Notes under the pieces: model-generated
Seen by the model: the letters and a program-made list of their open reading frames with translations, nothing else
Database searches by the model: none
Told to the model about the DNA's origin: nothing
Source: Terriglobales bacterium
GTDB taxonomy: Bacteria; Acidobacteriota; Terriglobia; Terriglobales; Acidobacteriaceae
Direction: 5' to 3'
NCBI GenBank assembly: GCA_015655195.1
Contig: JAATFM010000268.1
Span: forward strand, 1 to 60,181
DNA length: 60,181 bases
Part shown: positions 1 to 60,181 of the stretch, piece by piece
Position numbering within the stretch: position 1 is the stretch's first letter
Layout: the number at the start of each line of letters is the position of its first letter
Program-made: the position numbers and the translations under genes

Positions 1-284
1 AGCCTGCGGGGCACGATCTTGCCGCGCTCGGCAACAAAGCCCTGCAGCAGGCGCACGTCGCGGTAAGGAATCGCATCGATCTTCTCGGTGCAGAACTTGC
101 AGACCTTCTTGCGGCGGAAGAACTTGCCGCGTCCGCCGGGACCGCCGCCGGGACGTCCGCCGGGGCGAGGGCCGCCAGGGCCGGAGCTGTGACCGGAGCC
201 GGAACTTGGACCGGACCCTGAGGCCGGGCCGCTTTGTGCTGGTGCGCTCGTCTCGGGCGCCTTGACTTGTGTTTCCTCTGCCAT
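1..284 (-). CDS. rpsR: 30S ribosomal protein S18 (3' end outside window)
   Basis: Small-subunit ribosomal protein that pairs with S6 on the 30S platform. The 94 residues present contain the S18 core from about residue 57 ([10 protein letters not shown], then [11 protein letters not shown] and [16 protein letters not shown]). The CxxC pair VCKFC fits the zinc-binding form. The first 53 residues are a Gly/Pro/Ser-rich low-complexity extension not typical of S18. The ATG at 284 is preceded by AGAGGA about 6 nt upstream. It lies upstream of nothing visible here and downstream of rpsF, the usual rpsF-rpsR order. The C-terminus runs off the left edge. Confidence 0.93.
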
Positions 285-392
285 GATGTTTCCTCTTTAC
301 TCTCTGTTCCGGCATAGCCGAAACAATCTCTGAAAGGGCGCGGAGCACAAAGACCAACCTGATCTCTGAACCCTTACCCCCTGATCTCTCTG

Positions 393-890
393 TTAGGCGC
401 TGGCCTGCACGGGCTCGGCAGGTTCAGCGGCAACGGGCGCGGGCTCCGCGGCGGGCTCAACCGGCTGAGCCGGAACGGGCTGTGCCGGAACCGCCTGAGC
501 GGACTGCGCCGGGGGAGCCGGCTGGAACTGCTGCGCCGGTTCCGCGCTACGTTTGGTGCGCGTGCCGCGAATGGCCTTGATCTTGGCAATCCGCTTCTCT
601 TCCTCGTCCGTGCGCACGGTGATGAACTTGATCACCGGCTCAGAGACGCGGAGGCGGCGCTCAAGCTCCGCCACCAGCGGGCCGTCGGCCTCAATGGTGA
701 GCAGAATGTAGTTGCCGTCGTTGAACTTGCGCACGGTGTAGGCAAGCTTACGCCGGCCCATCTTCTCGATGGACTTGATCGCGCCGCCGCCATTGGTGAT
801 GGTGGCTTCAAAGCCGGCGATCAGCTTGTCAAGATCCTCTTCGACCACGTCGGGCCGGACAATGAACATTACTTCGTAGACTCGGGACAT
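393..890 (-). CDS. rpsF: 30S ribosomal protein S6
   Basis: Small-subunit ribosomal protein, S18 partner. The S6 fold spans about residues 1-100 of the 165-residue product (SRVYEVMFIVRPD, then KMGRRKLAYTVRKFNDGNY, then RVSEPVIKFITVR). The last 50 or so residues are a Pro/Ala/Glu-rich tail of repeated PAQPV-like units, longer than in most S6 proteins. I chose the ATG at 890 because S6 normally begins at the Tyr-Glu-(V/I)-Met-Phe strand and a purine-rich AAGAGAAA lies just upstream. An in-frame ATG at 920 would add ten residues but has no visible ribosome binding site. The gene precedes rpsR by about 110 nt. Confidence 0.95.
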   Translation of the reverse strand: MSRVYEVMFIVRPDVVEEDLDKLIAGFEATITNGGGAIKSIEKMGRRKLAYTVRKFNDGNYILLTIEADGPLVAELERRLRVSEPVIKFITVRTDEEEKRIAKIKAIRGTRTKRSAEPAQQFQPAPPAQSAQAVPAQPVPAQPVEPAAEPAPVAAEPAEPVQASA

Positions 891-1013
891 CCAGTTTCTC
901 TTTTCCGAGCTTTCCGCCATAGCTGTTCGCTATTGGCTTTTAGCTCTTGGCTTTTTCGTGCAGTTGCAGCGGTTGGTTTCCACCAGGCTGCTAGCTGCTT
1001 TCAACTCTCCGCG

Positions 1014-1649
1014 CTAATCGCGGCGATTAAACTCGTTCATCGCCGTTGCCGGTCCCGCTTCGAGGATGCGCCTTGTGGCTGTCGCCACCTTGTCGAGCAC
1101 CTCGTCGAGAACCGTCAGATCGGCCTTGCGCATGGGGGAAAGCAGGTAATCCTTCCCTCCGCGCCTTGCGCCTGCTCCAGCCGCGACCGCTTCGGGCGGC
1201 AAATCGTGCCCTACCCCGATGCGAAGCCGCAGCCACTCCTGCGTTCCCAGAGCCGCCGTCACGCTGCGGGCGCCGTTGTGGCCCGCGGGCGAGCCGCGCT
1301 CCTTGATCCTGAAGCTGCCCAACGGAAGATCGAGCTCGTCGTAAATCACGAGCAAGTCCTGCGATGGGTCGGCTTCGAACTCCCGAACCAGCGCGGAGAC
1401 CGAAGCTCCGCTCAGGTTCATAAATGTCTCCGGCTTGGCCAGAATGACCTCGCGCCCTGCAATGCGGCAGGTTGCGGTCATGGCCTTACATCGCCGGTTG
1501 TCTGCCGCAATGCCCTCCTGCTGGGCGATGCGGTCGATTGCAAGGAACCCCGCGTTATGCGGCGTCCAAAGATATTCCAGGCCCGGATTGCCGAGGCCCA
1601 CCACGATAAATGGACCTCGGCGTCCAGAAGTTTGAGCCGTCTCGGCCAA
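1014..1649 (-). CDS. pth: Peptidyl-tRNA hydrolase
   Basis: Cytoplasmic esterase that cleaves peptidyl-tRNA released by stalled ribosomes. The 211-residue product is slightly longer than the usual 190-200. Family motifs are in order: VVGLGNPG near residue 17, the catalytic His in WTPHNAGF (about residue 31), KPETFMNLSG with the conserved Asn, VIYDELDLPLG with the catalytic-site Asp, and GHNGARS. It starts 3 nt after the stop of the upstream L25 gene, so the two are very probably cotranscribed, a common rplY-pth pairing. Confidence 0.96.
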   Translation of the reverse strand: MAETAQTSGRRGPFIVVGLGNPGLEYLWTPHNAGFLAIDRIAQQEGIAADNRRCKAMTATCRIAGREVILAKPETFMNLSGASVSALVREFEADPSQDLLVIYDELDLPLGSFRIKERGSPAGHNGARSVTAALGTQEWLRLRIGVGHDLPPEAVAAGAGARRGGKDYLLSPMRKADLTVLDEVLDKVATATRRILEAGPATAMNEFNRRD

Positions 1650-1652
1650 GGC

Positions 1653-2309
1653 TTACTTTTTCGCCTCGCCCTCGGCGTCGGTCTTGCCCTTCTTGACAAC
1701 TTCGGGCTCGGCCACGCTCGCAACGACCTCAGCCGCCGGCGCGGCCTCTTCCTTGATAGAGATAACGTGCGCGATAGCCGTCTCTTCTTCCGCCAGGAAG
1801 GTGTACTTGTCCGAGTGCGGCAGGTCTTTGATGCGCAGAATAGCGTGCAGCTCCAGGCTGCTCACATCCACGTCAATGTGATTCGGAATGTCTGCCGGAA
1901 GGCACTCGATCTCGACCTCGCGGAGCATCTGGTCAAGGATGCCGCCGCCGAGCTTGACACCAGCCGGCACGCCGGTGAGCTTGACCGGAACGCTGACGGT
2001 GAGGGTCTTGTCAAGGGCGATGCGCTTGAGGTCGATGTGAATGAGCAAGTCCTTGATGGGCTCGATCTGCCAATCGACGATCATGGCCTTGGCAGTTTCT
2101 TTGCCGGTCACATTCACGTCGAAGATGCTGTTGTGGCCGGTCTCGGAGTAGAGGATGCGCGAAATCTGCTTGGGATCGACCTCAATGGCAACAGGCTCGT
2201 GGCCGGCGCCATAAAGCACGGCAGGAATCTTGCCTGCGACGCGAACGCGGCGTGCGGCATTCTTATTGAACTTACCCTCGCGGGGCTTGGCTATGACTAC
2301 TTCAGGCAT
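1653..2309 (-). CDS. rplY: 50S ribosomal protein L25 (Ctc form)
   Basis: 5S rRNA-binding protein of the large subunit. The 218-residue length is that of the two-domain general-stress (Ctc/TL5) form rather than the short E. coli L25. The N-terminal domain carries KNAARRVRVAGKIPAVLYG and the middle contains HIDLKRIALDKTLTVSVPV, typical of the family. The C-terminal 30 residues are Ala/Glu/Lys-rich. It lies between prs and pth on the same strand, separated from prs by about 220 nt of repeat-containing DNA. Confidence 0.95.
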   Translation of the reverse strand: MPEVVIAKPREGKFNKNAARRVRVAGKIPAVLYGAGHEPVAIEVDPKQISRILYSETGHNSIFDVNVTGKETAKAMIVDWQIEPIKDLLIHIDLKRIALDKTLTVSVPVKLTGVPAGVKLGGGILDQMLREVEIECLPADIPNHIDVDVSSLELHAILRIKDLPHSDKYTFLAEEETAIAHVISIKEEAAPAAEVVASVAEPEVVKKGKTDAEGEAKK

Positions 2310-2341
2310 TGGTCTCTCGTTTCTTTCTCGGGCACGGAAAG

Positions 2342-2531
2342 CAGCTATTAGCTTTTAGCTTGATGTGCTGCTGCGAACTGTTTCGCTCCGCTCCCTTTGC
2401 TGAAAGCAGCAGTTGCTGCTTGTTGCTGTTGTGCAATCAATCAGCATTCGCTGCTGATGAATCGCAAATCACTCAAACTCTCCGCAGACCGGCTAAAAGC
2501 TAAGAGCTAATAGCTAAAAGCTAAAAGCTGC
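2342..2531. repeat. AGCTAAAA/AGCTAATA-type short repeats in inverted arrangement
   Basis: The prs-rplY gap has AGCTATTAGCTTTTAGCT at about 2343-2360 and a longer reverse-complement tract at about 2490-2530, built of 7-8 nt units such as AGCTAAA, AGCTAAG and AGCTAATA. The two could pair to form a long stem-loop over a Gln/Ala-codon-like CAGCAG-rich interior. Related sequence occurs at about 930-955 (between rpsF and pth) and 9577-9592. I see no gene in the gap. The function is unknown. Confidence 0.6.
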
Positions 2532-2532
2532 C

Positions 2533-3633
2533 TTAGGAAAACAGCGTACTGACGCTGGTCTCCAGGTGGATGTTCTCGATAGCAGTACCCAGCAGGCCGG
2601 CAATCGACAGCACCTTGATCTTGTCCAGCTTCTGCGCGGCTTCGCGTAGAGGCACGGTGTTCGTCACTACCAGCTGCTCCAGCCGCGACGCCGCGATGCG
2701 GTCGATGGCCGGCCCGGAAAGCACAGCGTGGCTGGCGCAGGCGTGCACGCTGGTCGCGCCGCTGGCATAAAGCGCGTCCACGGTTTTGACCATCGTTCCC
2801 GCCGTGTCGATGATGTCGTCGATGATGAGGCAGGTCCGGTCTTTCACATCGCCGATGACGTGCATCACCTCGGTCACGTTCATATCCGTGCGCCGCTTGT
2901 CCACAATGGCCAAAGGCGCTGCAATCTTCTGCGCGAAAAACCGCGCCCGCTCCACGCCGCCCGCATCCGGCGAAACCACAGTCAGGTTCGGCAGGTTGAG
3001 CTTCTGAAAGTAGCTCACCAGCACCGGGCTGGCAAAAATGTGATCGACCGGGATGTTGAAAAATCCCTGAATCTGTGCCGCATGCAGGTCCACGAAGAGT
3101 GCGCGGTTGGCGCCAGCAGTAGTGAGCAGGTCGGCAATAAGCTTGGCGCTGATGGCAACGCGAGGGCGGTCCTTGCGGTCCTGCCGCGCGTAGCCGTAAT
3201 AGGGAACCACTACCGTGATGCGCGCCGCGGATGCGCGCTTGAGCGCATCGATCATAATGAGCAGCTCAAGCAAGTGCTGATCGACGGGGTAGCAGGTGGG
3301 CTGAACAACGAAGACATCCACGCCGCGAACGTTTTCGAGAAGCTGAAAGTAAACCTCTCCATCCGCGAAACGCTGCAGCTTCGCCTCGCCGACCGGCACG
3401 CCGATGTGGCGCGCAATCTCTTCGGCAAGCAGCCGGTTGGCCGAGCCGGAGAAAAGTTTGAAGCGCCGGTCCTCGCTGAGATTGCGTGTGCGCTTGCGCT
3501 CTGGCGCAGGCTTGGCATCCTTCGCCTTGGCTTCCGGTACGAACTTTGCGCCGTCTTTGGCCGAGTTCGACTCTTCGCCTGGCGCGCCTTGCTGCTTGTC
3601 TTCCAATGTCACCGTCGACGTTCCTGTTTCCAT
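2533..3633 (-). CDS. prs: Ribose-phosphate pyrophosphokinase (PRPP synthetase)
   Basis: Makes PRPP from ribose 5-phosphate and ATP for nucleotide, His and Trp synthesis. The catalytic region covers about residues 55-366: FKLFSGSANRLLAEEIA, the ATP-site region DGEVYFQLLENVRG, the flexible loop YGYARQDRKD, and the PRPP-binding loop DDIIDTAGTM. The protein is 366 residues; the usual length is about 315, the excess being a charged, Lys/Glu-rich N-terminal extension of about 50 residues. I start it at ATG 3633 because GGAGGT lies about 9 nt upstream. A TTG at 3651 overlaps that ribosome binding site and is unlikely. Confidence 0.95.
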   Translation of the reverse strand: METGTSTVTLEDKQQGAPGEESNSAKDGAKFVPEAKAKDAKPAPERKRTRNLSEDRRFKLFSGSANRLLAEEIARHIGVPVGEAKLQRFADGEVYFQLLENVRGVDVFVVQPTCYPVDQHLLELLIMIDALKRASAARITVVVPYYGYARQDRKDRPRVAISAKLIADLLTTAGANRALFVDLHAAQIQGFFNIPVDHIFASPVLVSYFQKLNLPNLTVVSPDAGGVERARFFAQKIAAPLAIVDKRRTDMNVTEVMHVIGDVKDRTCLIIDDIIDTAGTMVKTVDALYASGATSVHACASHAVLSGPAIDRIAASRLEQLVVTNTVPLREAAQKLDKIKVLSIAGLLGTAIENIHLETSVSTLFS

Positions 3634-3746
3634 CTCTCCGAACACCTCCAAGCTGGTTTGCTTTGGCTGGCATAAGCTGGGCTGGTTTGCCTTCGCTGTT
3701 CTTTACCCGGCAATGCAAAACCGGGCCTCTTCCTCAAACAAAATTC

Positions 3747-3820
3747 TGGCTGGGCGACTAGGATTCGAACCTAGACAAGTGCCTCCAAAGGGCACTGTCC
3801 TACCATTAGACGATCGCCCA
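3747..3820 (-). tRNA. tRNA-Gln (anticodon TTG)
   Basis: Cloverleaf on the minus strand: acceptor TGGGCGA pairs with TCGCCCA, anticodon stem GTGCC/GGCAC with loop CTTTGGA giving anticodon TTG, and T-arm with GGTTCGAATCC. The discriminator is G and CCA is encoded. A TTGACA at about 3902-3907 (minus strand) is a possible -35, without a clear -10. Confidence 0.95.
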
Positions 3821-3923
3821 GCACCTGATCCCCGCGGGCCTACTCGCCCTCGGGAATCTGCCCGGCAGCCGTTGGCTACTCTTGCTCGCCTGACGGATGC
3901 CTGTCAACACCCTTTAACAAACT

Positions 3924-5111
3924 TCAGAGAAGCATCTCGCTCCAGTAAGCCGGGCGGGGCACGGTGCGGGTCAAGGTTCCTTGGACCGCAACCTCCGTGA
4001 GCCGGCTGAGCCGTTCAAGAACTGCTTCTGCTGCTCCACGGGTCAGGTACAGCCCGAAGAGCGCCGAGCCGGAGCCTGAAAGCGAGGCATGAAGGGCTGC
4101 CTCCGGTGTACCGGCGGACGCGAGAAGACGCTTGATTTCGCACAAGGGGGGATGCTGGGGGAAGACGACGCGTTCAAAGTCGTTCTGAATCCAGCTAAGA
4201 ATCCCGGTGCGGACAAGCGCGGACTCGTGTAGTCCGGCGAGGTTCTCTTCTTTGAAAAGAACACCGGAGGAGCCTGCCCAACCTGCTGCCCGCGGGGCTC
4301 GAAATCCTCCCGCAAAGGCGCTCGCATAGGCGCGGCTCAACTGCTTCAGTTTAGCGATACTTGCCTCGGCGGTCAACCCTTCTTCCGCGCAAAGCGAATC
4401 CCAGTCGCGGAAAGCCTGCGGTGTGGAGACTCCAATAGCGGGCGCTGCAAGAACGCACCAGACCGGCTCAAAATCCGGCAGCGGGTAGACCTCCTGCCCG
4501 CGGTCGAGGCCCAGAACCGCGCCGCCGATGAGGAAAAGCGGCACGTCGGAGCCAACGCAGGCGGCGATTTCGAGGCGTTTGCTATCCCATGTCCCCAAAT
4601 GCGAGGGACCTGGGGCACCCGGCCAGTCCTGATCCCTAATCTCCGCCACCTGATCTTTTGCAAGCTCTGGAGGGTGCCCCACCCTCGCGGCGTTCCTGTT
4701 TTTGCCGCTAGAGTGGGATAGCGCGGAAGCCGATTCCCCGACCCCTAGAATTCCTAGCTCCGCTTCAAGGCCAATCAGCGCAGCTACAGCATTGGCCGAG
4801 CCCGCTCCAAGCCCGCCCTGCACGGGAAGCCGCTTTTCGATATGAATTTCGACCTCGGCGGTGATTTTAAGAGCTTCGAGCGCCAGTTCCACCATCTTCC
4901 AGGCGGTATTGCGGCTGTCTGAGGGAACGCGGTCGTCGTTTGACGTTATCCGGATGGCGGTCGTTGCCGCCGGGCGGGCGGTAACCGTCACAAAATCATG
5001 GATTTCAAGGGTCTGGTAGACGGTCGCAAGCTCATGAAATCCGTCCGCGCGCGGCGCTCCTATAGAGAGACCGAGATTGATCTTGGCGTGGGAGCGGACG
5101 CGCGTGGGCAT
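3924..5111 (-). CDS. ispE: 4-diphosphocytidyl-2-C-methyl-D-erythritol kinase with in-frame repeat insertion
   Basis: GHMP-family kinase of the non-mevalonate isoprenoid pathway; phosphorylates CDP-ME. The N-terminal SHAKINLGL motif, the ATP-binding GLGAGSANAVAAL loop (about residue 98) and C-terminal LSGSGSALFG are all present. The 395 residues exceed the usual 280-310. About 48 extra residues sit between the helix after the GLGAGSAN loop and KRLEIAACVGSDVPLF, exactly where a composite palindromic repeat (4581-4722) lies in the DNA. The reading frame is open throughout, so the gene may still be functional, but that is inference. It lies upstream of tRNA-Gln. Confidence 0.92.
   Translation of the reverse strand: MPTRVRSHAKINLGLSIGAPRADGFHELATVYQTLEIHDFVTVTARPAATTAIRITSNDDRVPSDSRNTAWKMVELALEALKITAEVEIHIEKRLPVQGGLGAGSANAVAALIGLEAELGILGVGESASALSHSSGKNRNAARVGHPPELAKDQVAEIRDQDWPGAPGPSHLGTWDSKRLEIAACVGSDVPLFLIGGAVLGLDRGQEVYPLPDFEPVWCVLAAPAIGVSTPQAFRDWDSLCAEEGLTAEASIAKLKQLSRAYASAFAGGFRAPRAAGWAGSSGVLFKEENLAGLHESALVRTGILSWIQNDFERVVFPQHPPLCEIKRLLASAGTPEAALHASLSGSGSALFGLYLTRGAAEAVLERLSRLTEVAVQGTLTRTVPRPAYWSEMLL
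4581..4722. repeat. Composite REP/BIME-like repeat inside ispE
   Basis: Two palindromic units face each other. The left one (4581-4620) begins GCTATCCCA and ends TGGGGCACCC, with inner stem GTCCC/GGGAC. The right one (4672-4722) begins GGGTGCCCCACCC and ends GTGGGATAGC, with inner stem GCGGC/GCCGC around a 12-nt loop. The unit ends are reverse complements of each other, the arrangement called a BIME when made of REP elements. The right unit matches the copy at 9617-9667 (read on the minus strand) over about 50 nt. Confidence 0.8.
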
Positions 5112-5180
5112 AGATTACAGGTTACAGAACGACGGGGAGCAGGAGATAGGGAGCGAAAGAAGTTAAGGCTCGCTTTTGGC

Positions 5181-6098
5181 TCAGGATGTCGCCAGTCGTC
5201 GAGCTTCGGCCAGGCCTGCCACTTCGTCGCCCTTGGGGTAGAACTCCATCGCTACGGTATGGCGGTAGTTCAGCTCGCGGAGTTTACGGAAGATGTTGGC
5301 GTAGTTGATTTCTCCAGTGCCTGGGTCGTGACGACCTGGAACGTCGGCTACGTGGATCAGGCCAATGTTGTCTATATTCTTTTCCAGCTTTTCGATGAGG
5401 TTTCCCTCGGCGATTTGGCCGTGGTAAAGGTCGTAAAGAAACTGCACCTGTGGGTGGTTAGCGGCGCGGACGATCTCGATGGCCTCGGCCGCCGAAGGCA
5501 GGAAGTAGTGCGGGTTTTCTTCCAGATCAATCGTCTCCAGCAGAATCCGGATGGGCTGGCCGTTGATCTGGCGGCCTTCGACGAGACTGGCGGCGCGCTT
5601 GAGCCCTTCAATGCAGCTCTGACGCTGGGTTTCGCGCGGCATGTCGGGCACTGCGTTGCCGGTGAGCACAATGATGGCAGGAATGGAAAGCGTCTCCATG
5701 ATGGTGAGCGAGTGGCGCAGCTCGCCGAGGAAAGCATCGCGGTCCGCGGGGTTGCCGATGCCATGCGGCAGGCCGGCGGTACAGTCGAAATGGATGCCGT
5801 GACGCTTGCAGGCAGCCTTGGCGCGGTCAAAATCCGCCGGCTGCCAGTGGTCGTACTCACCCACCAGTTCCACATTGCGGTAGCCGGCTTCGGCTACTTT
5901 CGCCAGGCGCTGCTCGAAATTGGAAGGCCCGGGCGGCAGCTTGCGAAAGACGGTCCACAGCATAACGGAAAGCGAGTAGGGCGGCGCGGATTGCGCAGGC
6001 TGGCTCTGTGCTGTGAGAACAGGCGCGGTGAGAGCGGGCGCGGCAAGAGAGCCTGCGGCGGAGGCAGCCAGGAGATGAGCAAAGCTTCGGCGATTCAT
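5181..6098 (-). CDS. Hydroxypyruvate isomerase-like TIM-barrel protein, Tat-type signal
   Basis: Xylose-isomerase-like (AP endonuclease family 2) TIM barrel of the hydroxypyruvate isomerase group. Metal-site segments are visible: NVELVGEYDHW, LLETIDLEENPHY, FLYDLYHGQIAEGN, HVADVPGRHDPGTGEINY and VAMEFYPKGDE. The N-terminus MNRRSFAHLLAASAAGS followed by an Ala-rich stretch looks like a twin-arginine signal, so the protein may be exported. An ATG at 6107 adds three residues; I prefer 6098 because it places the RR motif normally. The substrate cannot be told from sequence. It lies downstream of rpmB. Confidence 0.85.
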   Translation of the reverse strand: MNRRSFAHLLAASAAGSLAAPALTAPVLTAQSQPAQSAPPYSLSVMLWTVFRKLPPGPSNFEQRLAKVAEAGYRNVELVGEYDHWQPADFDRAKAACKRHGIHFDCTAGLPHGIGNPADRDAFLGELRHSLTIMETLSIPAIIVLTGNAVPDMPRETQRQSCIEGLKRAASLVEGRQINGQPIRILLETIDLEENPHYFLPSAAEAIEIVRAANHPQVQFLYDLYHGQIAEGNLIEKLEKNIDNIGLIHVADVPGRHDPGTGEINYANIFRKLRELNYRHTVAMEFYPKGDEVAGLAEARRLATS

Positions 6099-6130
6099 CG
6101 CAGCCATGCTACAGCAAATTTTTCAGGCAC

Positions 6131-6171
6131 GACAAAACCCCGCTCCGGATTCAATGCCGAATGCGGGGTTT
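6131..6171 (-). terminator. Rho-independent terminator after rpmB
   Basis: Inverted repeat AAACCCCGC (6135-6143) and GCGGGGTTT (6163-6171). Read on the minus strand the stem ends in GGGGTTTTGT, a short U-run, just downstream of rpmB. Confidence 0.7.
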
Positions 6172-6202
6172 CGCGTAAAACGCAGAAATAGGGAAAGGTG
6201 TA

Positions 6203-6394
6203 CTACGCCGCCTTGACGATCTTGCCGGTCTTGATGCAGCTTGTGCAGACGCGGATACGCTTGGTCCCGCCGTTGACAACTGCCTTGACCGCCTGAAGGT
6301 TGGGGTTCCAGCGGCGGCGGGAAACGTTGTGCGCGTGCGAGATGTTGTTGCCGAACTGCGGACCCTTGCCGCAGACATCACATACCTGTGCCAT
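6203..6394 (-). CDS. rpmB: 50S ribosomal protein L28
   Basis: Large-subunit ribosomal protein of 63 residues. It carries [32 protein letters not shown] and the C-terminal [13 protein letters not shown], with both CxxC pairs of the zinc-binding form. The ATG at 6394 has GGAG 8 nt upstream; the in-frame extension to 6469 has no family counterpart. It is a single gene with its own terminator. Confidence 0.96.
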
Positions 6395-6621
6395 GACTAT
6401 TGCTCCAAATCCTGTGGTATTTCGCGCCGCCGCAGCCTCGTTGGGGCTCCTGAAACCGGGCACAGGCACGCTAGTGCGCGCAGCCCGCGGCTTGCCGAAT
6501 TTTCAGTATACCGTGAATGGCGTTTGCAGCCAAGCCCCCTGAGAGGCAGGGGGGTCGTGTGACCCAAGTCGCAGCGGGCGATTTCTTTTCCCGGTAGCCT
6601 CCATTGCAATGAGGCGCGAAA

Positions 6622-7716
6622 ATGGCCAACCTTGCCGCGGAAACAGTTATGCCCTGTGAGCAAAAGAAGAAGCTGATCCGGAGATTCATGCCGGACAGCT
6701 CGCAGCGCGTCCGTCACGTCGTTCAGTGGATATTCGTGGCCTTGAACGGCTGGATAGGGTTGCAATTCTATCTGTGGGTGCGCTATTTCGAGCGAGGCGG
6801 CACGGGCCTTTACGTGTCTCGCCCCGCGGGAGTTGAGGGCTGGTTGCCAATCGCGGGGCTCATGAATGCGAAGTACCTGCTTGTTACGGGCAGGGTGCCA
6901 ACGATTCACCCGGCAGCCATGTATCTGTTTCTCGGCTTTCTGCTGATGAGTCTTCTACTAAAAAAGGCGTTCTGCGCTTGGCTGTGCCCGGTTGGAACGT
7001 TTTCAGAGAACCTGTGGAAGCTGGGCCGCCGCGTCTTCGCCCGCAATCTATACCTGCCGAAATGGGCCGATCTGCCGCTGCGGGGACTGAAGTACCTTTT
7101 GCTCGGCTTCTTCGCTCTCATCATCGGCGGCATGTCTGCGGAAGCGCTGGATGATTTCATGGCGACGCCTTATGGATTGGTTGCGGATGTAAAGATGTTG
7201 AACTTCTTCCGCGATATTGGATTGACGGCGGTTGTGGTTGTCGGCATTCTGGTGCTGCTCTCCATGTTGGTCCAGAATTTCTGGTGCCGCTATTTGTGCC
7301 CATACGGCGCATTGCTGGGGCTGTTCTCGCTTCTCAGTCCGGCAAAGATTCGCCGCGATGCGGAAACCTGTATCGATTGCGGAAAGTGTGCGCGGGTTTG
7401 CCCGGCCAATCTGCCGGTGGACCGGCTGGTGCAAATCCGTTCCGCCGAATGCAGCGCCTGCATGATCTGCGTGGCCGCGTGTCCGGCTGAGAATGCGCTG
7501 CAATTCTCCCTGCCGCCAAGGCGCGTGGTTTCCGCTACGCAGCGCTGGCATCGCCGTGCGCTGGGTCCATTCGCTGTTGCGGGCGTTCTGGCCTGCATCT
7601 TTTTTGGCGCTGTGCTGATTGCACGGGCTACCAATCATTGGCAGACAGAGGTTCCGCGCGATGTTTATCTACGCCTGGTGCCACATGCCAAGGATGCCAG
7701 CCACCCTGGCATGTAG
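6622..7716 (+). CDS. NapH/NosR-like 4Fe-4S membrane ferredoxin
   Basis: Polytopic inner-membrane electron-transfer protein. There are about five hydrophobic segments: around residues 33-52, 98-115, 155-175, 200-220 and 315-335. The two CxxxCP motifs of the NapH/NosR/CcoG membrane core are present as CAWLCPVG (near residue 119) and CRYLCPYG (near residue 225). Two ferredoxin clusters follow: CIDCGKCARVCP and CSACMICVAACP. The ATG at 6622 has GAGG about 8 nt upstream. No nap, nos or cco genes are nearby, so its electron partners are unknown. Confidence 0.85.
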   Translation: MANLAAETVMPCEQKKKLIRRFMPDSSQRVRHVVQWIFVALNGWIGLQFYLWVRYFERGGTGLYVSRPAGVEGWLPIAGLMNAKYLLVTGRVPTIHPAAMYLFLGFLLMSLLLKKAFCAWLCPVGTFSENLWKLGRRVFARNLYLPKWADLPLRGLKYLLLGFFALIIGGMSAEALDDFMATPYGLVADVKMLNFFRDIGLTAVVVVGILVLLSMLVQNFWCRYLCPYGALLGLFSLLSPAKIRRDAETCIDCGKCARVCPANLPVDRLVQIRSAECSACMICVAACPAENALQFSLPPRRVVSATQRWHRRALGPFAVAGVLACIFFGAVLIARATNHWQTEVPRDVYLRLVPHAKDASHPGM

Positions 7717-7920
7717 TGCCTCACCTGATTGGTCCCGATATGCCGGCTTGTCGGAAGCGATCTGAGTCAACCCGAATCGCAAGAAGCCGCCCCTCAGGAA
7801 CGGAAGCCCGTATATTCTGTGGTGCTGAATATTTGAGCTAAGGCCCTCCCCTTTCAAGCCAGCCCACTATCGGAGACCGAACCTGCACACAGCCGGAAGC
7901 TTCTCAGATACGCTGGAAGC

Positions 7921-8199
7921 ATGACGATACTGGACGAGAAGAAGGCGGAGCTGGAGAGGTACGAATTCATGATGGGGTCGGAACGGGGGCGGCTGGCCGT
8001 GGCGCTCGACCTGATTACGGATTCGCTGATCCTGATTGGGCAGCACGGGGTGTATTGCGCGTCGAGCCGTAATCCGTCGAAGCCGGCGCTCGATTTGCAG
8101 GCCGTTCTGGGCGGAATGGAAGGCGCGAAGGAGCTGATCCAGGCGGTGATGGAAGAGATTCGGAAAAGCAGGGACGAGGGACAAGGGACGAAGGACTAG
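7921..8199 (+). CDS. Small hypothetical protein
   Basis: A 92-residue soluble, mostly helical protein that I do not assign to a family. It begins MTILDEKKAELERYEFMM and has a central segment LAVALDLITDSLILIG. The last ten or so residues (RDEGQGTKD) come from a GGGACGAGGGACAAGGGACG tract that looks like short-repeat DNA, so the native C-terminus may have been extended. A repeat unit starts 8 nt after the stop and tRNA-Arg follows. GGAAGC lies just upstream of the ATG. Confidence 0.6.
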   Translation: MTILDEKKAELERYEFMMGSERGRLAVALDLITDSLILIGQHGVYCASSRNPSKPALDLQAVLGGMEGAKELIQAVMEEIRKSRDEGQGTKD

Positions 8200-8206
8200 G
8201 AATGTT

Positions 8207-8247
8207 GCGCTACCCCGCTCCTGCGCCAAAAACAAGGCTGCGGCGCA
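8207..8247. repeat. REP-like hairpin, single unit upstream of tRNA-Arg
   Basis: GCTACCCCGCTCC followed by stem TGCGCC (8222-8227) and GGCGCA (8242-8247), with CCAAAAACAA in the loop. It aligns with the left half of the copy at 9617-9667. The outer stem is degenerate here. Confidence 0.6.
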
Positions 8248-8278
8248 AAACCCGGAGTTGCTGTATTCTTGAAAAAGC

Positions 8279-8355
8279 GCGCCCGTAGCTCAGCTGGATA
8301 GAGCGAATGCCTCCGGAGCATTAGGTCGGGAGTTCGAATCTCTCCGGGCGCACCA
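8279..8355 (+). tRNA. tRNA-Arg (anticodon CCG)
   Basis: Acceptor GCGCCCG pairs with CGGGCGC. The D-arm is GCTCAGCTGGATAGAGC, the anticodon loop is CTCCGGA on an AATGC/GCATT stem giving CCG, and the T-arm is GGGAGTTCGAATCTCTC. The discriminator is A and CCA is encoded. Confidence 0.96.
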
Positions 8356-8491
8356 TATCTCCCGCCGCATGGTTCCCGCTCGACAATCAGGCTGGCATGG
8401 CAGACCGGCAAAGCCGCATAGGAAAGCAAAGCGCGGCAGTCGGCTGACCGCCGATCCTGAAGCCTGCGCCGCACCAATAGAATAGGTTCCA

Positions 8492-9382
8492 ATGCACTTT
8501 CATCTTCCTTTTTCCGCCAATGAGATTCTCTGGACGTTGACCTTTGCCGGGCATCTGGTGGTGCTGGTGGTCCTGATGGGCCGCGACCGCATCCGGCGCT
8601 TTCCGTGGTTCACGGCAAATATCGTTCTGATCGGCTTCCGCCTGCTGTCAGCGAAGATGCTTTACGGGCGGCTGCCGCAGATCCCGATGGCGGAGGTCTT
8701 TATCGGCCTCGCCCTGCTGAGCGCGATTGTGAGCGCCATGATGCTGCTGGAACTGGCGCGGAAGGCATTCGGGAAGGTAGGCCGCGGGCCGTGGGTTGGC
8801 GGCGCATTGGCGCTGATGGCGATTGGCGCAGTAGTGGTGGCAACGTGGGGCAAGTGGCCGGAGTGGCAGACGCTGAACGCACCGGGGCTGCTCTCGCACT
8901 TGCAGCTTTTGCAGCTTATTGCGCTCAAGGCCGGTCTGCTGATCGATGTGGAGACGGTACTGCTCGGCGTAACGGTGGCACTCTTCGGACGGCGCACAGG
9001 CGCGGGATGGAAGACGCACACGCAGCGCATTGTGCTGGGGCTTGCAACGGCCTCGCTCTCGCAGATCATCTCTGAAGCCGTGGTGCAGTGGATCGAGGCA
9101 ACGGCGAAGCCGCAATCGATGGCCGAGGCGCAGAAAATCATGGACCTGCGCGAGCATATCTTTTACGCCAACAGCGCCGTGTATGTCCTGGTACTGCTCT
9201 GGTGGATCGTCTGCTTGTGGCGAGAGGAACCCGAAGTCAACGGAACCAACGCAGGCGCGACGGTAACAGGCGAGTTGCCGGCTGCGGTTTCGATTGCCCC
9301 CGCAGCAGAGCCGGCAAATCCCACAGTGCAGGACAGAGCGCAGGATGAGGCACAGCCTCCGTCAACGGAAGCGGACTCATAG
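8492..9382 (+). CDS. Polytopic membrane protein of unknown function
   Basis: A 296-residue protein with about six or seven hydrophobic segments between residues 10 and 230, for example TFAGHLVVLVVLMG, the stretch around LALLSAIVSAMMLLE, VGGALALMAIGAVVVA and YVLVLLWWIVCLW. A Pro/Ala/Glu-rich cytosolic-looking tail follows from about residue 235. I do not recognise catalytic motifs or a named family. AGG lies 5-6 nt upstream of the ATG. It stands alone between tRNA-Arg and a repeat-filled gap. Confidence 0.7.
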   Translation: MHFHLPFSANEILWTLTFAGHLVVLVVLMGRDRIRRFPWFTANIVLIGFRLLSAKMLYGRLPQIPMAEVFIGLALLSAIVSAMMLLELARKAFGKVGRGPWVGGALALMAIGAVVVATWGKWPEWQTLNAPGLLSHLQLLQLIALKAGLLIDVETVLLGVTVALFGRRTGAGWKTHTQRIVLGLATASLSQIISEAVVQWIEATAKPQSMAEAQKIMDLREHIFYANSAVYVLVLLWWIVCLWREEPEVNGTNAGATVTGELPAAVSIAPAAEPANPTVQDRAQDEAQPPSTEADS

Positions 9383-9427
9383 CCGCGCCATCAGGCGGGT
9401 TCTGGCGAGATCTCGATCACAGCTTTG

Positions 9428-9462
9428 ATGGCGCAAGCTCGCGATAAGCGAGCTTGCGCCAT
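9428..9462. repeat. Perfect 15-bp inverted repeat
   Basis: ATGGCGCAAGCTCGC (9428-9442), 5-nt loop GATAA, then its exact reverse complement (9448-9462). There is no T-run on either side, so it is not a typical intrinsic terminator, though it lies 46 nt after a stop codon. The 302-nt gap 9383-9684 otherwise holds a TAGCTTTTAGCT repeat at about 9580 and the REP-like copy at 9617. Confidence 0.7.
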
Positions 9463-9616
9463 GCTATATCCCTCTGCCGCCGGCCACGGCAACGCAGACA
9501 GCGCGACGGAGTTCGGCTCGCATCCCTTTGGCGTAGCAGCGGTGCTGAACTGGCAGATCGGTAAGTGAGACACATCTCTATAGCTTTTAGCTTTGTCGTG
9601 CGTGGTGGAGGGGCGT

Positions 9617-9667
9617 GCTACCCCACCCTAGCGCCAAAAACAAAAACGGCGCGAGGGTGGGGCACCC
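9617..9667. repeat. REP-like palindrome, best-preserved copy
   Basis: Outer stem CCCCACCCT (9621-9629) with AGGGTGGGG (9654-9662), inner stem GCGCC (9631-9635) with GGCGC (9648-9652), and a 12-nt loop that reads GTTTTTGTTTTT on the minus strand. It lies just after the end of the glutathione peroxidase gene. Related copies are at 4581-4722, 8207-8247 and 23521-23607. Confidence 0.8.
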
Positions 9668-9684
9668 GGTCGGTTTTGCCTGGG

Positions 9685-10188
9685 CTATGATTTGTCGCTC
9701 AGTAGCGCCTCGATGGCAGCGCGTAGCTTGAGCGGGTCAGCCGACGGCGCATGGCGGCTTACCACAGTGCCGCGGCGATCAATGAGGAATTTGGTAAAGT
9801 TCCACGCGATACGCTCCATGCCGAGGAAGCCGCGCTTCTGGCGCCTGAGCCACCGGTAAAGGGGATGCGTGTCCGGGCCGTTGACCTCGATTTTGGCGAA
9901 GACGGGGAAGGTAACGCCATAGTTGCGGTCGCAGAATTCGGCAATCTCCTGCGCCGAGCCGGGCTCCTGGCGGCCAAACTGGTTCGACGGGAAGGCGAGA
10001 ATCTCGAAACCGCGGCTATTGTATTGCTTGTACAGTTCTTCGAGAGCGGCGTACTGGGGCGTAAAGCCGCAGTGGGATGCAGTGTTGACGATGAGCAGGA
10101 CGCGGCCGCGAAAGTAGGAGAGCGGAAGCGGCTGCCCGCTGATCAGATTGGCCGTAAAACCGTAGAGCGGCGAGTTATTTTCGAGCAT
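9685..10188 (-). CDS. Glutathione peroxidase (thioredoxin-fold, Cys form)
   Basis: Reduces hydroperoxides using a thiol donor. The tetrad regions are present: peroxidatic Cys in NTASHCGFTPQY, Gln in FPSNQFG, and Trp-Asn in AWNFTKFLID. Cys replaces selenocysteine, as in most bacterial members. The 167-residue product from ATG 10188 matches the family's 160-180. A TTG at 10230 would add 14 residues with no ribosome binding site. No signal peptide is seen, so it is probably cytoplasmic. It is monocistronic and points away from bamA. Confidence 0.9.
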   Translation of the reverse strand: MLENNSPLYGFTANLISGQPLPLSYFRGRVLLIVNTASHCGFTPQYAALEELYKQYNSRGFEILAFPSNQFGRQEPGSAQEIAEFCDRNYGVTFPVFAKIEVNGPDTHPLYRWLRRQKRGFLGMERIAWNFTKFLIDRRGTVVSRHAPSADPLKLRAAIEALLSDKS

Positions 10189-10593
10189 AAACACCCAGTC
10201 AGCGGGTCGATTGAGGCTCGACCGATTCAAGGCAAATTCAAACTAACCCGCTGTCAACAATTATTATGGATGCGCGCTGCAACGGGCGAGGATGTCCTGT
10301 TGGGGTGAGGCGCGTCTAAGAGGGAGCAGCAGAAGAGATGGCTCGCGTTCCGGACCGGATCAATAGGCAGTACAGGATGCCGTTGCCGGGAGCGGGTCAA
10401 CCGGTTTCGCTCCGGTAGACTGGGAGTGACTGTATCAGCGTGCGAAGTTGCACGCCGGGGACCCGGGAATCGTTCCACCGTGCAGAGTTCGCACGATGGG
10501 GTGCCGGAGCGGTTTGGGCGTGCTTGAGGGCGGTCCAATATAATCGTCTTTTCCTCCCAGGGCTGGAGCAGATTTTTCTAACGCAATGAGGGT
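10189..10593. other. Intergenic stretch upstream of bamA
   Basis: Divergent gap between glutathione peroxidase and bamA. TATAAT at 10539-10544 is a likely -10 box for bamA, about 50 nt before its start codon; I see no good -35 at 16-18 nt. There is no convincing gene or RNA. Confidence 0.45.
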
Positions 10594-13593
10594 GTGCATA
10601 TTCTTCCCGTGAAATTGAAGTCAGGAACGCACTATGACGATTTGTGCTGGGCGCAGGGCCAGAACAGCGAGCCACGCCAGGTGAGGAACAGGCACATATC
10701 CCCCGATGGATCGGCGCGGGACGGGGCTGCGCGGCGGTTTGTGCGTTTGCTGGCGCTGGCACTTCTAGTGTTTGCTGCTGCTGGCGCCTTTGCCCAGCAG
10801 GCGGGCGAGACGGTGGAGCAGATTCGCGTAATCGGCAACCGTCGCATCCCGAAGGAAACAGTGCTGGCGCGTCTGTTTACGCACGTCGGTGACACCTTCG
10901 ACCCGACCACGGTGGAGCGCGACTTTAACTCGCTGTGGAACACCGGGTACTTCGAGAACCTGCGCATTGAGCGCGAGGACTCGGAGAAGGGTGTCATCCT
11001 GAACGTTTACGTGCGGGAAAAAGACACCATTCGCGACATTACCTACAAGGGCCTGAACGCGGTTTCGCAGTCGGATGTTCTGGACCGCTTCAAGAAGGAA
11101 AAGGTCTCGCTTTCGGTGGAGAGCCAGTTCGACCCGACGAAGATCAAGCGGGCCGAGGCGGTGCTGCGCGAGATTCTGGCCGAGCACGGGCACCAGTTCT
11201 CGACGATCAAGACCGAAGTGAAGACGATTCCTCCGGCGTCGGTTCAGGTCATTTTCAACATCAAGGAAGGCCCGACGGTGAAGGTAGGCAACATTCGCTT
11301 CACCGGCAACCAGCACATCAGCTCGCTGATGCTGCGGCGTTCGATGATGAACCTGAAGCCGATCGGCATTCCGTATTCGATCTTCCTCGAAAATATCTTC
11401 GCCAAGACCTTCGACTCTTCCAAACTGGAAGAGGACGCGGAGCGCGTGCGCGAGGCTTACCGCGACAAGGGCTACGCGAATGCCGCGGTGGAAGAGCCAA
11501 AGACTCAGATTCGCGACCAGGGAGGACTGAACCTGTTCACCTTCCGGCCCAACACGGGCAAGCGCGTCGACATCCTGATGCCGATCGAGGAAGGCTCGCG
11601 CTACCGGCTGGGAGCGATCACCTTCACCGGCAACAAGGCGGTGCAGAATGTGAGGGCGCTCCGGGCCACCTTCGCCATCAAGGACGGCGACTGGTACAAC
11701 AGCCAGGCGATGCAGAAGGGCATGGAGGCGCTGAAGAAGGCCTACGGACAGTTGGGTTACATCAGCTTTGAAGCCATTCCGACGCCCAAGTTCGACGATG
11801 CCACCAAGACCGTCTCATGGGCCATCGACATCGACGAAGGCAAGCCGTTCTACGTTTCCCGCATCGAGTTCCAGGGCAACACCACGACGCGCGACAAGGT
11901 CATCCGCCGCGAACTGATGGTCGAAGAGGGCCAGGTGTACAACTCGCAGCTCTGGGAGTACAGCCTGCTACGCCTGAACCAGCTTGAGTATTTCGAGCCG
12001 CTGAAGGTGGACCAGGACTCCGAGGCGCACCAGGACACGGAGAACGGCACCGTGGACCTGCTGCTGAAGGTGAAGGAGAAGGGCAAGAACTCAATCGGCA
12101 TGAACGGCGGCATCAGCGGGCTTTCGGGCGCGTTCCTGGGCGTGAATTACCAGACGAACAACTTCCTGGGCCTGGGCGAGACGCTGAGCCTGCAGGGCAA
12201 CCTGGGCAACGTGAGCCGGCAGTTCCTCTTCGGCTTCACGCAGCCGTATGTTCACAACCGGCCACTGAACTTCGGCTTCCAGATTTTCGACCAGAAGCAG
12301 GATTACAACGCGGCAAAGAACTACTCGGCCACGACGGGACTCTCCGCGAACCTGACATCTGCACAGCAGTCGCTGACACAGAACTACAACCAGTCGTCCA
12401 AGGGATTCAACCTCTCCATCAGTTATCCGCTCAAGCGGCACAACTTCCAGAGCCTGGGCTTTACCTATTCGTACACGGACTCGTCGATTACAGCCTTCTC
12501 GACGGCCTCGCAGACCTACTTCCAGACGATCAGCTTCCGTTCGGGAATCCAGGGCTCGAATGCGCTGAACGGAATCGTGAACAGTTCGGCTTCGTTCAGC
12601 TACAGGTACAACACGGTAAACAACCCGATGCGTCCGCGCACCGGCAAGGAGTACACGGCGGTATTCCAGTTCTCCGGCATCGGCGGCAACCTGCGGTACA
12701 TTCAGCCGCTGGTGGCATACAAGAGCTATCGCTCGATGCACTACTTGACGCCGCGAGCGGATGGGCGCAATGTGTTGGCCCTGCGTGCGCAGCTTGGCTA
12801 CATTCAGGGCTTCGGCGGCGACGTGGCTCCGCCGAACAACCGCTTCTACACCGGCGGCGAGGCGGACCTGCGCGGCTTTGACATCCGTGGCGCTACGCCC
12901 TACGGCTACATTCCGAACCGCGCGAGCGTGCAGCTTACAAATCCGGATGGAACCTGCGTTCCGCGCGATGCGACCAACACGCAGTTGAACCAGTGCGTTC
13001 AGGTTCCAGTGCCGGTGTACGGCATTGTCTCGATCGGCGGCGACACGAGCCTCACGGCCAATGCCGAGTACCGGATTCCGATCGCCGGCCCGGTAACCTT
13101 CGCGTTCTTCGACGACTTCGGCGTGGACGCGGCGCTGAACCGCGGCCAGTTAAAGCAGAGCCCCGAAGGCTTTGCCTCACTGACGGCCCCGCTCTACGGT
13201 TGCCCGGTATACAACAACGGCTCCTGCCAGGGCGGCATTCCGGGCTCGATGGTGGGCTTCGTGAAGGACATTCACCCGGTGGCTGGCACAAACATCGTTC
13301 CCCGCATGTCGCTGGGCGGAGAGATTTCGGTGCTGATGCCGGTCATCAACGCGCCTTTCCGGCTCTACTATGCCTACAACCCGCTCCGGCTCTACGAGCG
13401 GCCGTACTGCAACTCTGTCCTGGGCGGCAACATCAACCAGAGCTGCTCGGCGCAGTTGATTACGCGCGACATGTTCCCGCAGGGCAACGCGGGCGACTAC
13501 ACCTACCAGGAGATTCTCCAGGGCTACGGAGCACAGAACCTCTTCCGCGAGCCGAGAAAGACCTTCCGGTTGACGGTCTCAACCACGTTCTAA
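10594..13593 (+). CDS. bamA: Outer membrane protein assembly factor BamA
   Basis: Central Omp85 component that folds and inserts outer-membrane beta-barrels. A signal peptide (core FVRLLALALLVFAAAGAFA) ends about residue 67, followed by five POTRA repeats from about 73 to 500: VEQIRVIGNRRIPKETV, then DITYKGLNAVSQSDV, VGNIRFTGNQHISS, LGAITFTGNKAVQ, and VSRIEFQGNTTTRD. A 16-strand-type barrel follows and ends in Phe (FRLTVSTTF). The length of 999 exceeds the usual 800, mostly through loops. The GTG start at 10594 leaves a 45-residue segment before the signal; a GTG at 10681 is an alternative. Two OmpH/Skp genes follow, matching the bamA-skp order of many diderms. Confidence 0.95.
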   Translation: MHILPVKLKSGTHYDDLCWAQGQNSEPRQVRNRHISPDGSARDGAARRFVRLLALALLVFAAAGAFAQQAGETVEQIRVIGNRRIPKETVLARLFTHVGDTFDPTTVERDFNSLWNTGYFENLRIEREDSEKGVILNVYVREKDTIRDITYKGLNAVSQSDVLDRFKKEKVSLSVESQFDPTKIKRAEAVLREILAEHGHQFSTIKTEVKTIPPASVQVIFNIKEGPTVKVGNIRFTGNQHISSLMLRRSMMNLKPIGIPYSIFLENIFAKTFDSSKLEEDAERVREAYRDKGYANAAVEEPKTQIRDQGGLNLFTFRPNTGKRVDILMPIEEGSRYRLGAITFTGNKAVQNVRALRATFAIKDGDWYNSQAMQKGMEALKKAYGQLGYISFEAIPTPKFDDATKTVSWAIDIDEGKPFYVSRIEFQGNTTTRDKVIRRELMVEEGQVYNSQLWEYSLLRLNQLEYFEPLKVDQDSEAHQDTENGTVDLLLKVKEKGKNSIGMNGGISGLSGAFLGVNYQTNNFLGLGETLSLQGNLGNVSRQFLFGFTQPYVHNRPLNFGFQIFDQKQDYNAAKNYSATTGLSANLTSAQQSLTQNYNQSSKGFNLSISYPLKRHNFQSLGFTYSYTDSSITAFSTASQTYFQTISFRSGIQGSNALNGIVNSSASFSYRYNTVNNPMRPRTGKEYTAVFQFSGIGGNLRYIQPLVAYKSYRSMHYLTPRADGRNVLALRAQLGYIQGFGGDVAPPNNRFYTGGEADLRGFDIRGATPYGYIPNRASVQLTNPDGTCVPRDATNTQLNQCVQVPVPVYGIVSIGGDTSLTANAEYRIPIAGPVTFAFFDDFGVDAALNRGQLKQSPEGFASLTAPLYGCPVYNNGSCQGGIPGSMVGFVKDIHPVAGTNIVPRMSLGGEISVLMPVINAPFRLYYAYNPLRLYERPYCNSVLGGNINQSCSAQLITRDMFPQGNAGDYTYQEILQGYGAQNLFREPRKTFRLTVSTTF

Positions 13594-13618
13594 CGCCGTG
13601 CGAAATACGGAAAGCTGC

Positions 13619-13650
13619 AAAGGCCGCCCATATCGGGCGGCCTTTGTTTT
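13619..13650 (+). terminator. Rho-independent terminator after bamA
   Basis: Perfect 11-bp stem AAAGGCCGCCC/GGGCGGCCTTT followed by GTTTT, 26 nt after the bamA stop. Confidence 0.85.
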
Positions 13651-13755
13651 GCCAGGGACTTCAACTTGTTCCAGTGTGCAGCGACGCGCACGTTGTCTGT
13701 TGTATAAAAAACGAAAAATCCCCGCTATTTACGGCAGGATTCACGATTTGGAGGT

Positions 13756-13784
13756 TTGACGCTCCTACCCCCACCCCATATAAT
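13756..13784 (+). promoter_or_regulatory. Sigma-70-type promoter of the first Skp gene
   Basis: TTGACG (13756-13761), 17-nt spacer, TATAAT (13779-13784). It predicts a 5' leader of about 155 nt before the ATG at 13948. Apart from this promoter and the bamA terminator, the 354-nt gap 13594-13947 shows only a small GCGCC/GGCGC-type hairpin near 13832-13850. Confidence 0.7.
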
Positions 13785-13947
13785 CCCTTCAGCTAGTTCT
13801 TGCTGTGGTTTCCGTCCAGTCTTTGCCCGCCTGCGCCAAATCCGGCGCATTGCTCCCCAAAAAGACCGAGACGTATCTAAGGCAGTTAGGGGAGATTTGT
13901 GCCCTGACGCCATAACAGCCGGAACCCATAAGGAGTTTTTGAATCGC

Positions 13948-14592
13948 ATGAAGCGTGTATCCGCACTTGCCGCCGCTCTTGGCGCCGTTCTCACCGCGGG
14001 AGCAGCCCTGAACGCACAAGCTCCCACCGCCGCTGCTCCCGCGCCGGCCAACGTCAAGGTTGCAGTCATTGCCTTCCAGCAGGCCGTGATGGCCACTAAC
14101 GAGTTCCAGCGCGACATCGGCGACGTGCAGAAGAAGTTCGAGCCGCAGAGCAGCCAGCTCAAGCAGCTCGGCACCGAAGTGGACACGCTGACCAAGCAGT
14201 TGCAGGCGCAGGGCAGCAACCTCTCCGATGCGGAGCGCGCCAACCGCGCCAAGACGATTGACGACAAGAAGAAGCAGGCGCAGCGGCTGGCCGAGGACGC
14301 GCAGAACGACTACCAGGCTGCCGTGCAGGAGACCTTCGGCCGCGTGGCGACCAAGGTGGGTGATCTGCTGATGGGCTACGCCAAGCAGCAGGGCTTCACG
14401 CTGGTGCTCGATGGATCGCAGGACCCGCAGCAGACGCCGCTGGTGCTGTATGTCTCGCCGAACACGGATATTACCAAGACGATCGTGGACGCCTACAACA
14501 CCAAGTCCGGCGTGCCCGCGCCTCCGCCGCAGGCTCCTTCAGCTCCGGCGCCACAAGCTCGGCCGGCAACCAGAACGCCTCCGTCCAAGTAA
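13948..14592 (+). CDS. OmpH/Skp family periplasmic chaperone (copy 1)
   Basis: Periplasmic holdase that delivers unfolded outer-membrane proteins to BamA. A signal peptide covers residues 1-24 (MKRVSALAAALGAVL to NAQA). The OmpH region follows: VKVAVIAFQQAVMATNEFQR, a long coiled coil through KQLGTEVDTLTKQLQAQG and AQRLAEDAQNDYQ, then GFTLVLDGS near the end. The C-terminal tail is Pro/Ala-rich. The ATG at 13948 has AAGGAG about 13 nt upstream; the longer open frame back to 13756 covers the promoter and is not coding. The 214 residues compare with about 160 for E. coli Skp. Confidence 0.88.
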   Translation: MKRVSALAAALGAVLTAGAALNAQAPTAAAPAPANVKVAVIAFQQAVMATNEFQRDIGDVQKKFEPQSSQLKQLGTEVDTLTKQLQAQGSNLSDAERANRAKTIDDKKKQAQRLAEDAQNDYQAAVQETFGRVATKVGDLLMGYAKQQGFTLVLDGSQDPQQTPLVLYVSPNTDITKTIVDAYNTKSGVPAPPPQAPSAPAPQARPATRTPPSK

Positions 14593-14608
14593 GCCTGGCG
14601 CGATCTGC

Positions 14609-14653
14609 CCCGATGCGGCAGGAGAACCTCTTCCGGTTTTCTGCCACATCGGG
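14609..14653 (+). terminator. Hairpin between the two Skp genes
   Basis: CCCGATGCGGCAG (14609-14621) pairs with CTGCCACATCGGG (14641-14653), one mismatch, with a short T-run at 14663-14667. It could be a weak terminator or attenuator setting the ratio of the two paralogues. Confidence 0.5.
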
Positions 14654-14785
14654 ATTTGCGCTTTTTGAAAGACCCATAACGGTCCGGATTCACCTAAGGT
14701 CCTGATTTGCTTACGCGGCACGGAAAGCGCCAGTCCAAGCACACAAGATTCCTGTCGAAGATTTTTTAAAGGAGTACGTCGCCGA

Positions 14786-15457
14786 ATGAAGCGTTCGCTT
14801 ACACTTGCTGCTCTGCTGGTTTTGAGCGCCCCCCTGATTTCCGCGCAAACCCCCGCCGCACCGCTGCCGGGCGCGCCCGGAGCAGAGCCCGCAGCCGCGC
14901 CTGCCGGCCCCGCGAAGATCGCCGTAATCGCCTTCCAGGTGGCCGTGGCCAAGACGAATGAGTTCCAGCGCAACTTCCTGGACCTGCAGAAGAAGTGGGG
15001 GCCGAAACAGCAGCAGCTCAAGTCCCAGGGCGAGGACGTGGACAACCAGACCAAACAGCTTGAAGCGCAGGGAGCCAAGCTGAGCGAGTCCGAGCGCACA
15101 ACGCGCGCCAGGGCACTCGAAGCCAAGCGCAAGGAGCTGGAGCGCACCGTCGAGGACGCCCGCAACGACTACAACCAGGAGTTGCAGGGCGTTGTGGACG
15201 AGATTCAGAGAAAACTCTACGACGTGATGCTCGGTTACGTGGAGAAGAGCGGTTACACGGTGGTTCTGAATGACTCCACGCAGCAGAACCCTGTGCTGTA
15301 CGCCATTGAGACGACGGATATTACCGCTCCGATAGTGGAAGCGTACAACGTAAAGTCGGGCGTACCGGCTCCGCCGCCGCAGCCTGCGGACGCGACTCCG
15401 GCGACAAAGACCCCTGCGGCCAAGGCTCCGGCTGCCAGACCTGGCGCCAAGAACTAA
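14786..15457 (+). CDS. OmpH/Skp family periplasmic chaperone (copy 2)
   Basis: Paralogue of the preceding gene with the same order: signal peptide (MKRSLTLAALLVLSAPLISA), KIAVIAFQVAVAKTNEFQRN, a coiled coil through QQQLKSQGEDVDNQTKQLEA, then SGYTVVLND. Both proteins end with a shared block, DITxxIVxAYNxKSGVPAPPPQ, before a Pro/Ala/Lys tail. AAGGAG lies 12-17 nt upstream of the ATG. It probably arose by tandem duplication; whether the two have different clients cannot be told. Confidence 0.88.
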   Translation: MKRSLTLAALLVLSAPLISAQTPAAPLPGAPGAEPAAAPAGPAKIAVIAFQVAVAKTNEFQRNFLDLQKKWGPKQQQLKSQGEDVDNQTKQLEAQGAKLSESERTTRARALEAKRKELERTVEDARNDYNQELQGVVDEIQRKLYDVMLGYVEKSGYTVVLNDSTQQNPVLYAIETTDITAPIVEAYNVKSGVPAPPPQPADATPATKTPAAKAPAARPGAKN

Positions 15458-15517
15458 ATCTGGAACCACATCCGGACTGGGAATCCCGCTTCGGAAATTC
15501 GTTTCAGGCACACGGTT

Positions 15518-15564
15518 TGGCCGGAACAGACAGGATAGAAAAACGCCTGTTCCGGCCATTTTAT
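15518..15564 (+). terminator. Terminator after second Skp gene
   Basis: TGGCCGGAACAG (15518-15529) pairs perfectly with CTGTTCCGGCCA (15547-15558), followed by TTTTAT. Confidence 0.75.
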
Positions 15565-15606
15565 AAACAGGCCAGCCGACTCCTCTTTCTGTGGAAAATA
15601 ATGTGC

Positions 15607-15637
15607 AAAAAACTCCCGCATTGTCGGGAGTTTTTTT
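15607..15637. terminator. Bidirectional terminator between skp2 and lepA
   Basis: AAAAAACTCCCG and CGGGAGTTTTTT form a 12-bp stem with a 6-nt loop and T-runs on both strands, suited to stopping transcription from both convergent sides. The rest of the 390-nt gap 15458-15847 is AT-richer around 15685-15725 and shows no gene. Confidence 0.85.
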
Positions 15638-15847
15638 GTTTTGCACTCTTGCCATCCGGGAAGGGATTCTGGTAAACGATGCAAGCCTATATTTATCTTT
15701 TATTTAGAGAAATATTAAACAAAGGTTAGAGATGCTGCACCGGCGGAATCTGGATTTTCACCCCAAAATATGGTTTCCACAGATGCTTGTGAACGCACTG
15801 TGACATCGTCCCGGGCTGGAGGGCCGGAATGGGAAAACCAGAAGCTC

Positions 15848-17659
15848 TTATTTTTGCAGATCTTCGCCCACGCGAAGCACGGCGAGGAAGGCTTCCTGGG
15901 GTATATCGACCTTGCCGATGCGCTTCATGCGCTTCTTGCCTTCCTTCTGCTTTTCGAGCAGCTTTCGTTTGCGCGAAATGTCGCCGCCGTAGCACTTGGC
16001 GAGCACATTTTTGCGCAGCGCGCTGACGGTTTCGCGGGCGACGACCTTGGAGCCGATGGCGGCCTGGATGGCAACCTCGAACTGCTGGCGCGGGATGAGC
16101 TCGCGCATCTTGGAGACAAGCGCCCTGCCGCGTTCGTAAGCAAAGTCCTGGTGGACGATGATGGAGAGCGCGTCTACGGGCTCGCCGGAGACGAGAATGT
16201 CCATCTTGACCATCGGCGAGACCCAGTGGCCGGCGAGCTGGTAGTCGAGCGAGGCATAGCCGCGGGAGACGGATTTGAGGCGGTCGTAGAAGTCGAGGAC
16301 GATCTCGTTGAGCGGCAGCTCATAGGTGAGCAGGACGCGCGTCGGCGTGGCGTACTCGAAGTTGACCTGCTTGCCGCGCTTCTCTTCCACGAGCTTTAGG
16401 ATGCCGCCAACGTACTCCTCGTTGGTAAGAATTTGCGCCTTGATGACCGGCTCGCGGATGGATTCGATGTTCGTGGGCTCGGGCCAGCGCGATGGGTTAT
16501 CGACTTCGATCTCGGAGCCGTCGGTGAGCGTGATCTGATAGCGCACGCCGGGCGCGGTGGTGATGAGATCGATGTCGTATTCGCGTTCAAGGCGCTCCTG
16601 GATGATTTCCATGTGCAGGAGGCCGAGGAAGCCGCAGCGGAAGCCGAAGCCTAGCGCGACGGAGCTTTCCGGCTCGAAGAAAAAGGACGAGTCGTTGAGG
16701 CGCAGCTTTTCAAGTGCGTCGCGCAGCAGCGTGTGCTCGTGGGAATCGACGGTGTAAAGGCCGGAGAAGACCATCGGCTTGATGTCTTCAAAGCCGGGAA
16801 GCTGCGTGGCGGCAGGCGCTGCGTCGTCGGTAACGGTGTCGCCGATTTTTGTGTCGCCGACGGTCTTGATGGTGGCGACGAAGAATCCGACCTCGCCGGC
16901 TGACAGCTCGGCAATCTCGACGGGCTTGGGCGTCAGCACTCCCATCGATTCCACGTCGAAGGCCTTGCTGTTCGACATGAGGCGGATGCGCTGGCCCTTG
17001 CGCATGGTTCCCTGCATGACGCGGACGAGGACGATAACACCGCGATAGGCGTCAAACCATGAGTCAAAGATGAGCGCCTGCAAGGGCGCGTTCGGGTCGC
17101 CGGTGGGCGGCGGCAGGCGGTGCACGATGGCTTCGAGAACGTCATCGACGCCGAGGCCGGTCTTTGCGCTCACTGGAATCGCATCGGTGGCGTCGAGGCC
17201 GACGGCCTGCTCGATGGCCTCCTGCGTGCGGAGAATGTCGGCCGATGGCAGATCGATCTTGTTGATGACGGGAATGATTTCGAGGCCGTGATTGGTGGCG
17301 AGATAGGCGTTGGCAAGCGTCTGCGCCTCGACGCCCTGGCTGGCATCGACGACGAGCAATGCGCCCTCGCAGGATGCGAGCGAGCGCGAGACCTCGTAGC
17401 TGAAATCGACGTGGCCGGGTGTGTCGATGAGGTTGAGCTGATAGATGTTGCCGTCTTTGGCCTTGTACATCATGCGGACGGTGTGGGCCTTGATGGTAAT
17501 GCCGCGCTCGCGTTCGAGGTCCATGGCGTCAAGCACCTGCGCCTGCATCTCGCGATGGGTCAGGGAGCCGGTGAGTTCAATCAGGCGGTCGCTGAGCGTC
17601 GACTTGCCGTGGTCGATGTGAGCAATGATGGCGAAGTTGCGTAAGAAGCGTGATTCCAT
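15848..17659 (-). CDS. lepA: Elongation factor 4 (LepA)
   Basis: Ribosome-bound GTPase that back-translocates or remodels stalled ribosomes. The GTPase domain covers residues 1-190: G1 [10 protein letters not shown]2 region [11 protein letters not shown]3 DTPGHVDF, G4 NKIDLP and G5 SAKTG. Domains II, III and V follow, and the LepA-specific C-terminal domain is marked by the ending [20 protein letters not shown] followed by [17 protein letters not shown]. The 603 residues match the family. The ribosome binding site is weak. It is monocistronic and convergent with the Skp genes. Confidence 0.97.
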
Positions 17660-17914
17660 TCCGAGGGCGCGATGAACATTTCTTCAGCGGACGCGAGGGC
17701 CGCAGGTGAGTTGTGCGAAAGAGGCGCGCGCAACGCGAAAGTACGAGGAGCGAAAACGCGGGGAGCGGAGAACGCGCGATGCAGTGCGAGGGGAGCTTTT
17801 TCGAGCCATATTCCCTTTGCATAGCTTATCATCGGCAGAGGGTCTGCCCCACGCAATGCAGGGACTTACGACCGTGGCAATTCCGAGCGGCGCGGCAAGA
17901 CGTGGCAATGAGGC

Positions 17915-19669
17915 ATGAAGGATATTTTGTTGAGCAGGATTCACTGTGCCGGGCTTGTCTTTTTGCGCGCGGCTTGCGGGTTGTTTCTAGCCTGCGGGAC
18001 TCTCGCGGCTGGAACCGTTGCGTGTGGCTTCGCGCAGCAGACGCCATCGCAGCAGGCGATTCACCAGCGGCATCTGCAGCAGCTCATCGAGCAGGTGAAC
18101 ACGGCTTATGCGGCGGGCGATGCGGATTACCGCAAGGGCCGTCTGCCGGAGGCGAAGCAGGAGTTCGACCGCGCCGTGGACCTGATGCTTTCGAGCGAGT
18201 TCGACATTAAGAATGAGCCGGCGTTGCAGGCGGTCTTTGACCGCATTGTGGACCAGGTCAACGCGCTGGAGATGGAGGCGCTGAAGCAGGGCAACGGCTT
18301 TGCGCCGCCCGTGGAGCCGGCACCAGCCGATGTGGCAAGCGATGTGACTTTCGGCACCGTGGACCCGAAGATTATCGCCAAAGCGCGAACGCAGCTTGCA
18401 ACGACAAAGTCGGACCTGCCGCTGGTGGTGAACGATTACGTGGGCGCGCTGATCAACTTTTTCGCCAACACGCCGCGCGGACACGCGACGCTGCTGCATT
18501 CCTTCCAGCGCGGCGGACGGTATCGCGCGATGATTCAGCGCGTGATGGCCGAAGAGGGCGTCCCGCAGGATCTGATTTATCTTGCCGTTGCCGAATCGGG
18601 CTTTAATCCCCGCGCCCTGAATCCGCGCACACACGCGGGCGGAATGTGGCAGTTCATGCCCACGGGAGATTACGGCCTGGTGCGCAACAGCTATGTGGAC
18701 GAGCGCTTCGATCCGGAGAAGTCAACGCGCGCCTACGCACGCTACATGAAGTTCATTTACAACCAGCTCGGCGACTGGTATCTGTCGATGGCCTCCTACG
18801 ACTGGGGCACAGGCAACGTACAGCGCGCCGTGCAGAAGACGGGCTACGCGGATTTCTGGGAGCTGTACCAACGCAACAATCTGCCGGTGGAAACGAAGAA
18901 CTACGTGCCGGAGATTCTTGCGGCGATCATTATTGCGAACAATCCCAAGCAATATGGATTCGACGAGATTACACTCGACCCCCCGGTGCTGACCGATACG
19001 GTGACGGTGAACTATGCGCTCGATCTCAAGCTGGTTTCGGATGTTGTGAATGCGCCGCTCGATGAAATCGAGGCGCTGAATCCGAGTCTGCTGCGGGGAA
19101 TGACGCCGCCGGATGCGAGCTTCGATCTGCATCTGCCAGCCGGGACCGCGGATTTATTTCAGAAGCGCATCGCGCTGATTCCGGAGTCGCGGCGCAATGC
19201 GTGGCGGTATCATCGCGTGACGTCGGGCGAGACGCTGGATGCTATCGCGCGCACCTATCGCATCGGCGAGAGCACTCTGGCCGAGGCGAATCAATTGCGC
19301 GAGGGCGAGAGCCTGGCGGGCGTGGAGGGTGTCGTGGTGCCAGTGGCTCCGCCAGCGGAGCGTGTAGCGCATGTGGCGCTCTACACGGCGCGCCGCGGCG
19401 ACACGCTGGTTTCGATTGCAGACCGCTTCGGAGTTTCGCTGGACGATCTGCGGCAGTGGAACGGAATCGCTTCCGGAACGCATGTTGTCGCGGGACGCAG
19501 GCTGCGTGTGGCGGAGCCGGCTGCAGCATCAGGCACCGGCGGAAAACGCAGGCGCAGTGCGGGTGCGGCAAGCACTCGCGGAGGAGCAACGACGAGTTCG
19601 CATCGCTCTACTTCTTCGGCGGGTACGACGAGCCGAAATGGGAAAGCCGGTGCGAAGAAGAAGAAATAA
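17915..19669 (+). CDS. MltD-like lytic transglycosylase with two LysM domains
   Basis: Cleaves the MurNAc-GlcNAc bond of peptidoglycan, forming 1,6-anhydro ends. An N-terminal signal sequence (to about residue 40) is followed by a helical region, then an SLT/GH23 domain at about 200-340. Its catalytic Glu lies in LAVAESGFNP, followed by THAGGMWQFMPTGDYGL and ASYDWGTGNVQRAV. Two LysM modules follow near residues 430-475 (YHRVTSGETLDAIARTYRIG) and 490-530 (YTARRGDTLVSIADRFGVS). The C-terminal 50 residues are Ser/Thr/Arg/Lys-rich and end KKKK, which may bind anionic wall or lipopolysaccharide (inference). The start overlaps GAGG closely. Confidence 0.9.
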   Translation: MKDILLSRIHCAGLVFLRAACGLFLACGTLAAGTVACGFAQQTPSQQAIHQRHLQQLIEQVNTAYAAGDADYRKGRLPEAKQEFDRAVDLMLSSEFDIKNEPALQAVFDRIVDQVNALEMEALKQGNGFAPPVEPAPADVASDVTFGTVDPKIIAKARTQLATTKSDLPLVVNDYVGALINFFANTPRGHATLLHSFQRGGRYRAMIQRVMAEEGVPQDLIYLAVAESGFNPRALNPRTHAGGMWQFMPTGDYGLVRNSYVDERFDPEKSTRAYARYMKFIYNQLGDWYLSMASYDWGTGNVQRAVQKTGYADFWELYQRNNLPVETKNYVPEILAAIIIANNPKQYGFDEITLDPPVLTDTVTVNYALDLKLVSDVVNAPLDEIEALNPSLLRGMTPPDASFDLHLPAGTADLFQKRIALIPESRRNAWRYHRVTSGETLDAIARTYRIGESTLAEANQLREGESLAGVEGVVVPVAPPAERVAHVALYTARRGDTLVSIADRFGVSLDDLRQWNGIASGTHVVAGRRLRVAEPAAASGTGGKRRRSAGAASTRGGATTSSHRSTSSAGTTSRNGKAGAKKKK

Positions 19670-19791
19670 ACGCAGGAAGCCGATTACATACTTGTCATTT
19701 GCATGTGTTTGCGTGCAATCTATTGCATGAATGGTTTGCGCGCAGATGCGAACCGATGAATTGCGCGGCTCAGGGCGCTGGAGGCAATGCG

Positions 19792-20454
19792 ATGGATGAA
19801 GCGTTGAAGATGTACGCGATGAGCGACGGCTACGAGGACATCGAGCCGGCAGAAGTCTATCCGAATGGCGATGACGAGCCGGAGGATGACGAAGACGACG
19901 AAGAGATTGCGATTGTCAGCGTTGTAACTTCCTCCGATGATGACGATGACGACGATGTTGTGATCGCGGAAGAGATTACCGTTGTAGGAGTCGAGCCTGT
20001 GCTGGGAGCTGCTCCGGCAGCAACGGCGGCACCGGCGAAGAAAGCTGCTGCAAAGAAGGCCGCGAAGAAAGTTGTGGCTAAGAAAGCCGCCAAAAAGGCT
20101 GTAAAGAAGGCAGCGAAGAAAGCTGCAAAAAAATCCCCCGCGAAGAAGGCTGCCAAAAAAGCCGCGGCAAAGAAGGCCGCGAAGAAGGCGCCCGCCAAAA
20201 AAGTTGTGGCTAAAAAGGCCGCAAAGAAATCCGCCCCGAAGAAAGTCAGCACTGGCGCTAAGGGCGGAAAGGCCACGGCCAAAAAGGCCGCGGCGAAAAA
20301 GAGCGCCAGCAAATCCACCAAAAGAGGTAAACCTTTGGCAACGAAGAAAGCAGCAAAGAAGGCCGTGAAGAAGGCTGTCAAGAAGGCAGTCAAGAAGACG
20401 GCAGTGAAGAAGGCAGCGAAGAAGGCCGTCAAGAAGGCTGCGAAGAAGAAGTAA
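19792..20454 (+). CDS. Histone-H1-like Lys/Ala-rich protein with acidic N-terminus
   Basis: A 220-residue protein in two unlike halves. Residues 1-75 are acidic (DGYEDIEPAEVY, EPEDDEDDEE, a run of seven Asp). Residues 80-220 are built of AAKKA/KKAVKK units with interspersed Pro and Ser, like the C-terminal tails of eukaryotic H1 and of bacterial Hc/AlgP-type proteins, which bind DNA non-specifically. GGAGG ends about 7 nt before the ATG at 19792; upstream in-frame ATGs lack such a site. It is followed directly by a strong terminator. DNA compaction or RNA binding is inferred only from composition. Confidence 0.8.
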   Translation: MDEALKMYAMSDGYEDIEPAEVYPNGDDEPEDDEDDEEIAIVSVVTSSDDDDDDDVVIAEEITVVGVEPVLGAAPAATAAPAKKAAAKKAAKKVVAKKAAKKAVKKAAKKAAKKSPAKKAAKKAAAKKAAKKAPAKKVVAKKAAKKSAPKKVSTGAKGGKATAKKAAAKKSASKSTKRGKPLATKKAAKKAVKKAVKKAVKKTAVKKAAKKAVKKAAKKK

Positions 20455-20495
20455 CTACGCAGTCCAGGCAACAGCAATACCAAGGCAAGCAAAAG

Positions 20496-20521
20496 AGCCC
20501 GCCAAACCGGCGGGCTTTTTT
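20496..20521 (+). terminator. Terminator after histone-like gene
   Basis: AGCCCGCC/GGCGGGCT stem with 5-nt loop and a following run of T residues (20516-20521). Confidence 0.88.
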
Positions 20522-20560
20522 GCGTCCGAAATCAGGCGCCGCAAAGAAAAATGAACGGAG

Positions 20561-20595
20561 ACGAAAATGCGGCCCCGATTGCGCCGGGGCCGCAT
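20561..20595 (-). terminator. Terminator after peroxiredoxin gene
   Basis: ATGCGGCCCCG (20567-20577) and CGGGGCCGCAT (20585-20595). On the minus strand the stem runs into TTTTCGT. Confidence 0.7.
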
Positions 20596-20616
20596 GGGTG
20601 GATGAAAAGCGATCGG

Positions 20617-21156
20617 CTACTTCTTGAGTTCGTCTAGCGCGGTGAGCACTTCTTCCGAGTGGTGCGAGGGGTCGACCTTGGTCCATACCTTGGCGATCTT
20701 GCCCTGCGGATCGATCAGGAAGGTGTTGCGCTGCGCCATGGCATTGCCGTTCCAGGAGCCGAGCGAGCCGTAACTCTCGACAACCTTGTGGTCGGGGTCG
20801 GCGAGCAGGTGGAAGGTGAGCGAGTCTTTGGCGCAGAACTGCTTGTGACTGTCCACGGTGTCAACGCTGACACCGAGGATTACCGCGCCGGCCGCGTCGA
20901 ACTTTGGCAGGTCGCGCTGAAAGCCATGCGCCTCAATGGTGCAGCCGGTTGTCATGTCCTTGGGATAGAAGTAGAGCACTACCCACTTGCCGTGCAGGCT
21001 GTCGAGCGAGATGGGCGTGCCCTCCTGCGAGGGCAGCGAAAAGGTGGGCGCGGCCTGGCCGGCGGAAGGGATGGGCTGATCGGCCGCGTGAGCGGTCACA
21101 AGCGCGCCGGAAAAGACAAGTGCGGCGGCAAAGGCGGCATGAGCGAACTTTTTCAT
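20617..21156 (-). CDS. Exported peroxiredoxin (Bcp/PrxQ-like)
   Basis: Thiol peroxidase of the AhpC/TSA fold. A signal peptide covers residues 1-25 (MKKFAHAAFAAALVFSGALV to AHA). The thioredoxin-fold region has APTFSLPSQEG, WVVLYFYPKDMTTGCTIEA with the peroxidatic Cys, and NTFLIDPQGKIAKVW. In Bcp/PrxQ a resolving Cys often lies five residues after the first; here that position is His (TGCTIEAHG). Another Cys occurs in HKQFCAKDSL and might serve. AGGAGG lies about 6 nt upstream of ATG 21156. Periplasmic location is inferred from the signal. Confidence 0.88.
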   Translation of the reverse strand: MKKFAHAAFAAALVFSGALVTAHAADQPIPSAGQAAPTFSLPSQEGTPISLDSLHGKWVVLYFYPKDMTTGCTIEAHGFQRDLPKFDAAGAVILGVSVDTVDSHKQFCAKDSLTFHLLADPDHKVVESYGSLGSWNGNAMAQRNTFLIDPQGKIAKVWTKVDPSHHSEEVLTALDELKK

Positions 21157-21250
21157 CGGGAGCCTCCTGCGAGGGGGGTGACGTTTTCTTCCAAGAACCG
21201 AAAGTGTGGGCGAAGGCTTGCGTTCGCCAGAGTGTAAGAACCTAGTAGAC

Positions 21251-22117
21251 CTAGTATCGGCGCGGGACGGCCTGAATTGCAATGCCTGCCGCGTTTGCAC
21301 TTGTCAAAAGATTGTCACGATCGAAGAGCAGGGTGCGGCCGGCTTCGATGGAAAGACACGTTGCGCCAGCGTGAATCATGGTTTCAATGGTGCGGATGCC
21401 GATGACGGGCACATCGAAGCGCATGTCCTGATTGGGCTTGGCAACCTTGACGACGGTGAGCTTGCGAGCGAGCGTCGAGGCTGCTTCGCCGGATTCCTCG
21501 TGCATAGATTGCATCAGCACACCGGCGCGCTCAATGGCGGCATCGGTGCCTTCCATCGCCTCGACGGCGACGCAGGCTTGCGCGGCGACAACAACGGTCT
21601 GTCCGATGTCGAATCCGGCGATGGCGTGGGCAACGCCGAGGCCGTAGTCGATGTCTTTGCGCTCGTCTTCGTCGGGCTCGCGCACAGTAAGCGTGCCTTC
21701 CTGAGCGAGCAGCGGCTCCAGAAATGTAGTGGAACTGATGAGTTCGATGCCTTCGTCGCCGAGAACCTTCGCAATCGCGCCAAGGAGCATGTCGGTTGAG
21801 CGCGTGCGGAGGCTCAGCAGCAGCTTGGCCAGGCGCCAGTCGGGCCGCAGGCTCGAAAAGATCTGCTTGTGCTTGACCTGACCGGCCATGACGGCACGCG
21901 CGACGCCTTCGGCATGGAAGGTATCGATGAGTTTGGACAATTCGCCGAGGCCGAGCCAGTGGACGGTGATCTGATTGTCGGCGGCGGCGCGCTGGTCGAT
22001 CTCCGGATCGGTCTCCTGGCGAATGGCGGCAACGACGACGGAAAGGCCTTCGGCGCGCGCGGCATCGAGAAGGAGAAACGGAAAGCGGCCGTTGCCGGCG
22101 ATGAGGCCGAGCTTCAT
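21251..22117 (-). CDS. lpxI: UDP-2,3-diacylglucosamine pyrophosphatase LpxI
   Basis: Hydrolyses UDP-2,3-diacylglucosamine to lipid X, the fourth step of lipid A synthesis, in bacteria that lack LpxH. The 288-residue sequence has the family's beginning LGLIAGNGRFPFLLL, then VMAGQVKHKQIF, and the C-terminal DUF1009-type region with GQTVVVAAQACVAVEAMEGTD, TVVKVAKPNQDMRFDVPVIG and TCLSIEAGRTLLFDRD. It starts 2 nt after the lpxA stop, so it is translationally close-coupled in fabZ-lpxA-lpxI. Confidence 0.93.
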   Translation of the reverse strand: MKLGLIAGNGRFPFLLLDAARAEGLSVVVAAIRQETDPEIDQRAAADNQITVHWLGLGELSKLIDTFHAEGVARAVMAGQVKHKQIFSSLRPDWRLAKLLLSLRTRSTDMLLGAIAKVLGDEGIELISSTTFLEPLLAQEGTLTVREPDEDERKDIDYGLGVAHAIAGFDIGQTVVVAAQACVAVEAMEGTDAAIERAGVLMQSMHEESGEAASTLARKLTVVKVAKPNQDMRFDVPVIGIRTIETMIHAGATCLSIEAGRTLLFDRDNLLTSANAAGIAIQAVPRRY

Positions 22118-22119
22118 GG

Positions 22120-22890
22120 CTACTTGATGACTCCGCGCTGACTGCGCTCGACGAAGCTGGCAAGGAGATTGGCGTCTTCAGTTTTAAGCTCGCGGATTTT
22201 TTCGACGGCCTGCGTAGTGTTCATCTTCGAGGTCAGGAGCAGGCGGAAGGCCTTTTGCAGCGCGGCAAGGCGCTCCGCGGAGAAGCCGCGGCGGGCGAGA
22301 CCGACCTTGTTAATGCCGAAGGCCTTGTTTTCGCGGCGCGATGAGGTGAGCGAGAAAGGCAGAACGTCCTGCGTGACAATGGTGCCGCCGCCGATGAAGG
22401 CGTACTGGCCGACGGTGCAGAATTGGTGCACGGGGCTGAAGGCGCCGATGCTGGAATAATCCTCCACGATGACGTGACCGGCAAGCGTGGCGGCATTGGC
22501 GAGGATGCAGTGGCTGCCCACCTGGCTGTCGTGGCCGATGTGCACGTAGGCCATGAGCAGGTTGTTGGAGCCTAGGCGCGTGACGCCGCCGCCCTTGACT
22601 GTGCCGCGGCTAATGGTGGTGCACTCGCGGATGGTGTTGTCGTCGCCGACGACGGTTTCCGTCGGCTCGCCCGCGTATTTCAGGTCTTGCGGAGCGATGC
22701 CGATGGAGGTGAAGGGATAAATCGTGTTGCGCGCGCCGATGCGGGTGCGGCCGTCGAGGACGACGTGCGAGATAAGATTGCAGCCTTCGCCAAGAACGAC
22801 CTCCGGGCCGATGGTGCAGAAAGGCCCAACGATGCAGGAGCCGGGAACGACAGCGCCGGACGCAACGATCGCGCTGGGATGAACGCTCAT
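22120..22890 (-). CDS. lpxA: Acyl-ACP--UDP-N-acetylglucosamine O-acyltransferase
   Basis: First enzyme of lipid A synthesis; transfers a 3-hydroxyacyl chain to UDP-GlcNAc. It has a left-handed parallel beta-helix with hexapeptide repeats over residues 1-185 (VHPSAIVASGAVVPG, IGPEVVLGEGCNLIS) and the active-site region MAYVHIGHDSQVGSHC with catalytic His. The C-terminal helical domain contains NKVGLARRGFS. The 256 residues match the family. Its ATG overlaps the fabZ stop codon (ATGA). Confidence 0.96.
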   Translation of the reverse strand: MSVHPSAIVASGAVVPGSCIVGPFCTIGPEVVLGEGCNLISHVVLDGRTRIGARNTIYPFTSIGIAPQDLKYAGEPTETVVGDDNTIRECTTISRGTVKGGGVTRLGSNNLLMAYVHIGHDSQVGSHCILANAATLAGHVIVEDYSSIGAFSPVHQFCTVGQYAFIGGGTIVTQDVLPFSLTSSRRENKAFGINKVGLARRGFSAERLAALQKAFRLLLTSKMNTTQAVEKIRELKTEDANLLASFVERSQRGVIK

Positions 22891-23417
22891 TCGGCCTGTC
22901 CCGCGGTAGAGGCAATTGGCTCGGCCGAGGAGGAATGATTGCCGTCGGGCGTCGAGCCTGGTTCGGCGGCCTTTGTCTCCCGCATACGCGGAACCACCTG
23001 GCAGGTGAGTGTGGCCTCGCAGGCAAGCTTGCCGTCCACGTAGGCGCGGCCTTCGATCTTGCCGGCGCGGGGGCGGAAAGAGACGACACCCACCTCGATG
23101 CGGAGCTGGTCGCCGGGCGTGACGGGGCGACGAAACTTGGCGCGCTCGATGCCGGTGAAGAGGACGAGCTTTTTCTCGCGGTCCGGGGTCTCGTGCATGA
23201 TGATGATGCCGCCGGCCTGCGCCATGGCTTCCACCACCAGCACGCCGGGCATGATGGGGTAGCCGGGAAAATGGCCTTGGAAGAACGGCTCGTTGATGGT
23301 GACGTTCTTGATGGCGACGAGACGCTTGGTCGGCTCAAACTCGACGATGCGGTCGATGAGCAAAAACGGATAGCGGTGGGGAAGGAAACCCAGGATCTCC
23401 TGGATGTTAAAGGTCAT
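22887..23417 (-). CDS. fabZ: 3-hydroxyacyl-ACP dehydratase FabZ
   Basis: Hot-dog fold dehydratase of fatty acid synthesis. Motifs: EILGFLPHRYPFLLIDRI with the catalytic His, FFQGHFPGYPIMPGVLVVEA with the catalytic Glu, and ARFRRPVTPGDQL-like RAKFRRPVTPGDQL. The first 145 residues are a complete FabZ. About 30 extra C-terminal residues (TPDGNHSSSAEPIASTAG) are unusual. GGAG lies 8 nt upstream of the ATG, and TATAAT (minus strand, 23465-23470) is a plausible -10 about 48 nt upstream. It is the first gene of the lipid A cluster. Confidence 0.95.
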   Translation of the reverse strand: MTFNIQEILGFLPHRYPFLLIDRIVEFEPTKRLVAIKNVTINEPFFQGHFPGYPIMPGVLVVEAMAQAGGIIIMHETPDREKKLVLFTGIERAKFRRPVTPGDQLRIEVGVVSFRPRAGKIEGRAYVDGKLACEATLTCQVVPRMRETKAAEPGSTPDGNHSSSAEPIASTAGQAE

Positions 23418-23520
23418 TCTGGTACTCCGAAATACGCGCGGATTCGAGGAAAGCGCCCGAAAAGATTATAAACAAGCGGGGTTTAGCGGCGTTAGCGGGC
23501 CGGCGGAATCAGGATTCTTC

Positions 23521-23607
23521 CCCCATCTCTGACGAGATGTGGGGTACGGAGGCATCATGCTCCCCCAAAAGGCACAAAGACAAGAACGTGCCGTGGGTGG
23601 GGTACCC
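23521..23607. repeat. Two adjacent REP-like hairpins upstream of fabZ
   Basis: The first hairpin is CCCCATCTC/GAGATGTGGGG (23521-23544). The second has inner stem GGCAC (23571-23575) with GTGCC (23588-23592) around a 12-nt loop reading GTTCTTGTCTTT on the minus strand, then GGGTGGGGTACCC. It is a diverged member of the family at 4581 and 9617. Confidence 0.65.
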
Positions 23608-23629
23608 GAGATGGGCGGGAAAACAGGCG

Positions 23630-24445
23630 CTATTTCTTGATGCGCTTTTCGGTGGCGTCGACGCTCCAGAAGTCGGCGGGCAGGTCTTCGTTGTAGACGA
23701 TGCGGTCCAGGAAGAGCTGGCGCGCCATCTCATCGTTCTTCTTGCGCGTGATGGTGAAGGGCGTGGGAAGGCCCTGCACGGCGTGATAGTCGTCGTACTC
23801 CTCGGTATCGATGTTCTTGTCCTTGTAGACCGGGTCGCGCCATTGGAAGCTGCGCTGCAGCGGCAGGTGGGTCTGCGCATCGCAGAGGATGGTGATGGCC
23901 TCGTTGCTGGACGCGATGAGCGTGACCTGATCGGCGAGATGGCGCTCGGCAAGGTGCTGCCCCTCGTAGAGCAGGATGGTGTTGGGGTCCTTGAGCCAGA
24001 TCTTGACGGCAGTTTCGATGGAGTGGTCGCGGCGGCGCAGGTACTCGTCGAGTTGCTCCTGGGGAATCTGCTTTTTACCGCGATAGGTAACCTCCCAGCC
24101 CTCGCGGCCGGTGAAAAACTGCACGTAATCGCGGTGCTTGGTCACATCCACGCGGTCGTGGTCCGGCCAGCTATGGAACTCGAAGACCTCGGTGGTGCCG
24201 GGGTCGGGATTGTCGTGAAAGAAGGCGGCGATATGGCCGTGCTGCTCGCGGTTTTTGATGTCAAGCCACGCCTGGCCGCCAAGCGCCTCGACCATTTTGT
24301 CGAGCACGACGCGGGCCTTCTGTGCGTTCTTTGCGGCCTCGTCGTCCAGGTTATGGGCGGGCTGCTGAGCGGCCTGCTGGGCGCGCAGAAAAAAAGCCGG
24401 GGCCAGCAACGCAAAACCGAGAGCCAATAGCGCGATACGCCGCAT
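23630..24445 (-). CDS. Exported hypothetical protein (lipoprotein-sorting-like)
   Basis: A 271-residue protein with a signal peptide (MRRIALLALGFALLAPAFFLRAQ). The body has beta-rich segments such as HGHIAAFFHD, VFEFHSWPDHDRVDV, QFFTGREGWEVTYRGKK and LCDAQTHLPLQRSF, the last resembling outer-membrane lipoprotein-sorting (LolA-like) folds seen in many acidobacterial proteins. That similarity is an impression, not a proven assignment. AGGGA lies about 8 nt upstream of ATG 24445; an open frame extends to 24547 without support. Confidence 0.65.
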   Translation of the reverse strand: MRRIALLALGFALLAPAFFLRAQQAAQQPAHNLDDEAAKNAQKARVVLDKMVEALGGQAWLDIKNREQHGHIAAFFHDNPDPGTTEVFEFHSWPDHDRVDVTKHRDYVQFFTGREGWEVTYRGKKQIPQEQLDEYLRRRDHSIETAVKIWLKDPNTILLYEGQHLAERHLADQVTLIASSNEAITILCDAQTHLPLQRSFQWRDPVYKDKNIDTEEYDDYHAVQGLPTPFTITRKKNDEMARQLFLDRIVYNEDLPADFWSVDATEKRIKK

Positions 24446-24573
24446 CAATTCCCTTCCCTTTTTGCGTGATGGCTGCCCCGGCGGAAGATTGCCGCGCCAA
24501 AGCAACGCTAAAGGATTCGACGGCGAAGAGTAAAGTTCGGTTGGCACGCCGTGGCGTGTATCGGCGTATCGGC

Positions 24574-24765
24574 CTAGATTGCCCGCAACAGCCGCGCGGG
24601 CAGGAAGATGATAGCGCTGACCAGTTCAAGCACTCCACCCACGGCAATGCCGACGATGCGGAATGGAAGCAGCAGCAACCAGACGAGCGGGTAAAGCACG
24701 AGCGCCAGCAGAGCCAGCGGCCAGCAGAAGACGAGCAGAAGACACCAGAGCAGAAATTTAAGCAT
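24574..24765 (-). CDS. Small hydrophobic membrane protein
   Basis: A 63-residue protein of nearly continuous hydrophobic sequence: MLKFLLWCLLLVFCWPLALL, then VLYPLVWLLLLPFRIVGIAV and VLELVSAIIFLPARLLRAI. Two or three membrane segments are likely. AAGGA lies about 9 nt upstream of ATG 24765. No family is recognised. Confidence 0.6.
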   Translation of the reverse strand: MLKFLLWCLLLVFCWPLALLALVLYPLVWLLLLPFRIVGIAVGGVLELVSAIIFLPARLLRAI

Positions 24766-24893
24766 GGTTCGATCCTTCGCCGCGGAATCTTCCCCGCAGC
24801 CTTGCATTCTTTGATACGAAAACCTCACGAAATCTGTTCCCGGCGCAATCCGTTTCCAATGCCAACCGTTCCCGCGGAGATTCGGACAACGTT

Positions 24894-25328
24894 CTACTGC
24901 CTCGCCTTTTTTGCCGTTGCCTGCTTTTTCCGTTCGCGGATGAGCTTGTTCCGCTCTTTTTCCGGGAGTGCAAGCAGAGTTTTTACGCGTTTGGGGAGCT
25001 TCTCGTAGATAAGGGCGTGGGCGCGGATCGGCTCAGCCTCAATCTCGCGGGAGCGGAGTGCTTCCCAGCGCTCCAGAGTGACCCACCAGGCGCGAGCCAT
25101 GTAAGGTGCGGGGATGATGCCTTCGATTTCGACAAGCTCATGGAAGCGCTCCGGGCCGGCATGGAACCACAACATTCCGGTACCTGTGCCATCCACATCG
25201 GTGGTGGCAAACATCTTGCCGCCGATCTCGCGTGGACCGACCCAGTAAACGAGCCGATGGCCCCAGTTGAAAGTCTCGACGGCGTGCGGAAGGGCGAGGC
25301 AGATTTCGCGGATGCGCTCGTTATCCAT
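24894..25328 (-). CDS. MmcQ/YjbR family protein
   Basis: A 144-residue protein of the YjbR/CyaY-like fold annotated as MmcQ/YjbR DNA-binding proteins. Visible features: REICLALPHAVETFNWGHR, then GGKMFATTDVD, HAGPERFHELVEIEGIIPAP, and the ARAWWVTLERWEAL block typical of the family. The C-terminus is Lys/Arg-rich. ATG 25328 lacks a clear ribosome binding site; the upstream frame to 25502 is Pro/Arg/Ser-rich and not family-like. DNA binding in this family is inferred from structure. Confidence 0.82.
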   Translation of the reverse strand: MDNERIREICLALPHAVETFNWGHRLVYWVGPREIGGKMFATTDVDGTGTGMLWFHAGPERFHELVEIEGIIPAPYMARAWWVTLERWEALRSREIEAEPIRAHALIYEKLPKRVKTLLALPEKERNKLIRERKKQATAKKARQ

Positions 25329-25395
25329 GCAGGCGAGTATAGGCCAGTCCGCGGCCAGCCTGAGCAGAGAAATGGATCCGGAGAAATTGCCGCTC

Positions 25396-27078
25396 TCAGA
25401 AGGCCTCTTCAAAGACGCGGAAGCGACGCTCCTGCTCCCACTGCGCGGCGGACTTCTGGCTGCCGGCGAGGAATGCCTTGCAGGCGGCGGAGGGCAAGTC
25501 ACCGCCGAGGGTCTGGCTCTTGCAGGCCACTACGGGAGCGGTGAAGACGTCCGGCGCCGCCCAGAGGCTCGCTCCGGGAAGGAAGTTGTGCTCCATGCCG
25601 GTGCGGGCGAGTTGCTTCAAGTCGGCGTAGGTGAGGTGGTAGTCGAGTGCGGCGCGCGTGTATTCGCGCGTGATGTCGATGCGGCTCACGCCCTCGTCGT
25701 CAGTTGAGAGAGCGACAGGCACATGGGCGTCGCGGTAATAGGGGAAGGGGTGGTCCATGCCTTTGACGCCGAGAATCCCCTCGTTCGAGCTGAGGTTGAT
25801 CTCAACCATGATGTGCTTTGCGGCCATCTCTTTGAGTAGCGCGGGAGCGTTGTCCTCGTACATCGCGTCGACGCCGTGGCCGATGCGCTCGGCGTGGGCA
25901 ATCTCGACGGCCTGGCGGATGTGGAAGCGCAGGCCCTCCGGCGGTACGAGGCCGGGCGCGAGTTCGCCGGCGTGCAGGCTGATGTGGACGGCGGGATAGA
26001 CAGAATGCAGATATTCGATCATGCGCATCTGGAGGGTGTAATCGCGCATGGAGACGAAGCCGTCCTCCGGCTGAACGAAGTTGATGCCGACGAATCCGGG
26101 CTCGCCCGAGGCGATGGATTGCTGGACAGTCTCAAAGCCGAGAAGCGTCTGCGCGAAGACCTGCTCTGGCGGAAAGGCTCGCAGAACCTGGTAGATGTAG
26201 CGCACTGTAATCTGGCAGGCTGGCGTGGCCTGGCTAGTCCCGCAGTGTTCCAGCTCGCGGCGGCGAGCCTCGTTCGAGCGAACGTGGTCCATGTCGATGG
26301 TGACCTCGTCGCGGAGGCCGCGGTCGAGCAGTGCCTGGCGCATCTTTGCGAAGTTAACGTTGTCTGTGTTGCCGAATTCAGAGCTGTGGGGCCAGTTGAT
26401 CTGGCGGGCGATGGCGGCAGCATGACCGAAGGGCGGTGTATCCATCAGCTCGAGGTACTGCTGGTTCTGCGCGGCGGAACGAGAGGCGATCTCGTCGACC
26501 CACTCGCCGACGTGGCGGGGGTTGATAAGCCCGAAGCGGTCGAAGGTGGCGAAGAACTGGTCGTGGCCGCTCCAGCCGGCACTGGGCTCAAAGCTACGCA
26601 GGGAGAAGGAGTCGATGAGCTTGTCGTAGAGGCCCTGATCGGCGGGACCGATGTTTCCACTGAGGCGAGCGGCCGGAACGAGCGGCGAAGCACAGGGCGG
26701 CGGCACAAGCTTCAAACCCACGGGATCGACACAGAGGCCGTCCTCGGCGGCATCACGAAGGAAGGTTTCCGCGTACACGGCTCCGGAGAGGTGGACATGC
26801 AGGTCAGCGCCCTTGGGAAAACCCACCAGAAAGGCGTGGACGGCGAGCGGGCCTTCTTTCACGGCGGCCCCATAAGCGCGGGCAGCGCGGCCCTCCGCAG
26901 AGACCGGGAACTGCGCGAGCTTCTCGGCGGACGCGACAAGAGCCGGCGGACCTAGCGGCATAGACTGCTGGGCAAAGCTCGTCGGAACGAGGCTCGATGG
27001 AACGAAACCCGAGGAAACAAAGAGCGCAAAGGCAAGAGTCGACAGGCTGGCGGCAGGGAGGCATGTGGGCTTGAACAT
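25396..27078 (-). CDS. Exported adenosine deaminase family protein
   Basis: Metal-dependent amidohydrolase of the adenosine/AMP deaminase superfamily. Zinc-site motifs occur in order: ADLHVHLSGAVYAE (HxH), HISLHAGELAPG with the third His and catalytic Glu, RIGHGVDAMYED, and VALSTDDEGVSR with the metal-ligand Asp. A signal peptide covers residues 1-37 (LSTLAFALFVSSGF core, ending SFAQQ). The 560 residues exceed bacterial Add (about 340) and resemble the length of secreted ADGF-type deaminases. The substrate is unproven. No ribosome binding site is evident before the ATG. Confidence 0.87.
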   Translation of the reverse strand: MFKPTCLPAASLSTLAFALFVSSGFVPSSLVPTSFAQQSMPLGPPALVASAEKLAQFPVSAEGRAARAYGAAVKEGPLAVHAFLVGFPKGADLHVHLSGAVYAETFLRDAAEDGLCVDPVGLKLVPPPCASPLVPAARLSGNIGPADQGLYDKLIDSFSLRSFEPSAGWSGHDQFFATFDRFGLINPRHVGEWVDEIASRSAAQNQQYLELMDTPPFGHAAAIARQINWPHSSEFGNTDNVNFAKMRQALLDRGLRDEVTIDMDHVRSNEARRRELEHCGTSQATPACQITVRYIYQVLRAFPPEQVFAQTLLGFETVQQSIASGEPGFVGINFVQPEDGFVSMRDYTLQMRMIEYLHSVYPAVHISLHAGELAPGLVPPEGLRFHIRQAVEIAHAERIGHGVDAMYEDNAPALLKEMAAKHIMVEINLSSNEGILGVKGMDHPFPYYRDAHVPVALSTDDEGVSRIDITREYTRAALDYHLTYADLKQLARTGMEHNFLPGASLWAAPDVFTAPVVACKSQTLGGDLPSAACKAFLAGSQKSAAQWEQERRFRVFEEAF

Positions 27079-27162
27079 AATTGGTTTTAAGTGTAGGACA
27101 AGGGCTCCGGCTGGCGGAGTGAAAATTCCGGCCTTTCGCCGAAAGGCCGCTGGGGGCTGGGG

Positions 27163-27191
27163 TTGGTTTAGCGGCGCAGCCTTGATATACT
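27163..27191 (+). promoter_or_regulatory. Candidate promoter of tRNA-Phe
   Basis: TTGGTT (27163-27168), 17-nt spacer, TATACT (27186-27191), about 105 nt before the tRNA. A 9-bp hairpin CGGCCTTTC/GAAAGGCCG lies just upstream at 27129-27149. Confidence 0.55.
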
Positions 27192-27297
27192 AGCTCAGTT
27201 GTTGCAGCACACTGTCTGAGGGACTCTTGCCTTCTCCGGCCGCTATTTCGGTATTGGCCAACCTCCCACAGGTAATTGCAACGGAAGTTTGCACTGA

Positions 27298-27372
27298 GGC
27301 CAGATAGCTCAGTGGTAGAGCGCGGCCCTGAAAAGGCCGGCGTCGGCGGTTCGATCCCGTCTCTGGCCACCA
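27298..27372 (+). tRNA. tRNA-Phe (anticodon GAA)
   Basis: Acceptor GGCCAGA pairs with TCTGGCC, D-arm GCTCAGTGGTAGAGC, anticodon stem CGGCC/GGCCG with loop CTGAAAA giving GAA, T-arm GGCGGTTCGATCCCGTC. The discriminator is A and CCA is encoded. Its 3' end is a likely integration site for the element represented by the recombinase fragment downstream. Confidence 0.96.
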
Positions 27373-27482
27373 CTTATATTTCATCCCGTTCCATCTTGTC
27401 CTACAAACAACGTAAATTGTTGATTCTTATAGTTACCTATGTTTCACTCTGTCCCACCCTATTCCTTGACATCCTATGCAGC

Positions 27483-27534
27483 TTGGGGGCAACTATGGGG
27501 GCAGGGTTGATATCTCTGAAATGGGTGCCCCCAA
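27483..27534. repeat. Recombinase arm-site-like repeats
   Basis: TTGGGGGCA (27483-27491) and TGGGGGCA (27496-27503) are direct repeats; TGCCCCCAA (27526-27534) is the inverted copy ending at the recombinase start codon. Such clusters beside tRNA-targeted tyrosine recombinase genes often bind the recombinase; here that is inference. Confidence 0.5.
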
Positions 27535-27783
27535 ATGCCACTCACAGACGTTCATATCAAGAATGCGAAGCCGGTCAGAAAAGCAAAAGGCCAAGCACTG
27601 GCCAAAGAACCGGATGCAGGCTCAACAGGCGCTGCTATCGCCAAGTCCCCTAAGTATGTGAAGACAGACAAGCCATATAAATTGGCTGATGCAAACGGTC
27701 TTTACATTGAAATTGACCCTTCCGAGGGAAAATATTGGCGCTTCAAGTATCGCTTTGGCGGGAAGGAAATCCGCCCAGCGTGA
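27535..27783 (+). pseudogene. Truncated tyrosine recombinase (DUF4102-type N-terminus)
   Basis: The 82 codons encode MPLTDVHIKNAKPVRKAKG, a non-typical insert of about 27 residues, then PYKLADANGLYIEIDPSEGK and YWRFKYRFGGKEIRPA before a stop. This is the N-terminal arm-binding domain of P4-like phage/island integrases. The core-binding and catalytic domains (R-H-R-Y) are absent, so it is a remnant. Its position 160 nt from the tRNA-Phe 3' end is the standard geometry of an integrated element. Confidence 0.8.
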
Positions 27784-27835
27784 TACAGAGTGTCCTGATG
27801 TTTGACTGTATCGGCAATTCCTCTCGTTTCATATA

Positions 27836-27869
27836 GGAAATGCGCCGGGCTCGTGGGAACGCCGGCGCA
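27836..27869 (-). terminator. Hairpin downstream of the truncated Ig-like gene
   Basis: TGCGCCGG (27841-27848) pairs with CCGGCGCA (27862-27869). On the minus strand it is followed by TTTCC. Confidence 0.45.
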
Positions 27870-27875
27870 AGTGGG

Positions 27876-29126
27876 TTAGTTGGTTACCGTCACGCTAAAG
27901 ATGGCGGTCTGTGTGATTGATCCAGAGGTCGCTGTGGCGATGGCCGGATAGGTTCCTGCCGGCGTTCCGCTGGTCTGATGATTCCCTCCTCCATTGCTCC
28001 CGCCACATCCGCTTATGCCAAGAGCAGCAAAAACCAGAAACAAGCCAAGACCTGCTGCGAGCATATAGCGACGGCGCACACCAAACAGGAGCGCGCCAAG
28101 CGCGATACAGCCAAGCCAGCCGAAGCCGGCACGGTAGATTCGTGATGTTGTACTGATTGCCGCCTGAGTTCCCGCAGTTTGTACTGTGAGTGTCGCAGTT
28201 GCAGAGGATGAGCCGGGCATCGTCGAGGATGAAACGGAGCACGAACCACTCGGGATTGTCGCGGAGCAGGAGAAGCTGACCGTCCCAGCGAAACCTCCGG
28301 ATGGGGTGACCGTAATCGTAGAATTCGCCGAGGAGCCCGCGCCGATGCTCTGCGCCGTCGAATTCAAACTGATGGTGAAGGAAGGGACAGGTGCGGTAAT
28401 GGTAAGCGGTACCGTATTCGAAGTGGATGCGCTATAGGTCGCATCCCCCCTATAGGCGGCTGTAAGACTGGTAGAACCAGTGGAGCTAAACGAAGTAGTA
28501 AGGGTGGCTGTTGCGGCTCCAGTGCTCGATAAGGGAGAAGTGCCGATCGTGGCACCGTTGCTATAGAAGGTCACATTGCCGGTAGGTAATCCAGAGCCGC
28601 TCGTGGAAGCAACATTGGCCGTCAGAGTGACGTTTGTGCCTGTCGTAATGGAATTGGCAGAGGCGGCGAGGGTAATCGTCGTTGAAAGCGGATTGGATGC
28701 TGTCACGCTGGCCGAAGCCTCTGAGCCTGTGTAGGCATCGGTATTCCCCTCGTAGGTAGCCGTAACTGTATTGGCTCCTGCTACGAAAAAGCTGCCCGGA
28801 AGAACTGCCGTGCACGACCCGGCGGATAGTTGGCAGGTACGCACACTCAATGGGCCCACCGTGAAAAGCACTGTGCCGGTGGGTAGAAATTGAGGAGATA
28901 TTGTGTCCGTTACGGTCGCAGTAACCATTGTGGACCCGGAAGTCAAAATGCTGGTTGGATCCGCCGAGATCGCCGTTGCGGTGCTGTCCACTATAGTGAC
29001 CGCCTGAAGGCTCGATTCGGAGGAGGGGTAAACATTATCACCGTTGTAAGTTGCCGAGATAGGTGGGGCTTCCGGTCCACCTATAGTCACGCCACTGACT
29101 GTCGCTGAACAGCTCGGTGGCTTCTT
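27876..29126 (-). pseudogene. Ig-like repeat surface protein, 5' end truncated
   Basis: The C-terminal 400 or so residues of a larger exported protein. At least two bacterial Ig-like (Big_3-type) repeats are visible (SLTAAYRGDATYSASTSN and TVTATYEGNTDAYTG), then a third beta-sandwich with VTPSGGFAGTVSFSCSAT. It ends in the tail shared with the next three genes: hydrophobic WLGCIALGALLFG, RRR, hydrophobic LGLFLVFAALGISG, Cys-Gly-Gly, and a Thr/Ala-rich end. There is no signal peptide and no good start: the frame simply begins at a stop inside the IS5-like remnant (29106 onward). Confidence 0.75.
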
Positions 29127-29715
29127 TCAAGGTTCGATTCATGCGCTGGGCGCGGCCCGGGGTGTGGGAGCGCATCTTTTCCGATCTGGTGGCGGACAAG
29201 AAAAATCAGTATCTGATGATCGACTTCGACTCCACCATCGTACGAGCCCATCAGCAGGCGGCCACGGACTACAAAAAGGGGGCTCCGAAGACAAGGCGCT
29301 GGGGCGTTCCCGAGATAGACTGAGTACCAAGATTCACCTGCTGGCCGACGAAGCCGGGCTGCCCATAGCCTTCCGCATCACGGCGGGACAGGGCTGCTGA
29401 ATACGCCCAGGTAGTTAGCTTGCTGCAGAACCAATAGGCCGAAGCTGTCATCGCCTACAAGGGCTACGACTCAACTGAAATCGTAGCCACTATCCAAGTC
29501 CTGGGTGCGACCGCGGTTATCCCACCACGACGACACTGGAAGCAGCCGCGCAGCTACGACCGTACCTTGTACAAACAGCGAAACCTCATCGAACGCTGTT
29601 TCAACCGGCTTAAGCAGTTCCGCCGATTCGGCACACGCTACTGCCGAACCATCGAAGCCTTTCGATCCTGCACCGCTCTCGCTTGCGCTTGGATCAGACT
29701 AGCTATATATGGATA
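29106..29715 (+). mobile_element. IS5-family (IS427-like) transposase remnant
   Basis: Broken DDE transposase readable in pieces across all three frames: GVWERIFSDLVADKK and YLMIDFDSTIVRAHQQAA (29150-29270), KTRRWGVPEID, then LSTKIHLLADEAGLP (29315-29365), AVIAYKGYDS (29445-29475), and TLYKQRNLIERCFNRLKQFR (29560-29625) with the conserved YREK-like block. Stops and frameshifts at about 29322, 29398 and 29435 inactivate it. I could not identify terminal inverted repeats. It cuts the 5' part of the neighbouring Ig-like gene. Confidence 0.82.
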
Positions 29716-29989
29716 CCGCCTAGAGCGATGCAGGGGGGATTGGAGCCCCACTGCGGCCGTATTTCGCAAGCTGCTCGACAGCTTCCTTGCAGGGCTTTGA
29801 TTGCAAAACAGGATAGAGACCGCCGAGATCGAAATCGGACAGAACCAAGCGGTTGTTCAAGAGGTCTAGCATGATGGACGCAATATGTGGTGCACTGCGA
29901 GAGCCTTCCAACTCACAGAAAGTCAGGCCATGGGAGCAGGAGAATCGCATCCTGCCTCCACAGCCCGTTACAACGCCGCACTCGCAAAC
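29716..29989. other. Residual DNA between the IS remnant and the S53 gene
   Basis: The stretch holds a minus-strand open frame (29720-29950) whose middle, IMLDLLNNRLVLSDFDLGG, looks protein-like but matches nothing I recognise. Near 29965 a VVTGCGGR-like reading resembles the CGG tail motif of the neighbouring genes, so this may be debris of the disrupted paralogue. Confidence 0.3.
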
Positions 29990-32900
29990 TTACTGGATAT
30001 TCAGCGCGAATGTAGTCGAAGCTGTATTCCCTGCATCTGTACTGTCGGCTCCGACCACCGTGATGGTATAAGTCCCCTTTGCGGTGGAAGGCGAGCTTCC
30101 GCCTCCGCAACCCGTTACCGCTCCGGCTGTTGCCAATAAGAACAGCACCATCATCAACCAGAGTTTTTTACGCCTGCGCACTCCCAGCAGCAGAATGCCC
30201 GCCATCCCTGCAAATGCAAACGATATGGACCTCATCCTGTTTGCAGCAGATGCAACCGTCACTCCCGATGAAGCAATCCTTTTGTAATTCGAGGAGGCCG
30301 TGCACGCTGTTCCTATGGCAATACGAATGGTTGCGGTTGCCGTAGATTTCAACGCCACCACTGGGTTTGTGCTTACCGAATAACACGCCCCACTTATGCC
30401 CTGACTCGACAAGGAGAGATTGACCGTTCCAGCATAGGTGCTGGTTGAAGTAATAGTTACCGTTGACGATCCGCTCTGCCCCTGCGTCAACGTTACATCG
30501 GTTGCGCTCAACGTAAATGCCGAAGCGGCTGAGCTGACGGTAAACGTTGCCGACCCGGAAGACGCCGCATTCCCCGCATCTCCCGAGTAGTTTGCCGTTA
30601 CCGCATGGGATCCGGCGGAAAGCGTCCCGACATTCAACATCGCGGCGCCATCCACCAGGGATACCGGCGAGCCACTGACCGCGCCATCCATGGCAAACTG
30701 CACCGTGCCTGTCGGCACACCTGCGGCAGACTGCACCGTAGCGCTCAGGCTCACCGCATCCGAGGTCGTAGGCGCTGCCGGAGAGATGTTGACCGTCGTC
30801 GTATCACTCGCAGCGGTATTCACCACAAACGAAAGCGTACCCGACGATGCAGAAAACGCGCCGCTGCCGGAGTAATTCGCGGCAATCTGATGCCTGCCCG
30901 CCGTCAGCGCCGCAACTGCGCAGTTCGCGGCTCCGTTTGTCACCGCCACACTGGCGCATGTCGCCGCGCCATCCACCGAGAACTGCACCGTGCCACTGAT
31001 GCTTCCGCTTGTGCCCGACGAAACACTCGCTGTTACTGTGATCGCACTTGCCGTCGTCGGCGCGGCAGGAGAAATAGCAAGTACCGTTGTCGTTGCCGGA
31101 AGCGGCGCCACCACAAAGGTAAGCGATCCTGCAGATGTCGCCGTGGCGCTATCCCCAGAGTAGATCGCACTCGCTATATGATTCCCGGCAGTCAGCACGG
31201 GGCTCGTATACGTCGCCACCCCTCCGGAAACCGCCACCGCGCCGCCTACGGCTACGCTATCGATAGAAAACTGCACCGTGCCCGAAGGCGCGCCACCGGC
31301 AGATGAAGCCACATTGGCAGTAAAGGTAATCTGCTGCGCCGCATTCGGAGCAGACGGCGCAATCGACACGCCCGTGCTGCTTGCCGCCAGCGATGTTCCG
31401 CTGCCATAGTCGGGAAATGCCTGCGCCAGGTGAAAGGCATCGATCGTGCCCAGCCCTGTCGTCACGTCATACCCCGGCCCGGCGCTGTAACCAATCTGCG
31501 TTGTCCCCGCAGGGCAATCCACCGAACCCGCCGTGCACGGACTATCGTTATTCCCCATCGTTACGTCATGGAAGATACCGGTGCTCGTCGACAACGGATA
31601 AAGCAGAGGATTGATGTTGCCCTGACCGCCGGACGCAACGGATTGATTAATGAGCGTAAGAATACCGGCAAAGATCGGCGCGCCAAAGGATGTGCCGCCA
31701 GCCTCTTCCACATACCCGTCGCTGCAATTGTCCCCATTGCTATTCGCAGGCCCGCAGAAAAAATATGGATCATGAATGTTCGAAGCATCGAGCGATATAT
31801 CAGGAATATCGCGCGCGCCATCGGCAGGAACGCCCGCGGCCACCTGCCATGACGGCTTGGCGAAGACCTGACTCACACCTCCACCGCCCGCCGCGAGACC
31901 GGCTCCCTGCGCCGTCGTCACAGCCGAGTCATTCCAAACCATCTCCGGAATATAGGAGATCGCCGAGCCATTGTCCGCGCCATTCGTGCTGTTCCAATAG
32001 CTGCCCGCTCCCTCGTTGAACTCGGTTCCGCCAATACCCGTGAAGTTCGGCGCATCCGCCGGAAACTGCACCAACAGGCCCTCCGTCGCGCTGTTCACTC
32101 CAAAATCGCATCCTGTTGCGCCCTCATCGCCTGCTGCCGCAATCAGCGTCTGTCCCTGCGCGTTCGCCTGGTCAAACAGCGTCGTAAAAGCACTCAGATT
32201 GGAGGTTGTCAGCGCACTTTCGCACGCGCCATAACTGCTGCTGATTACCGGCGCCACATCATTATCGATCGCATATTCAATCGCATCAAAGACGCTGTAA
32301 TTGGCATTGTTTCCCGAGTACACAAAGTTGATGACCGCATCCTGCGCAATCGCGCCCGAGTATTCAATATCCAGATCCGACTCGGATTCATCATCGGCCG
32401 TCAGCACCGCGCTGCTTCCGCTGTTGGGCACCAGAGTCAACACCAGGTTGGCATTGCCGCCAAAATAATCATGAAAGTTGGCAATATCCGCCGTGTCGAT
32501 TGCGCTCTGCCCGACGATCACGACACTCTGCCCAGCCCCTGTATAACCCGCGCTGTAGAGAGGAGCAATGTCATAAATAGTGCGCAGATCCGCCGGCACC
32601 ACAAAATGATCTCCGCTCCCATCCGTATAGTTTGGGGAATACTTCACAGACGCCTTTTCCCTGTGCATCGTATGAGGCCGTAGAGAGTTCAGATTGCCCA
32701 CGCCCGATACCACATTCACCAGCGCCGCAGGCAGAGAAAGCTCCGTAGCATTCGCAAAGAAACTGCTCTCTCCAAGCGTGTAGCGATGTATCTCCGTGTT
32801 GAAGGCGGTCTGCACCTGAGAGACCGTGCCGGAGAAACGCACATGCAGCGGCGTCGCCTCCGATACCACAAAATGCTGCCCACGCAGCCATGCAACAACG

Positions 32901-33277
32901 CGATTCACATCCCCATCCGCCAAGCCAAAACGCGCCGCATATTCCTTCGGCGTAAGCCAGTGGCGATACTGCGGGGAATTTCGATCCTGCTGGTCCTTCA
33001 GCAACTCGGCGAGGTCTGTTTTCTGCGCCTCACTCAAAGAAAAGTGAAGCGTCATATTTTCAATTGTCGTATTTGCGCTGAGCTTCCCCGCATCCTGCGC
33101 GCCACGCAACGCCTGGAGCAGGCTCCCATGCAGAACAGCCTTCGTTCCCGCATCCACGGCGGCGACTCTCTCGACCGCCTGCGATGCCTGCTGCGCCCCT
33201 GCCCGCACCGCAAAGAACGCAGCCCACATTACGGCTATCGAGACAATCGCTCTCATGCTTCTTCGCAGTGAGCGCAT
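29990..33277 (-). CDS. S53 (sedolisin/kumamolisin) peptidase with Ig-like repeats and CGG tail
   Basis: Exported acid-type serine-carboxyl peptidase. After a signal sequence (AIVSIAVMWAAFFAVRAGAQ) comes the Pro-kumamolisin activation domain (about residues 55-190: HFSLSEAQKTDLAELL, RHWLTPKEYAARFG). The S53 domain covers about 220-600 with catalytic Glu and Asp in ESESDLDIEYSGAIA and Ser in GGTSFGAPIFAGIL. Three or four Ig-like repeats follow (TVQFSIDSVAVGG, TVQFSVDGAATCA, TVQFAMDGAVSGS). The end is hydrophobic, RRR, hydrophobic, VTGCGGGSS and a beta-rich segment. I start it at ATG 33277 (GGGGGC upstream); 33256 is possible. Likely a secreted protein-degrading enzyme anchored by its tail (inference). 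Confidence 0.88.
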   Translation of the reverse strand: MRSLRRSMRAIVSIAVMWAAFFAVRAGAQQASQAVERVAAVDAGTKAVLHGSLLQALRGAQDAGKLSANTTIENMTLHFSLSEAQKTDLAELLKDQQDRNSPQYRHWLTPKEYAARFGLADGDVNRVVAWLRGQHFVVSEATPLHVRFSGTVSQVQTAFNTEIHRYTLGESSFFANATELSLPAALVNVVSGVGNLNSLRPHTMHREKASVKYSPNYTDGSGDHFVVPADLRTIYDIAPLYSAGYTGAGQSVVIVGQSAIDTADIANFHDYFGGNANLVLTLVPNSGSSAVLTADDESESDLDIEYSGAIAQDAVINFVYSGNNANYSVFDAIEYAIDNDVAPVISSSYGACESALTTSNLSAFTTLFDQANAQGQTLIAAAGDEGATGCDFGVNSATEGLLVQFPADAPNFTGIGGTEFNEGAGSYWNSTNGADNGSAISYIPEMVWNDSAVTTAQGAGLAAGGGGVSQVFAKPSWQVAAGVPADGARDIPDISLDASNIHDPYFFCGPANSNGDNCSDGYVEEAGGTSFGAPIFAGILTLINQSVASGGQGNINPLLYPLSTSTGIFHDVTMGNNDSPCTAGSVDCPAGTTQIGYSAGPGYDVTTGLGTIDAFHLAQAFPDYGSGTSLAASSTGVSIAPSAPNAAQQITFTANVASSAGGAPSGTVQFSIDSVAVGGAVAVSGGVATYTSPVLTAGNHIASAIYSGDSATATSAGSLTFVVAPLPATTTVLAISPAAPTTASAITVTASVSSGTSGSISGTVQFSVDGAATCASVAVTNGAANCAVAALTAGRHQIAANYSGSGAFSASSGTLSFVVNTAASDTTTVNISPAAPTTSDAVSLSATVQSAAGVPTGTVQFAMDGAVSGSPVSLVDGAAMLNVGTLSAGSHAVTANYSGDAGNAASSGSATFTVSSAASAFTLSATDVTLTQGQSGSSTVTITSTSTYAGTVNLSLSSQGISGACYSVSTNPVVALKSTATATIRIAIGTACTASSNYKRIASSGVTVASAANRMRSISFAFAGMAGILLLGVRRRKKLWLMMVLFLLATAGAVTGCGGGSSPSTAKGTYTITVVGADSTDAGNTASTTFALNIQ

Positions 33278-33398
33278 GTGCCCCCGCTCACAAACCGGCC
33301 ATGCAGACGCTTCAACTCCCCCAACAATCAGCATTGCTATCCTTCCTGATTTCATCCGGTCCTTTTGCTCTCGCATCCGTTTCTGCATATGCCCGCTC

Positions 33399-35654
33399 CT
33401 ACTGCACATTGAGAGACAGCGTTGTCGTTGCGGACTGGCTTCCTGTTGTCGCGGTTACGGTCACGGTGCTCGTACCCACGGGCGTGCCTGTAACCACAGG
33501 CGCTTTGCTGCCACCGCCGCACGCGCTCAACCCTGCGCTCATTCCCAGCAGCGCAAACAATGCAACCACGGCAAACCACCGCGCGCATCTGCGCCGTCCA
33601 CGGAAGATCCCCGCAAGCGCCAGCAATCCCGGCAGGGCAAAGGCATACATCGCGCCTGGCCCAGCCTGCCTGCGCGCGGCGGATGCACTCTGAAAAACAC
33701 CGGTTGTCGTAATCTGCAAAGCAACCGTGCCATAGGAAGGCGAACCGGAGAACGTTCCAAAGCTACAGGCCGCTCCAGCAGGCAATCCGGAACACGCAAA
33801 GGAGATGGCAGTGCCGGAGAAACCAGAGACGGCAAGCGACGCGCTTCCCGGAGCGCCCGGAGCCGCGATATTCATCGTGGACGGTGTCGCCGTCACTGTC
33901 GGCGTTGCCGAGTTCACCAGCAGGGATAGGCTTATCGTGGCCGTTGCCGGCACACTTTCGGCATCGGCCACCTGCACGGTAAAGCTGTAACTGCCCGCCG
34001 CTGTCGGCGTGCCGGAGATCGTCCCGCTTCCCGCATCGAGCGTCAATCCCGCCGGCAGATTCCCGGAGGCGACACTCCACACATACGGTCCCAGTCCGTT
34101 CTGCGCGGAAACCACAGCCGAATACGCCGCGCCAACAGTAGCATCCGGCAGACTGGCCGTCGCAATCGACAACGGCGGCACTGTCAGCGTGGCGAAGCCC
34201 GACTCAAACCCTCCGCAGGTCAGGCCGTAGGTAAAGCTGCCCGATGCCGTCGGCGTAATCGTCGCGCTGCCCGCATACACGCCATCGCTCAGCGTCCCCG
34301 CCTGCAATCCGCTCCACGCACCCGCGCCAATCGCGCCATTCTGCACTGAGGCATAGCACTGCTGCAGCGTCGTCGAGCTCGCATTCAGCACCTTCCACGA
34401 GAGCGTTACCGGAACGCCCGGCGCAACCGAGTCCTCGCTCAGCGCAAGCTGCACCGGAGCCGCCAGCGCAGGGGAAAGCGCCAGCTTGAAAATCGCGCCC
34501 TTGCGATTCTCGCCGCCCGCCTCCGTCGTGCCATACAGATTCCCATCCGTTCCCTGCACGAGTCCATCCAGCGGCTGGCTTCCCGTCGCGCCCTGCCTGA
34601 AGGTATAGAGCGTCGTCAGCTTGCCCGCGAGCGTAATCTGATAGACCGTTCCGTTACCGTTGAAGGTCGTCGTACCATACAGATTTCCGTCCGAGCCAAG
34701 CGCCAGGGTTCCTTCGGGATTGCCGCCATCCGCTCCACCGGTAAAGTCATAGAGAGGCGTCAACGCGCCATCCGGCGTAATCTTGAAGATCGCTCCGTAG
34801 CCGGCGTTGTCGTCGGCATCGTATCCGGAGGCGAAGTTGCGCGTTGTGCCATAGAAGTTTCCGTCCGGCCCCTCGACCAGCCCGCCATCGGGATTGCCGC
34901 CATCCATGCCGCCCTTAAACAGATACAGATTGGCAAACTCACCCGAGGGCGAAATCTTGAAGACCGTTCCATCGCCATAGAACGTGTTTCCATCCGTATT
35001 GTTGGTCGTTCCATAGAAGCTTCCATCGCTGCCCTGCACCATCCCGGCATACGGACTTCCACCATCGTCGCCGCCGGTAAAGGTATAGAGCGTCGTCAAC
35101 TCCCCGGCGGGCGTCACCTTGAAAATCGTGCCGTAGCCCTGGCCTCCGCCTGCCGTCGTCCCATAGAAATTTCCATCGCTGCCCTGCACCAGACCGCCGT
35201 CAGGACTTCCGCCATCGCTGCCATTGGTAAAGCTGTACAGCGTGGTGAAGGTTCCCGTCGTCGTGACCTTGTAGATCATGCCGTAGTTGTTCGCGCCGCC
35301 GCCGGCAACGCCGTAAAATGCGCCGTCGCTGCCCTGTACCAAGCCTGTGATCGCACCTTGCCCGCCGGCTCCGCCCGTAAAGCTGTACACCATGGAGAAG
35401 GTGCCATCCGGCGCAATCCTGTAAACGGAGCCGAAGCCATTCGTGCCTCCGCTCGGCGCCGTTCCATAAAAGTTTCCATCGCTGCCCAGCGCCAGCGGGC
35501 TATAAGGATCGGCCCCATCGCCGGTCCCGCTGAAGCTGTAAAGAAGCGAATACGTCGCACTCTGCGCGAGAAGCGGGGAGGCGCAAAGACTCAGGCACAC
35601 AAGCAGAAGAAACAAAGAAAAGTATCGGCGCACGAGAGAGTCCTGAAGAGACAT
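33399..35654 (-). CDS. GloVer-repeat surface protein 1 with CGG tail
   Basis: A 751-residue exported protein. A signal peptide (YFSLFLLLVCLSLCASPLLA) precedes seven tandem Gloeo/Verruco (GloVer) repeats over about residues 35-395, each with a version of LVQGSDGNFYGTT and IFKVTPxGxLTTLYSF; seven copies suggest a seven-bladed propeller (inference). An Ig-like region, a putative-Ig (He_PIG) domain (LPAGLTLDAGSGTISGTPT) and a beta-rich segment follow. The C-terminus is FALPGLLALAGIFRGRRR, a second hydrophobic stretch, GLSACGGGS, then VTVTATTGSQSATTTL. The function is unknown. It shares overall design with the next gene. Confidence 0.82.
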   Translation of the reverse strand: MSLQDSLVRRYFSLFLLLVCLSLCASPLLAQSATYSLLYSFSGTGDGADPYSPLALGSDGNFYGTAPSGGTNGFGSVYRIAPDGTFSMVYSFTGGAGGQGAITGLVQGSDGAFYGVAGGGANNYGMIYKVTTTGTFTTLYSFTNGSDGGSPDGGLVQGSDGNFYGTTAGGGQGYGTIFKVTPAGELTTLYTFTGGDDGGSPYAGMVQGSDGSFYGTTNNTDGNTFYGDGTVFKISPSGEFANLYLFKGGMDGGNPDGGLVEGPDGNFYGTTRNFASGYDADDNAGYGAIFKITPDGALTPLYDFTGGADGGNPEGTLALGSDGNLYGTTTFNGNGTVYQITLAGKLTTLYTFRQGATGSQPLDGLVQGTDGNLYGTTEAGGENRKGAIFKLALSPALAAPVQLALSEDSVAPGVPVTLSWKVLNASSTTLQQCYASVQNGAIGAGAWSGLQAGTLSDGVYAGSATITPTASGSFTYGLTCGGFESGFATLTVPPLSIATASLPDATVGAAYSAVVSAQNGLGPYVWSVASGNLPAGLTLDAGSGTISGTPTAAGSYSFTVQVADAESVPATATISLSLLVNSATPTVTATPSTMNIAAPGAPGSASLAVSGFSGTAISFACSGLPAGAACSFGTFSGSPSYGTVALQITTTGVFQSASAARRQAGPGAMYAFALPGLLALAGIFRGRRRCARWFAVVALFALLGMSAGLSACGGGSKAPVVTGTPVGTSTVTVTATTGSQSATTTLSLNVQ

Positions 35655-35673
35655 AAGCTGGAGATAAGGTTTC

Positions 35674-35708
35674 GCGGCACGGCCCCCAATTGGCAGGGGC
35701 CGCGCCGC
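35674..35708 (-). terminator. Hairpin between the two GloVer genes
   Basis: GCGGCACGGCCCC (35674-35686) pairs with GGGGCCGCGCCGC (35696-35708), one mismatch. There is no strong U-run, so it may be a terminator or an mRNA-stabilising hairpin. Confidence 0.5.
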
Positions 35709-35722
35709 ACAACAGGCTGCGA

Positions 35723-37924
35723 TTACTGCACCGTCAGCGTTACCGTGCCAGTCGCCGACTGCGTGCCAGCCGTCGCCGTCACCGTCACCGTGCTGGTGCC
35801 TGCGGGAGTTCCCTCATTGCCCGCAGGCGTGCTGCTGCCGCCACACGCACTCAGCGTCAGCCCAACAAAGAACAGCATGGCCAGCATCAGCGCATTGCCC
35901 CACAGGCCATTCTTGCGACGACGAGCCCGGAACAGCGCGCCAAGCGCAAGCAGTCCCGGCATGGCCAACGCATAAGTTATCGGAAGCCCGCCTTTGGTAC
36001 GTGCGGCGCTGGCCGTCGCGGGAGCGGTTGTTGTAACCTGCATCGTGGCCGTTCCCACGCTGCCCGTTCCAGAAAGAGCGCCAAAGGTGCAGGCCGCGCC
36101 ACTCGGCAACCCGGAGCAACTGAAGCTGATCGTGTTGCTGGAGAAGCCGCTCACGCTCAGCGTTGCGCTGCCGCTTCCGCCCGGAGATGCAATCGAAACC
36201 GCGGTCGGATTCACCGAGATCGTCGGTGTCGCCGTCGTAACGGTCAGATTCAGATCGGCGGTAGCCTCCACCGGAGTCGCCTGCGAATCAATCACCTGGA
36301 TCGTCAGGTCAGTTACACCCACCTCTGTCGGAGTACCCGAAATCACGCCCGTACTCGCGGCCAGCGTCAACCCGTCCGGCAGATTACCTGCGGCCACGCT
36401 CCAGGTATATGGAGGCACACCGCCCGTTGCCGCAAGCGTCGTCGAATAGGCTGTTCCCGTCACACCGCCCGGCAGGCTGCTGGTCGTAATCGCCACTGGA
36501 GCCGGCGCGCCAACCACCAGGCTTACCGAGCCGGTCTCCTGCCCGCCGCAGGTCAGCACATAGGTAAAGGTTCCCTCCGCCGTCGGAGTAATCGTCGCCG
36601 AGCCAGCATACGCGCCGCCGCTCAGCGTTCCAGTCTGCGCGCCTGTCCAGATGCTGGCCCCCGGCGTGGTTCCCGGCACAAATGCCGCGCACTGCTGCAT
36701 CGAGGCTGAGAAGGCATTCAGCACTTTCCAGCTCAGCGTCGTCGAAGAGCCAAGCGCAATCGACGAATTCGTCAGCGAGAGCTGCACCGGGGCGGCCAGC
36801 GCAGGCGAAACAGCCGCCGCAAAGACCGCGCCATCCGTATGCGCTCCCCCAAAGGCCAGCACGCCATACAGATTTCCGTCACTGCCCTGGATCAGGGTTG
36901 CACGCGGATCCTTGCCAGCCGTGCCACCCGCAAAGGTCGTCAGCGTCGTCAGCACACCTGCCGGGGTTACCTCGAACAAGGTGCCATTTCCGCTCGTCGT
37001 GCCACCGTAGAAGTTACCGTCGCTGCCCAGCAGCAGCGTATTTACCGGCCCGCTGCCGTCATCGTTTCCGGTAAAGCTGTAGATCGTCGTAAAAGCGCCG
37101 CCCGGCGTCACCTTAAAGATGGAGCCAAGCGCGTTAGCTCCGCCATTCTCCGTGGTGCCATAAAAATTGCCGTCGCTCCCGGCCACCAAACCGGCCTGAC
37201 TGCTGCTGCCATCTGTCGTGCCGTTCAGGCTGTAAATCGCGTTAAAGGTTCCCGTCGGCGTAATCTGGAAGATCGTTCCCGCCTCATTCTGGCCGCCATA
37301 CGGCGTCACACCATAAAAATTGCCATCGGTCCCCTGCACCAGACCGGCATAGGGATTCGCGCCATCATTGATTCCCGTAAAGCCATAGAGCAGCGTAAAC
37401 GTTCCATCCGGCGTCAGCTTGAAGACCGTTCCCGCGCTGCTTGCCCCGCCGTTGGTCGCAATGCCATAAAAATTGCCGTCCGAGCCCAGCGTAAGGCCAG
37501 CATAGGGATTTGCGCCATCGTTGTTCCCCGTGAAGGCGTACAGCGTTGTCAGCACACCCGCCGGCGTAATCTTAAAGACGGTCCCGGACTGATTCGCACC
37601 GCCCGCCCCTGTCGTGCCATAAAAGTTTCCGTCATTGCCCTCTACCAGAGGAGCCTGCGGCAGCCCGCCATCATCCCCCAAGGTAAAGTTGTAGAGCGTC
37701 GTCATCGTGCCCGACGGGGTAATTTTGTAGACCGTTCCCACGCCATTGGCACCGCTCGCCGGGGCTGTGCCGTAGAAGTTGCCGTCACTTCCCTGAATCA
37801 ATCCCGTATAAGGATCGTCCCCATCCTGATCGGTGTAGCTGTAGAGCACGGTCGTCGTGGCCGTTTGAGCAAAGGAAACGACCGACACAAAAAACATGGC
37901 AAGAAAGAGTAGCGCACGTCGCAT
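35723..37924 (-). CDS. GloVer-repeat surface protein 2 with CGG tail
   Basis: A 733-residue paralogue of the preceding protein. Signal peptide MRRALLFLAMFFVSVVSFAQ; seven GloVer repeats (LIQGSDGNFYGTA, LVEGNDGNFYGTT, LTLGSDGNFYGIA and so on) over about 20-380; Ig-like region with ALTNSS-type strands; He_PIG domain with LPDGLTLAASTGVISGTPT; then the tail LAMPGLLALGALFRARRR, hydrophobic stretch, TLSACGGSS and VTVTATAGTQSATGTVTL. The ATG at 37924 has GGAG 8 nt upstream; the open frame to 37957 adds a non-signal segment. It is the promoter-proximal gene of the array and diverges from the 38206 regulator. Confidence 0.83.
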   Translation of the reverse strand: MRRALLFLAMFFVSVVSFAQTATTTVLYSYTDQDGDDPYTGLIQGSDGNFYGTAPASGANGVGTVYKITPSGTMTTLYNFTLGDDGGLPQAPLVEGNDGNFYGTTGAGGANQSGTVFKITPAGVLTTLYAFTGNNDGANPYAGLTLGSDGNFYGIATNGGASSAGTVFKLTPDGTFTLLYGFTGINDGANPYAGLVQGTDGNFYGVTPYGGQNEAGTIFQITPTGTFNAIYSLNGTTDGSSSQAGLVAGSDGNFYGTTENGGANALGSIFKVTPGGAFTTIYSFTGNDDGSGPVNTLLLGSDGNFYGGTTSGNGTLFEVTPAGVLTTLTTFAGGTAGKDPRATLIQGSDGNLYGVLAFGGAHTDGAVFAAAVSPALAAPVQLSLTNSSIALGSSTTLSWKVLNAFSASMQQCAAFVPGTTPGASIWTGAQTGTLSGGAYAGSATITPTAEGTFTYVLTCGGQETGSVSLVVGAPAPVAITTSSLPGGVTGTAYSTTLAATGGVPPYTWSVAAGNLPDGLTLAASTGVISGTPTEVGVTDLTIQVIDSQATPVEATADLNLTVTTATPTISVNPTAVSIASPGGSGSATLSVSGFSSNTISFSCSGLPSGAACTFGALSGTGSVGTATMQVTTTAPATASAARTKGGLPITYALAMPGLLALGALFRARRRKNGLWGNALMLAMLFFVGLTLSACGGSSTPAGNEGTPAGTSTVTVTATAGTQSATGTVTLTVQ

Positions 37925-38205
37925 AGTCACTCCAGGGCAGGTATTATTTGCGTCCAATGGACTGGGAGGAGCCCGATTGGGGCAGGATCGCCGCCGATCG
38001 GCAAATTCATTTCTTAATCAAACTTGTGATCTAGGTTGTACTTCTGCAAGCCTGAAATGAGCAATATCTTTGCCTGAAAAAGGCATCAGGATATACGCTT
38101 TAATTTCAATCACATATACATTGACAGCGAGCCGGCCATCCCCGGAAATTCTGGACATTTTTCCTCCCGTCGGCTATCAGGGAGCGAATTTGTACAATAA
38201 ATTGA

Positions 38206-40203
38206 ATGAAAGCTCGCCGAAATCCTGTCTATGCTTTCTCTTCTTTTGTCTTTGATTCGGAGAATGGCGAGCTCACGCAGAATGGACTTCGTGTCCGCAT
38301 CAACAAGCAGACTGCCGACCTGCTGACACTCCTGATCCACAATGCCGGGCAGCTCGTCACCCGCGAAAATATCCGCGAGGTCCTCTGGCCAAACCAGGAG
38401 TTTCTCAACCACGAGAAAATTATCACCAATGCCGTCAGCCGCTTACGCCAGATCTTCCGCGACGACCCAACCAAACCCCAGTATGTCGAAAGCATCCCCA
38501 AACGCGGCTATCGTCTGGTTATCAAAGTCGAGCAGCTTACTCCCAATGCCGCCGAGCCCTCTTCCGTGGCCCCGCTCGCCATCCAGGCCAGAAATCGTCA
38601 GCCGGCTCCGCCCCCGGAACCTGTCATCCTGGCCGTTGCGGCCCCCATTCCCGAGGCGCCGGCGCAGCCCGCGCGTCCGGCTAAGGCGCGCCGAAAATGG
38701 ATCTATCTTGTTCCTGCCTCGGCAGTTATTGCCATTGCCTCTCTCGCCGCATCGTGGATCATCCTGCACCGTCACCCCGAGCCTGAGCCAAACATGTCCC
38801 TCGGCGTCGCCCCCTTTGAAAGCTCCGGCGAAGATGCCAAAGAGCTGGCCGAGAGCTTTCGCCTCGACCTCACGGACACCCTCTCGCAGCTCCCCCATGT
38901 CAGCGTCCGGGGCGCTTATTCCCTGGAACACCTGAGCCTCGACAAAAATACGTTTGAGGAGAAGGCCAGCAAGCTCGGCCTCGATGCCATCATTTTTGGC
39001 CGCTTCACCCCCCAGGGCAACCACTACCATCTGGAATTTGAAGTCGTCCGGGGCCGTGACTTCACCCATCTAACCAGCTTCCAATACGATGTCACGCGCG
39101 AAGAGCTGGCCAGCGTCCGCGACAAGATTCAGCACAAGATATTCGACCTGCTCAGCGTCTCCGCCTCCGGAAAATCCCACCTGCCCGACATTACGGCACA
39201 GGGTGGCACCACAGACCCGGACGCCTATGATGCCTATCTCCGCGCCGGCTATCACCTTTCGCAGCAGACCCCTGATTCCATCCGCCTGGCGCTGCAGGAA
39301 TACGGTGAAGCCATTGCCCGCGATCCCAACTTCGCCAAAGCCTACGCCCATCGCGCCCGCACCTATATCTTTCTCGGAGAACACAACCTCATTCCCCACC
39401 CGGAGAGCTTCCGCGAGGCCGACGCCGCGGCGAACAAGGCCCTTCAGCTCGATCCCTCCTCCGCCGAAGCCCATTCCGTCCTCGGATTGGTCTATTCCCT
39501 GCGCGACTGGAACCTCAAGGCCGGCGAAAGCGAGAGCCGCAAAGCCATCCAGCTAGACCCACACCAGCCGCTCTATCACCAGTGGCTCGCGCTCCTGCTC
39601 TGCGATCAGGGCCGCTTTCAGGAGGCTCTTCAGGAGATCGACATCGCCCATGCCGACGATCCCTTCTGGCTCTCCGCCTACGTCACCGAGGCCCATATCG
39701 CCAGCTTCGCGCACGACATTCCGCGCGTCGAGGCCACCGTCCGCAAGCTCATGGAGCTGATGCCCGAATCCGCCCATGCCCGTGACGCCATCGCCAACGC
39801 CCAGTGGTATATCGGTTATTATCCGGAGGCCATTGCCGCCTGGCGCGCCATGGCCCAGATCGAGGGTGATGCCGACCGGCTGGCCCTCGAAGACCGGGGC
39901 CTCATCGCCTTCCAGACCGGAGGCCCCACGGCTTACGCCCGCGTGCGCCTCGAAGCGATTCAGTCCGGCAAAGGCGTTGCCCGCCATCCCAACGACTTCG
40001 ACCCCTCCGAGTGGTACGCCAACGCTGACCAGCCCCAGGCCGCGCTTCAAGCCATCCACGCGGACATCGAACACCATGACCAGTCGATTCTTGAGCTGGG
40101 CGTCATGCCATCCTACAGCAGCCTGCACCAGAACCCCGAGTTCCAGTCCATTCTCTCAAGCCTGAACCTACCTCTTCCCCCGGAAAAATCCGCCCGCCGC
40201 TAA
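38206..40203 (+). CDS. CadC-like winged-helix regulator with TPR domain
   Basis: A 665-residue membrane-spanning transcription regulator. An OmpR/PhoB-type winged helix covers residues 8-105 (LTQNGLRVRINKQTADLLTL, VTRENIREVLWPN, YVESIPKRGYRLV). A Pro-rich linker and one membrane segment (YLVPASAVIAIASLAASWII, about 165-187) follow. The outer part has a TolB/FlgO-like domain (LGVAPFESSGEDAKELAESF, AIIFGRFTPQGNHYHLEFEV) and TPR-like repeats from about 340 on (AIARDPNFAKAYAHRARTYI, ALQLDPSSAEAHSVLGLVYS). No Shine-Dalgarno sequence is seen; TACAAT ends 7 nt before the ATG. It diverges from the GloVer genes and may control them. Confidence 0.87.
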   Translation: MKARRNPVYAFSSFVFDSENGELTQNGLRVRINKQTADLLTLLIHNAGQLVTRENIREVLWPNQEFLNHEKIITNAVSRLRQIFRDDPTKPQYVESIPKRGYRLVIKVEQLTPNAAEPSSVAPLAIQARNRQPAPPPEPVILAVAAPIPEAPAQPARPAKARRKWIYLVPASAVIAIASLAASWIILHRHPEPEPNMSLGVAPFESSGEDAKELAESFRLDLTDTLSQLPHVSVRGAYSLEHLSLDKNTFEEKASKLGLDAIIFGRFTPQGNHYHLEFEVVRGRDFTHLTSFQYDVTREELASVRDKIQHKIFDLLSVSASGKSHLPDITAQGGTTDPDAYDAYLRAGYHLSQQTPDSIRLALQEYGEAIARDPNFAKAYAHRARTYIFLGEHNLIPHPESFREADAAANKALQLDPSSAEAHSVLGLVYSLRDWNLKAGESESRKAIQLDPHQPLYHQWLALLLCDQGRFQEALQEIDIAHADDPFWLSAYVTEAHIASFAHDIPRVEATVRKLMELMPESAHARDAIANAQWYIGYYPEAIAAWRAMAQIEGDADRLALEDRGLIAFQTGGPTAYARVRLEAIQSGKGVARHPNDFDPSEWYANADQPQAALQAIHADIEHHDQSILELGVMPSYSSLHQNPEFQSILSSLNLPLPPEKSARR

Positions 40204-40461
40204 GCCATCTTCTCAGCCGGACTATCGACGTGGTCTTGCCCCTGGCGGATATTATGTTGCACAGCTCGAACGTCACGCCCCGGTTCGTTGCGTATGTTCA
40301 GTCATTCGCAGCGGATACCGTAACCATGAATCTTCAATGATGCACTCAAAGAGACAGCACTAACGAGGTCACTTCGGACTCGGATATGGATAGAGTTGTG
40401 CGCCAGCTTACTCCGCTGTATCTGCATCCTGGAGGTCGGCGATAAAGATATACAAGCCCTA

Positions 40462-41664
40462 TCATCTCCCCGTTCCGCTCTTCGCCGTTGCGTGAAAAAG
40501 AGCCAGATCAATCGCATCCGCAATCGCCTTATGCCCTGCATCATTCGGATGCAGATGATCTCCGCTGTCATAAACCGGAAGAAATCGTCCCGGATGCTCA
40601 GGATCATGCGTGGCAAGATCCTGATCGACAACCCCGTCACATCCGCTATCCCGGCTCCGGACAAAGGCATTGAACGCTTCGCGCACCTGTTCGTCCTGCG
40701 GCCTCCAGTAATTCGCCCCCTCATAAGGCGTCAGAGTCGAACAGAAGAACAGCATATGCTTTTCATGGGCCTTCGCAATGATCCTCCGCGTTGCCGCAAT
40801 CAGCAGCTCTGCATTCGGCGCCGGCCTGGTAGAACCGAGATCATTGATTGGATCATCCGAAAAGATGACCCAGCGGACACCCGGCTGACTGAGAACATCC
40901 CGCTCGAACCGCTCCTCGGCGTTCTGTCCCGCACCTTCTACCAGCAGCCGATTCCCGCTGATCCCCTCGTTGAGCACGCCGATTTTCAGCCCCGCCGTAG
41001 CAAGCCGTTCCGCCAGCATATCCGGCCAGCGGCGATTGGTATTATCGCTCGCGGCATAACCCTCGGTAATGGAAGCCCCCAGCGTCACAACCGCGCCAGA
41101 CACATCCCGGCCACGCACATCCACATTCGAGAGAAAGTAGTAGCTGCCCGATTCCCGCGCTTCGCGCAGATCAGCCGCTCCGCCCACATCTCCGCTGGCA
41201 ATGTAGTTCGTCCCATGCGCGGCCGGATGAAAGGTAGCCGCTCCCGCCTGCGCCGGCAGATAGAAGCTGATCGCAAGCTGACTCAAGGCAGGAGCCGCGA
41301 AAGAAACCGGATCACTCTCCACCTCAGCCCCAGGCGCAATCACAACAGAGCTTCGCCCATGAAAGGACATCGGCTTGTCCGAGCCGGCAACAACCGAAGC
41401 GCCGCTGCCCCGCAGCGCAACATGAGCATCTTCCACCCGCAGCGGCTGATCCCCAAACAGATTCGAAATCCGAAAGCGCATCTCAGAGCCGCCAACGCTG
41501 ATGCGAACAATCTGCCGCAGCGTCTCTCCCGTAAAATGCCTGCCGGAATCATCCCGCATCGGCGCAGTTGCCCACGTCCCAACCCACTGCGTTTTCTGCG
41601 CGCACGCAGGCATACAGGCAAGCAGCAGCGCAAAGATTCTCCCTGCGATCCTTAACCGCCGCAT
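40462..41664 (-). CDS. Exported SGNH/GDSL hydrolase
   Basis: Serine esterase or acetylesterase. Signal peptide MRRLRIAGRIFALLLACMPACA; a beta-rich N-terminal domain (WVGTWATAPM, GETLRQIVRISVGG, FRISNLFGD) typical of this lipase group; then SGNH blocks VVTLGASITEGYA (Ser), LNEGISGNRLL (Gly), DPINDLGS (Asn) and SGDHLHPNDAGHKA (Asp/His). The start at 41664 follows the upstream stop by four bases (TGA-cggg-ATG), so translation is probably coupled. The open frame back to 41952 overlaps the upstream gene and is not coding. As the last gene of the glycosidase cluster, de-acetylation of polysaccharide is likely. Confidence 0.87.
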   Translation of the reverse strand: MRRLRIAGRIFALLLACMPACAQKTQWVGTWATAPMRDDSGRHFTGETLRQIVRISVGGSEMRFRISNLFGDQPLRVEDAHVALRGSGASVVAGSDKPMSFHGRSSVVIAPGAEVESDPVSFAAPALSQLAISFYLPAQAGAATFHPAAHGTNYIASGDVGGAADLREARESGSYYFLSNVDVRGRDVSGAVVTLGASITEGYAASDNTNRRWPDMLAERLATAGLKIGVLNEGISGNRLLVEGAGQNAEERFERDVLSQPGVRWVIFSDDPINDLGSTRPAPNAELLIAATRRIIAKAHEKHMLFFCSTLTPYEGANYWRPQDEQVREAFNAFVRSRDSGCDGVVDQDLATHDPEHPGRFLPVYDSGDHLHPNDAGHKAIADAIDLALFHATAKSGTGR

Positions 41665-41668
41665 CCCG

Positions 41669-44095
41669 TCACTTCTCTGTATCCGATGTGTCATGGAACA
41701 GCCCAATCTGAACATGGCCCAGCTTCTTTGCTTCATGCGCGGCCACTCCACTGACTGGCGCAAAGCTCTTCTCTGCTCCGGGCGTATCCTGCCTCCGCAG
41801 CAAATAATTCGTTCCCGCAACGGCCTGGAATCGAATCTCCTGCCCGGCGGCATCGCTCGCAACCTTCTTCTTCGAAGCGCCCGCGAAAATATCGACAGCC
41901 GTCCCCGGCCAGGGATTGCGAACCCGAATCGTCGTTTTCGATCCGGCCTCAATCACGACCGTATCGACAACACCATCGCGGACCTGCACATCGACCTTCG
42001 TCTTTCCACGCACAAAAACGCTGCCGTCAAAATTCCATCCGGGCGGAATCGCCGGTGCAACCCGAATCACGCCGTCATAATCCTGCACCAACGCCTCTTG
42101 CAGCGCATCGGCCACAATCCCTGTCTCCTCGACATAAAACTCTCCGTACCCCTGATCCCAGTTGGCAAATCCATTCGGCGTATGCTGCGAATGTTCGGTA
42201 ATGTTTATCAGCGTCGACCCCACCTCACTGCCCAGGTGGAGACGCGCGGCCTGAATCGGGTCAAAGCTCCAATCCGCCACGGAGTGAAACAGACGATGCT
42301 CATACGTCCGCTTGGCAAGCGCAAACATTGGCGATTCATCTCCAATCAGATCGTAAGGCCACACCGGCTCCAGCCCGATATTCTCGGCATTATGATTCTC
42401 CGCGCCCGGCAGATACGATTCCGCAATCACATCCTCGCCACGCGCATCGTCCTCCGGAGCAAGCAACGTCTTTACCCCAGTCGGCTGTGTGCGCGGAAGC
42501 GGCGGAATCTTCGCCACGGCACTCTGCATAGCGCCAACCAACTCCGCATCTTCTTGAAGCAATTTCGCAGCCTCTATCGTCACCGGAAAAAGCGCCATAG
42601 CCGACGCAATATCTGTCGTTGGGTCCGTAACATCCCACTGCGTCTCATGCGCGTTGGATGGACCCATGTGCAGCAGACCATCCTTTCCCGCCTCCTGATA
42701 AGCCAGCAGGAAACGGGCCGAGGCCGCCATCACAGGATAGTTCGCACGCAGAAAATCGCGGTCATTCGTCATCAGATAGTGCTGCCATATCCACAACGAA
42801 ACCTCGGCTCCGGTCGAGAGCGTGCGCGCATTAAAGTAGGGATGAAAATCCGCATCGCAATCGTAGCCAATACTGATCGGCTTCCAGCTCGATTCATACT
42901 CGATGCCGCGGCCATTAAAGCGCATCGTCTCCGGAACACAAGCGCCCTCGCGCCCTTTCATATGCTGCTTCGTCCAGCTTTCGATGCTCGCAAGATTTTC
43001 GCGGTAGAGATTGAAATACGGCGCATTCAACTCCGCCAGCCCCGCGCCCATATTCGCGGCCACCTGCATCCGCAGATTCCAATGCCAGAAGGCAGAGGAG
43101 TCCCAACGGTGCATATCGCGTGCCGAAGAGAGCATGTCCGCAACACCGGCCTGCGAGCCCGGATACTCCTCTCCGCGTTCCGCCGCGGCGGAGAACAAAT
43201 AGATATTGCGAAGATTCTCCATGTACTGCCCGGCGCCGTCCGCGGAGTCTACCTTGATCGTGGACGCGCGACTCCAAAAGTTATTCCACCATATTCTGTG
43301 CACTGCCGGCTTGCTCCGGACAAACGCCAGCCGCACCATCTTCGCTACATCTCCACTCCCGTCGTAATGAGGAGCGGCAACAAGAACCTGGAAATGTCCA
43401 TCCTGATACGGACGGAAAGATACCTGGATCGTCCGCGCATCCATAGTCTTTACTGAAACATCGCGCCCCTCTACGGTAACAGCGGAAAGCGATCCGAAGG
43501 GACGGCCGGAGGACTCAGGACGCTGGTCATCGACCCATGCCTCCGACAAAATTCCTATCTCCCCATCCACCGCAGCCTTCGGCTCACGCGGAGGCCATAG
43601 CTTCAGCACTGCCGTCTGCATCTCATCCGGCTTCGCCCCGCGAACCCCGATCACAAGCATGTCCGTATTCGGCTCCACATAAGCCTCTGCGGTCATGCCT
43701 CCGCCCTGCTCGTGAAACTCTCCATTGTAGAGATCAAGCAGCCCCGAATAATCACGCGCACCCGTCAAAGCCGCAAGTCCGGGAATCGTAATCTGCCCCG
43801 GAGAAAGACGATCCGGCAACGTATCCGCGCGATTCAACTGCGCCGTCATCCCATCCGCCGACCAGACCGCTACACCAAGCCGGCCATTGCCCAGCGGCAT
43901 GGCCTCCTTTGCCTGCGTGTTCGCTCTTCCCAAAACGATGTTTGAGCGGCTGATAACGCCCTCGACATTCACATGAAATTGCCCATCTCTCCAGGCCGTC
44001 GTCGCATCGGCGGATGCGGCCTGCGCATACGCAACCGCTCCGCACAAAGAGAAAAAGAAGACTACAAAAACTGTGGCTCTGTTCTTCATCCGCAT
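41669..44095 (-). CDS. GH95-like glycoside hydrolase (alpha-L-fucosidase fold)
   Basis: An exported (alpha/alpha)6-barrel enzyme of about 808 residues. Signal segment VFVVFFFSLCGAVAYAQA. The N-terminal beta-domain carries KEAMPLGNGRLGVAVW, the hallmark of GH95/DUF5703-type proteins. The catalytic barrel has SSAFWHWNLRMQVAANMGAG, YNLYRENL-like FNLYRENLASIESW, PSNAHETQWDVTDPTTD and, near the end, NWDQGYGEFYVEETGIVADA. GH95 members act mainly on alpha-1,2-fucose or galactose; the exact specificity is not clear. Starts at 44113, 44095 and 44089 are possible; I chose 44095, four bases after the upstream stop (TGA-ggcg-ATG). Confidence 0.82.
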   Translation of the reverse strand: MRMKNRATVFVVFFFSLCGAVAYAQAASADATTAWRDGQFHVNVEGVISRSNIVLGRANTQAKEAMPLGNGRLGVAVWSADGMTAQLNRADTLPDRLSPGQITIPGLAALTGARDYSGLLDLYNGEFHEQGGGMTAEAYVEPNTDMLVIGVRGAKPDEMQTAVLKLWPPREPKAAVDGEIGILSEAWVDDQRPESSGRPFGSLSAVTVEGRDVSVKTMDARTIQVSFRPYQDGHFQVLVAAPHYDGSGDVAKMVRLAFVRSKPAVHRIWWNNFWSRASTIKVDSADGAGQYMENLRNIYLFSAAAERGEEYPGSQAGVADMLSSARDMHRWDSSAFWHWNLRMQVAANMGAGLAELNAPYFNLYRENLASIESWTKQHMKGREGACVPETMRFNGRGIEYESSWKPISIGYDCDADFHPYFNARTLSTGAEVSLWIWQHYLMTNDRDFLRANYPVMAASARFLLAYQEAGKDGLLHMGPSNAHETQWDVTDPTTDIASAMALFPVTIEAAKLLQEDAELVGAMQSAVAKIPPLPRTQPTGVKTLLAPEDDARGEDVIAESYLPGAENHNAENIGLEPVWPYDLIGDESPMFALAKRTYEHRLFHSVADWSFDPIQAARLHLGSEVGSTLINITEHSQHTPNGFANWDQGYGEFYVEETGIVADALQEALVQDYDGVIRVAPAIPPGWNFDGSVFVRGKTKVDVQVRDGVVDTVVIEAGSKTTIRVRNPWPGTAVDIFAGASKKKVASDAAGQEIRFQAVAGTNYLLRRQDTPGAEKSFAPVSGVAAHEAKKLGHVQIGLFHDTSDTEK

Positions 44096-44099
44096 CGCC

Positions 44100-45425
44100 T
44101 CATCCCGCCGCATTGAGTCCTACCTGCACATCTTTGGTCGAAGCATTCTGTATCTGCATTGGCCCGGTAAAGAGATTTCCCTCAACAACCGCACGCATCA
44201 CATTTTCTCCCAGCACAATGTGCGGTTTGTTTTCGCGGAACTCGCATCCTCGAATAAGCAGACTTCCGGAAGATGCCTGAATTGCCGCACGCCCTTTCTC
44301 TTTTCCCCACTCAACGAATGTGCAATCGCTGAAGCCGACAGTCCCCACCCCGCCAATCTTCGCAATCTGATTACATGGCCCCCAGAAGGCGCTGTTGCTA
44401 AAGCGCACAACACCCTTGTTCCCTCCAAGCACCTCCACCATCGTGGGGTCTTCGCCATGAAACGACGTAAACTCCGCATTCGCAATCAGCAGCCCATACG
44501 GCGCGCTTTGCTCCACCAGCACAGCGCGATTGCAATCGTCCGCGCCAATGCCCAGAAAGTTTCCGTTACATGCGCCCGTGCCGGTCTCCACAAATTTATA
44601 GCCGACATGGTAGCCATAGCAGAAGGTATTCAGCACATACTCCCAGTCCGCGCGCCCAAAGATAAAAGCCTCACCATTCTCAGTCTGCCACTGATAGGCG
44701 CGCCCACGAGAACTCCACCAGGGATTGAAATGCACATTCTCAATGCGCCCGATGTCATAAATCGCATCCACCCAGATGCCGCGCCGCAGCGGTTGCCCGG
44801 TAATATTCCGCACATTGTGCCGCTCATTGCGGCTGGCATCAATCCCCTGATACGGATTCAGCAGTTCCACATCGAACACCGCTGGATTCTTCCCCCGCAT
44901 AACAATCGTCCACGGATAAGCAAGGGGAATTCCATCCGTAATCTGCTCCGGATAATAGATCGTCAGACCGGCAACGGAACTGTTCGTGTTCAACGTAAGA
45001 AACGGCTCACCATCTTCTTGCCCGCGCCCAGCGGTCACAAACAATGCCGTGCCGTCTTCACCGGGCTTCACGCCTCCGTTCCCGCGTATGCCGACATGCG
45101 AGGGCACACAGGCAAACGATCCCCGCAATGTCACGCCCTCCGGAATCTTCAGAGTCCCGCGAAAGAGATACTTCCCCGTCGGCGCATAAACCGTTCCGCC
45201 ACCCATCCGATGAACCGCATCCAAAGCACGCTGAAACGCGGCCGTGTCGTCGCTCACCGCATCTCCAACCGCGCCATAACTTCGGACATTTGCCTCTGGG
45301 CTGACGGAATGCGCCTTAGGCTCCGCACCCAACGCCGCGGAGGAAGCGCCCATCAAACCCACCAGTCCCGTTGCCGATCCAAGCGCAAGCAACTGACGAC
45401 GCGAATGAAAACCCTGTTGATCCAT
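44100..45425 (-). CDS. Tat-exported pectate-lyase-superfamily beta-helix protein
   Basis: A 441-residue right-handed parallel beta-helix protein. A twin-arginine-like signal SRRQLLALGSATGLVGLMG leads. The pectate_lyase_3-type beginning is NVRSYGAVGDAVSDDTAAFQ, followed by GGGTVYAPTGKYLFRGTLKI; a series of helix coils runs to ALFVTAG, GLTIYYPEQ, IENVHFNPWWSS and LLIRGCEFREN. Without visible catalytic residues of a named PL/GH28 family, the activity (lyase, hydrolase or binding) is open. It is the fourth gene of the probable operon. Confidence 0.8.
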   Translation of the reverse strand: MDQQGFHSRRQLLALGSATGLVGLMGASSAALGAEPKAHSVSPEANVRSYGAVGDAVSDDTAAFQRALDAVHRMGGGTVYAPTGKYLFRGTLKIPEGVTLRGSFACVPSHVGIRGNGGVKPGEDGTALFVTAGRGQEDGEPFLTLNTNSSVAGLTIYYPEQITDGIPLAYPWTIVMRGKNPAVFDVELLNPYQGIDASRNERHNVRNITGQPLRRGIWVDAIYDIGRIENVHFNPWWSSRGRAYQWQTENGEAFIFGRADWEYVLNTFCYGYHVGYKFVETGTGACNGNFLGIGADDCNRAVLVEQSAPYGLLIANAEFTSFHGEDPTMVEVLGGNKGVVRFSNSAFWGPCNQIAKIGGVGTVGFSDCTFVEWGKEKGRAAIQASSGSLLIRGCEFRENKPHIVLGENVMRAVVEGNLFTGPMQIQNASTKDVQVGLNAAG

Positions 45426-45469
45426 GTGATCTTCCCCATCCGTTTCTGCAAAGACAAAACGTCTTCGAG

Positions 45470-47800
45470 TTACCGCGTGCTCTCTGCCGCAGGCGCCTTC
45501 ACCGTAACGGCTCCGCCGTTATAGGGAACGGTGCTGTCCACACTCTTTTCAACAGCCTCGCCAACGCCATGCCCATCGCCGACCCACACGACGCGGAAGG
45601 TCACATCCTTTTTCATGCCCGGAAAGCTTCCCTCACGAGCGCCGATATGCAGCACGCCGCTCGCCTCATCCCAGTGCAGCGGAGTGATCGACCTCTCGCC
45701 TTTTTCATAGGCATAGCTATCGCCGCTGTCGTCATACCAACTAAAGCTGGCATCGGCGCCGCGATAGATTCTCACCGTAATCGGATCATTCTCGCGCTGA
45801 CTGGCATATTGCACCTCCGGCCCAAGCGGCAAAATCGAGCCGGCGCGAATATAAATCGGGATTCGATTCAGCGGAGCCTCCGCCTGAATGCGTTGATCTC
45901 CACCAAGCTTTTTCCCCGTCCAGAAATCGAACCATCCTGCACCCGGCGGAAGATACACGGAACGCGACGTAGCCCCCTCCACGGTAATGGGACTCACCAG
46001 AACAGACGTCCCGAACATGAACTCATCGCCTATATCCCGCACCTTCTCAACCGTGCGCCAATCCATCACAAGAGGCCGCTGGATCGTGTAATCCTCATTG
46101 GTCACACGCCACGCGAGAGAGTAAATATAGGGCAGCATCCGGTAACGCAATTTGTCATATTCCACCAAGATAGGCGTGACCGGCTCATAGGCAAATACCT
46201 CGTTGTTATCCCTGTGCCCATGCGTGCGGAAGATGGAGCAAAACGCGCCATACTCATACCACCGCGTATAAAGCTCGTGATATTTTGTGCTCTTCTCGTC
46301 ATACGGCGAGGTATAACCGCCAATATCCGTCGTCCAGTATGGATTCCCCGAGATCGCAAAATTAAGCCCGGCAGGAACCTGACGACTGAAATCCGTATAG
46401 GTCCCATAAATGTCCCCGGACCACGTGACCGCCGCATTGCGCTGCTGCCCCAGGAACGCCGACCGAGTCAGGATAAAGACACGCTTCTGCGTCTCTTCCG
46501 CGCGCCAGTGGCTATAGATGTTGCCCGTATGCAGCAGCGGAAAGACATTCGCATAGCGCGCGCCATTGCCCATAAAAAGCTGCTTGCTGCTCAGGTCGGC
46601 TTCCGGCTCTGAGGCATCCAGCCAGAACCCGTCCCAGCCCTGCGCAAGCAGCTTTTTCGGAAGCAGATTCCAATAAATATCCCGCGCATGAGGATTCGTC
46701 GGATCGTAGATATTGACTCCGGGAATCAAGCCATTTTCACTCTTGAGAGCACTATACGTCGCCGACTTCTCATCCAGGCGCGGCCATACGGAAATCACCG
46801 CATGAAAATTCTCTTCGTGCAACTTCTGCAGCGCCCCGGGAACATCCGGATATTCTTTCAGATAATCGTCGCTGTACTCGGGATCTCCCTGATGCTTCCA
46901 CCAGAACCAGTCTTGCACGATCAGATCCAACGGAACATTCCCGCTCCGATATTGCTCGCCAATTTTCAGCAGTTGCCCCGCGGAGGTATAGCGATCCTTG
47001 GACTGAACAAATCCATACGCCCACTTGCCCAGCATGGGACTATGCCCCGTCAGATCGCGGTATTCATGGATAATCTGGTCCGCCTCCGGGCCATAAAGAA
47101 AGTAGTAGTCAACGGCATTCACGGCGCTCGCGGTAAACGACATATTCCGCGGAAAACGATTGTCGAATTCGGAAGGAGAGGCCGTATTCCAAAGGACTCC
47201 ATAGCCCTTGGTCGAGATCAGCAGCGGAACCGCAACATCCGTATTCTGCTGCGCCAGCTTCACCACCTCGCCCCTGTAATTAAAGGCGCCGCTCTGATGC
47301 TGTCCCAGCCCATACATTCCTTCGGTCTCATCGGGAGAGAAGGAATCCGTCGCGCGATACAGTTGTTCCCCGTTCACCGTCACCGGTACAAAACTGCGCT
47401 GAGGCTCCCCGCTCTCCTGCAATAGCTGCGCGCCATCTTCCGCGACAAACGACAACGTGGAGTTCCGGAGCGAGATCACAGCCTGAACTAAGGACGTTTT
47501 GATCCTTACCTCTCGCTCCGACTGCTCCACGCTGAACGGAGCAGCGTCGCACTTTCCCACGATCCACGGATTCTCCGACGACTCCTCATGCACGCTCACC
47601 GGGCTCGCTACGATGTGCAGAATCCCCGGCCCGCAAACCGAGATGCGCAAACTCTGTTGGGAATTTCGTACTACCAATCCGTCCGTGCTCCGTTCCACGG
47701 TGGCGGCATCGCCTTTCAAAGCAAACGCAGATTTTCCGGAGCACACTCCGACGATCATGAGCACGGCAATCGCGCAAAGAACACGGGCCTTCGACAGCAT
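45470..47800 (-). CDS. GH31 alpha-glucosidase/alpha-xylosidase
   Basis: A 776-residue exported GH31 enzyme. Signal VLCAIAVLMIVGVCSGKSAFA; N-terminal beta-domain; GH31 barrel with LDLIVQDWFWWK, the nucleophile Asp in DGFWLDASEPEAD, and the acid/base region TWSGDIYGTYTDF; downstream ISGNPYWTTDIGGYTSPY and FCSIFRTHGHRDNNE are typical of the alpha-xylosidase group. A C-terminal beta-domain (LPPGAGWFDFWTGKKLGG) completes it. GAGGAG lies about 8 nt upstream of the ATG. It probably removes alpha-linked Xyl or Glc side chains from plant polysaccharide; the choice is inference. Confidence 0.9.
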   Translation of the reverse strand: MLSKARVLCAIAVLMIVGVCSGKSAFALKGDAATVERSTDGLVVRNSQQSLRISVCGPGILHIVASPVSVHEESSENPWIVGKCDAAPFSVEQSEREVRIKTSLVQAVISLRNSTLSFVAEDGAQLLQESGEPQRSFVPVTVNGEQLYRATDSFSPDETEGMYGLGQHQSGAFNYRGEVVKLAQQNTDVAVPLLISTKGYGVLWNTASPSEFDNRFPRNMSFTASAVNAVDYYFLYGPEADQIIHEYRDLTGHSPMLGKWAYGFVQSKDRYTSAGQLLKIGEQYRSGNVPLDLIVQDWFWWKHQGDPEYSDDYLKEYPDVPGALQKLHEENFHAVISVWPRLDEKSATYSALKSENGLIPGVNIYDPTNPHARDIYWNLLPKKLLAQGWDGFWLDASEPEADLSSKQLFMGNGARYANVFPLLHTGNIYSHWRAEETQKRVFILTRSAFLGQQRNAAVTWSGDIYGTYTDFSRQVPAGLNFAISGNPYWTTDIGGYTSPYDEKSTKYHELYTRWYEYGAFCSIFRTHGHRDNNEVFAYEPVTPILVEYDKLRYRMLPYIYSLAWRVTNEDYTIQRPLVMDWRTVEKVRDIGDEFMFGTSVLVSPITVEGATSRSVYLPPGAGWFDFWTGKKLGGDQRIQAEAPLNRIPIYIRAGSILPLGPEVQYASQRENDPITVRIYRGADASFSWYDDSGDSYAYEKGERSITPLHWDEASGVLHIGAREGSFPGMKKDVTFRVVWVGDGHGVGEAVEKSVDSTVPYNGGAVTVKAPAAESTR

Positions 47801-47866
47801 CCAATCAACTCCTCGACAACTTCTTAATCGTGCAAAGAAACATAGTCAGGCGACGCAGAATCCGCA

Positions 47867-50167
47867 TCACTTTCCTTCCGCAGAATTCTCCGCACTCATC
47901 GACGGCGGAGCATCCTGAGGCGCGCTGCCCCACAGCGGATTCGGATGATCGGACATTTCCAGAATCAACGTTCCACCGTCGGCAATGTCCGCGTGGCGGA
48001 ACCACGCACGGTTCAACGGCTTTCCATTGAGCATGGCCGATTGAACATATTTATTGCGCGCGGAAACATGGTTCGCAACAACGGTAAACTCCTTGCCATT
48101 GCCCATCCGGATCGCGGACTTCGCAAAGATCGGGCTTCCGATTTCGTACACCGGACTGCCCGGACACACCGGATAAAATCCCATCGCGCTCAGCACATAC
48201 CAGGAGGAAGTGGCGCCGCCATCATCGTCTCCGGGAATCCCCAACGGCCCATCCCCGTACCACACATCCATCAACTGACGCACACGCTGCTGCGTCTTCC
48301 ACGGCTGTCCGGAAAAGTCATACAGGTAGGGAATATGAAAGCTCGGCTCATTTCCCTGCGCGTACAAACCGACCAGTCCCGTCGCATCCGGAAACTGATC
48401 GAGAAAATGAAACTTCGACGTTCCGTACTGCTCCACAAACAACCGGTCGAGCTTTGCATTGAAGGCATCGCGGCCTCCGGTCAGATGAATCAGCCCGGCA
48501 ACATCATGCTGAACATTGAAGGTGTAAAGCCAGGAATCCACCTCCGTAAAATAATCCCGTCCGCCATTGCCGCCGCCCAGCTTGGGATCAAAATGACTTA
48601 CCCACTGCCCATCGGCGCTTTTCGGCGCCATAAATCCAATCGCCGGATTGAACAGATTCTCGTAATTACGGGCCAATCTGCTGAAGTATTCCTCATCCGA
48701 CTTCTTTCCAAGCGCCTTTGCCAACTGAGCAACGCACCAGTCATCATAGCTGTTCTCAAGCGTCACCGAAACAGACTGCCGGCGCTCGGGAGTCACCTGC
48801 GACTCGCTCTCAGTCTCTCCATAACTCAGCGCCGGAAAGAAACCCTTTTCAAAATATGTCCGATCAAGATCACTCAGAGGCCCGCGCCTCCAGGGAAGCA
48901 TCGTTGCCTCGGTCGCATTCTTTCGCAGGGCGGCATAAGCCTCCTGCACATCGAAATCGCGATACCCCTTTGCATACGCATCCAGAATCAGCGAGGCCGC
49001 ATGATGTCCGATCATAACCGGCTGCTCACCGGCAGCGGAAGGAAACGACGGCATCCATCCACTCTGCTGATACATGCGAATGTAGGACCGAATCATGTCC
49101 TGCTGCGCCCGCGCATTCAGAAGCATCTGCAGCGGATGCAGCGAACGATACGTATCCCACAAGCCATCATCCACATAGAAGTCATGCCCCTCCGCATCAT
49201 GCACCGCGTGGTCATAACCGCTAAAGTATTTGCCGTCTTCGGTGATGTCCGTCATCCGCCCCAGCGAGCGATAAAGAGCCGTATAGAAGATCGTGCGCTG
49301 CCGCTCGCTTCCTCCATCCACCAGCACCGCGCCCAGCGCGCTGTTCCACGCCGAACGCGCCTCCGACTTCGCCTGCTCGAATGTCTTTCCTTGCAACTCC
49401 CGCTTCATGTTGCGTTGCGCCTGCTCCGCGCTGATGTACGAGATGCCGACCCTGACTTCAACCGTTTCGCCAGCCGAGGAGGCGAAATCGCTGACCAATC
49501 CAATGCGATCTCCGGCCTGCTTCTGCGCGTGGCTCATCTCCCCGTTCTGCCAGGTGCTCCAGTTCGCTGGCGAACGAGAAAACTCCACATAAAAGTATTC
49601 CCGCGTTTCCGGCCCCGACTGCTCCAGATGCACAACCACGCCATCGGCGCGCGCACTGCCAGCGACAGCATTGCCTCCCGTCACGGCGAATTCCGCATGG
49701 TCCCGCAGACTTAAAGCAAGATGAGCATGTGCTCCGGCAGGAAAAGTAAACCTGTAATACGCCGACTGATTCGCGGCTGTGTACTCCGCACGAATCTTCC
49801 ACGTTTGCAGATCCGCCTCGTAATAGTACGGAGTGGCCGTCTCAAAATCATGGTCGTAAGCAGAGGCATACGCTGCCTGACTGGAGCTGACTTCTCCAGC
49901 CGAGGCCATCAAGAGCGCAGGCCCTGCCGGAAATCCATAAATCTTGTCCGCGAGGTATCGGTCCGCAATTCCCGGAGTTACCACAGGAGCAATTCTCGCC
50001 ATGCCATGCGGGCGCTGCACATAAGGAACGGTTGCGGTGAGTAGTTGTCCGATGCCCCCGATGTTCGGCGACACGTAATCGACGGCTTCCTTCGGGTGCT
50101 GTCCGGTAGCGGCAAAAGCGCTGCATCCCAAAACCAACAGCCACGCAAATCGAACTGCAATCTTCAT
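47867..50167 (-). CDS. GH92 alpha-mannosidase
   Basis: A 766-residue exported exo-alpha-mannosidase family protein. Signal MKIAVRFAWLLVLGCSAFAA; the N-terminal beta-sandwich begins VDYVSPNIGGIGQLL, close to the GH92 consensus; the (alpha/alpha)6 domain has DGLWDTYRSLHPLQML, HHAASLILDAYAKGYRDFD, and NEPSFHIPYLYDFSGQPWKT; the characteristic GIPGDDDGGATSSWYVLSAM and GFYPVCPGSPVYEIGSP follow. Calcium-dependent mannosidases of this family act on alpha-1,2/1,3/1,4/1,6-mannosides. It lies between GH3 and GH31, with intergenic gaps of under 80 nt, so all are probably cotranscribed. Confidence 0.92.
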   Translation of the reverse strand: MKIAVRFAWLLVLGCSAFAATGQHPKEAVDYVSPNIGGIGQLLTATVPYVQRPHGMARIAPVVTPGIADRYLADKIYGFPAGPALLMASAGEVSSSQAAYASAYDHDFETATPYYYEADLQTWKIRAEYTAANQSAYYRFTFPAGAHAHLALSLRDHAEFAVTGGNAVAGSARADGVVVHLEQSGPETREYFYVEFSRSPANWSTWQNGEMSHAQKQAGDRIGLVSDFASSAGETVEVRVGISYISAEQAQRNMKRELQGKTFEQAKSEARSAWNSALGAVLVDGGSERQRTIFYTALYRSLGRMTDITEDGKYFSGYDHAVHDAEGHDFYVDDGLWDTYRSLHPLQMLLNARAQQDMIRSYIRMYQQSGWMPSFPSAAGEQPVMIGHHAASLILDAYAKGYRDFDVQEAYAALRKNATEATMLPWRRGPLSDLDRTYFEKGFFPALSYGETESESQVTPERRQSVSVTLENSYDDWCVAQLAKALGKKSDEEYFSRLARNYENLFNPAIGFMAPKSADGQWVSHFDPKLGGGNGGRDYFTEVDSWLYTFNVQHDVAGLIHLTGGRDAFNAKLDRLFVEQYGTSKFHFLDQFPDATGLVGLYAQGNEPSFHIPYLYDFSGQPWKTQQRVRQLMDVWYGDGPLGIPGDDDGGATSSWYVLSAMGFYPVCPGSPVYEIGSPIFAKSAIRMGNGKEFTVVANHVSARNKYVQSAMLNGKPLNRAWFRHADIADGGTLILEMSDHPNPLWGSAPQDAPPSMSAENSAEGK

Positions 50168-50241
50168 CTTTATCTTGCCCTCTGCACGCCATGTGCCCGA
50201 ATTTCACTCACAGAATTCGCCTCCGTAAAAGCGCTTTCTTC

Positions 50242-52632
50242 TTAACGGGGAAGAAGAAATTTAGCGGTCAGAGAAGCCTCAGAAGAACCACCCGCCCAGA
50301 CCAAATAACTGCCGGGTTCAACCGACCATTTCCCCTCCTGATTCCACACCGCAAGCTGATCCTGCGGCACGCGGAAGGTCACAGTCGTCGATTCCTCCGG
50401 CTTCAGATGAATCCGCGAAAAGCCTTTCAGCGCGCGGTCAGGCGTTTCAACACTGCTCACGTCCTCCCGCAGATAAAGCTGCGCCACCTCGTCGCCTTCC
50501 TTGCTTCCCGTGTTCGTCACGCGAACCGTAACGACCACATCCGCCTTGCTTCCCTGCGCGGGCGCCTGCACCGCAAGCTGGTCATAGCGGAACGAGGTAT
50601 AACTCAGGCCGAATCCGAAAGGAAACAGCGGCTTGCCGTCATCATCGACATACTTGCGCATACGCGATGGATCAGTGCTGTAGTAATCCGGCAACTGCCC
50701 CGTATTGCGAGGAAATGTAATCGTCAATCTTCCCGCCGGATTGTTATCGCCAAAAAGCGTTTCCGCAATCGCCTGCCCGCCAAACTCTCCCGGATACCAT
50801 GCCTCAAGAATTGCCGGAATATGATCCTTCGCCCAGCCGATCGTCAGCGGCCTTCCGTTTTCCAGCACCAGGACTACAGGCTTTCCAACCGCGGCCACAA
50901 CCTCCAGAAGCTCCTCTTGATTGCCCGGCAGATCGAGCTTCGATCGATCAAATCCCTCGCCGGAGATTCCCTGCCATTCGCCCAGCGCCATCACCACTAC
51001 ATCCGCATCCTTCGCCTTCGACACCGCGGCGGCAAGATCCTTCCCATCGTCAAACGTGACCTCCGCCTGCGGAACCAGCTTGCGAATCCCATCGAGAATG
51101 CTGAGATGCACGCCATTCTCTTCCTTCTCGTAATCCCCATAGCGCGCCACATTGCCATTCGGTCCAATCACGGCAATGCGCTTGATCGAGTGCGAGAGCG
51201 GAAGAAGATTCCTCTCATTCCGCAGCAGAGTCATCGACTGGCGCGCCGACTCCAGCGAAAGCGCCAGATGTTCCGGCGAGCGATTTACCCTGTCATGCAG
51301 CGTAGGATCAACCAGCGGATGATCGAACAATCCAAGCTCAAACTTCACGCGTAGAACAGATCGAACGGCGCGGTCGAGATCGGCCTCCGCCAGACTGCCC
51401 TCATGCACACAATCCACCAGCGCCTTCTGAAAGACCGCGTGATCGAAGTCATAGAACTGCATATCCACGCCGGATCGAATCGCCATGCAGGAAGCATCCT
51501 TCGGCGACCCGGCCACATGATGCACCTCATACAGCCGCTTGATCGCGCCCAGATCAGACAGCACAAACCCCTGAAAATTCCACTCTCCGCGCAGAACCTG
51601 CTTTAGCAAAAAAGGATCTGCCGTAACCGGAATTCCATCGATCTCGTGATAGGCAGCCATCACGCCCATTGCATGACCGTCCCGCAACGCCGGCTCAAAT
51701 CCGCGCAACATGGTCATGCGCAGCTCGCGCTCTCCCATGTGCAGGGGCGACATATTTGTTCCGCCCTCCGGTGAACCATGCCCGGCAAAATGCTTCGGCT
51801 CCGCCACCAGCGTGTGGTCCGTGCTCAGGCTGTCTCCCTGCGCGCCGCGCACATACGCCAGCCCCATCTGTCCCGTCAGATACGGGTCTTCGCCGAAATC
51901 CTCTTCCACGCGCCCCCATCGCGGTTCCCGCGCAAGGTCCAGAACCGGAGCCAGAATCATGCCGACGCCGGTCGCGCGGGCCTCGGAGGCAATCGCCGCA
52001 GCCGTCCGCTGCGCAATGCCCGGATTCCACGTCGCAGAGAGATTCAGCGGAGTCGGAAAGACCGTCCCCATATCGAAGCCGTGCAATCCCTCTTCCACAA
52101 ACAACACGGGAATCCCCAGGCGATTGTGCGCGATGACCCAGCTCTGGATCGCATTCGACTGCGCCGATGTCGGATAAAGATCGTGAGTTCCGCCAGCGCC
52201 CAGATCGCCCCACATCTCCTGCGCCTTGGCCGGTAGAAACGCCGCATCCGGCGCCACGTGATCCTTGCCCGTATGCTTGTCTTCCAGGACTCCGGCCGCC
52301 GCATACAGATCGAGTTGCCTGGCCTTTTCCTCCAGCGTCATCCGCTTCAGCAGATCATCGATGCGCCGCTCGACCGGCGCCCCGGCCTGCTGATAAACCG
52401 GATGCTCATCCCGGGACTTTCCCTGCTGCGCATGAGCCATGCAAAAAACGGCGCCCGCCAGAAGACACGCCACAGGCCAGGCAACCCTCCGGACAGCGAC
52501 GCCGGCAAACCCGGCGCGAGCCTCCAGACGGTGCGAGCCTGTTTGCGATTTCCGATCCTTCTGCGAAGCATCTATGGCTCCGCAAAACACTTTATCCCCT
52601 CGGCTGTCCTTCCAGTTCCGGATGCCCGTCAA
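50242..52632 (-). CDS. GH3 beta-glycosidase
   Basis: A 796-residue exported beta-glucosidase/xylosidase-type enzyme and probable first gene of the operon. A signal segment (RRVAWPVACLLAGAVFCMAHA) lies at about 48-68. The GH3 N domain has LLKRMTLEEKARQLDLY, LDLAREPRWGRVEEDFGEDP and LVAEPKHFAGHG; the nucleophile Asp lies in FVLSDLGAIKRL (commonly SDW). The GH3 C domain includes VVVMALGEWQGISGEGFDR and PFGFGLSYTSF; a fibronectin-III-like domain ends it. The start is uncertain: TTG 52632 with GAGGGGG about 8 nt upstream, or GTG 52590 with GAGGGG 6 nt upstream. No ATG is suitable. Confidence 0.9.
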   Translation of the reverse strand: MTGIRNWKDSRGDKVFCGAIDASQKDRKSQTGSHRLEARAGFAGVAVRRVAWPVACLLAGAVFCMAHAQQGKSRDEHPVYQQAGAPVERRIDDLLKRMTLEEKARQLDLYAAAGVLEDKHTGKDHVAPDAAFLPAKAQEMWGDLGAGGTHDLYPTSAQSNAIQSWVIAHNRLGIPVLFVEEGLHGFDMGTVFPTPLNLSATWNPGIAQRTAAAIASEARATGVGMILAPVLDLAREPRWGRVEEDFGEDPYLTGQMGLAYVRGAQGDSLSTDHTLVAEPKHFAGHGSPEGGTNMSPLHMGERELRMTMLRGFEPALRDGHAMGVMAAYHEIDGIPVTADPFLLKQVLRGEWNFQGFVLSDLGAIKRLYEVHHVAGSPKDASCMAIRSGVDMQFYDFDHAVFQKALVDCVHEGSLAEADLDRAVRSVLRVKFELGLFDHPLVDPTLHDRVNRSPEHLALSLESARQSMTLLRNERNLLPLSHSIKRIAVIGPNGNVARYGDYEKEENGVHLSILDGIRKLVPQAEVTFDDGKDLAAAVSKAKDADVVVMALGEWQGISGEGFDRSKLDLPGNQEELLEVVAAVGKPVVLVLENGRPLTIGWAKDHIPAILEAWYPGEFGGQAIAETLFGDNNPAGRLTITFPRNTGQLPDYYSTDPSRMRKYVDDDGKPLFPFGFGLSYTSFRYDQLAVQAPAQGSKADVVVTVRVTNTGSKEGDEVAQLYLREDVSSVETPDRALKGFSRIHLKPEESTTVTFRVPQDQLAVWNQEGKWSVEPGSYLVWAGGSSEASLTAKFLLPR

Positions 52633-52920
52633 TTGGATTCCCCCTCGTAAGCCTGTAGACTGCTTTCAAAAGTACCTGAGGCCGAAAGCAACCCGCAACG
52701 TTAGCCACACTCGTAACCTCTCCCACAACCTCTTGTAAAACAGGCCTTTGCCGCGTATCCCCCGGCCCTAACGGTACATACCTTCCGCCATATCCCTCTC
52801 CTGTACCGCAATGCGCTCTCTGACTCATCCGCCCCGATCCCTTTGCGACACCTCAATCATCCGGGTGCTAGAATCGCATCGATCCTGCAATTGATCTTGC
52901 AATCGACATTTCATCCGCCA

Positions 52921-54324
52921 ATGCCACCTTCGAATCCAGCCGATGCACGCCCTTCTCGATTTGCCGGGGTAATCGAGACGCAGGAAGATCTCGCCTCTCT
53001 CCATCGGCATTTGCACGAGATCCTCGAAGGCGCTGCATTCAAGGGCAGCCATCGCAGCGGCCAGTTCCTCAAATACATCGTGGAGCAGGCCCTTGCCGGT
53101 CACTTCGATACGCTGAAAGAGCGCATCATCGGCGTTGAGCTTTTCGAGCGATCGACAACCTATGACACCGGCGACGATGCCATCGTCCGCGTCACAGCCA
53201 GCGATGTGAGACGACGCCTTCTGCAGCACTACGGCACCTACAAATCGGACACCGGCTTCCGCATCACGCTTCCGCAGGGCACCTATATCCCCGAAATTAC
53301 CCGCCACGCCGCTGAACATAAAATCGAGCACCACGATGTGCGCGATCCCACCACGCCGCTGAACGCAGAGAGTAATGCCGCGCCATCCGAGAACGCCAAC
53401 GCCCCGCAGGATCACCCCGAAATCATTTCCGCGGCATCTGGCAGGGCCCTGCCGGCCCATCAGGTGTGGCTTGCAGTCGGCATTCTTCTCACCGCGCTGA
53501 ATCTCGCAGCCGCGGGCGGCATATTCTGGTCGCATCTCCTCCACACGCGTAACTCGCCGCGATCAACTCCGCCCTGGTCTGCATTTTTCACCTCATCGCA
53601 CATCACGCAAATCATCACCAGCGACCCAAACATCGCCACCATTCAGGATCACTGCAACCACGAGATTTCCGTCTCCGATTACGCCGCCCATAACTACCTC
53701 ACAAACCTGCCCTCCCTGGCTCCAGATGAGACCAAGGCCTGCCAGCTTCTCATCGTAGGTGATACCGCATCCAACATTGACCCCGGCATTACCGCTCAAA
53801 TCGCCATGCTGGCGCAAAGGGCCTCGGCGCATATCGCAGTACATGCCGCCCGGGACATCGAGCTCACAGACCTGAAAACAGACGACAACTTCATCCTGCT
53901 CGGAAGCCCGCGCTCCAATCCATGGTCCGCGCTCTTTAACGATCAGCTTGATTTCCGCTTTGCCTTCGACAACACCTTGAAGAAAGAGATCATTCATAAC
54001 GCGCGTCCGCGCACAGGCGAACTCCCGCAATATATTCCCACCGCTCTCGGCGGAGGAACCGGCAGGTCGTTCGCAATCCTTGCCTTTGTTCAGAACCTCG
54101 ACCAGAACAGCCAGGTTCTACTGCTGGCGGGAGCGGGCGCGGAAGGCACAGAGGCCGTCGGAGATTTCGCCACCGATCTACCCCGCCTGTCTTCTGCGCT
54201 TCAAAGGTGCGGAGCCTCACGATCCAAGCCTCCCTCGCACTTCGAGCTTCTATTGCAGCTCGATATCATGGCCGGCTCTCCCAACAACATCAGCGTAGCC
54301 GCCTGCCACCTGCTGCCCCATTAG
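52921..54324 (+). CDS. Single-pass membrane putative regulator (paralogue A)
   Basis: A 467-residue protein whose first 125 residues align without gaps to those of the 58714-60099 protein. Shared motifs: GAAFKGSHRSxQFLxYI (about 37-53), KERxIGVELF (about 66-75) and DAIVRVTASDVRRRLLQHYG (86-105). This cytosolic-looking domain occurs in several regulator-like acidobacterial proteins. One membrane segment follows (VWLAVGILLTALNLAAAGGI, 182-202), then an extracytoplasmic domain containing ITSDPN and NFILLGSPRSNPW. An ATG at 52921 is used; no ribosome binding site is seen, but TAGAAT lies at 52869-52874. It converges on the TonB-dependent receptor. A regulatory role is inference. Confidence 0.7.
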   Translation: MPPSNPADARPSRFAGVIETQEDLASLHRHLHEILEGAAFKGSHRSGQFLKYIVEQALAGHFDTLKERIIGVELFERSTTYDTGDDAIVRVTASDVRRRLLQHYGTYKSDTGFRITLPQGTYIPEITRHAAEHKIEHHDVRDPTTPLNAESNAAPSENANAPQDHPEIISAASGRALPAHQVWLAVGILLTALNLAAAGGIFWSHLLHTRNSPRSTPPWSAFFTSSHITQIITSDPNIATIQDHCNHEISVSDYAAHNYLTNLPSLAPDETKACQLLIVGDTASNIDPGITAQIAMLAQRASAHIAVHAARDIELTDLKTDDNFILLGSPRSNPWSALFNDQLDFRFAFDNTLKKEIIHNARPRTGELPQYIPTALGGGTGRSFAILAFVQNLDQNSQVLLLAGAGAEGTEAVGDFATDLPRLSSALQRCGASRSKPPSHFELLLQLDIMAGSPNNISVAACHLLPH

Positions 54325-54337
54325 CTCCCAAAACGCA

Positions 54338-54375
54338 TTTGCGGCAGGATGGCATCTCTGCCATCCTGCCGCAAA
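54338..54375. terminator. Bidirectional hairpin between regulator A and the receptor gene
   Basis: A perfect 17-bp inverted repeat (54338-54354 with 54359-54375) around loop TCTC. On the minus strand it continues into GCGTTTTGG, giving a weak U-run. Confidence 0.75.
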
Positions 54376-54400
54376 CTGTCTGCTACATCTGCCAGTCCTC

Positions 54401-57400
54401 TTAAAAACGCAGGTGCCCCTGGATAGAAAGCCAGCGACCGTTCGAGTTCGGCCACCCATCTCCAAACACCCTGCCAAAGTTCGGATCGGCGGGATTCGTG
54501 TTGACTCCGCCAAGAACCTGGTGGTTAAACACGTTGTATGCCATCATGCTTGTTTCCAGGTTCATCCGCTCCCAGATATGGAAGTTGCGGGACGCGGTGA
54601 TATTCGCTCCGTTCATCCCCATCTGGCGGACTCCGTTGATGTACGTCGGAAAGACGCGGAGGTTGTACCCCGTCGGCTGGCAGGCCGAGTTCGTCACAAA
54701 GCCCGTTCCGCTATACGTGCACGTCGTCGCATTCGTCACAGGATTGGTAACCGCCGTGGCGACCGCCGTTCCCGGGTTCAGCCACTGAACATAGTTCGAG
54801 CCGCCGCTGCCCTGGTTATTGACGTAGATAGGATGCTTGATCTTGATGTCCCCTGCCTTGACATCGCCGACATAGAAGAGATTGCCAAAGCCGATCAATT
54901 GCCCCGGCTGAGCCTCATAAGTACCGCTGATCTGGTACCCGCCGAAGACCGCGGACTCCCATCCATGATTTAACCAGGGATTGCCTTTTCCGAACGGCAA
55001 CGCCCAGACAGCCTCCGCGGTAAACCGCGTCGGCGCACTGCTGTTGGAAGGCTGCCAACTCGGCAACGCATCGAAGCCGTTCTGCCAGTAATTCCGATCG
55101 TGCTGGTCGTTGATTTGCAGCGTGCCCATCACCGTAAGGCCGTGGCTGTAGCGCCGCGTGAAGTTAATGAGAATCTCCTGGAAGTGCGTCTGCCCCAGCG
55201 CCTCGTTAATCTGCAACCCACTCATCTGCTGATAAGGCCGAATCAGGCTGCCGACAGAAGTCTGCTGCTGCGTGAAAAACTGGTTCAAAGACATCAATCC
55301 ATACGCCGCCGGATTACTGCTTGCAACACCGGAGAAGTTCGATAGCGCAAAAGGATTCTGGACCGTTTGACCTAACAGATTGTTGGGAGCGGTATTTGGC
55401 TGCTGTCCGCCCGCGTAAAAGGATGCCGGGGTATAGGTGTAGTTCTTCCCGAGAGAGAAGTGGCTGGAATAGGCAATGTTATAGGTGATCTCCAGCATCG
55501 ACGATGCCCCGAGCTGAAACTGAACCCCAACCGATCCACGATTTTCCCGCGCCGGCACCAGGTTATGGTCATAGACGTTCGGTCCGCCGCCGACATAGTA
55601 CAGCGCTCCTGCTGCACTTCCGATCGGCGTATTGAATCGCGTCCCATTTGCAGTCGCTGGAAACGGATCGTTCAGCGGAGAGTTCCCCGGAGTAAAATTT
55701 GATCCCCACACACCGGGAGCGGACGTAGGTACGCTTGTGCCGGTACTGAATCCGTCCTGGTCGATCGATGGGCTGAGCGCATTCAACGTGTCGAAGAAGA
55801 GTCCATATCCACCTCGCAGAACAATGCGCGGAGTCAACTGATAAGAAACCGCAATACGCGGCAGGACACGGTAGCTGTTCTTCCACTCCGTTCTTGGAGC
55901 GCCGTTCACGCCCGCATAAACCGGGCCGCCTTGAATCGTCAGCGAAGACGGAAGCACCGCCTTCTGCGCCGCAGTGGCGCCAGCCAGCACCGCCGAATAA
56001 GCCGTATTCGCCGGACCGGAGATCGAGGAAAGATCCGCATTCCAGTCCCACCCGGTAATCATCTGGTTGTGTTTTTCCACCACGCCCCCCTCCCACTCAT
56101 AGCGGATGCCCGGAATCAGCGTCAACCGGGGCGTAATGCGCCACGTATCACCGGCATAGAGCGCGTAATACGGGGTCTGAAGCGAGATCGAGGCGGTTCT
56201 CCCAACGCTTGCCGAACTGTCAACGCCCATCAGGAACGAGGCAAAGCTCAATCCGCTGTTCGATTGCTGAAACGTAGGATCCTGGTTATTGTTTTCCTGC
56301 GTGTAGGAGTTGTCAAAGTAATACGTCCCGGAAACATTTCCACTTACGCCCTGGGAGTTATTCTGCTGCCGCCATTCCCCGCCGGCTCGGATCGTATGAT
56401 GCCCCGCTACGCGTGTCAGATCACCGCGCAACGCAAAGGCACGCGATGTCTGGGCCACGTTATCCGTAGCTCCCAGCGTCGAAGCTGCCTCACCCGAATT
56501 GCTGTTCTCGTAATTTGCAATCATGAGCACCGGCATCTCAAGAAGAGCGCCGTTCGCCGATTGCGCGTACTCATCGGTATAGCTTGGAAGACCAAGATCG
56601 CTAGGCTTGTATTTATCGAATCCTGGGTAGTAGCAGCATCGTGATTTAAAGTTTGTTCCGCCGTAGGAAAGATCCAGTACGGTGCGCTCGTTAAAGATAT
56701 GATCCCAGCCAATCGCCGCAACATCGATCCAGCGCGGCCCCTCCTGCATGCCGACCCCGCCAACTGTGTAATCGTTCTGCGACTTGGTGTAGTTCTGCCT
56801 CGTATAGCGAACAAAGAGACTGTCCTTGGAGGTGAACTTATAATCCTCTCTCGTTGTGTAGCTGCGGAAGGTCTGCGGCGTAACCTGCGTGAACGTGTAG
56901 TTACTTCCCAGCGGACTGTTCTGCGTCGGCGCCGGCACCAGGCTGTTATACAACTGCACCATCGCATTATTGGTCATTCTGTCTGGAGAAACTACGTTGC
57001 CGCAGAATGGCTTGCGACGAGGAATATTGTTCGAATCAAAGGTCACCGAGAATGGATCATAAATCTGGTATTGCCCATAATAGAGCGTTCCAGTGGGGCA
57101 GGCATTGGCGAGCGCAGGATCAAGTCCAGGCGTGACCAGCGGGTAAGTACCCGACGACTGCAAATCGCTGAAGTCTCCTTTTCTCTCCTGCATCGTAGCA
57201 ACGGTATCCGTCTGCGAACTGGTATTCGCATACACATTGTCCTCAATGGACACAAAAAAGAAGAGCTTATTGTGTCCGTCGATCACCTTGGGAATGTAAA
57301 TTGGCCCGCCCAGCGAGGCCTCCCCGTTATTGGCATGATCCGCAGGCTGCCCGTAGGTATTTTCAATCTGGTTGCAAACAGCACTGGAGGCGGTGCCGTT

Positions 57401-58300
57401 GGTGCATCCGGCCTGCTGCCTCTGGTAGTCATAGTTCAATCCCGAAAAGTGATTCAACGCTTCCCAGCGCTGCGCCGTATAAGCCTCACGAACCGCGCCG
57501 TGAAGATCATTCGTCCCCGTCTTGGTCGTCGAGGTTACAGCTACGCCCATCGTGTGCCCGACCGAGGCGTCATATCCATTCACCTCGATCTTCATCTCGC
57601 CCACTTGATCCGGCGACTGGTTGATGCCTGCCTGACGCGCAAAGGTTTCATTCGGCACGCCATCGAGTGTGAATTCATTGATGCCGACATGCCCAAAGGA
57701 ACCAAAATCCTGGGTGAGCCCAGTCCAGCTCAAACCGCCATCGCCGCCACCCGCAGCCTGTCCTAACTGCCCCTGCACACCGGGAGCAATCATCACCAGA
57801 TTGGTCACGCTTGAACCGGAGACAGGAAGCTCCTCCAGTTGTTTCGTCGTTAGCACTTGCCCGCTGGAGCCGCTTTCCGTATTCAACAGTGTGGCATCTG
57901 CCGTCACCGTTACGGTTTCCACGTCCTTTCCCGGCTGCAACTGCAAAGGCACGCTGAGGCGGGCATCGACATCGAGCGTGATCCCCCGGCGAAACAGGCG
58001 CTCAAAGCCCGGAGCCGTAACCAGAATATTGTAGGTTCCCGGGTTGATGCTATTCACTTCAAAGTAGCCCGTCGAGTTCGTCACGGAATTATGCGAGACA
58101 TTGGTCTCCGCATTCGTCACCGTCAGCTGAGCTCCCACAATCACCGCTCCGGTCTGGTCGGTGACCGTTCCCACGATCGTCGCCTGCCCGGTCGCCTGGG
58201 CCCATAGTGGCATTCCCGCAAGCCACGCCGGAACCAGCACAGCGATAGCCACCATTAACAGGAGTTCTGAGAAGCTCCTTCTTTTTCTGGATCCTTGCAT
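54401..58300 (-). CDS. Large TonB-dependent receptor with carboxypeptidase-regulatory-like domain
   Basis: Outer-membrane active transporter of 1299 residues. A signal peptide (LLLMVAIAVLVPAWLAGMPL core) ends near residue 35. A CarboxypepD_reg-like beta-sandwich covers about 38-120 (IVGTVTDQTGAVIVGAQLTV, YFEVNSINPGTYNILVTAPG). The plug follows (VLTTKQLEELPVSGSS, FTLDGVPNETFARQAG, VNGYDASVGHTMG). The rest is a 22-strand-type barrel ending in Phe (SIQGHLRF). The ATG at 58300 has GGAGGA about 6 nt upstream; the frame extends to 58432 without support. Family members import glycans or siderophores; next to this glycosidase operon a carbohydrate is likely (inference). No SusD homologue is seen. Confidence 0.9.
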   Translation of the reverse strand: MQGSRKRRSFSELLLMVAIAVLVPAWLAGMPLWAQATGQATIVGTVTDQTGAVIVGAQLTVTNAETNVSHNSVTNSTGYFEVNSINPGTYNILVTAPGFERLFRRGITLDVDARLSVPLQLQPGKDVETVTVTADATLLNTESGSSGQVLTTKQLEELPVSGSSVTNLVMIAPGVQGQLGQAAGGGDGGLSWTGLTQDFGSFGHVGINEFTLDGVPNETFARQAGINQSPDQVGEMKIEVNGYDASVGHTMGVAVTSTTKTGTNDLHGAVREAYTAQRWEALNHFSGLNYDYQRQQAGCTNGTASSAVCNQIENTYGQPADHANNGEASLGGPIYIPKVIDGHNKLFFFVSIEDNVYANTSSQTDTVATMQERKGDFSDLQSSGTYPLVTPGLDPALANACPTGTLYYGQYQIYDPFSVTFDSNNIPRRKPFCGNVVSPDRMTNNAMVQLYNSLVPAPTQNSPLGSNYTFTQVTPQTFRSYTTREDYKFTSKDSLFVRYTRQNYTKSQNDYTVGGVGMQEGPRWIDVAAIGWDHIFNERTVLDLSYGGTNFKSRCCYYPGFDKYKPSDLGLPSYTDEYAQSANGALLEMPVLMIANYENSNSGEAASTLGATDNVAQTSRAFALRGDLTRVAGHHTIRAGGEWRQQNNSQGVSGNVSGTYYFDNSYTQENNNQDPTFQQSNSGLSFASFLMGVDSSASVGRTASISLQTPYYALYAGDTWRITPRLTLIPGIRYEWEGGVVEKHNQMITGWDWNADLSSISGPANTAYSAVLAGATAAQKAVLPSSLTIQGGPVYAGVNGAPRTEWKNSYRVLPRIAVSYQLTPRIVLRGGYGLFFDTLNALSPSIDQDGFSTGTSVPTSAPGVWGSNFTPGNSPLNDPFPATANGTRFNTPIGSAAGALYYVGGGPNVYDHNLVPARENRGSVGVQFQLGASSMLEITYNIAYSSHFSLGKNYTYTPASFYAGGQQPNTAPNNLLGQTVQNPFALSNFSGVASSNPAAYGLMSLNQFFTQQQTSVGSLIRPYQQMSGLQINEALGQTHFQEILINFTRRYSHGLTVMGTLQINDQHDRNYWQNGFDALPSWQPSNSSAPTRFTAEAVWALPFGKGNPWLNHGWESAVFGGYQISGTYEAQPGQLIGFGNLFYVGDVKAGDIKIKHPIYVNNQGSGGSNYVQWLNPGTAVATAVTNPVTNATTCTYSGTGFVTNSACQPTGYNLRVFPTYINGVRQMGMNGANITASRNFHIWERMNLETSMMAYNVFNHQVLGGVNTNPADPNFGRVFGDGWPNSNGRWLSIQGHLRF

Positions 58301-58713
58301 TACTGTCCTCCATTCCACGATGCCGAGGGAACCCGCAGTTTTCTGTAAACAGCCGAGAGCCCATTCCGCAGTGGTGCTTAAATCTGTCCCCACGCTACGC
58401 CCCATAAAAGCAGTTCTGGCAAGGTTACGCACGGAGCTTAACAGAGACGTATCTTATTGAAAAATTGAGCAGAAGCAGATTTACCCCCTCCTAACCGTCG
58501 CTACCCGTCCACGGAACAGGCCCGGCAGCCTCCGGTGCGGGAGCATTTGCGAATCTCCATTTGTAACCCTGATTTGTGAATCCGGCCTGCACGCAAACAC
58601 CCTGAAGCAGGCACAGTTCCGCAGCCGCACGGAACCATCCCGCCCATCGGCGGTTCCGTCCGCAACATAGGTTAAGAGAAGAGGGGAAAATTGTCCGGTA
58701 GATAATCGACAGC
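58301..58713. other. Gap between receptor and upstream regulator gene
   Basis: 413 nt. It contains the receptor's ribosome binding site and no convincing coding sequence. A GC-rich stretch around 58500-58670 lies after the regulator stop. I do not see a clear promoter or terminator. Confidence 0.4.
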
Positions 58714-60099
58714 CTATCTGAATTTGCGGTCGGCAAAGACATGACACGCGATCATATCCACCGTACCGGGCGAGCCCGCCAGCGTGCGGAGTTGCAGCAG
58801 CAGCTCAAAATCCGGAATAGGCCCGGCAGTCGGAACACCGCAGTCGCTCAGAAGCCGTAACAGGTGCTCGCGATCGGTCACCATCCGTCCCGCCGCCTCT
58901 GTTCCTTCGCCGCTTGCGCCGGCCAGCAGCAGCACCCGCCCCGAATGGTCCTGATTATGGACCAACGCGACAAGCGCAAAGGACTCTCCGGTAGCAAACC
59001 CACGGGCAGTCGGCAGATAGCGCACCTGCTCGCCTGACTTCGGATGAAGATTCTCGATAATCTCCTGGTTCAGCTCCGGATGAAACACCAGCCGGAAGTC
59101 CAACTGATCCTCAAAAATCCCCACCCACGGATTCGAGCGCGGGCTCCCGATCAAAATAAGATTGTCGTCACTCTGCAGATCGGCAATATGCAGGCTGCGC
59201 GCAGAACGGATACGAATCGGAAAATCCGGCGGCACCAGCCGCGCAATACTGACAACCAGCGGCATATCCACCGCCGCGGCATTATCTGCATGTTGATAAT
59301 AGGAATAGAATTGCTTCTGCTGCGCCGACAGCGTATCCTCATCCGGAATATACCGATGGTTGGCATAGTCCGAAACGGAGATATTACGCCCGGTCAGCTC
59401 CTGCAGCTCCTCCACATTCGGATCGCTGGTAATCACCTGCGTGCCATGACCAGACCGCAAAATCACGCTCCAGGGCGGCAACGCCGCCGTAGGCTTCGCG
59501 GCAATCAGACGATACCCCACGAACACCGCCAACGCCATCAGCAGAGCACCCGCAACCGCACCCCAGAGCCACCAGCGCGCCCATATTATATGGATATAAG
59601 ACTGGAAAGACGCAACTTCGCTCTCGGCAACCAGCCGATTTTCATCACCCGATGCTGCCTTGCCCGCCTCCTCGCCGCTCGCGGACTCCTTCTCCGGCAC
59701 CGCCAGTTCGGAATAGACCTCGATTTCCGGCAGATAAGAGCCGGGAGGCAGATGAATCTGAAACGCGGAAGCATCCCCATAACGCCCGTAGTGTTGTAAT
59801 AGCCTTCGCCGTACATCGCTGGCCGTAACCCTCACGATCGCGTCCTGCCCCGTATCGTAAGTCGGCGACTTCTGAAACAGCTCGACGCCGATCGTGCGCT
59901 CTTTCACGCCCTCGACCGAACCCGCCAGCGTCTTTTCGATAATGTAGCGCAGAAACTGCTGACTGCGATGACTTCCCTTGAAGGCCGCGCCCTGCGACAG
60001 CTCATCTACATGGCGCCTGATTGCGTCAATCTGCGCTTCGCTTCTGATAGCACGGCCTGCACAGGCCCCCGGGGTCTCGTCTTGTGCTGCAATCGACAT
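58714..60099 (-). CDS. Single-pass membrane putative regulator (paralogue B)
   Basis: A 461-residue paralogue of the 52921-54324 protein. The N-terminal domain is nearly identical in pattern (GAAFKGSHRSQQFLRYI, KERTIGVELFQKSPTYDTG, VTASDVRRRLLQHYG). A membrane segment follows (WLWGAVAGALLMALAVFVGY, about 177-196), then an outer domain with HGTQVITSDPNVEELQ, GRNISVSDYANH and DNLILIGSPRSNPWVGIF. It lies upstream of, and on the same strand as, the receptor. On the minus strand TATAAT lies about 24 nt before the ATG, in the context GGTGCTATAATC; paralogue A has GGTGCTAGAATC. The role is unknown; a receptor-coupled sensor is one possibility. Confidence 0.72.
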   Translation of the reverse strand: MSIAAQDETPGACAGRAIRSEAQIDAIRRHVDELSQGAAFKGSHRSQQFLRYIIEKTLAGSVEGVKERTIGVELFQKSPTYDTGQDAIVRVTASDVRRRLLQHYGRYGDASAFQIHLPPGSYLPEIEVYSELAVPEKESASGEEAGKAASGDENRLVAESEVASFQSYIHIIWARWWLWGAVAGALLMALAVFVGYRLIAAKPTAALPPWSVILRSGHGTQVITSDPNVEELQELTGRNISVSDYANHRYIPDEDTLSAQQKQFYSYYQHADNAAAVDMPLVVSIARLVPPDFPIRIRSARSLHIADLQSDDNLILIGSPRSNPWVGIFEDQLDFRLVFHPELNQEIIENLHPKSGEQVRYLPTARGFATGESFALVALVHNQDHSGRVLLLAGASGEGTEAAGRMVTDREHLLRLLSDCGVPTAGPIPDFELLLQLRTLAGSPGTVDMIACHVFADRKFR

Positions 60100-60181
60100 T
60101 CGTTTGTTGCGACCGACGGATTATAGCACCTGAAGTAAACACCTGGCACCTCCCATGAACTCCTATTTTTCCAACCACTTA

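Follow-up and report, generated by a model that had tools for sequence, protein, structure and literature searches.

Two of the described systems that sort exported proteins by their C-terminal ends pair the tail with an enzyme: PEP-CTERM works with exosortase and GlyGly-CTERM with rhombosortase. In both, a helix and a basic cluster recur on varied exported proteins and the chain stops soon past the basic cluster, with neither a second helix nor a Cys. To our knowledge, the known Gram-negative C-terminal anchoring systems (PEP-, GlyGly- and MYXO-CTERM) each need a dedicated protease. GAIN and SEA domains, for their part, cut themselves, the parts staying non-covalently joined and one part carrying a membrane anchor. 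As set out in the MYXO-CTERM/myxosortase report (PMC11980579), that device is C-terminal, has an invariant Cys which its authors predict to be lipidated and occurs on dozens of carriers per genome.

The window analysed here, a 60,181-nucleotide stretch from a Terriglobales bacterium of the family Acidobacteriaceae, carries four neighbouring minus-strand ORFs that all end in the same tail, as a sequence-only reading of this DNA had claimed. An Ig-like (Big_3_5) ORF of 404 residues (27876-29090) begins at a GTG and lacks a clear signal peptide; as that reading had supposed, it looks like a fragment, the gene probably being N-terminally truncated. Its membrane hairpin (segment 1, arginine cluster, segment 2) occupies 28008-28148, with RRR at 28068-28076, and its lipobox Cys (codon 28005-28007), a linker and strands F-G fill 27879-28007. 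An S53 (pro-kumamolisin) peptidase with three Big_3_5 repeats, listed as 29990-33409 and probably starting inside that ORF, ahead of MRSLRRSMRAIVSIAV, has its hairpin at 30110-30250, with RRRKK at 30164-30178, and its Cys (codon 30107-30109), linker and F-G pair at 29993-30109. The corresponding features of the first of two GloVer repeat proteins (both TIGR03803, He_PIG), GloVer1 (33399-35654), lie at 33522-33668 (RRR at 33588-33596) and 33402-33521 (Cys codon 33519-33521), and those of GloVer2 (35723-37957) at 35846-36001 (RARRRK at 35912-35929) and 35726-35845 (Cys codon 35843-35845). We confirmed that the Cys follows ISG, VTG, LSA and LSA, respectively, and that in all four tails an arginine cluster and then 18-22 mostly hydrophobic residues precede it; the C-terminus is 38-42 residues away.

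The signal had been called undescribed, which is not borne out: release 20 of NCBIfam already catalogues it as NF058595 (NF058595.1, invert_tail), a "lipo-invert putative C-terminal anchoring domain" according to the entry's name and description line. All four window proteins scored above the curated cut-off of 37 bits (Ig-like ORF 60.9, S53 38.6, GloVer1 71.8, GloVer2 80.4), the window tails and the catalogue entry being the same module. Its model, 113 positions long, appears to begin near strand E, and the split Ig domain, of about 170 residues, reaches beyond it. A literature search, with most subscription papers and preprints outside its coverage, returned, judged by the titles and abstract openings of the papers listed, no account of the lipo-invert/NF058595 tail or of C-terminal or internal lipoboxes, and no relevant account of interrupted Ig domains. 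Among 14 control genomes, 11 gave some NF058595 match at E 0.01 and none exceeded the cut-off, and a search with a profile of the Ig-like region before the hairpin gave E 0.01 for 3 of 1460 shuffled sequences. Chance resemblance of the tails was rejected on the cut-off scores, the control genomes and the shuffled sequences.

In the genome to which the window belongs, 69 of 75 NF058595 matches were tails or pieces of tails; those dropped were ordinary N-terminal lipoproteins (L091, L095, L100, L101, L104) and a protein without a tail (L103). Carriers comprised S53, propeller, GloVer, beta-helix, lamin-tail and other proteins, which bears out the expectation that the tail would recur on many unrelated exported domains, and tail matches occurred in all 31 Acidobacteriaceae genomes listed in our phylum sample. 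Own-genome lipobox counts exclude three partial or near-duplicate pieces (L070, L098, L102) and so refer to 66 tails. Elsewhere, 80 named loci were examined with a rule for tails (two hydrophobic segments, a basic cluster and a Cys) that only L148, L195 and L210 failed; by eye, L148 was restored, having a tail with Cys, and L182 was removed despite passing. Without L182, L195 and L210, which have uninterrupted domains only, 77 tails were left. The Cys was placed by hand in L097, L148 and L156, and hand entries for L144, L159 and L202 agreed with the rule. The sets A3, A4 and A5 comprise 70, 44 and 67 of the 77 named tails plus two, two and four window tails, respectively.

The domains upstream of the four tails had been described as unrelated. 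This stands for the functional domains and fails for the last ~75 residues before segment 1, which belong to the same Ig-like domain in all four proteins. The pre-hairpin profile matched GloVer2 (E 1e-16) and GloVer1 (E 6e-16), both included in it, as well as the Ig-like ORF (E 8e-15) and S53 (E 3e-6), neither of which is (Z=100). The regions with strands A-E lie at 28158-28427 (Ig-like ORF), 30260-30529 (S53), 33672-33941 (GloVer1) and 35996-36265 (GloVer2, here from sequence and a structure model). Judged from profiles and predicted structures, the membrane hairpin sits inside the last Ig-like domain, before its final two strands. On this evidence the "beta-rich end" is no independent C-terminal fragment; it is the F-G strand pair of the interrupted domain, whose strands A-E stand just before segment 1.

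Uninterrupted copies of the domain support this placement. The S53 protein L058 has uninterrupted and interrupted copies in tandem; pairing of internal domains by own-genome-only profiles found no pair, and the L058 copy was seen on reading the matches. In total, 12 tail proteins (three by weak scores) carry an uninterrupted copy as well, 11 of them among the 77 named ones, where the end piece reaches at least 9 bits in 8. The pre-hairpin profile gave 170 matches in 155 proteins, the end piece following 19 of these matches at -1 to 10 residues and 113 at 51-175. We aligned the tails with a profile built from 29 uninterrupted domains, 19 of them selected by a rule and the other 10 by eye. The pre-hairpin part fell on columns 1-74 (E 6e-25) and the end piece on columns 75-108 (E 3.4e-9). 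These E-values are inflated because the domains were mostly chosen with the same two profiles, so that the evidence is the adjacency of the columns, without overlap. Across 72 aligned tails, the median top-residue count was 42.5/72 in the end piece versus 21/72 in the hairpin. One named tail (L156) stops without strands F-G, and where an own-genome tail has an additional Ig domain its last strand pair matched weakly, both to the tail F-G profile (E 5.9e-5, probability 65%) and to the uninterrupted profile (E 0.0055, probability 6.6%).

AlphaFold2, which may produce an Ig fold from fold memory, modelled the unaltered GloVer2 tail (72 sequences) with strands at 10-74 and 151-174 at a pLDDT of about 90-98, and with helices at 92-111 and 116-133 at lower pLDDT than the strands. 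With the first tail model as query, Foldseek found nothing in the PDB at E 0.001 or better. Structurally, strands A-E together with F-G matched best the Ig-like domain of the Micromonospora viridifaciens sialidase (2ber, 1wcq): VIA-align placed residues 8..175 of the GloVer2 model on 2ber 405-502 with Z 11.5, rmsd 2.3 and 94 aligned residues. In the sialidase this domain (405-502) is a single contiguous stretch of chain lacking an insert, whereas in the tails the hairpin is inserted. A further tail, in which the Cys is followed by an entire additional Big_2-like domain, behaved likewise (1..263 against 2ber 407-502, Z 11.2, rmsd 2.2, 95 aligned), its residues 139..234 matching other domains independently.

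The Cys was present in all 77 named tails, which had been retrieved by peptide patterns that did not contain it (one of the two patterns contained PG), and it is the sole invariant residue in columns 77-138 of the alignment of 72 tails, whose mean column identity is 25%. Position -1 is G, A or S in 77/77 named tails and in 66/66 own-genome tails, the latter found by a model that includes the Cys. Position -3 is L, I, V, M or F in 65/77 and Q in 5/77, and the Cys follows the last K or R at a distance of 15-26 residues. Over its last five positions, a PROSITE-like lipobox pattern fits 59/77 named and 58/66 own-genome tails. The RRR is conserved as a basic cluster in 72/77 named tails, with at least three K/R inside a six-residue stretch of the region from -40 to -14, two K/R being already required by the tail definition. 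For comparison, we took 30 ORFs from the fetched loci whose N-terminal hydrophobic stretch is followed by a Cys; too loose for a positive control, this set shows only that such an unselected Cys has G/A/S at -1 in 17/30. Since the tail occurs on many carriers and keeps both Cys and basic cluster, neither confinement to close paralogues of one domain family nor loss of these residues, the outcomes named as refuting the sequence-only reading, was found, and we regard its interpretation as partly supported. Of 51 complete tail proteins in the own genome, 45 have an N-terminal hydrophobic segment separate from the tail; a lipobox-like motif also occurs in the N-terminal segment of 4/51. In some tails segment 1 opens with LPG. 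A conserved Pro/LPG at this position was set aside as a protease motif, given PG in one retrieval pattern and its frequent absence from own-genome tails.

In its basic region, hydrophobic stretch, G/A/S at -1 and Gly/Ser-rich tether, the tail resembles a type II signal peptide. Such signals are normally N-terminal, whereas this one is internal, near the C-terminus and behind a putative stop-transfer segment, and most of the proteins concerned already possess a signal at the N-terminus. The own genome contains one LspA match and LolA, as well as a piece of Lgt where a contig ends. Computed directly are the interrupted domain, the invariant Cys with its lipobox grammar, the basic cluster, the N-terminal segment in most complete copies and the many carriers. 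We consider it moderately probable that the tail is a C-terminal anchoring module, an Ig-like domain split by a hairpin that Lgt and LspA lipidate and cut at the Cys, with the F-G pair as non-covalent anchor. The N-terminal signal peptide would take the protein into the Sec pathway and strands A-E would emerge; hydrophobic segment 1 would act as stop-transfer, leaving the arginine cluster in the cytoplasm, where with segment 2 it would form an internal type II lipoprotein signal. Segment 2 would place the Cys at the outer face in an orientation suited to Lgt, which would add the lipid, and to LspA, which would cleave before the Cys. The new lipidated N-terminus would be the start of the F-G pair, which may then complete the Ig domain, tethering the exported protein non-covalently by a part of its own fold that bears the lipid. 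GAIN and SEA domains work in a similar way, as cut domains held together non-covalently with one part membrane-anchored; they are self-cleaving, whereas for the tails we propose LspA as the cutting enzyme and the lipid on the end piece as the anchor. The outer membrane or the cell surface may be the final location after a further cut. After the LspA cut, the stub of segment 1, RRR and segment 2 would stay in the inner membrane, making lipidation redundant unless there is a second cut, for which we found no supported candidate.

A rival reading is a plain two-helix anchor: the hairpin would keep the protein in the inner membrane with the Ig domain closing over it, and the Cys, unlipidated and uncut, would serve a disulfide, a thiol or packing. 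In its favour, anchoring would need no more than the hairpin, and 18/77 named tails deviate from the PROSITE-like lipobox pattern. We consider this reading unlikely: the Cys is the one invariant residue in columns 77-138 of tails whose mean column identity is 25%, and a plain helix leaves G/A/S at -1 in 77/77 tails (17/30 in the loose ORF set) unexplained. Less likely still is a release device, the second option of the sequence-only reading: after LspA cleavage at the Cys, the end piece would be shed as a lipopeptide or degraded and would never re-associate, leaving the upstream part on the stub. The proposed cut site does fall between the two parts, and the end pieces are short (33-57 residues in most named tails), but they are better conserved than the hairpin (42.5/72 versus 21/72) and retain the F-G sequence of uninterrupted domains, both expected if the end piece still completes the fold.

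The sequence-only reading had likened the first half of the tail to PEP-CTERM or MYXO-CTERM sorting signals. Segment 1 and RRR do resemble the final two parts of such a signal, LPG stands at its start in some tails, and exosortase occurs in 17/32 family genomes; an exosortase or CPBP protease might then cut there and the remainder be discarded. This we hold to be very improbable, since, unlike in PEP-CTERM, a second helix, the invariant Cys and a conserved strand pair continue past the basic cluster. Exosortase processing was rejected: the own genome, 96% complete, has no exosortase (PF09721) match at E 0.001, nor have G007, G023 and G179, which carry tails too; of six tail-bearing genomes in the exosortase sample, two have the enzyme and four lack it. 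Rhombosortase processing was likewise rejected, with no match above cut-off. The likeness to MYXO-CTERM, which extends to a C-terminal device, an invariant Cys and dozens of carriers per genome, breaks down in its order, helix-Arg-helix-Cys in the tails being the reverse of Cys-helix-Arg; as described in its report (PMC11980579), MYXO-CTERM has a single C-terminal helix and no defined lipobox, whereas the tails have two helices, the Cys and then the last Ig strands. That exported proteins were joined by gene fusion to a downstream small lipoprotein, which the part from RRR onward resembles, is barely credible; the layout is repeated at 69 own-genome places and 77/80 loci elsewhere, and we rejected a fusion because, by homology, the end piece corresponds to strands F-G of the very domain that stands before the hairpin, as its uninterrupted copies show.

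The anchoring module suggests a new way of tethering, in which a lipid on an end piece of the protein's own fold would serve as the tether. If this is true, Lgt and LspA would suffice for a bacterium to anchor a protein by its C-terminal end, the tail needing its first helix because this turns the lipobox the right way round, and a non-covalent, self-complementing tether is predicted. A tentative extension, possible rather than probable, is that the general lipoprotein pathway, not a dedicated sortase, splits the Ig-like domain and lipidates one part, with dozens of different exported proteins per genome kept at the envelope through strand complementation, each by a lipidated F-G hairpin of its own; the bond could be mechanically releasable, or carriers could exchange hairpins. 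With tail matches in 31/31 listed family genomes and at 69 places in the own genome, many exported proteins of these soil bacteria would be concerned.

Four neighbouring minus-strand genes, encoding an Ig-like ORF (27876-29090), an S53 peptidase (29990-33409), GloVer1 (33399-35654) and GloVer2 (35723-37957), share a C-terminal tail. As the sequence-only reading had it, a hydrophobic segment, an Arg cluster, a second hydrophobic segment, a lipobox-like Cys and a beta-rich end can be read in all four. That reading had also called the signal undescribed, which no longer holds: in an NCBIfam search (June 2026 release), the four tails scored 60.9, 38.6, 71.8 and 80.4 bits, respectively, all over the curated cut-off (37 bits) of NF058595.1, a ‘lipo-invert putative C-terminal anchoring domain-containing protein’ according to its name and description line. 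The tail was therefore already catalogued, and literature searches for lipo-invert, NF058595 and invert_tail returned no paper. Within the cluster, the Ig-like ORF has a GTG start, lacks a clear signal peptide and has no intact upstream continuation in the three minus-strand frames of the ~900 bases up to 29990; it thus looks like a gene remnant with its tail still in frame. The listed S53 ORF and the end of GloVer1 share 11 bases (33399-33409), and the signal peptide of the former suggests a later true start codon.

In the genome carrying the cluster (4.76 Mb, 96% complete), NF058595 returned 75 matches at E 0.01, 48 of them over the cut-off; among control genomes, 11 of 14 had a match at E 0.01 and none of the 14 exceeded the cut-off. 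ORF-by-ORF reading recognized 69 tails or tail pieces, the others being five ordinary N-terminal lipoproteins and one protein without a tail. Carrier domains, typed by Pfam or NCBIfam on 13 ORFs (the four described here included), comprise S53 peptidases, FG-GAP, NHL and BNR proteins and GloVer repeats, as well as NosD-like beta-helix, lamin-tail, ASH and choice-of-anchor domain proteins, and the N-terminal parts cluster into groups of 21, 14, 7 and 4 plus 19 singletons. The tail hence recurs on many unrelated domains, as had been anticipated, rather than on one domain family only. An N-terminal hydrophobic segment is present in 45/51 complete tail proteins, followed in many by A-x-A before Q, and contains a lipobox-like motif in four (L038, L054, L059, L069). 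On seven contigs (C138, C98, C30, C120, C106, C124, C152), tail genes recur as pairs a few kilobases apart, one member being an FG-GAP-group gene with a short tail and the other a gene whose tail holds an additional Ig domain downstream of the Cys; these latter genes are six of the S53 group and L086.

We gathered relatives from genome contigs using two peptide patterns that leave out the lipobox Cys, with tblastn confirmation by the whole tail. The hairpin tail was found in 77 of 80 retrieved loci, the other three (L182, L195, L210) having uninterrupted domains only. Although the patterns lacked it, the Cys is present in 77/77 tails, preceded at -1 by G, A or S in every case (in L156, it was placed by hand between two candidates), which upholds its predicted invariance. 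Position -3 is L, I, V, M or F in 65 tails and Q in five, position +2 is Asp in three, and the nearest upstream K or R lies 15-26 residues away. In an alignment of 72 tails, the Cys is the sole invariant column between columns 77 and 138, two Arg columns reach 63/72 and 61/72, and the top residue of a column has a median count (of 72) of 21 within the hairpin, 32 within the preceding strands A-E and 42.5 within the following strands F-G. The Cys has thus stayed constant while the hairpin around it changes quickly, and of the parts of the tail the end piece is the best conserved. The L156 tail ends without strands F-G, and in some tails (L061 of the cluster's genome, and L140, L141, L142, L151, L204) a linker Y-x-Y-x-x-H-x-P-x-x-N replaces the usual Gly/Ser stretch just after the Cys.

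The final ~30 residues of the tail, of the form GTPAGTYTVTVTATSG...TLTVQ, look like those that close a common Ig-like domain. Two such domains stand in tandem in the S53 protein L058: the first is uninterrupted, and the second has the hairpin inserted at the equivalent position. An uninterrupted copy is also present in eleven of the named tail proteins, making twelve with L058; in three of the eleven (L153, L159, L165) it rests on weak end-piece scores of 4.6-5.3 bits. Two separate profiles were built from the 72 tails, one of the first part, which precedes the hairpin (75 positions), and one of the second part, which follows the Cys (33 positions). The first gave 170 hits in 155 proteins: the second part followed within -1 to 10 residues in 19 (uninterrupted domains) and after 51-175 residues in 113, and among the remaining 38 are more uninterrupted domains, whose ends have diverged, and tails that hold an additional domain. 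In profile-profile alignment with 29 uninterrupted domains, the first part covered columns 1-74 (E 6e-25); the second took the adjacent columns 75-108 (E 3.4e-9). As 19 of the 29 had been selected with the same two profiles, these E-values are inflated and partly circular, and it is the adjacency that carries the weight. In the genome carrying the cluster, the first part was found at E 0.01 (Z=100) in 63 of 64 testable tails and the second in 47/63 at E 0.01 and 52/63 at E 1, with 3 and 4 of 1460 shuffled controls, respectively, at E 0.01; of the 16 tails failing the second search at E 0.01, 11 carry an extra Ig domain. An S53-type protein on contig C121 (L103) has two uninterrupted Ig-like copies and no tail, a natural control.

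The C-terminal 175 residues of GloVer2, left unaltered, were modelled with AlphaFold2 from alignment A3 (72 sequences). Mean pLDDT was 84 and pTM 0.65; pLDDT mostly exceeded 90 for strands 10-74 and 151-174 and was lower for helices 92-111 and 116-133. In VIA-align, residues 8..175 of the model matched the contiguous sialidase Ig domain 2ber 405-502 (Z 11.5, rmsd 2.3, 94 aligned); both sides of the insert must contribute, since residues 8-76 alone number 69. Foldseek returned no match to the model at E 0.001. A second class of tails, represented by at least 13 ORFs of the genome, carries an entire further Ig-like domain, placed after the Cys and before the last strand pair. In the model of L214, a named relative with this layout (alignment of 46; pLDDT 83, pTM 0.58), the extra domain (140..233) forms its own unit, best matching 7r3t_B (Z 12.6), and residues 1..263 also match 2ber 407-502 (Z 11.2, rmsd 2.2, 95 aligned). 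Among the extra-domain tails of the genome itself, the sequence link is weaker: the first part matches (E 4.9e-15), the final strand pair only weakly, with E 5.9e-5 and a probability of 65% for the tail profile and E 0.0055 and a probability of 6.6% for the uninterrupted one.

In a sample of 297 genomes from the phylum, NF058595 was found in 53 at E 1e-5 (36 over the cut-off) and our tail profile A5 in 39 at E 1e-6. These 39 comprise all 31 listed genomes of the family to which the cluster's genome belongs and, with a single match apiece, eight others, per-genome counts being lower bounds (at most 14 or 16 candidates scored). Tails come from Granulicella, including the cultured G. mallensis, and also from Edaphobacter, Terracidiphilus and Acidicapsa, among other named sources. 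Whole-record searches of nine entries titled as Proteobacteria, Nitrospira or Myxococcales gave one tail match in seven and two in another. The ninth (L152, genome G324), titled Rhodanobacteraceae, had 17, far above the other non-acidobacterial records, and its label may be wrong. An Ideonella record was the sole match at E 1e-8 among 100 genomes of its family, with up to 48 candidates in each genome being scored.

In the lipoprotein pathway, Lgt lipidates the lipobox Cys and LspA then cuts before it. Strands A-E and F-G can form one domain only if both are on the outer side, which requires the hairpin to span the membrane twice with its arginines inside. Segment 2 would then have the orientation of a type II signal, segment 1 having turned the chain round; an exported chain could not otherwise offer its lipobox to LspA. 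From here on we infer that Lgt would lipidate the tail Cys and LspA would cut before it, and that the end piece would be retained as strands F-G of the Ig domain, yielding a non-covalent lipid tether. As a whole, we favour this mechanism by a modest degree. The partly circular profile-profile E-values make it slightly less favoured and raise the rival of a plain anchor by the same step. The chief problem with the mechanism is that segments 1 and 2 would be left on the upstream chain as a stub, which would either act as a second anchor or be removed by another protease.

The genome has one LspA match, part of Lgt at a contig end, LolA and two secretins; searches of it gave no exosortase match and no rhombosortase over the cut-off. 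A weak rhombosortase match (C150:16880-17047; 21.7 bits, cut-off 84) is a possible but unsupported candidate for a second cut. Exosortase is patchy in the family (17/32 genomes), and tails occur in all 31 family genomes listed in the phylum sample, which overlaps partially with these 32; of the six genomes in the exosortase sample that were seen to bear tails, G000, G007, G023 and G179 lack the enzyme, which is present in G084 and G210.

GAIN and SEA domains are cut domains whose parts stay together non-covalently, and would be the nearest analogues of the proposed cut-and-held Ig domain. MYXO-CTERM (PMC11980579) has one helix in the order Cys, helix, Arg; the present tail is the opposite, its added helix restoring the topology for LspA. 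Searches for an Ig domain into which a membrane hairpin is inserted found no paper, and as far as our literature searches together reach, the split-Ig anatomy is absent from print. With this anatomy, a puzzling tail becomes a concrete mechanism of anchoring that can be put to the test.
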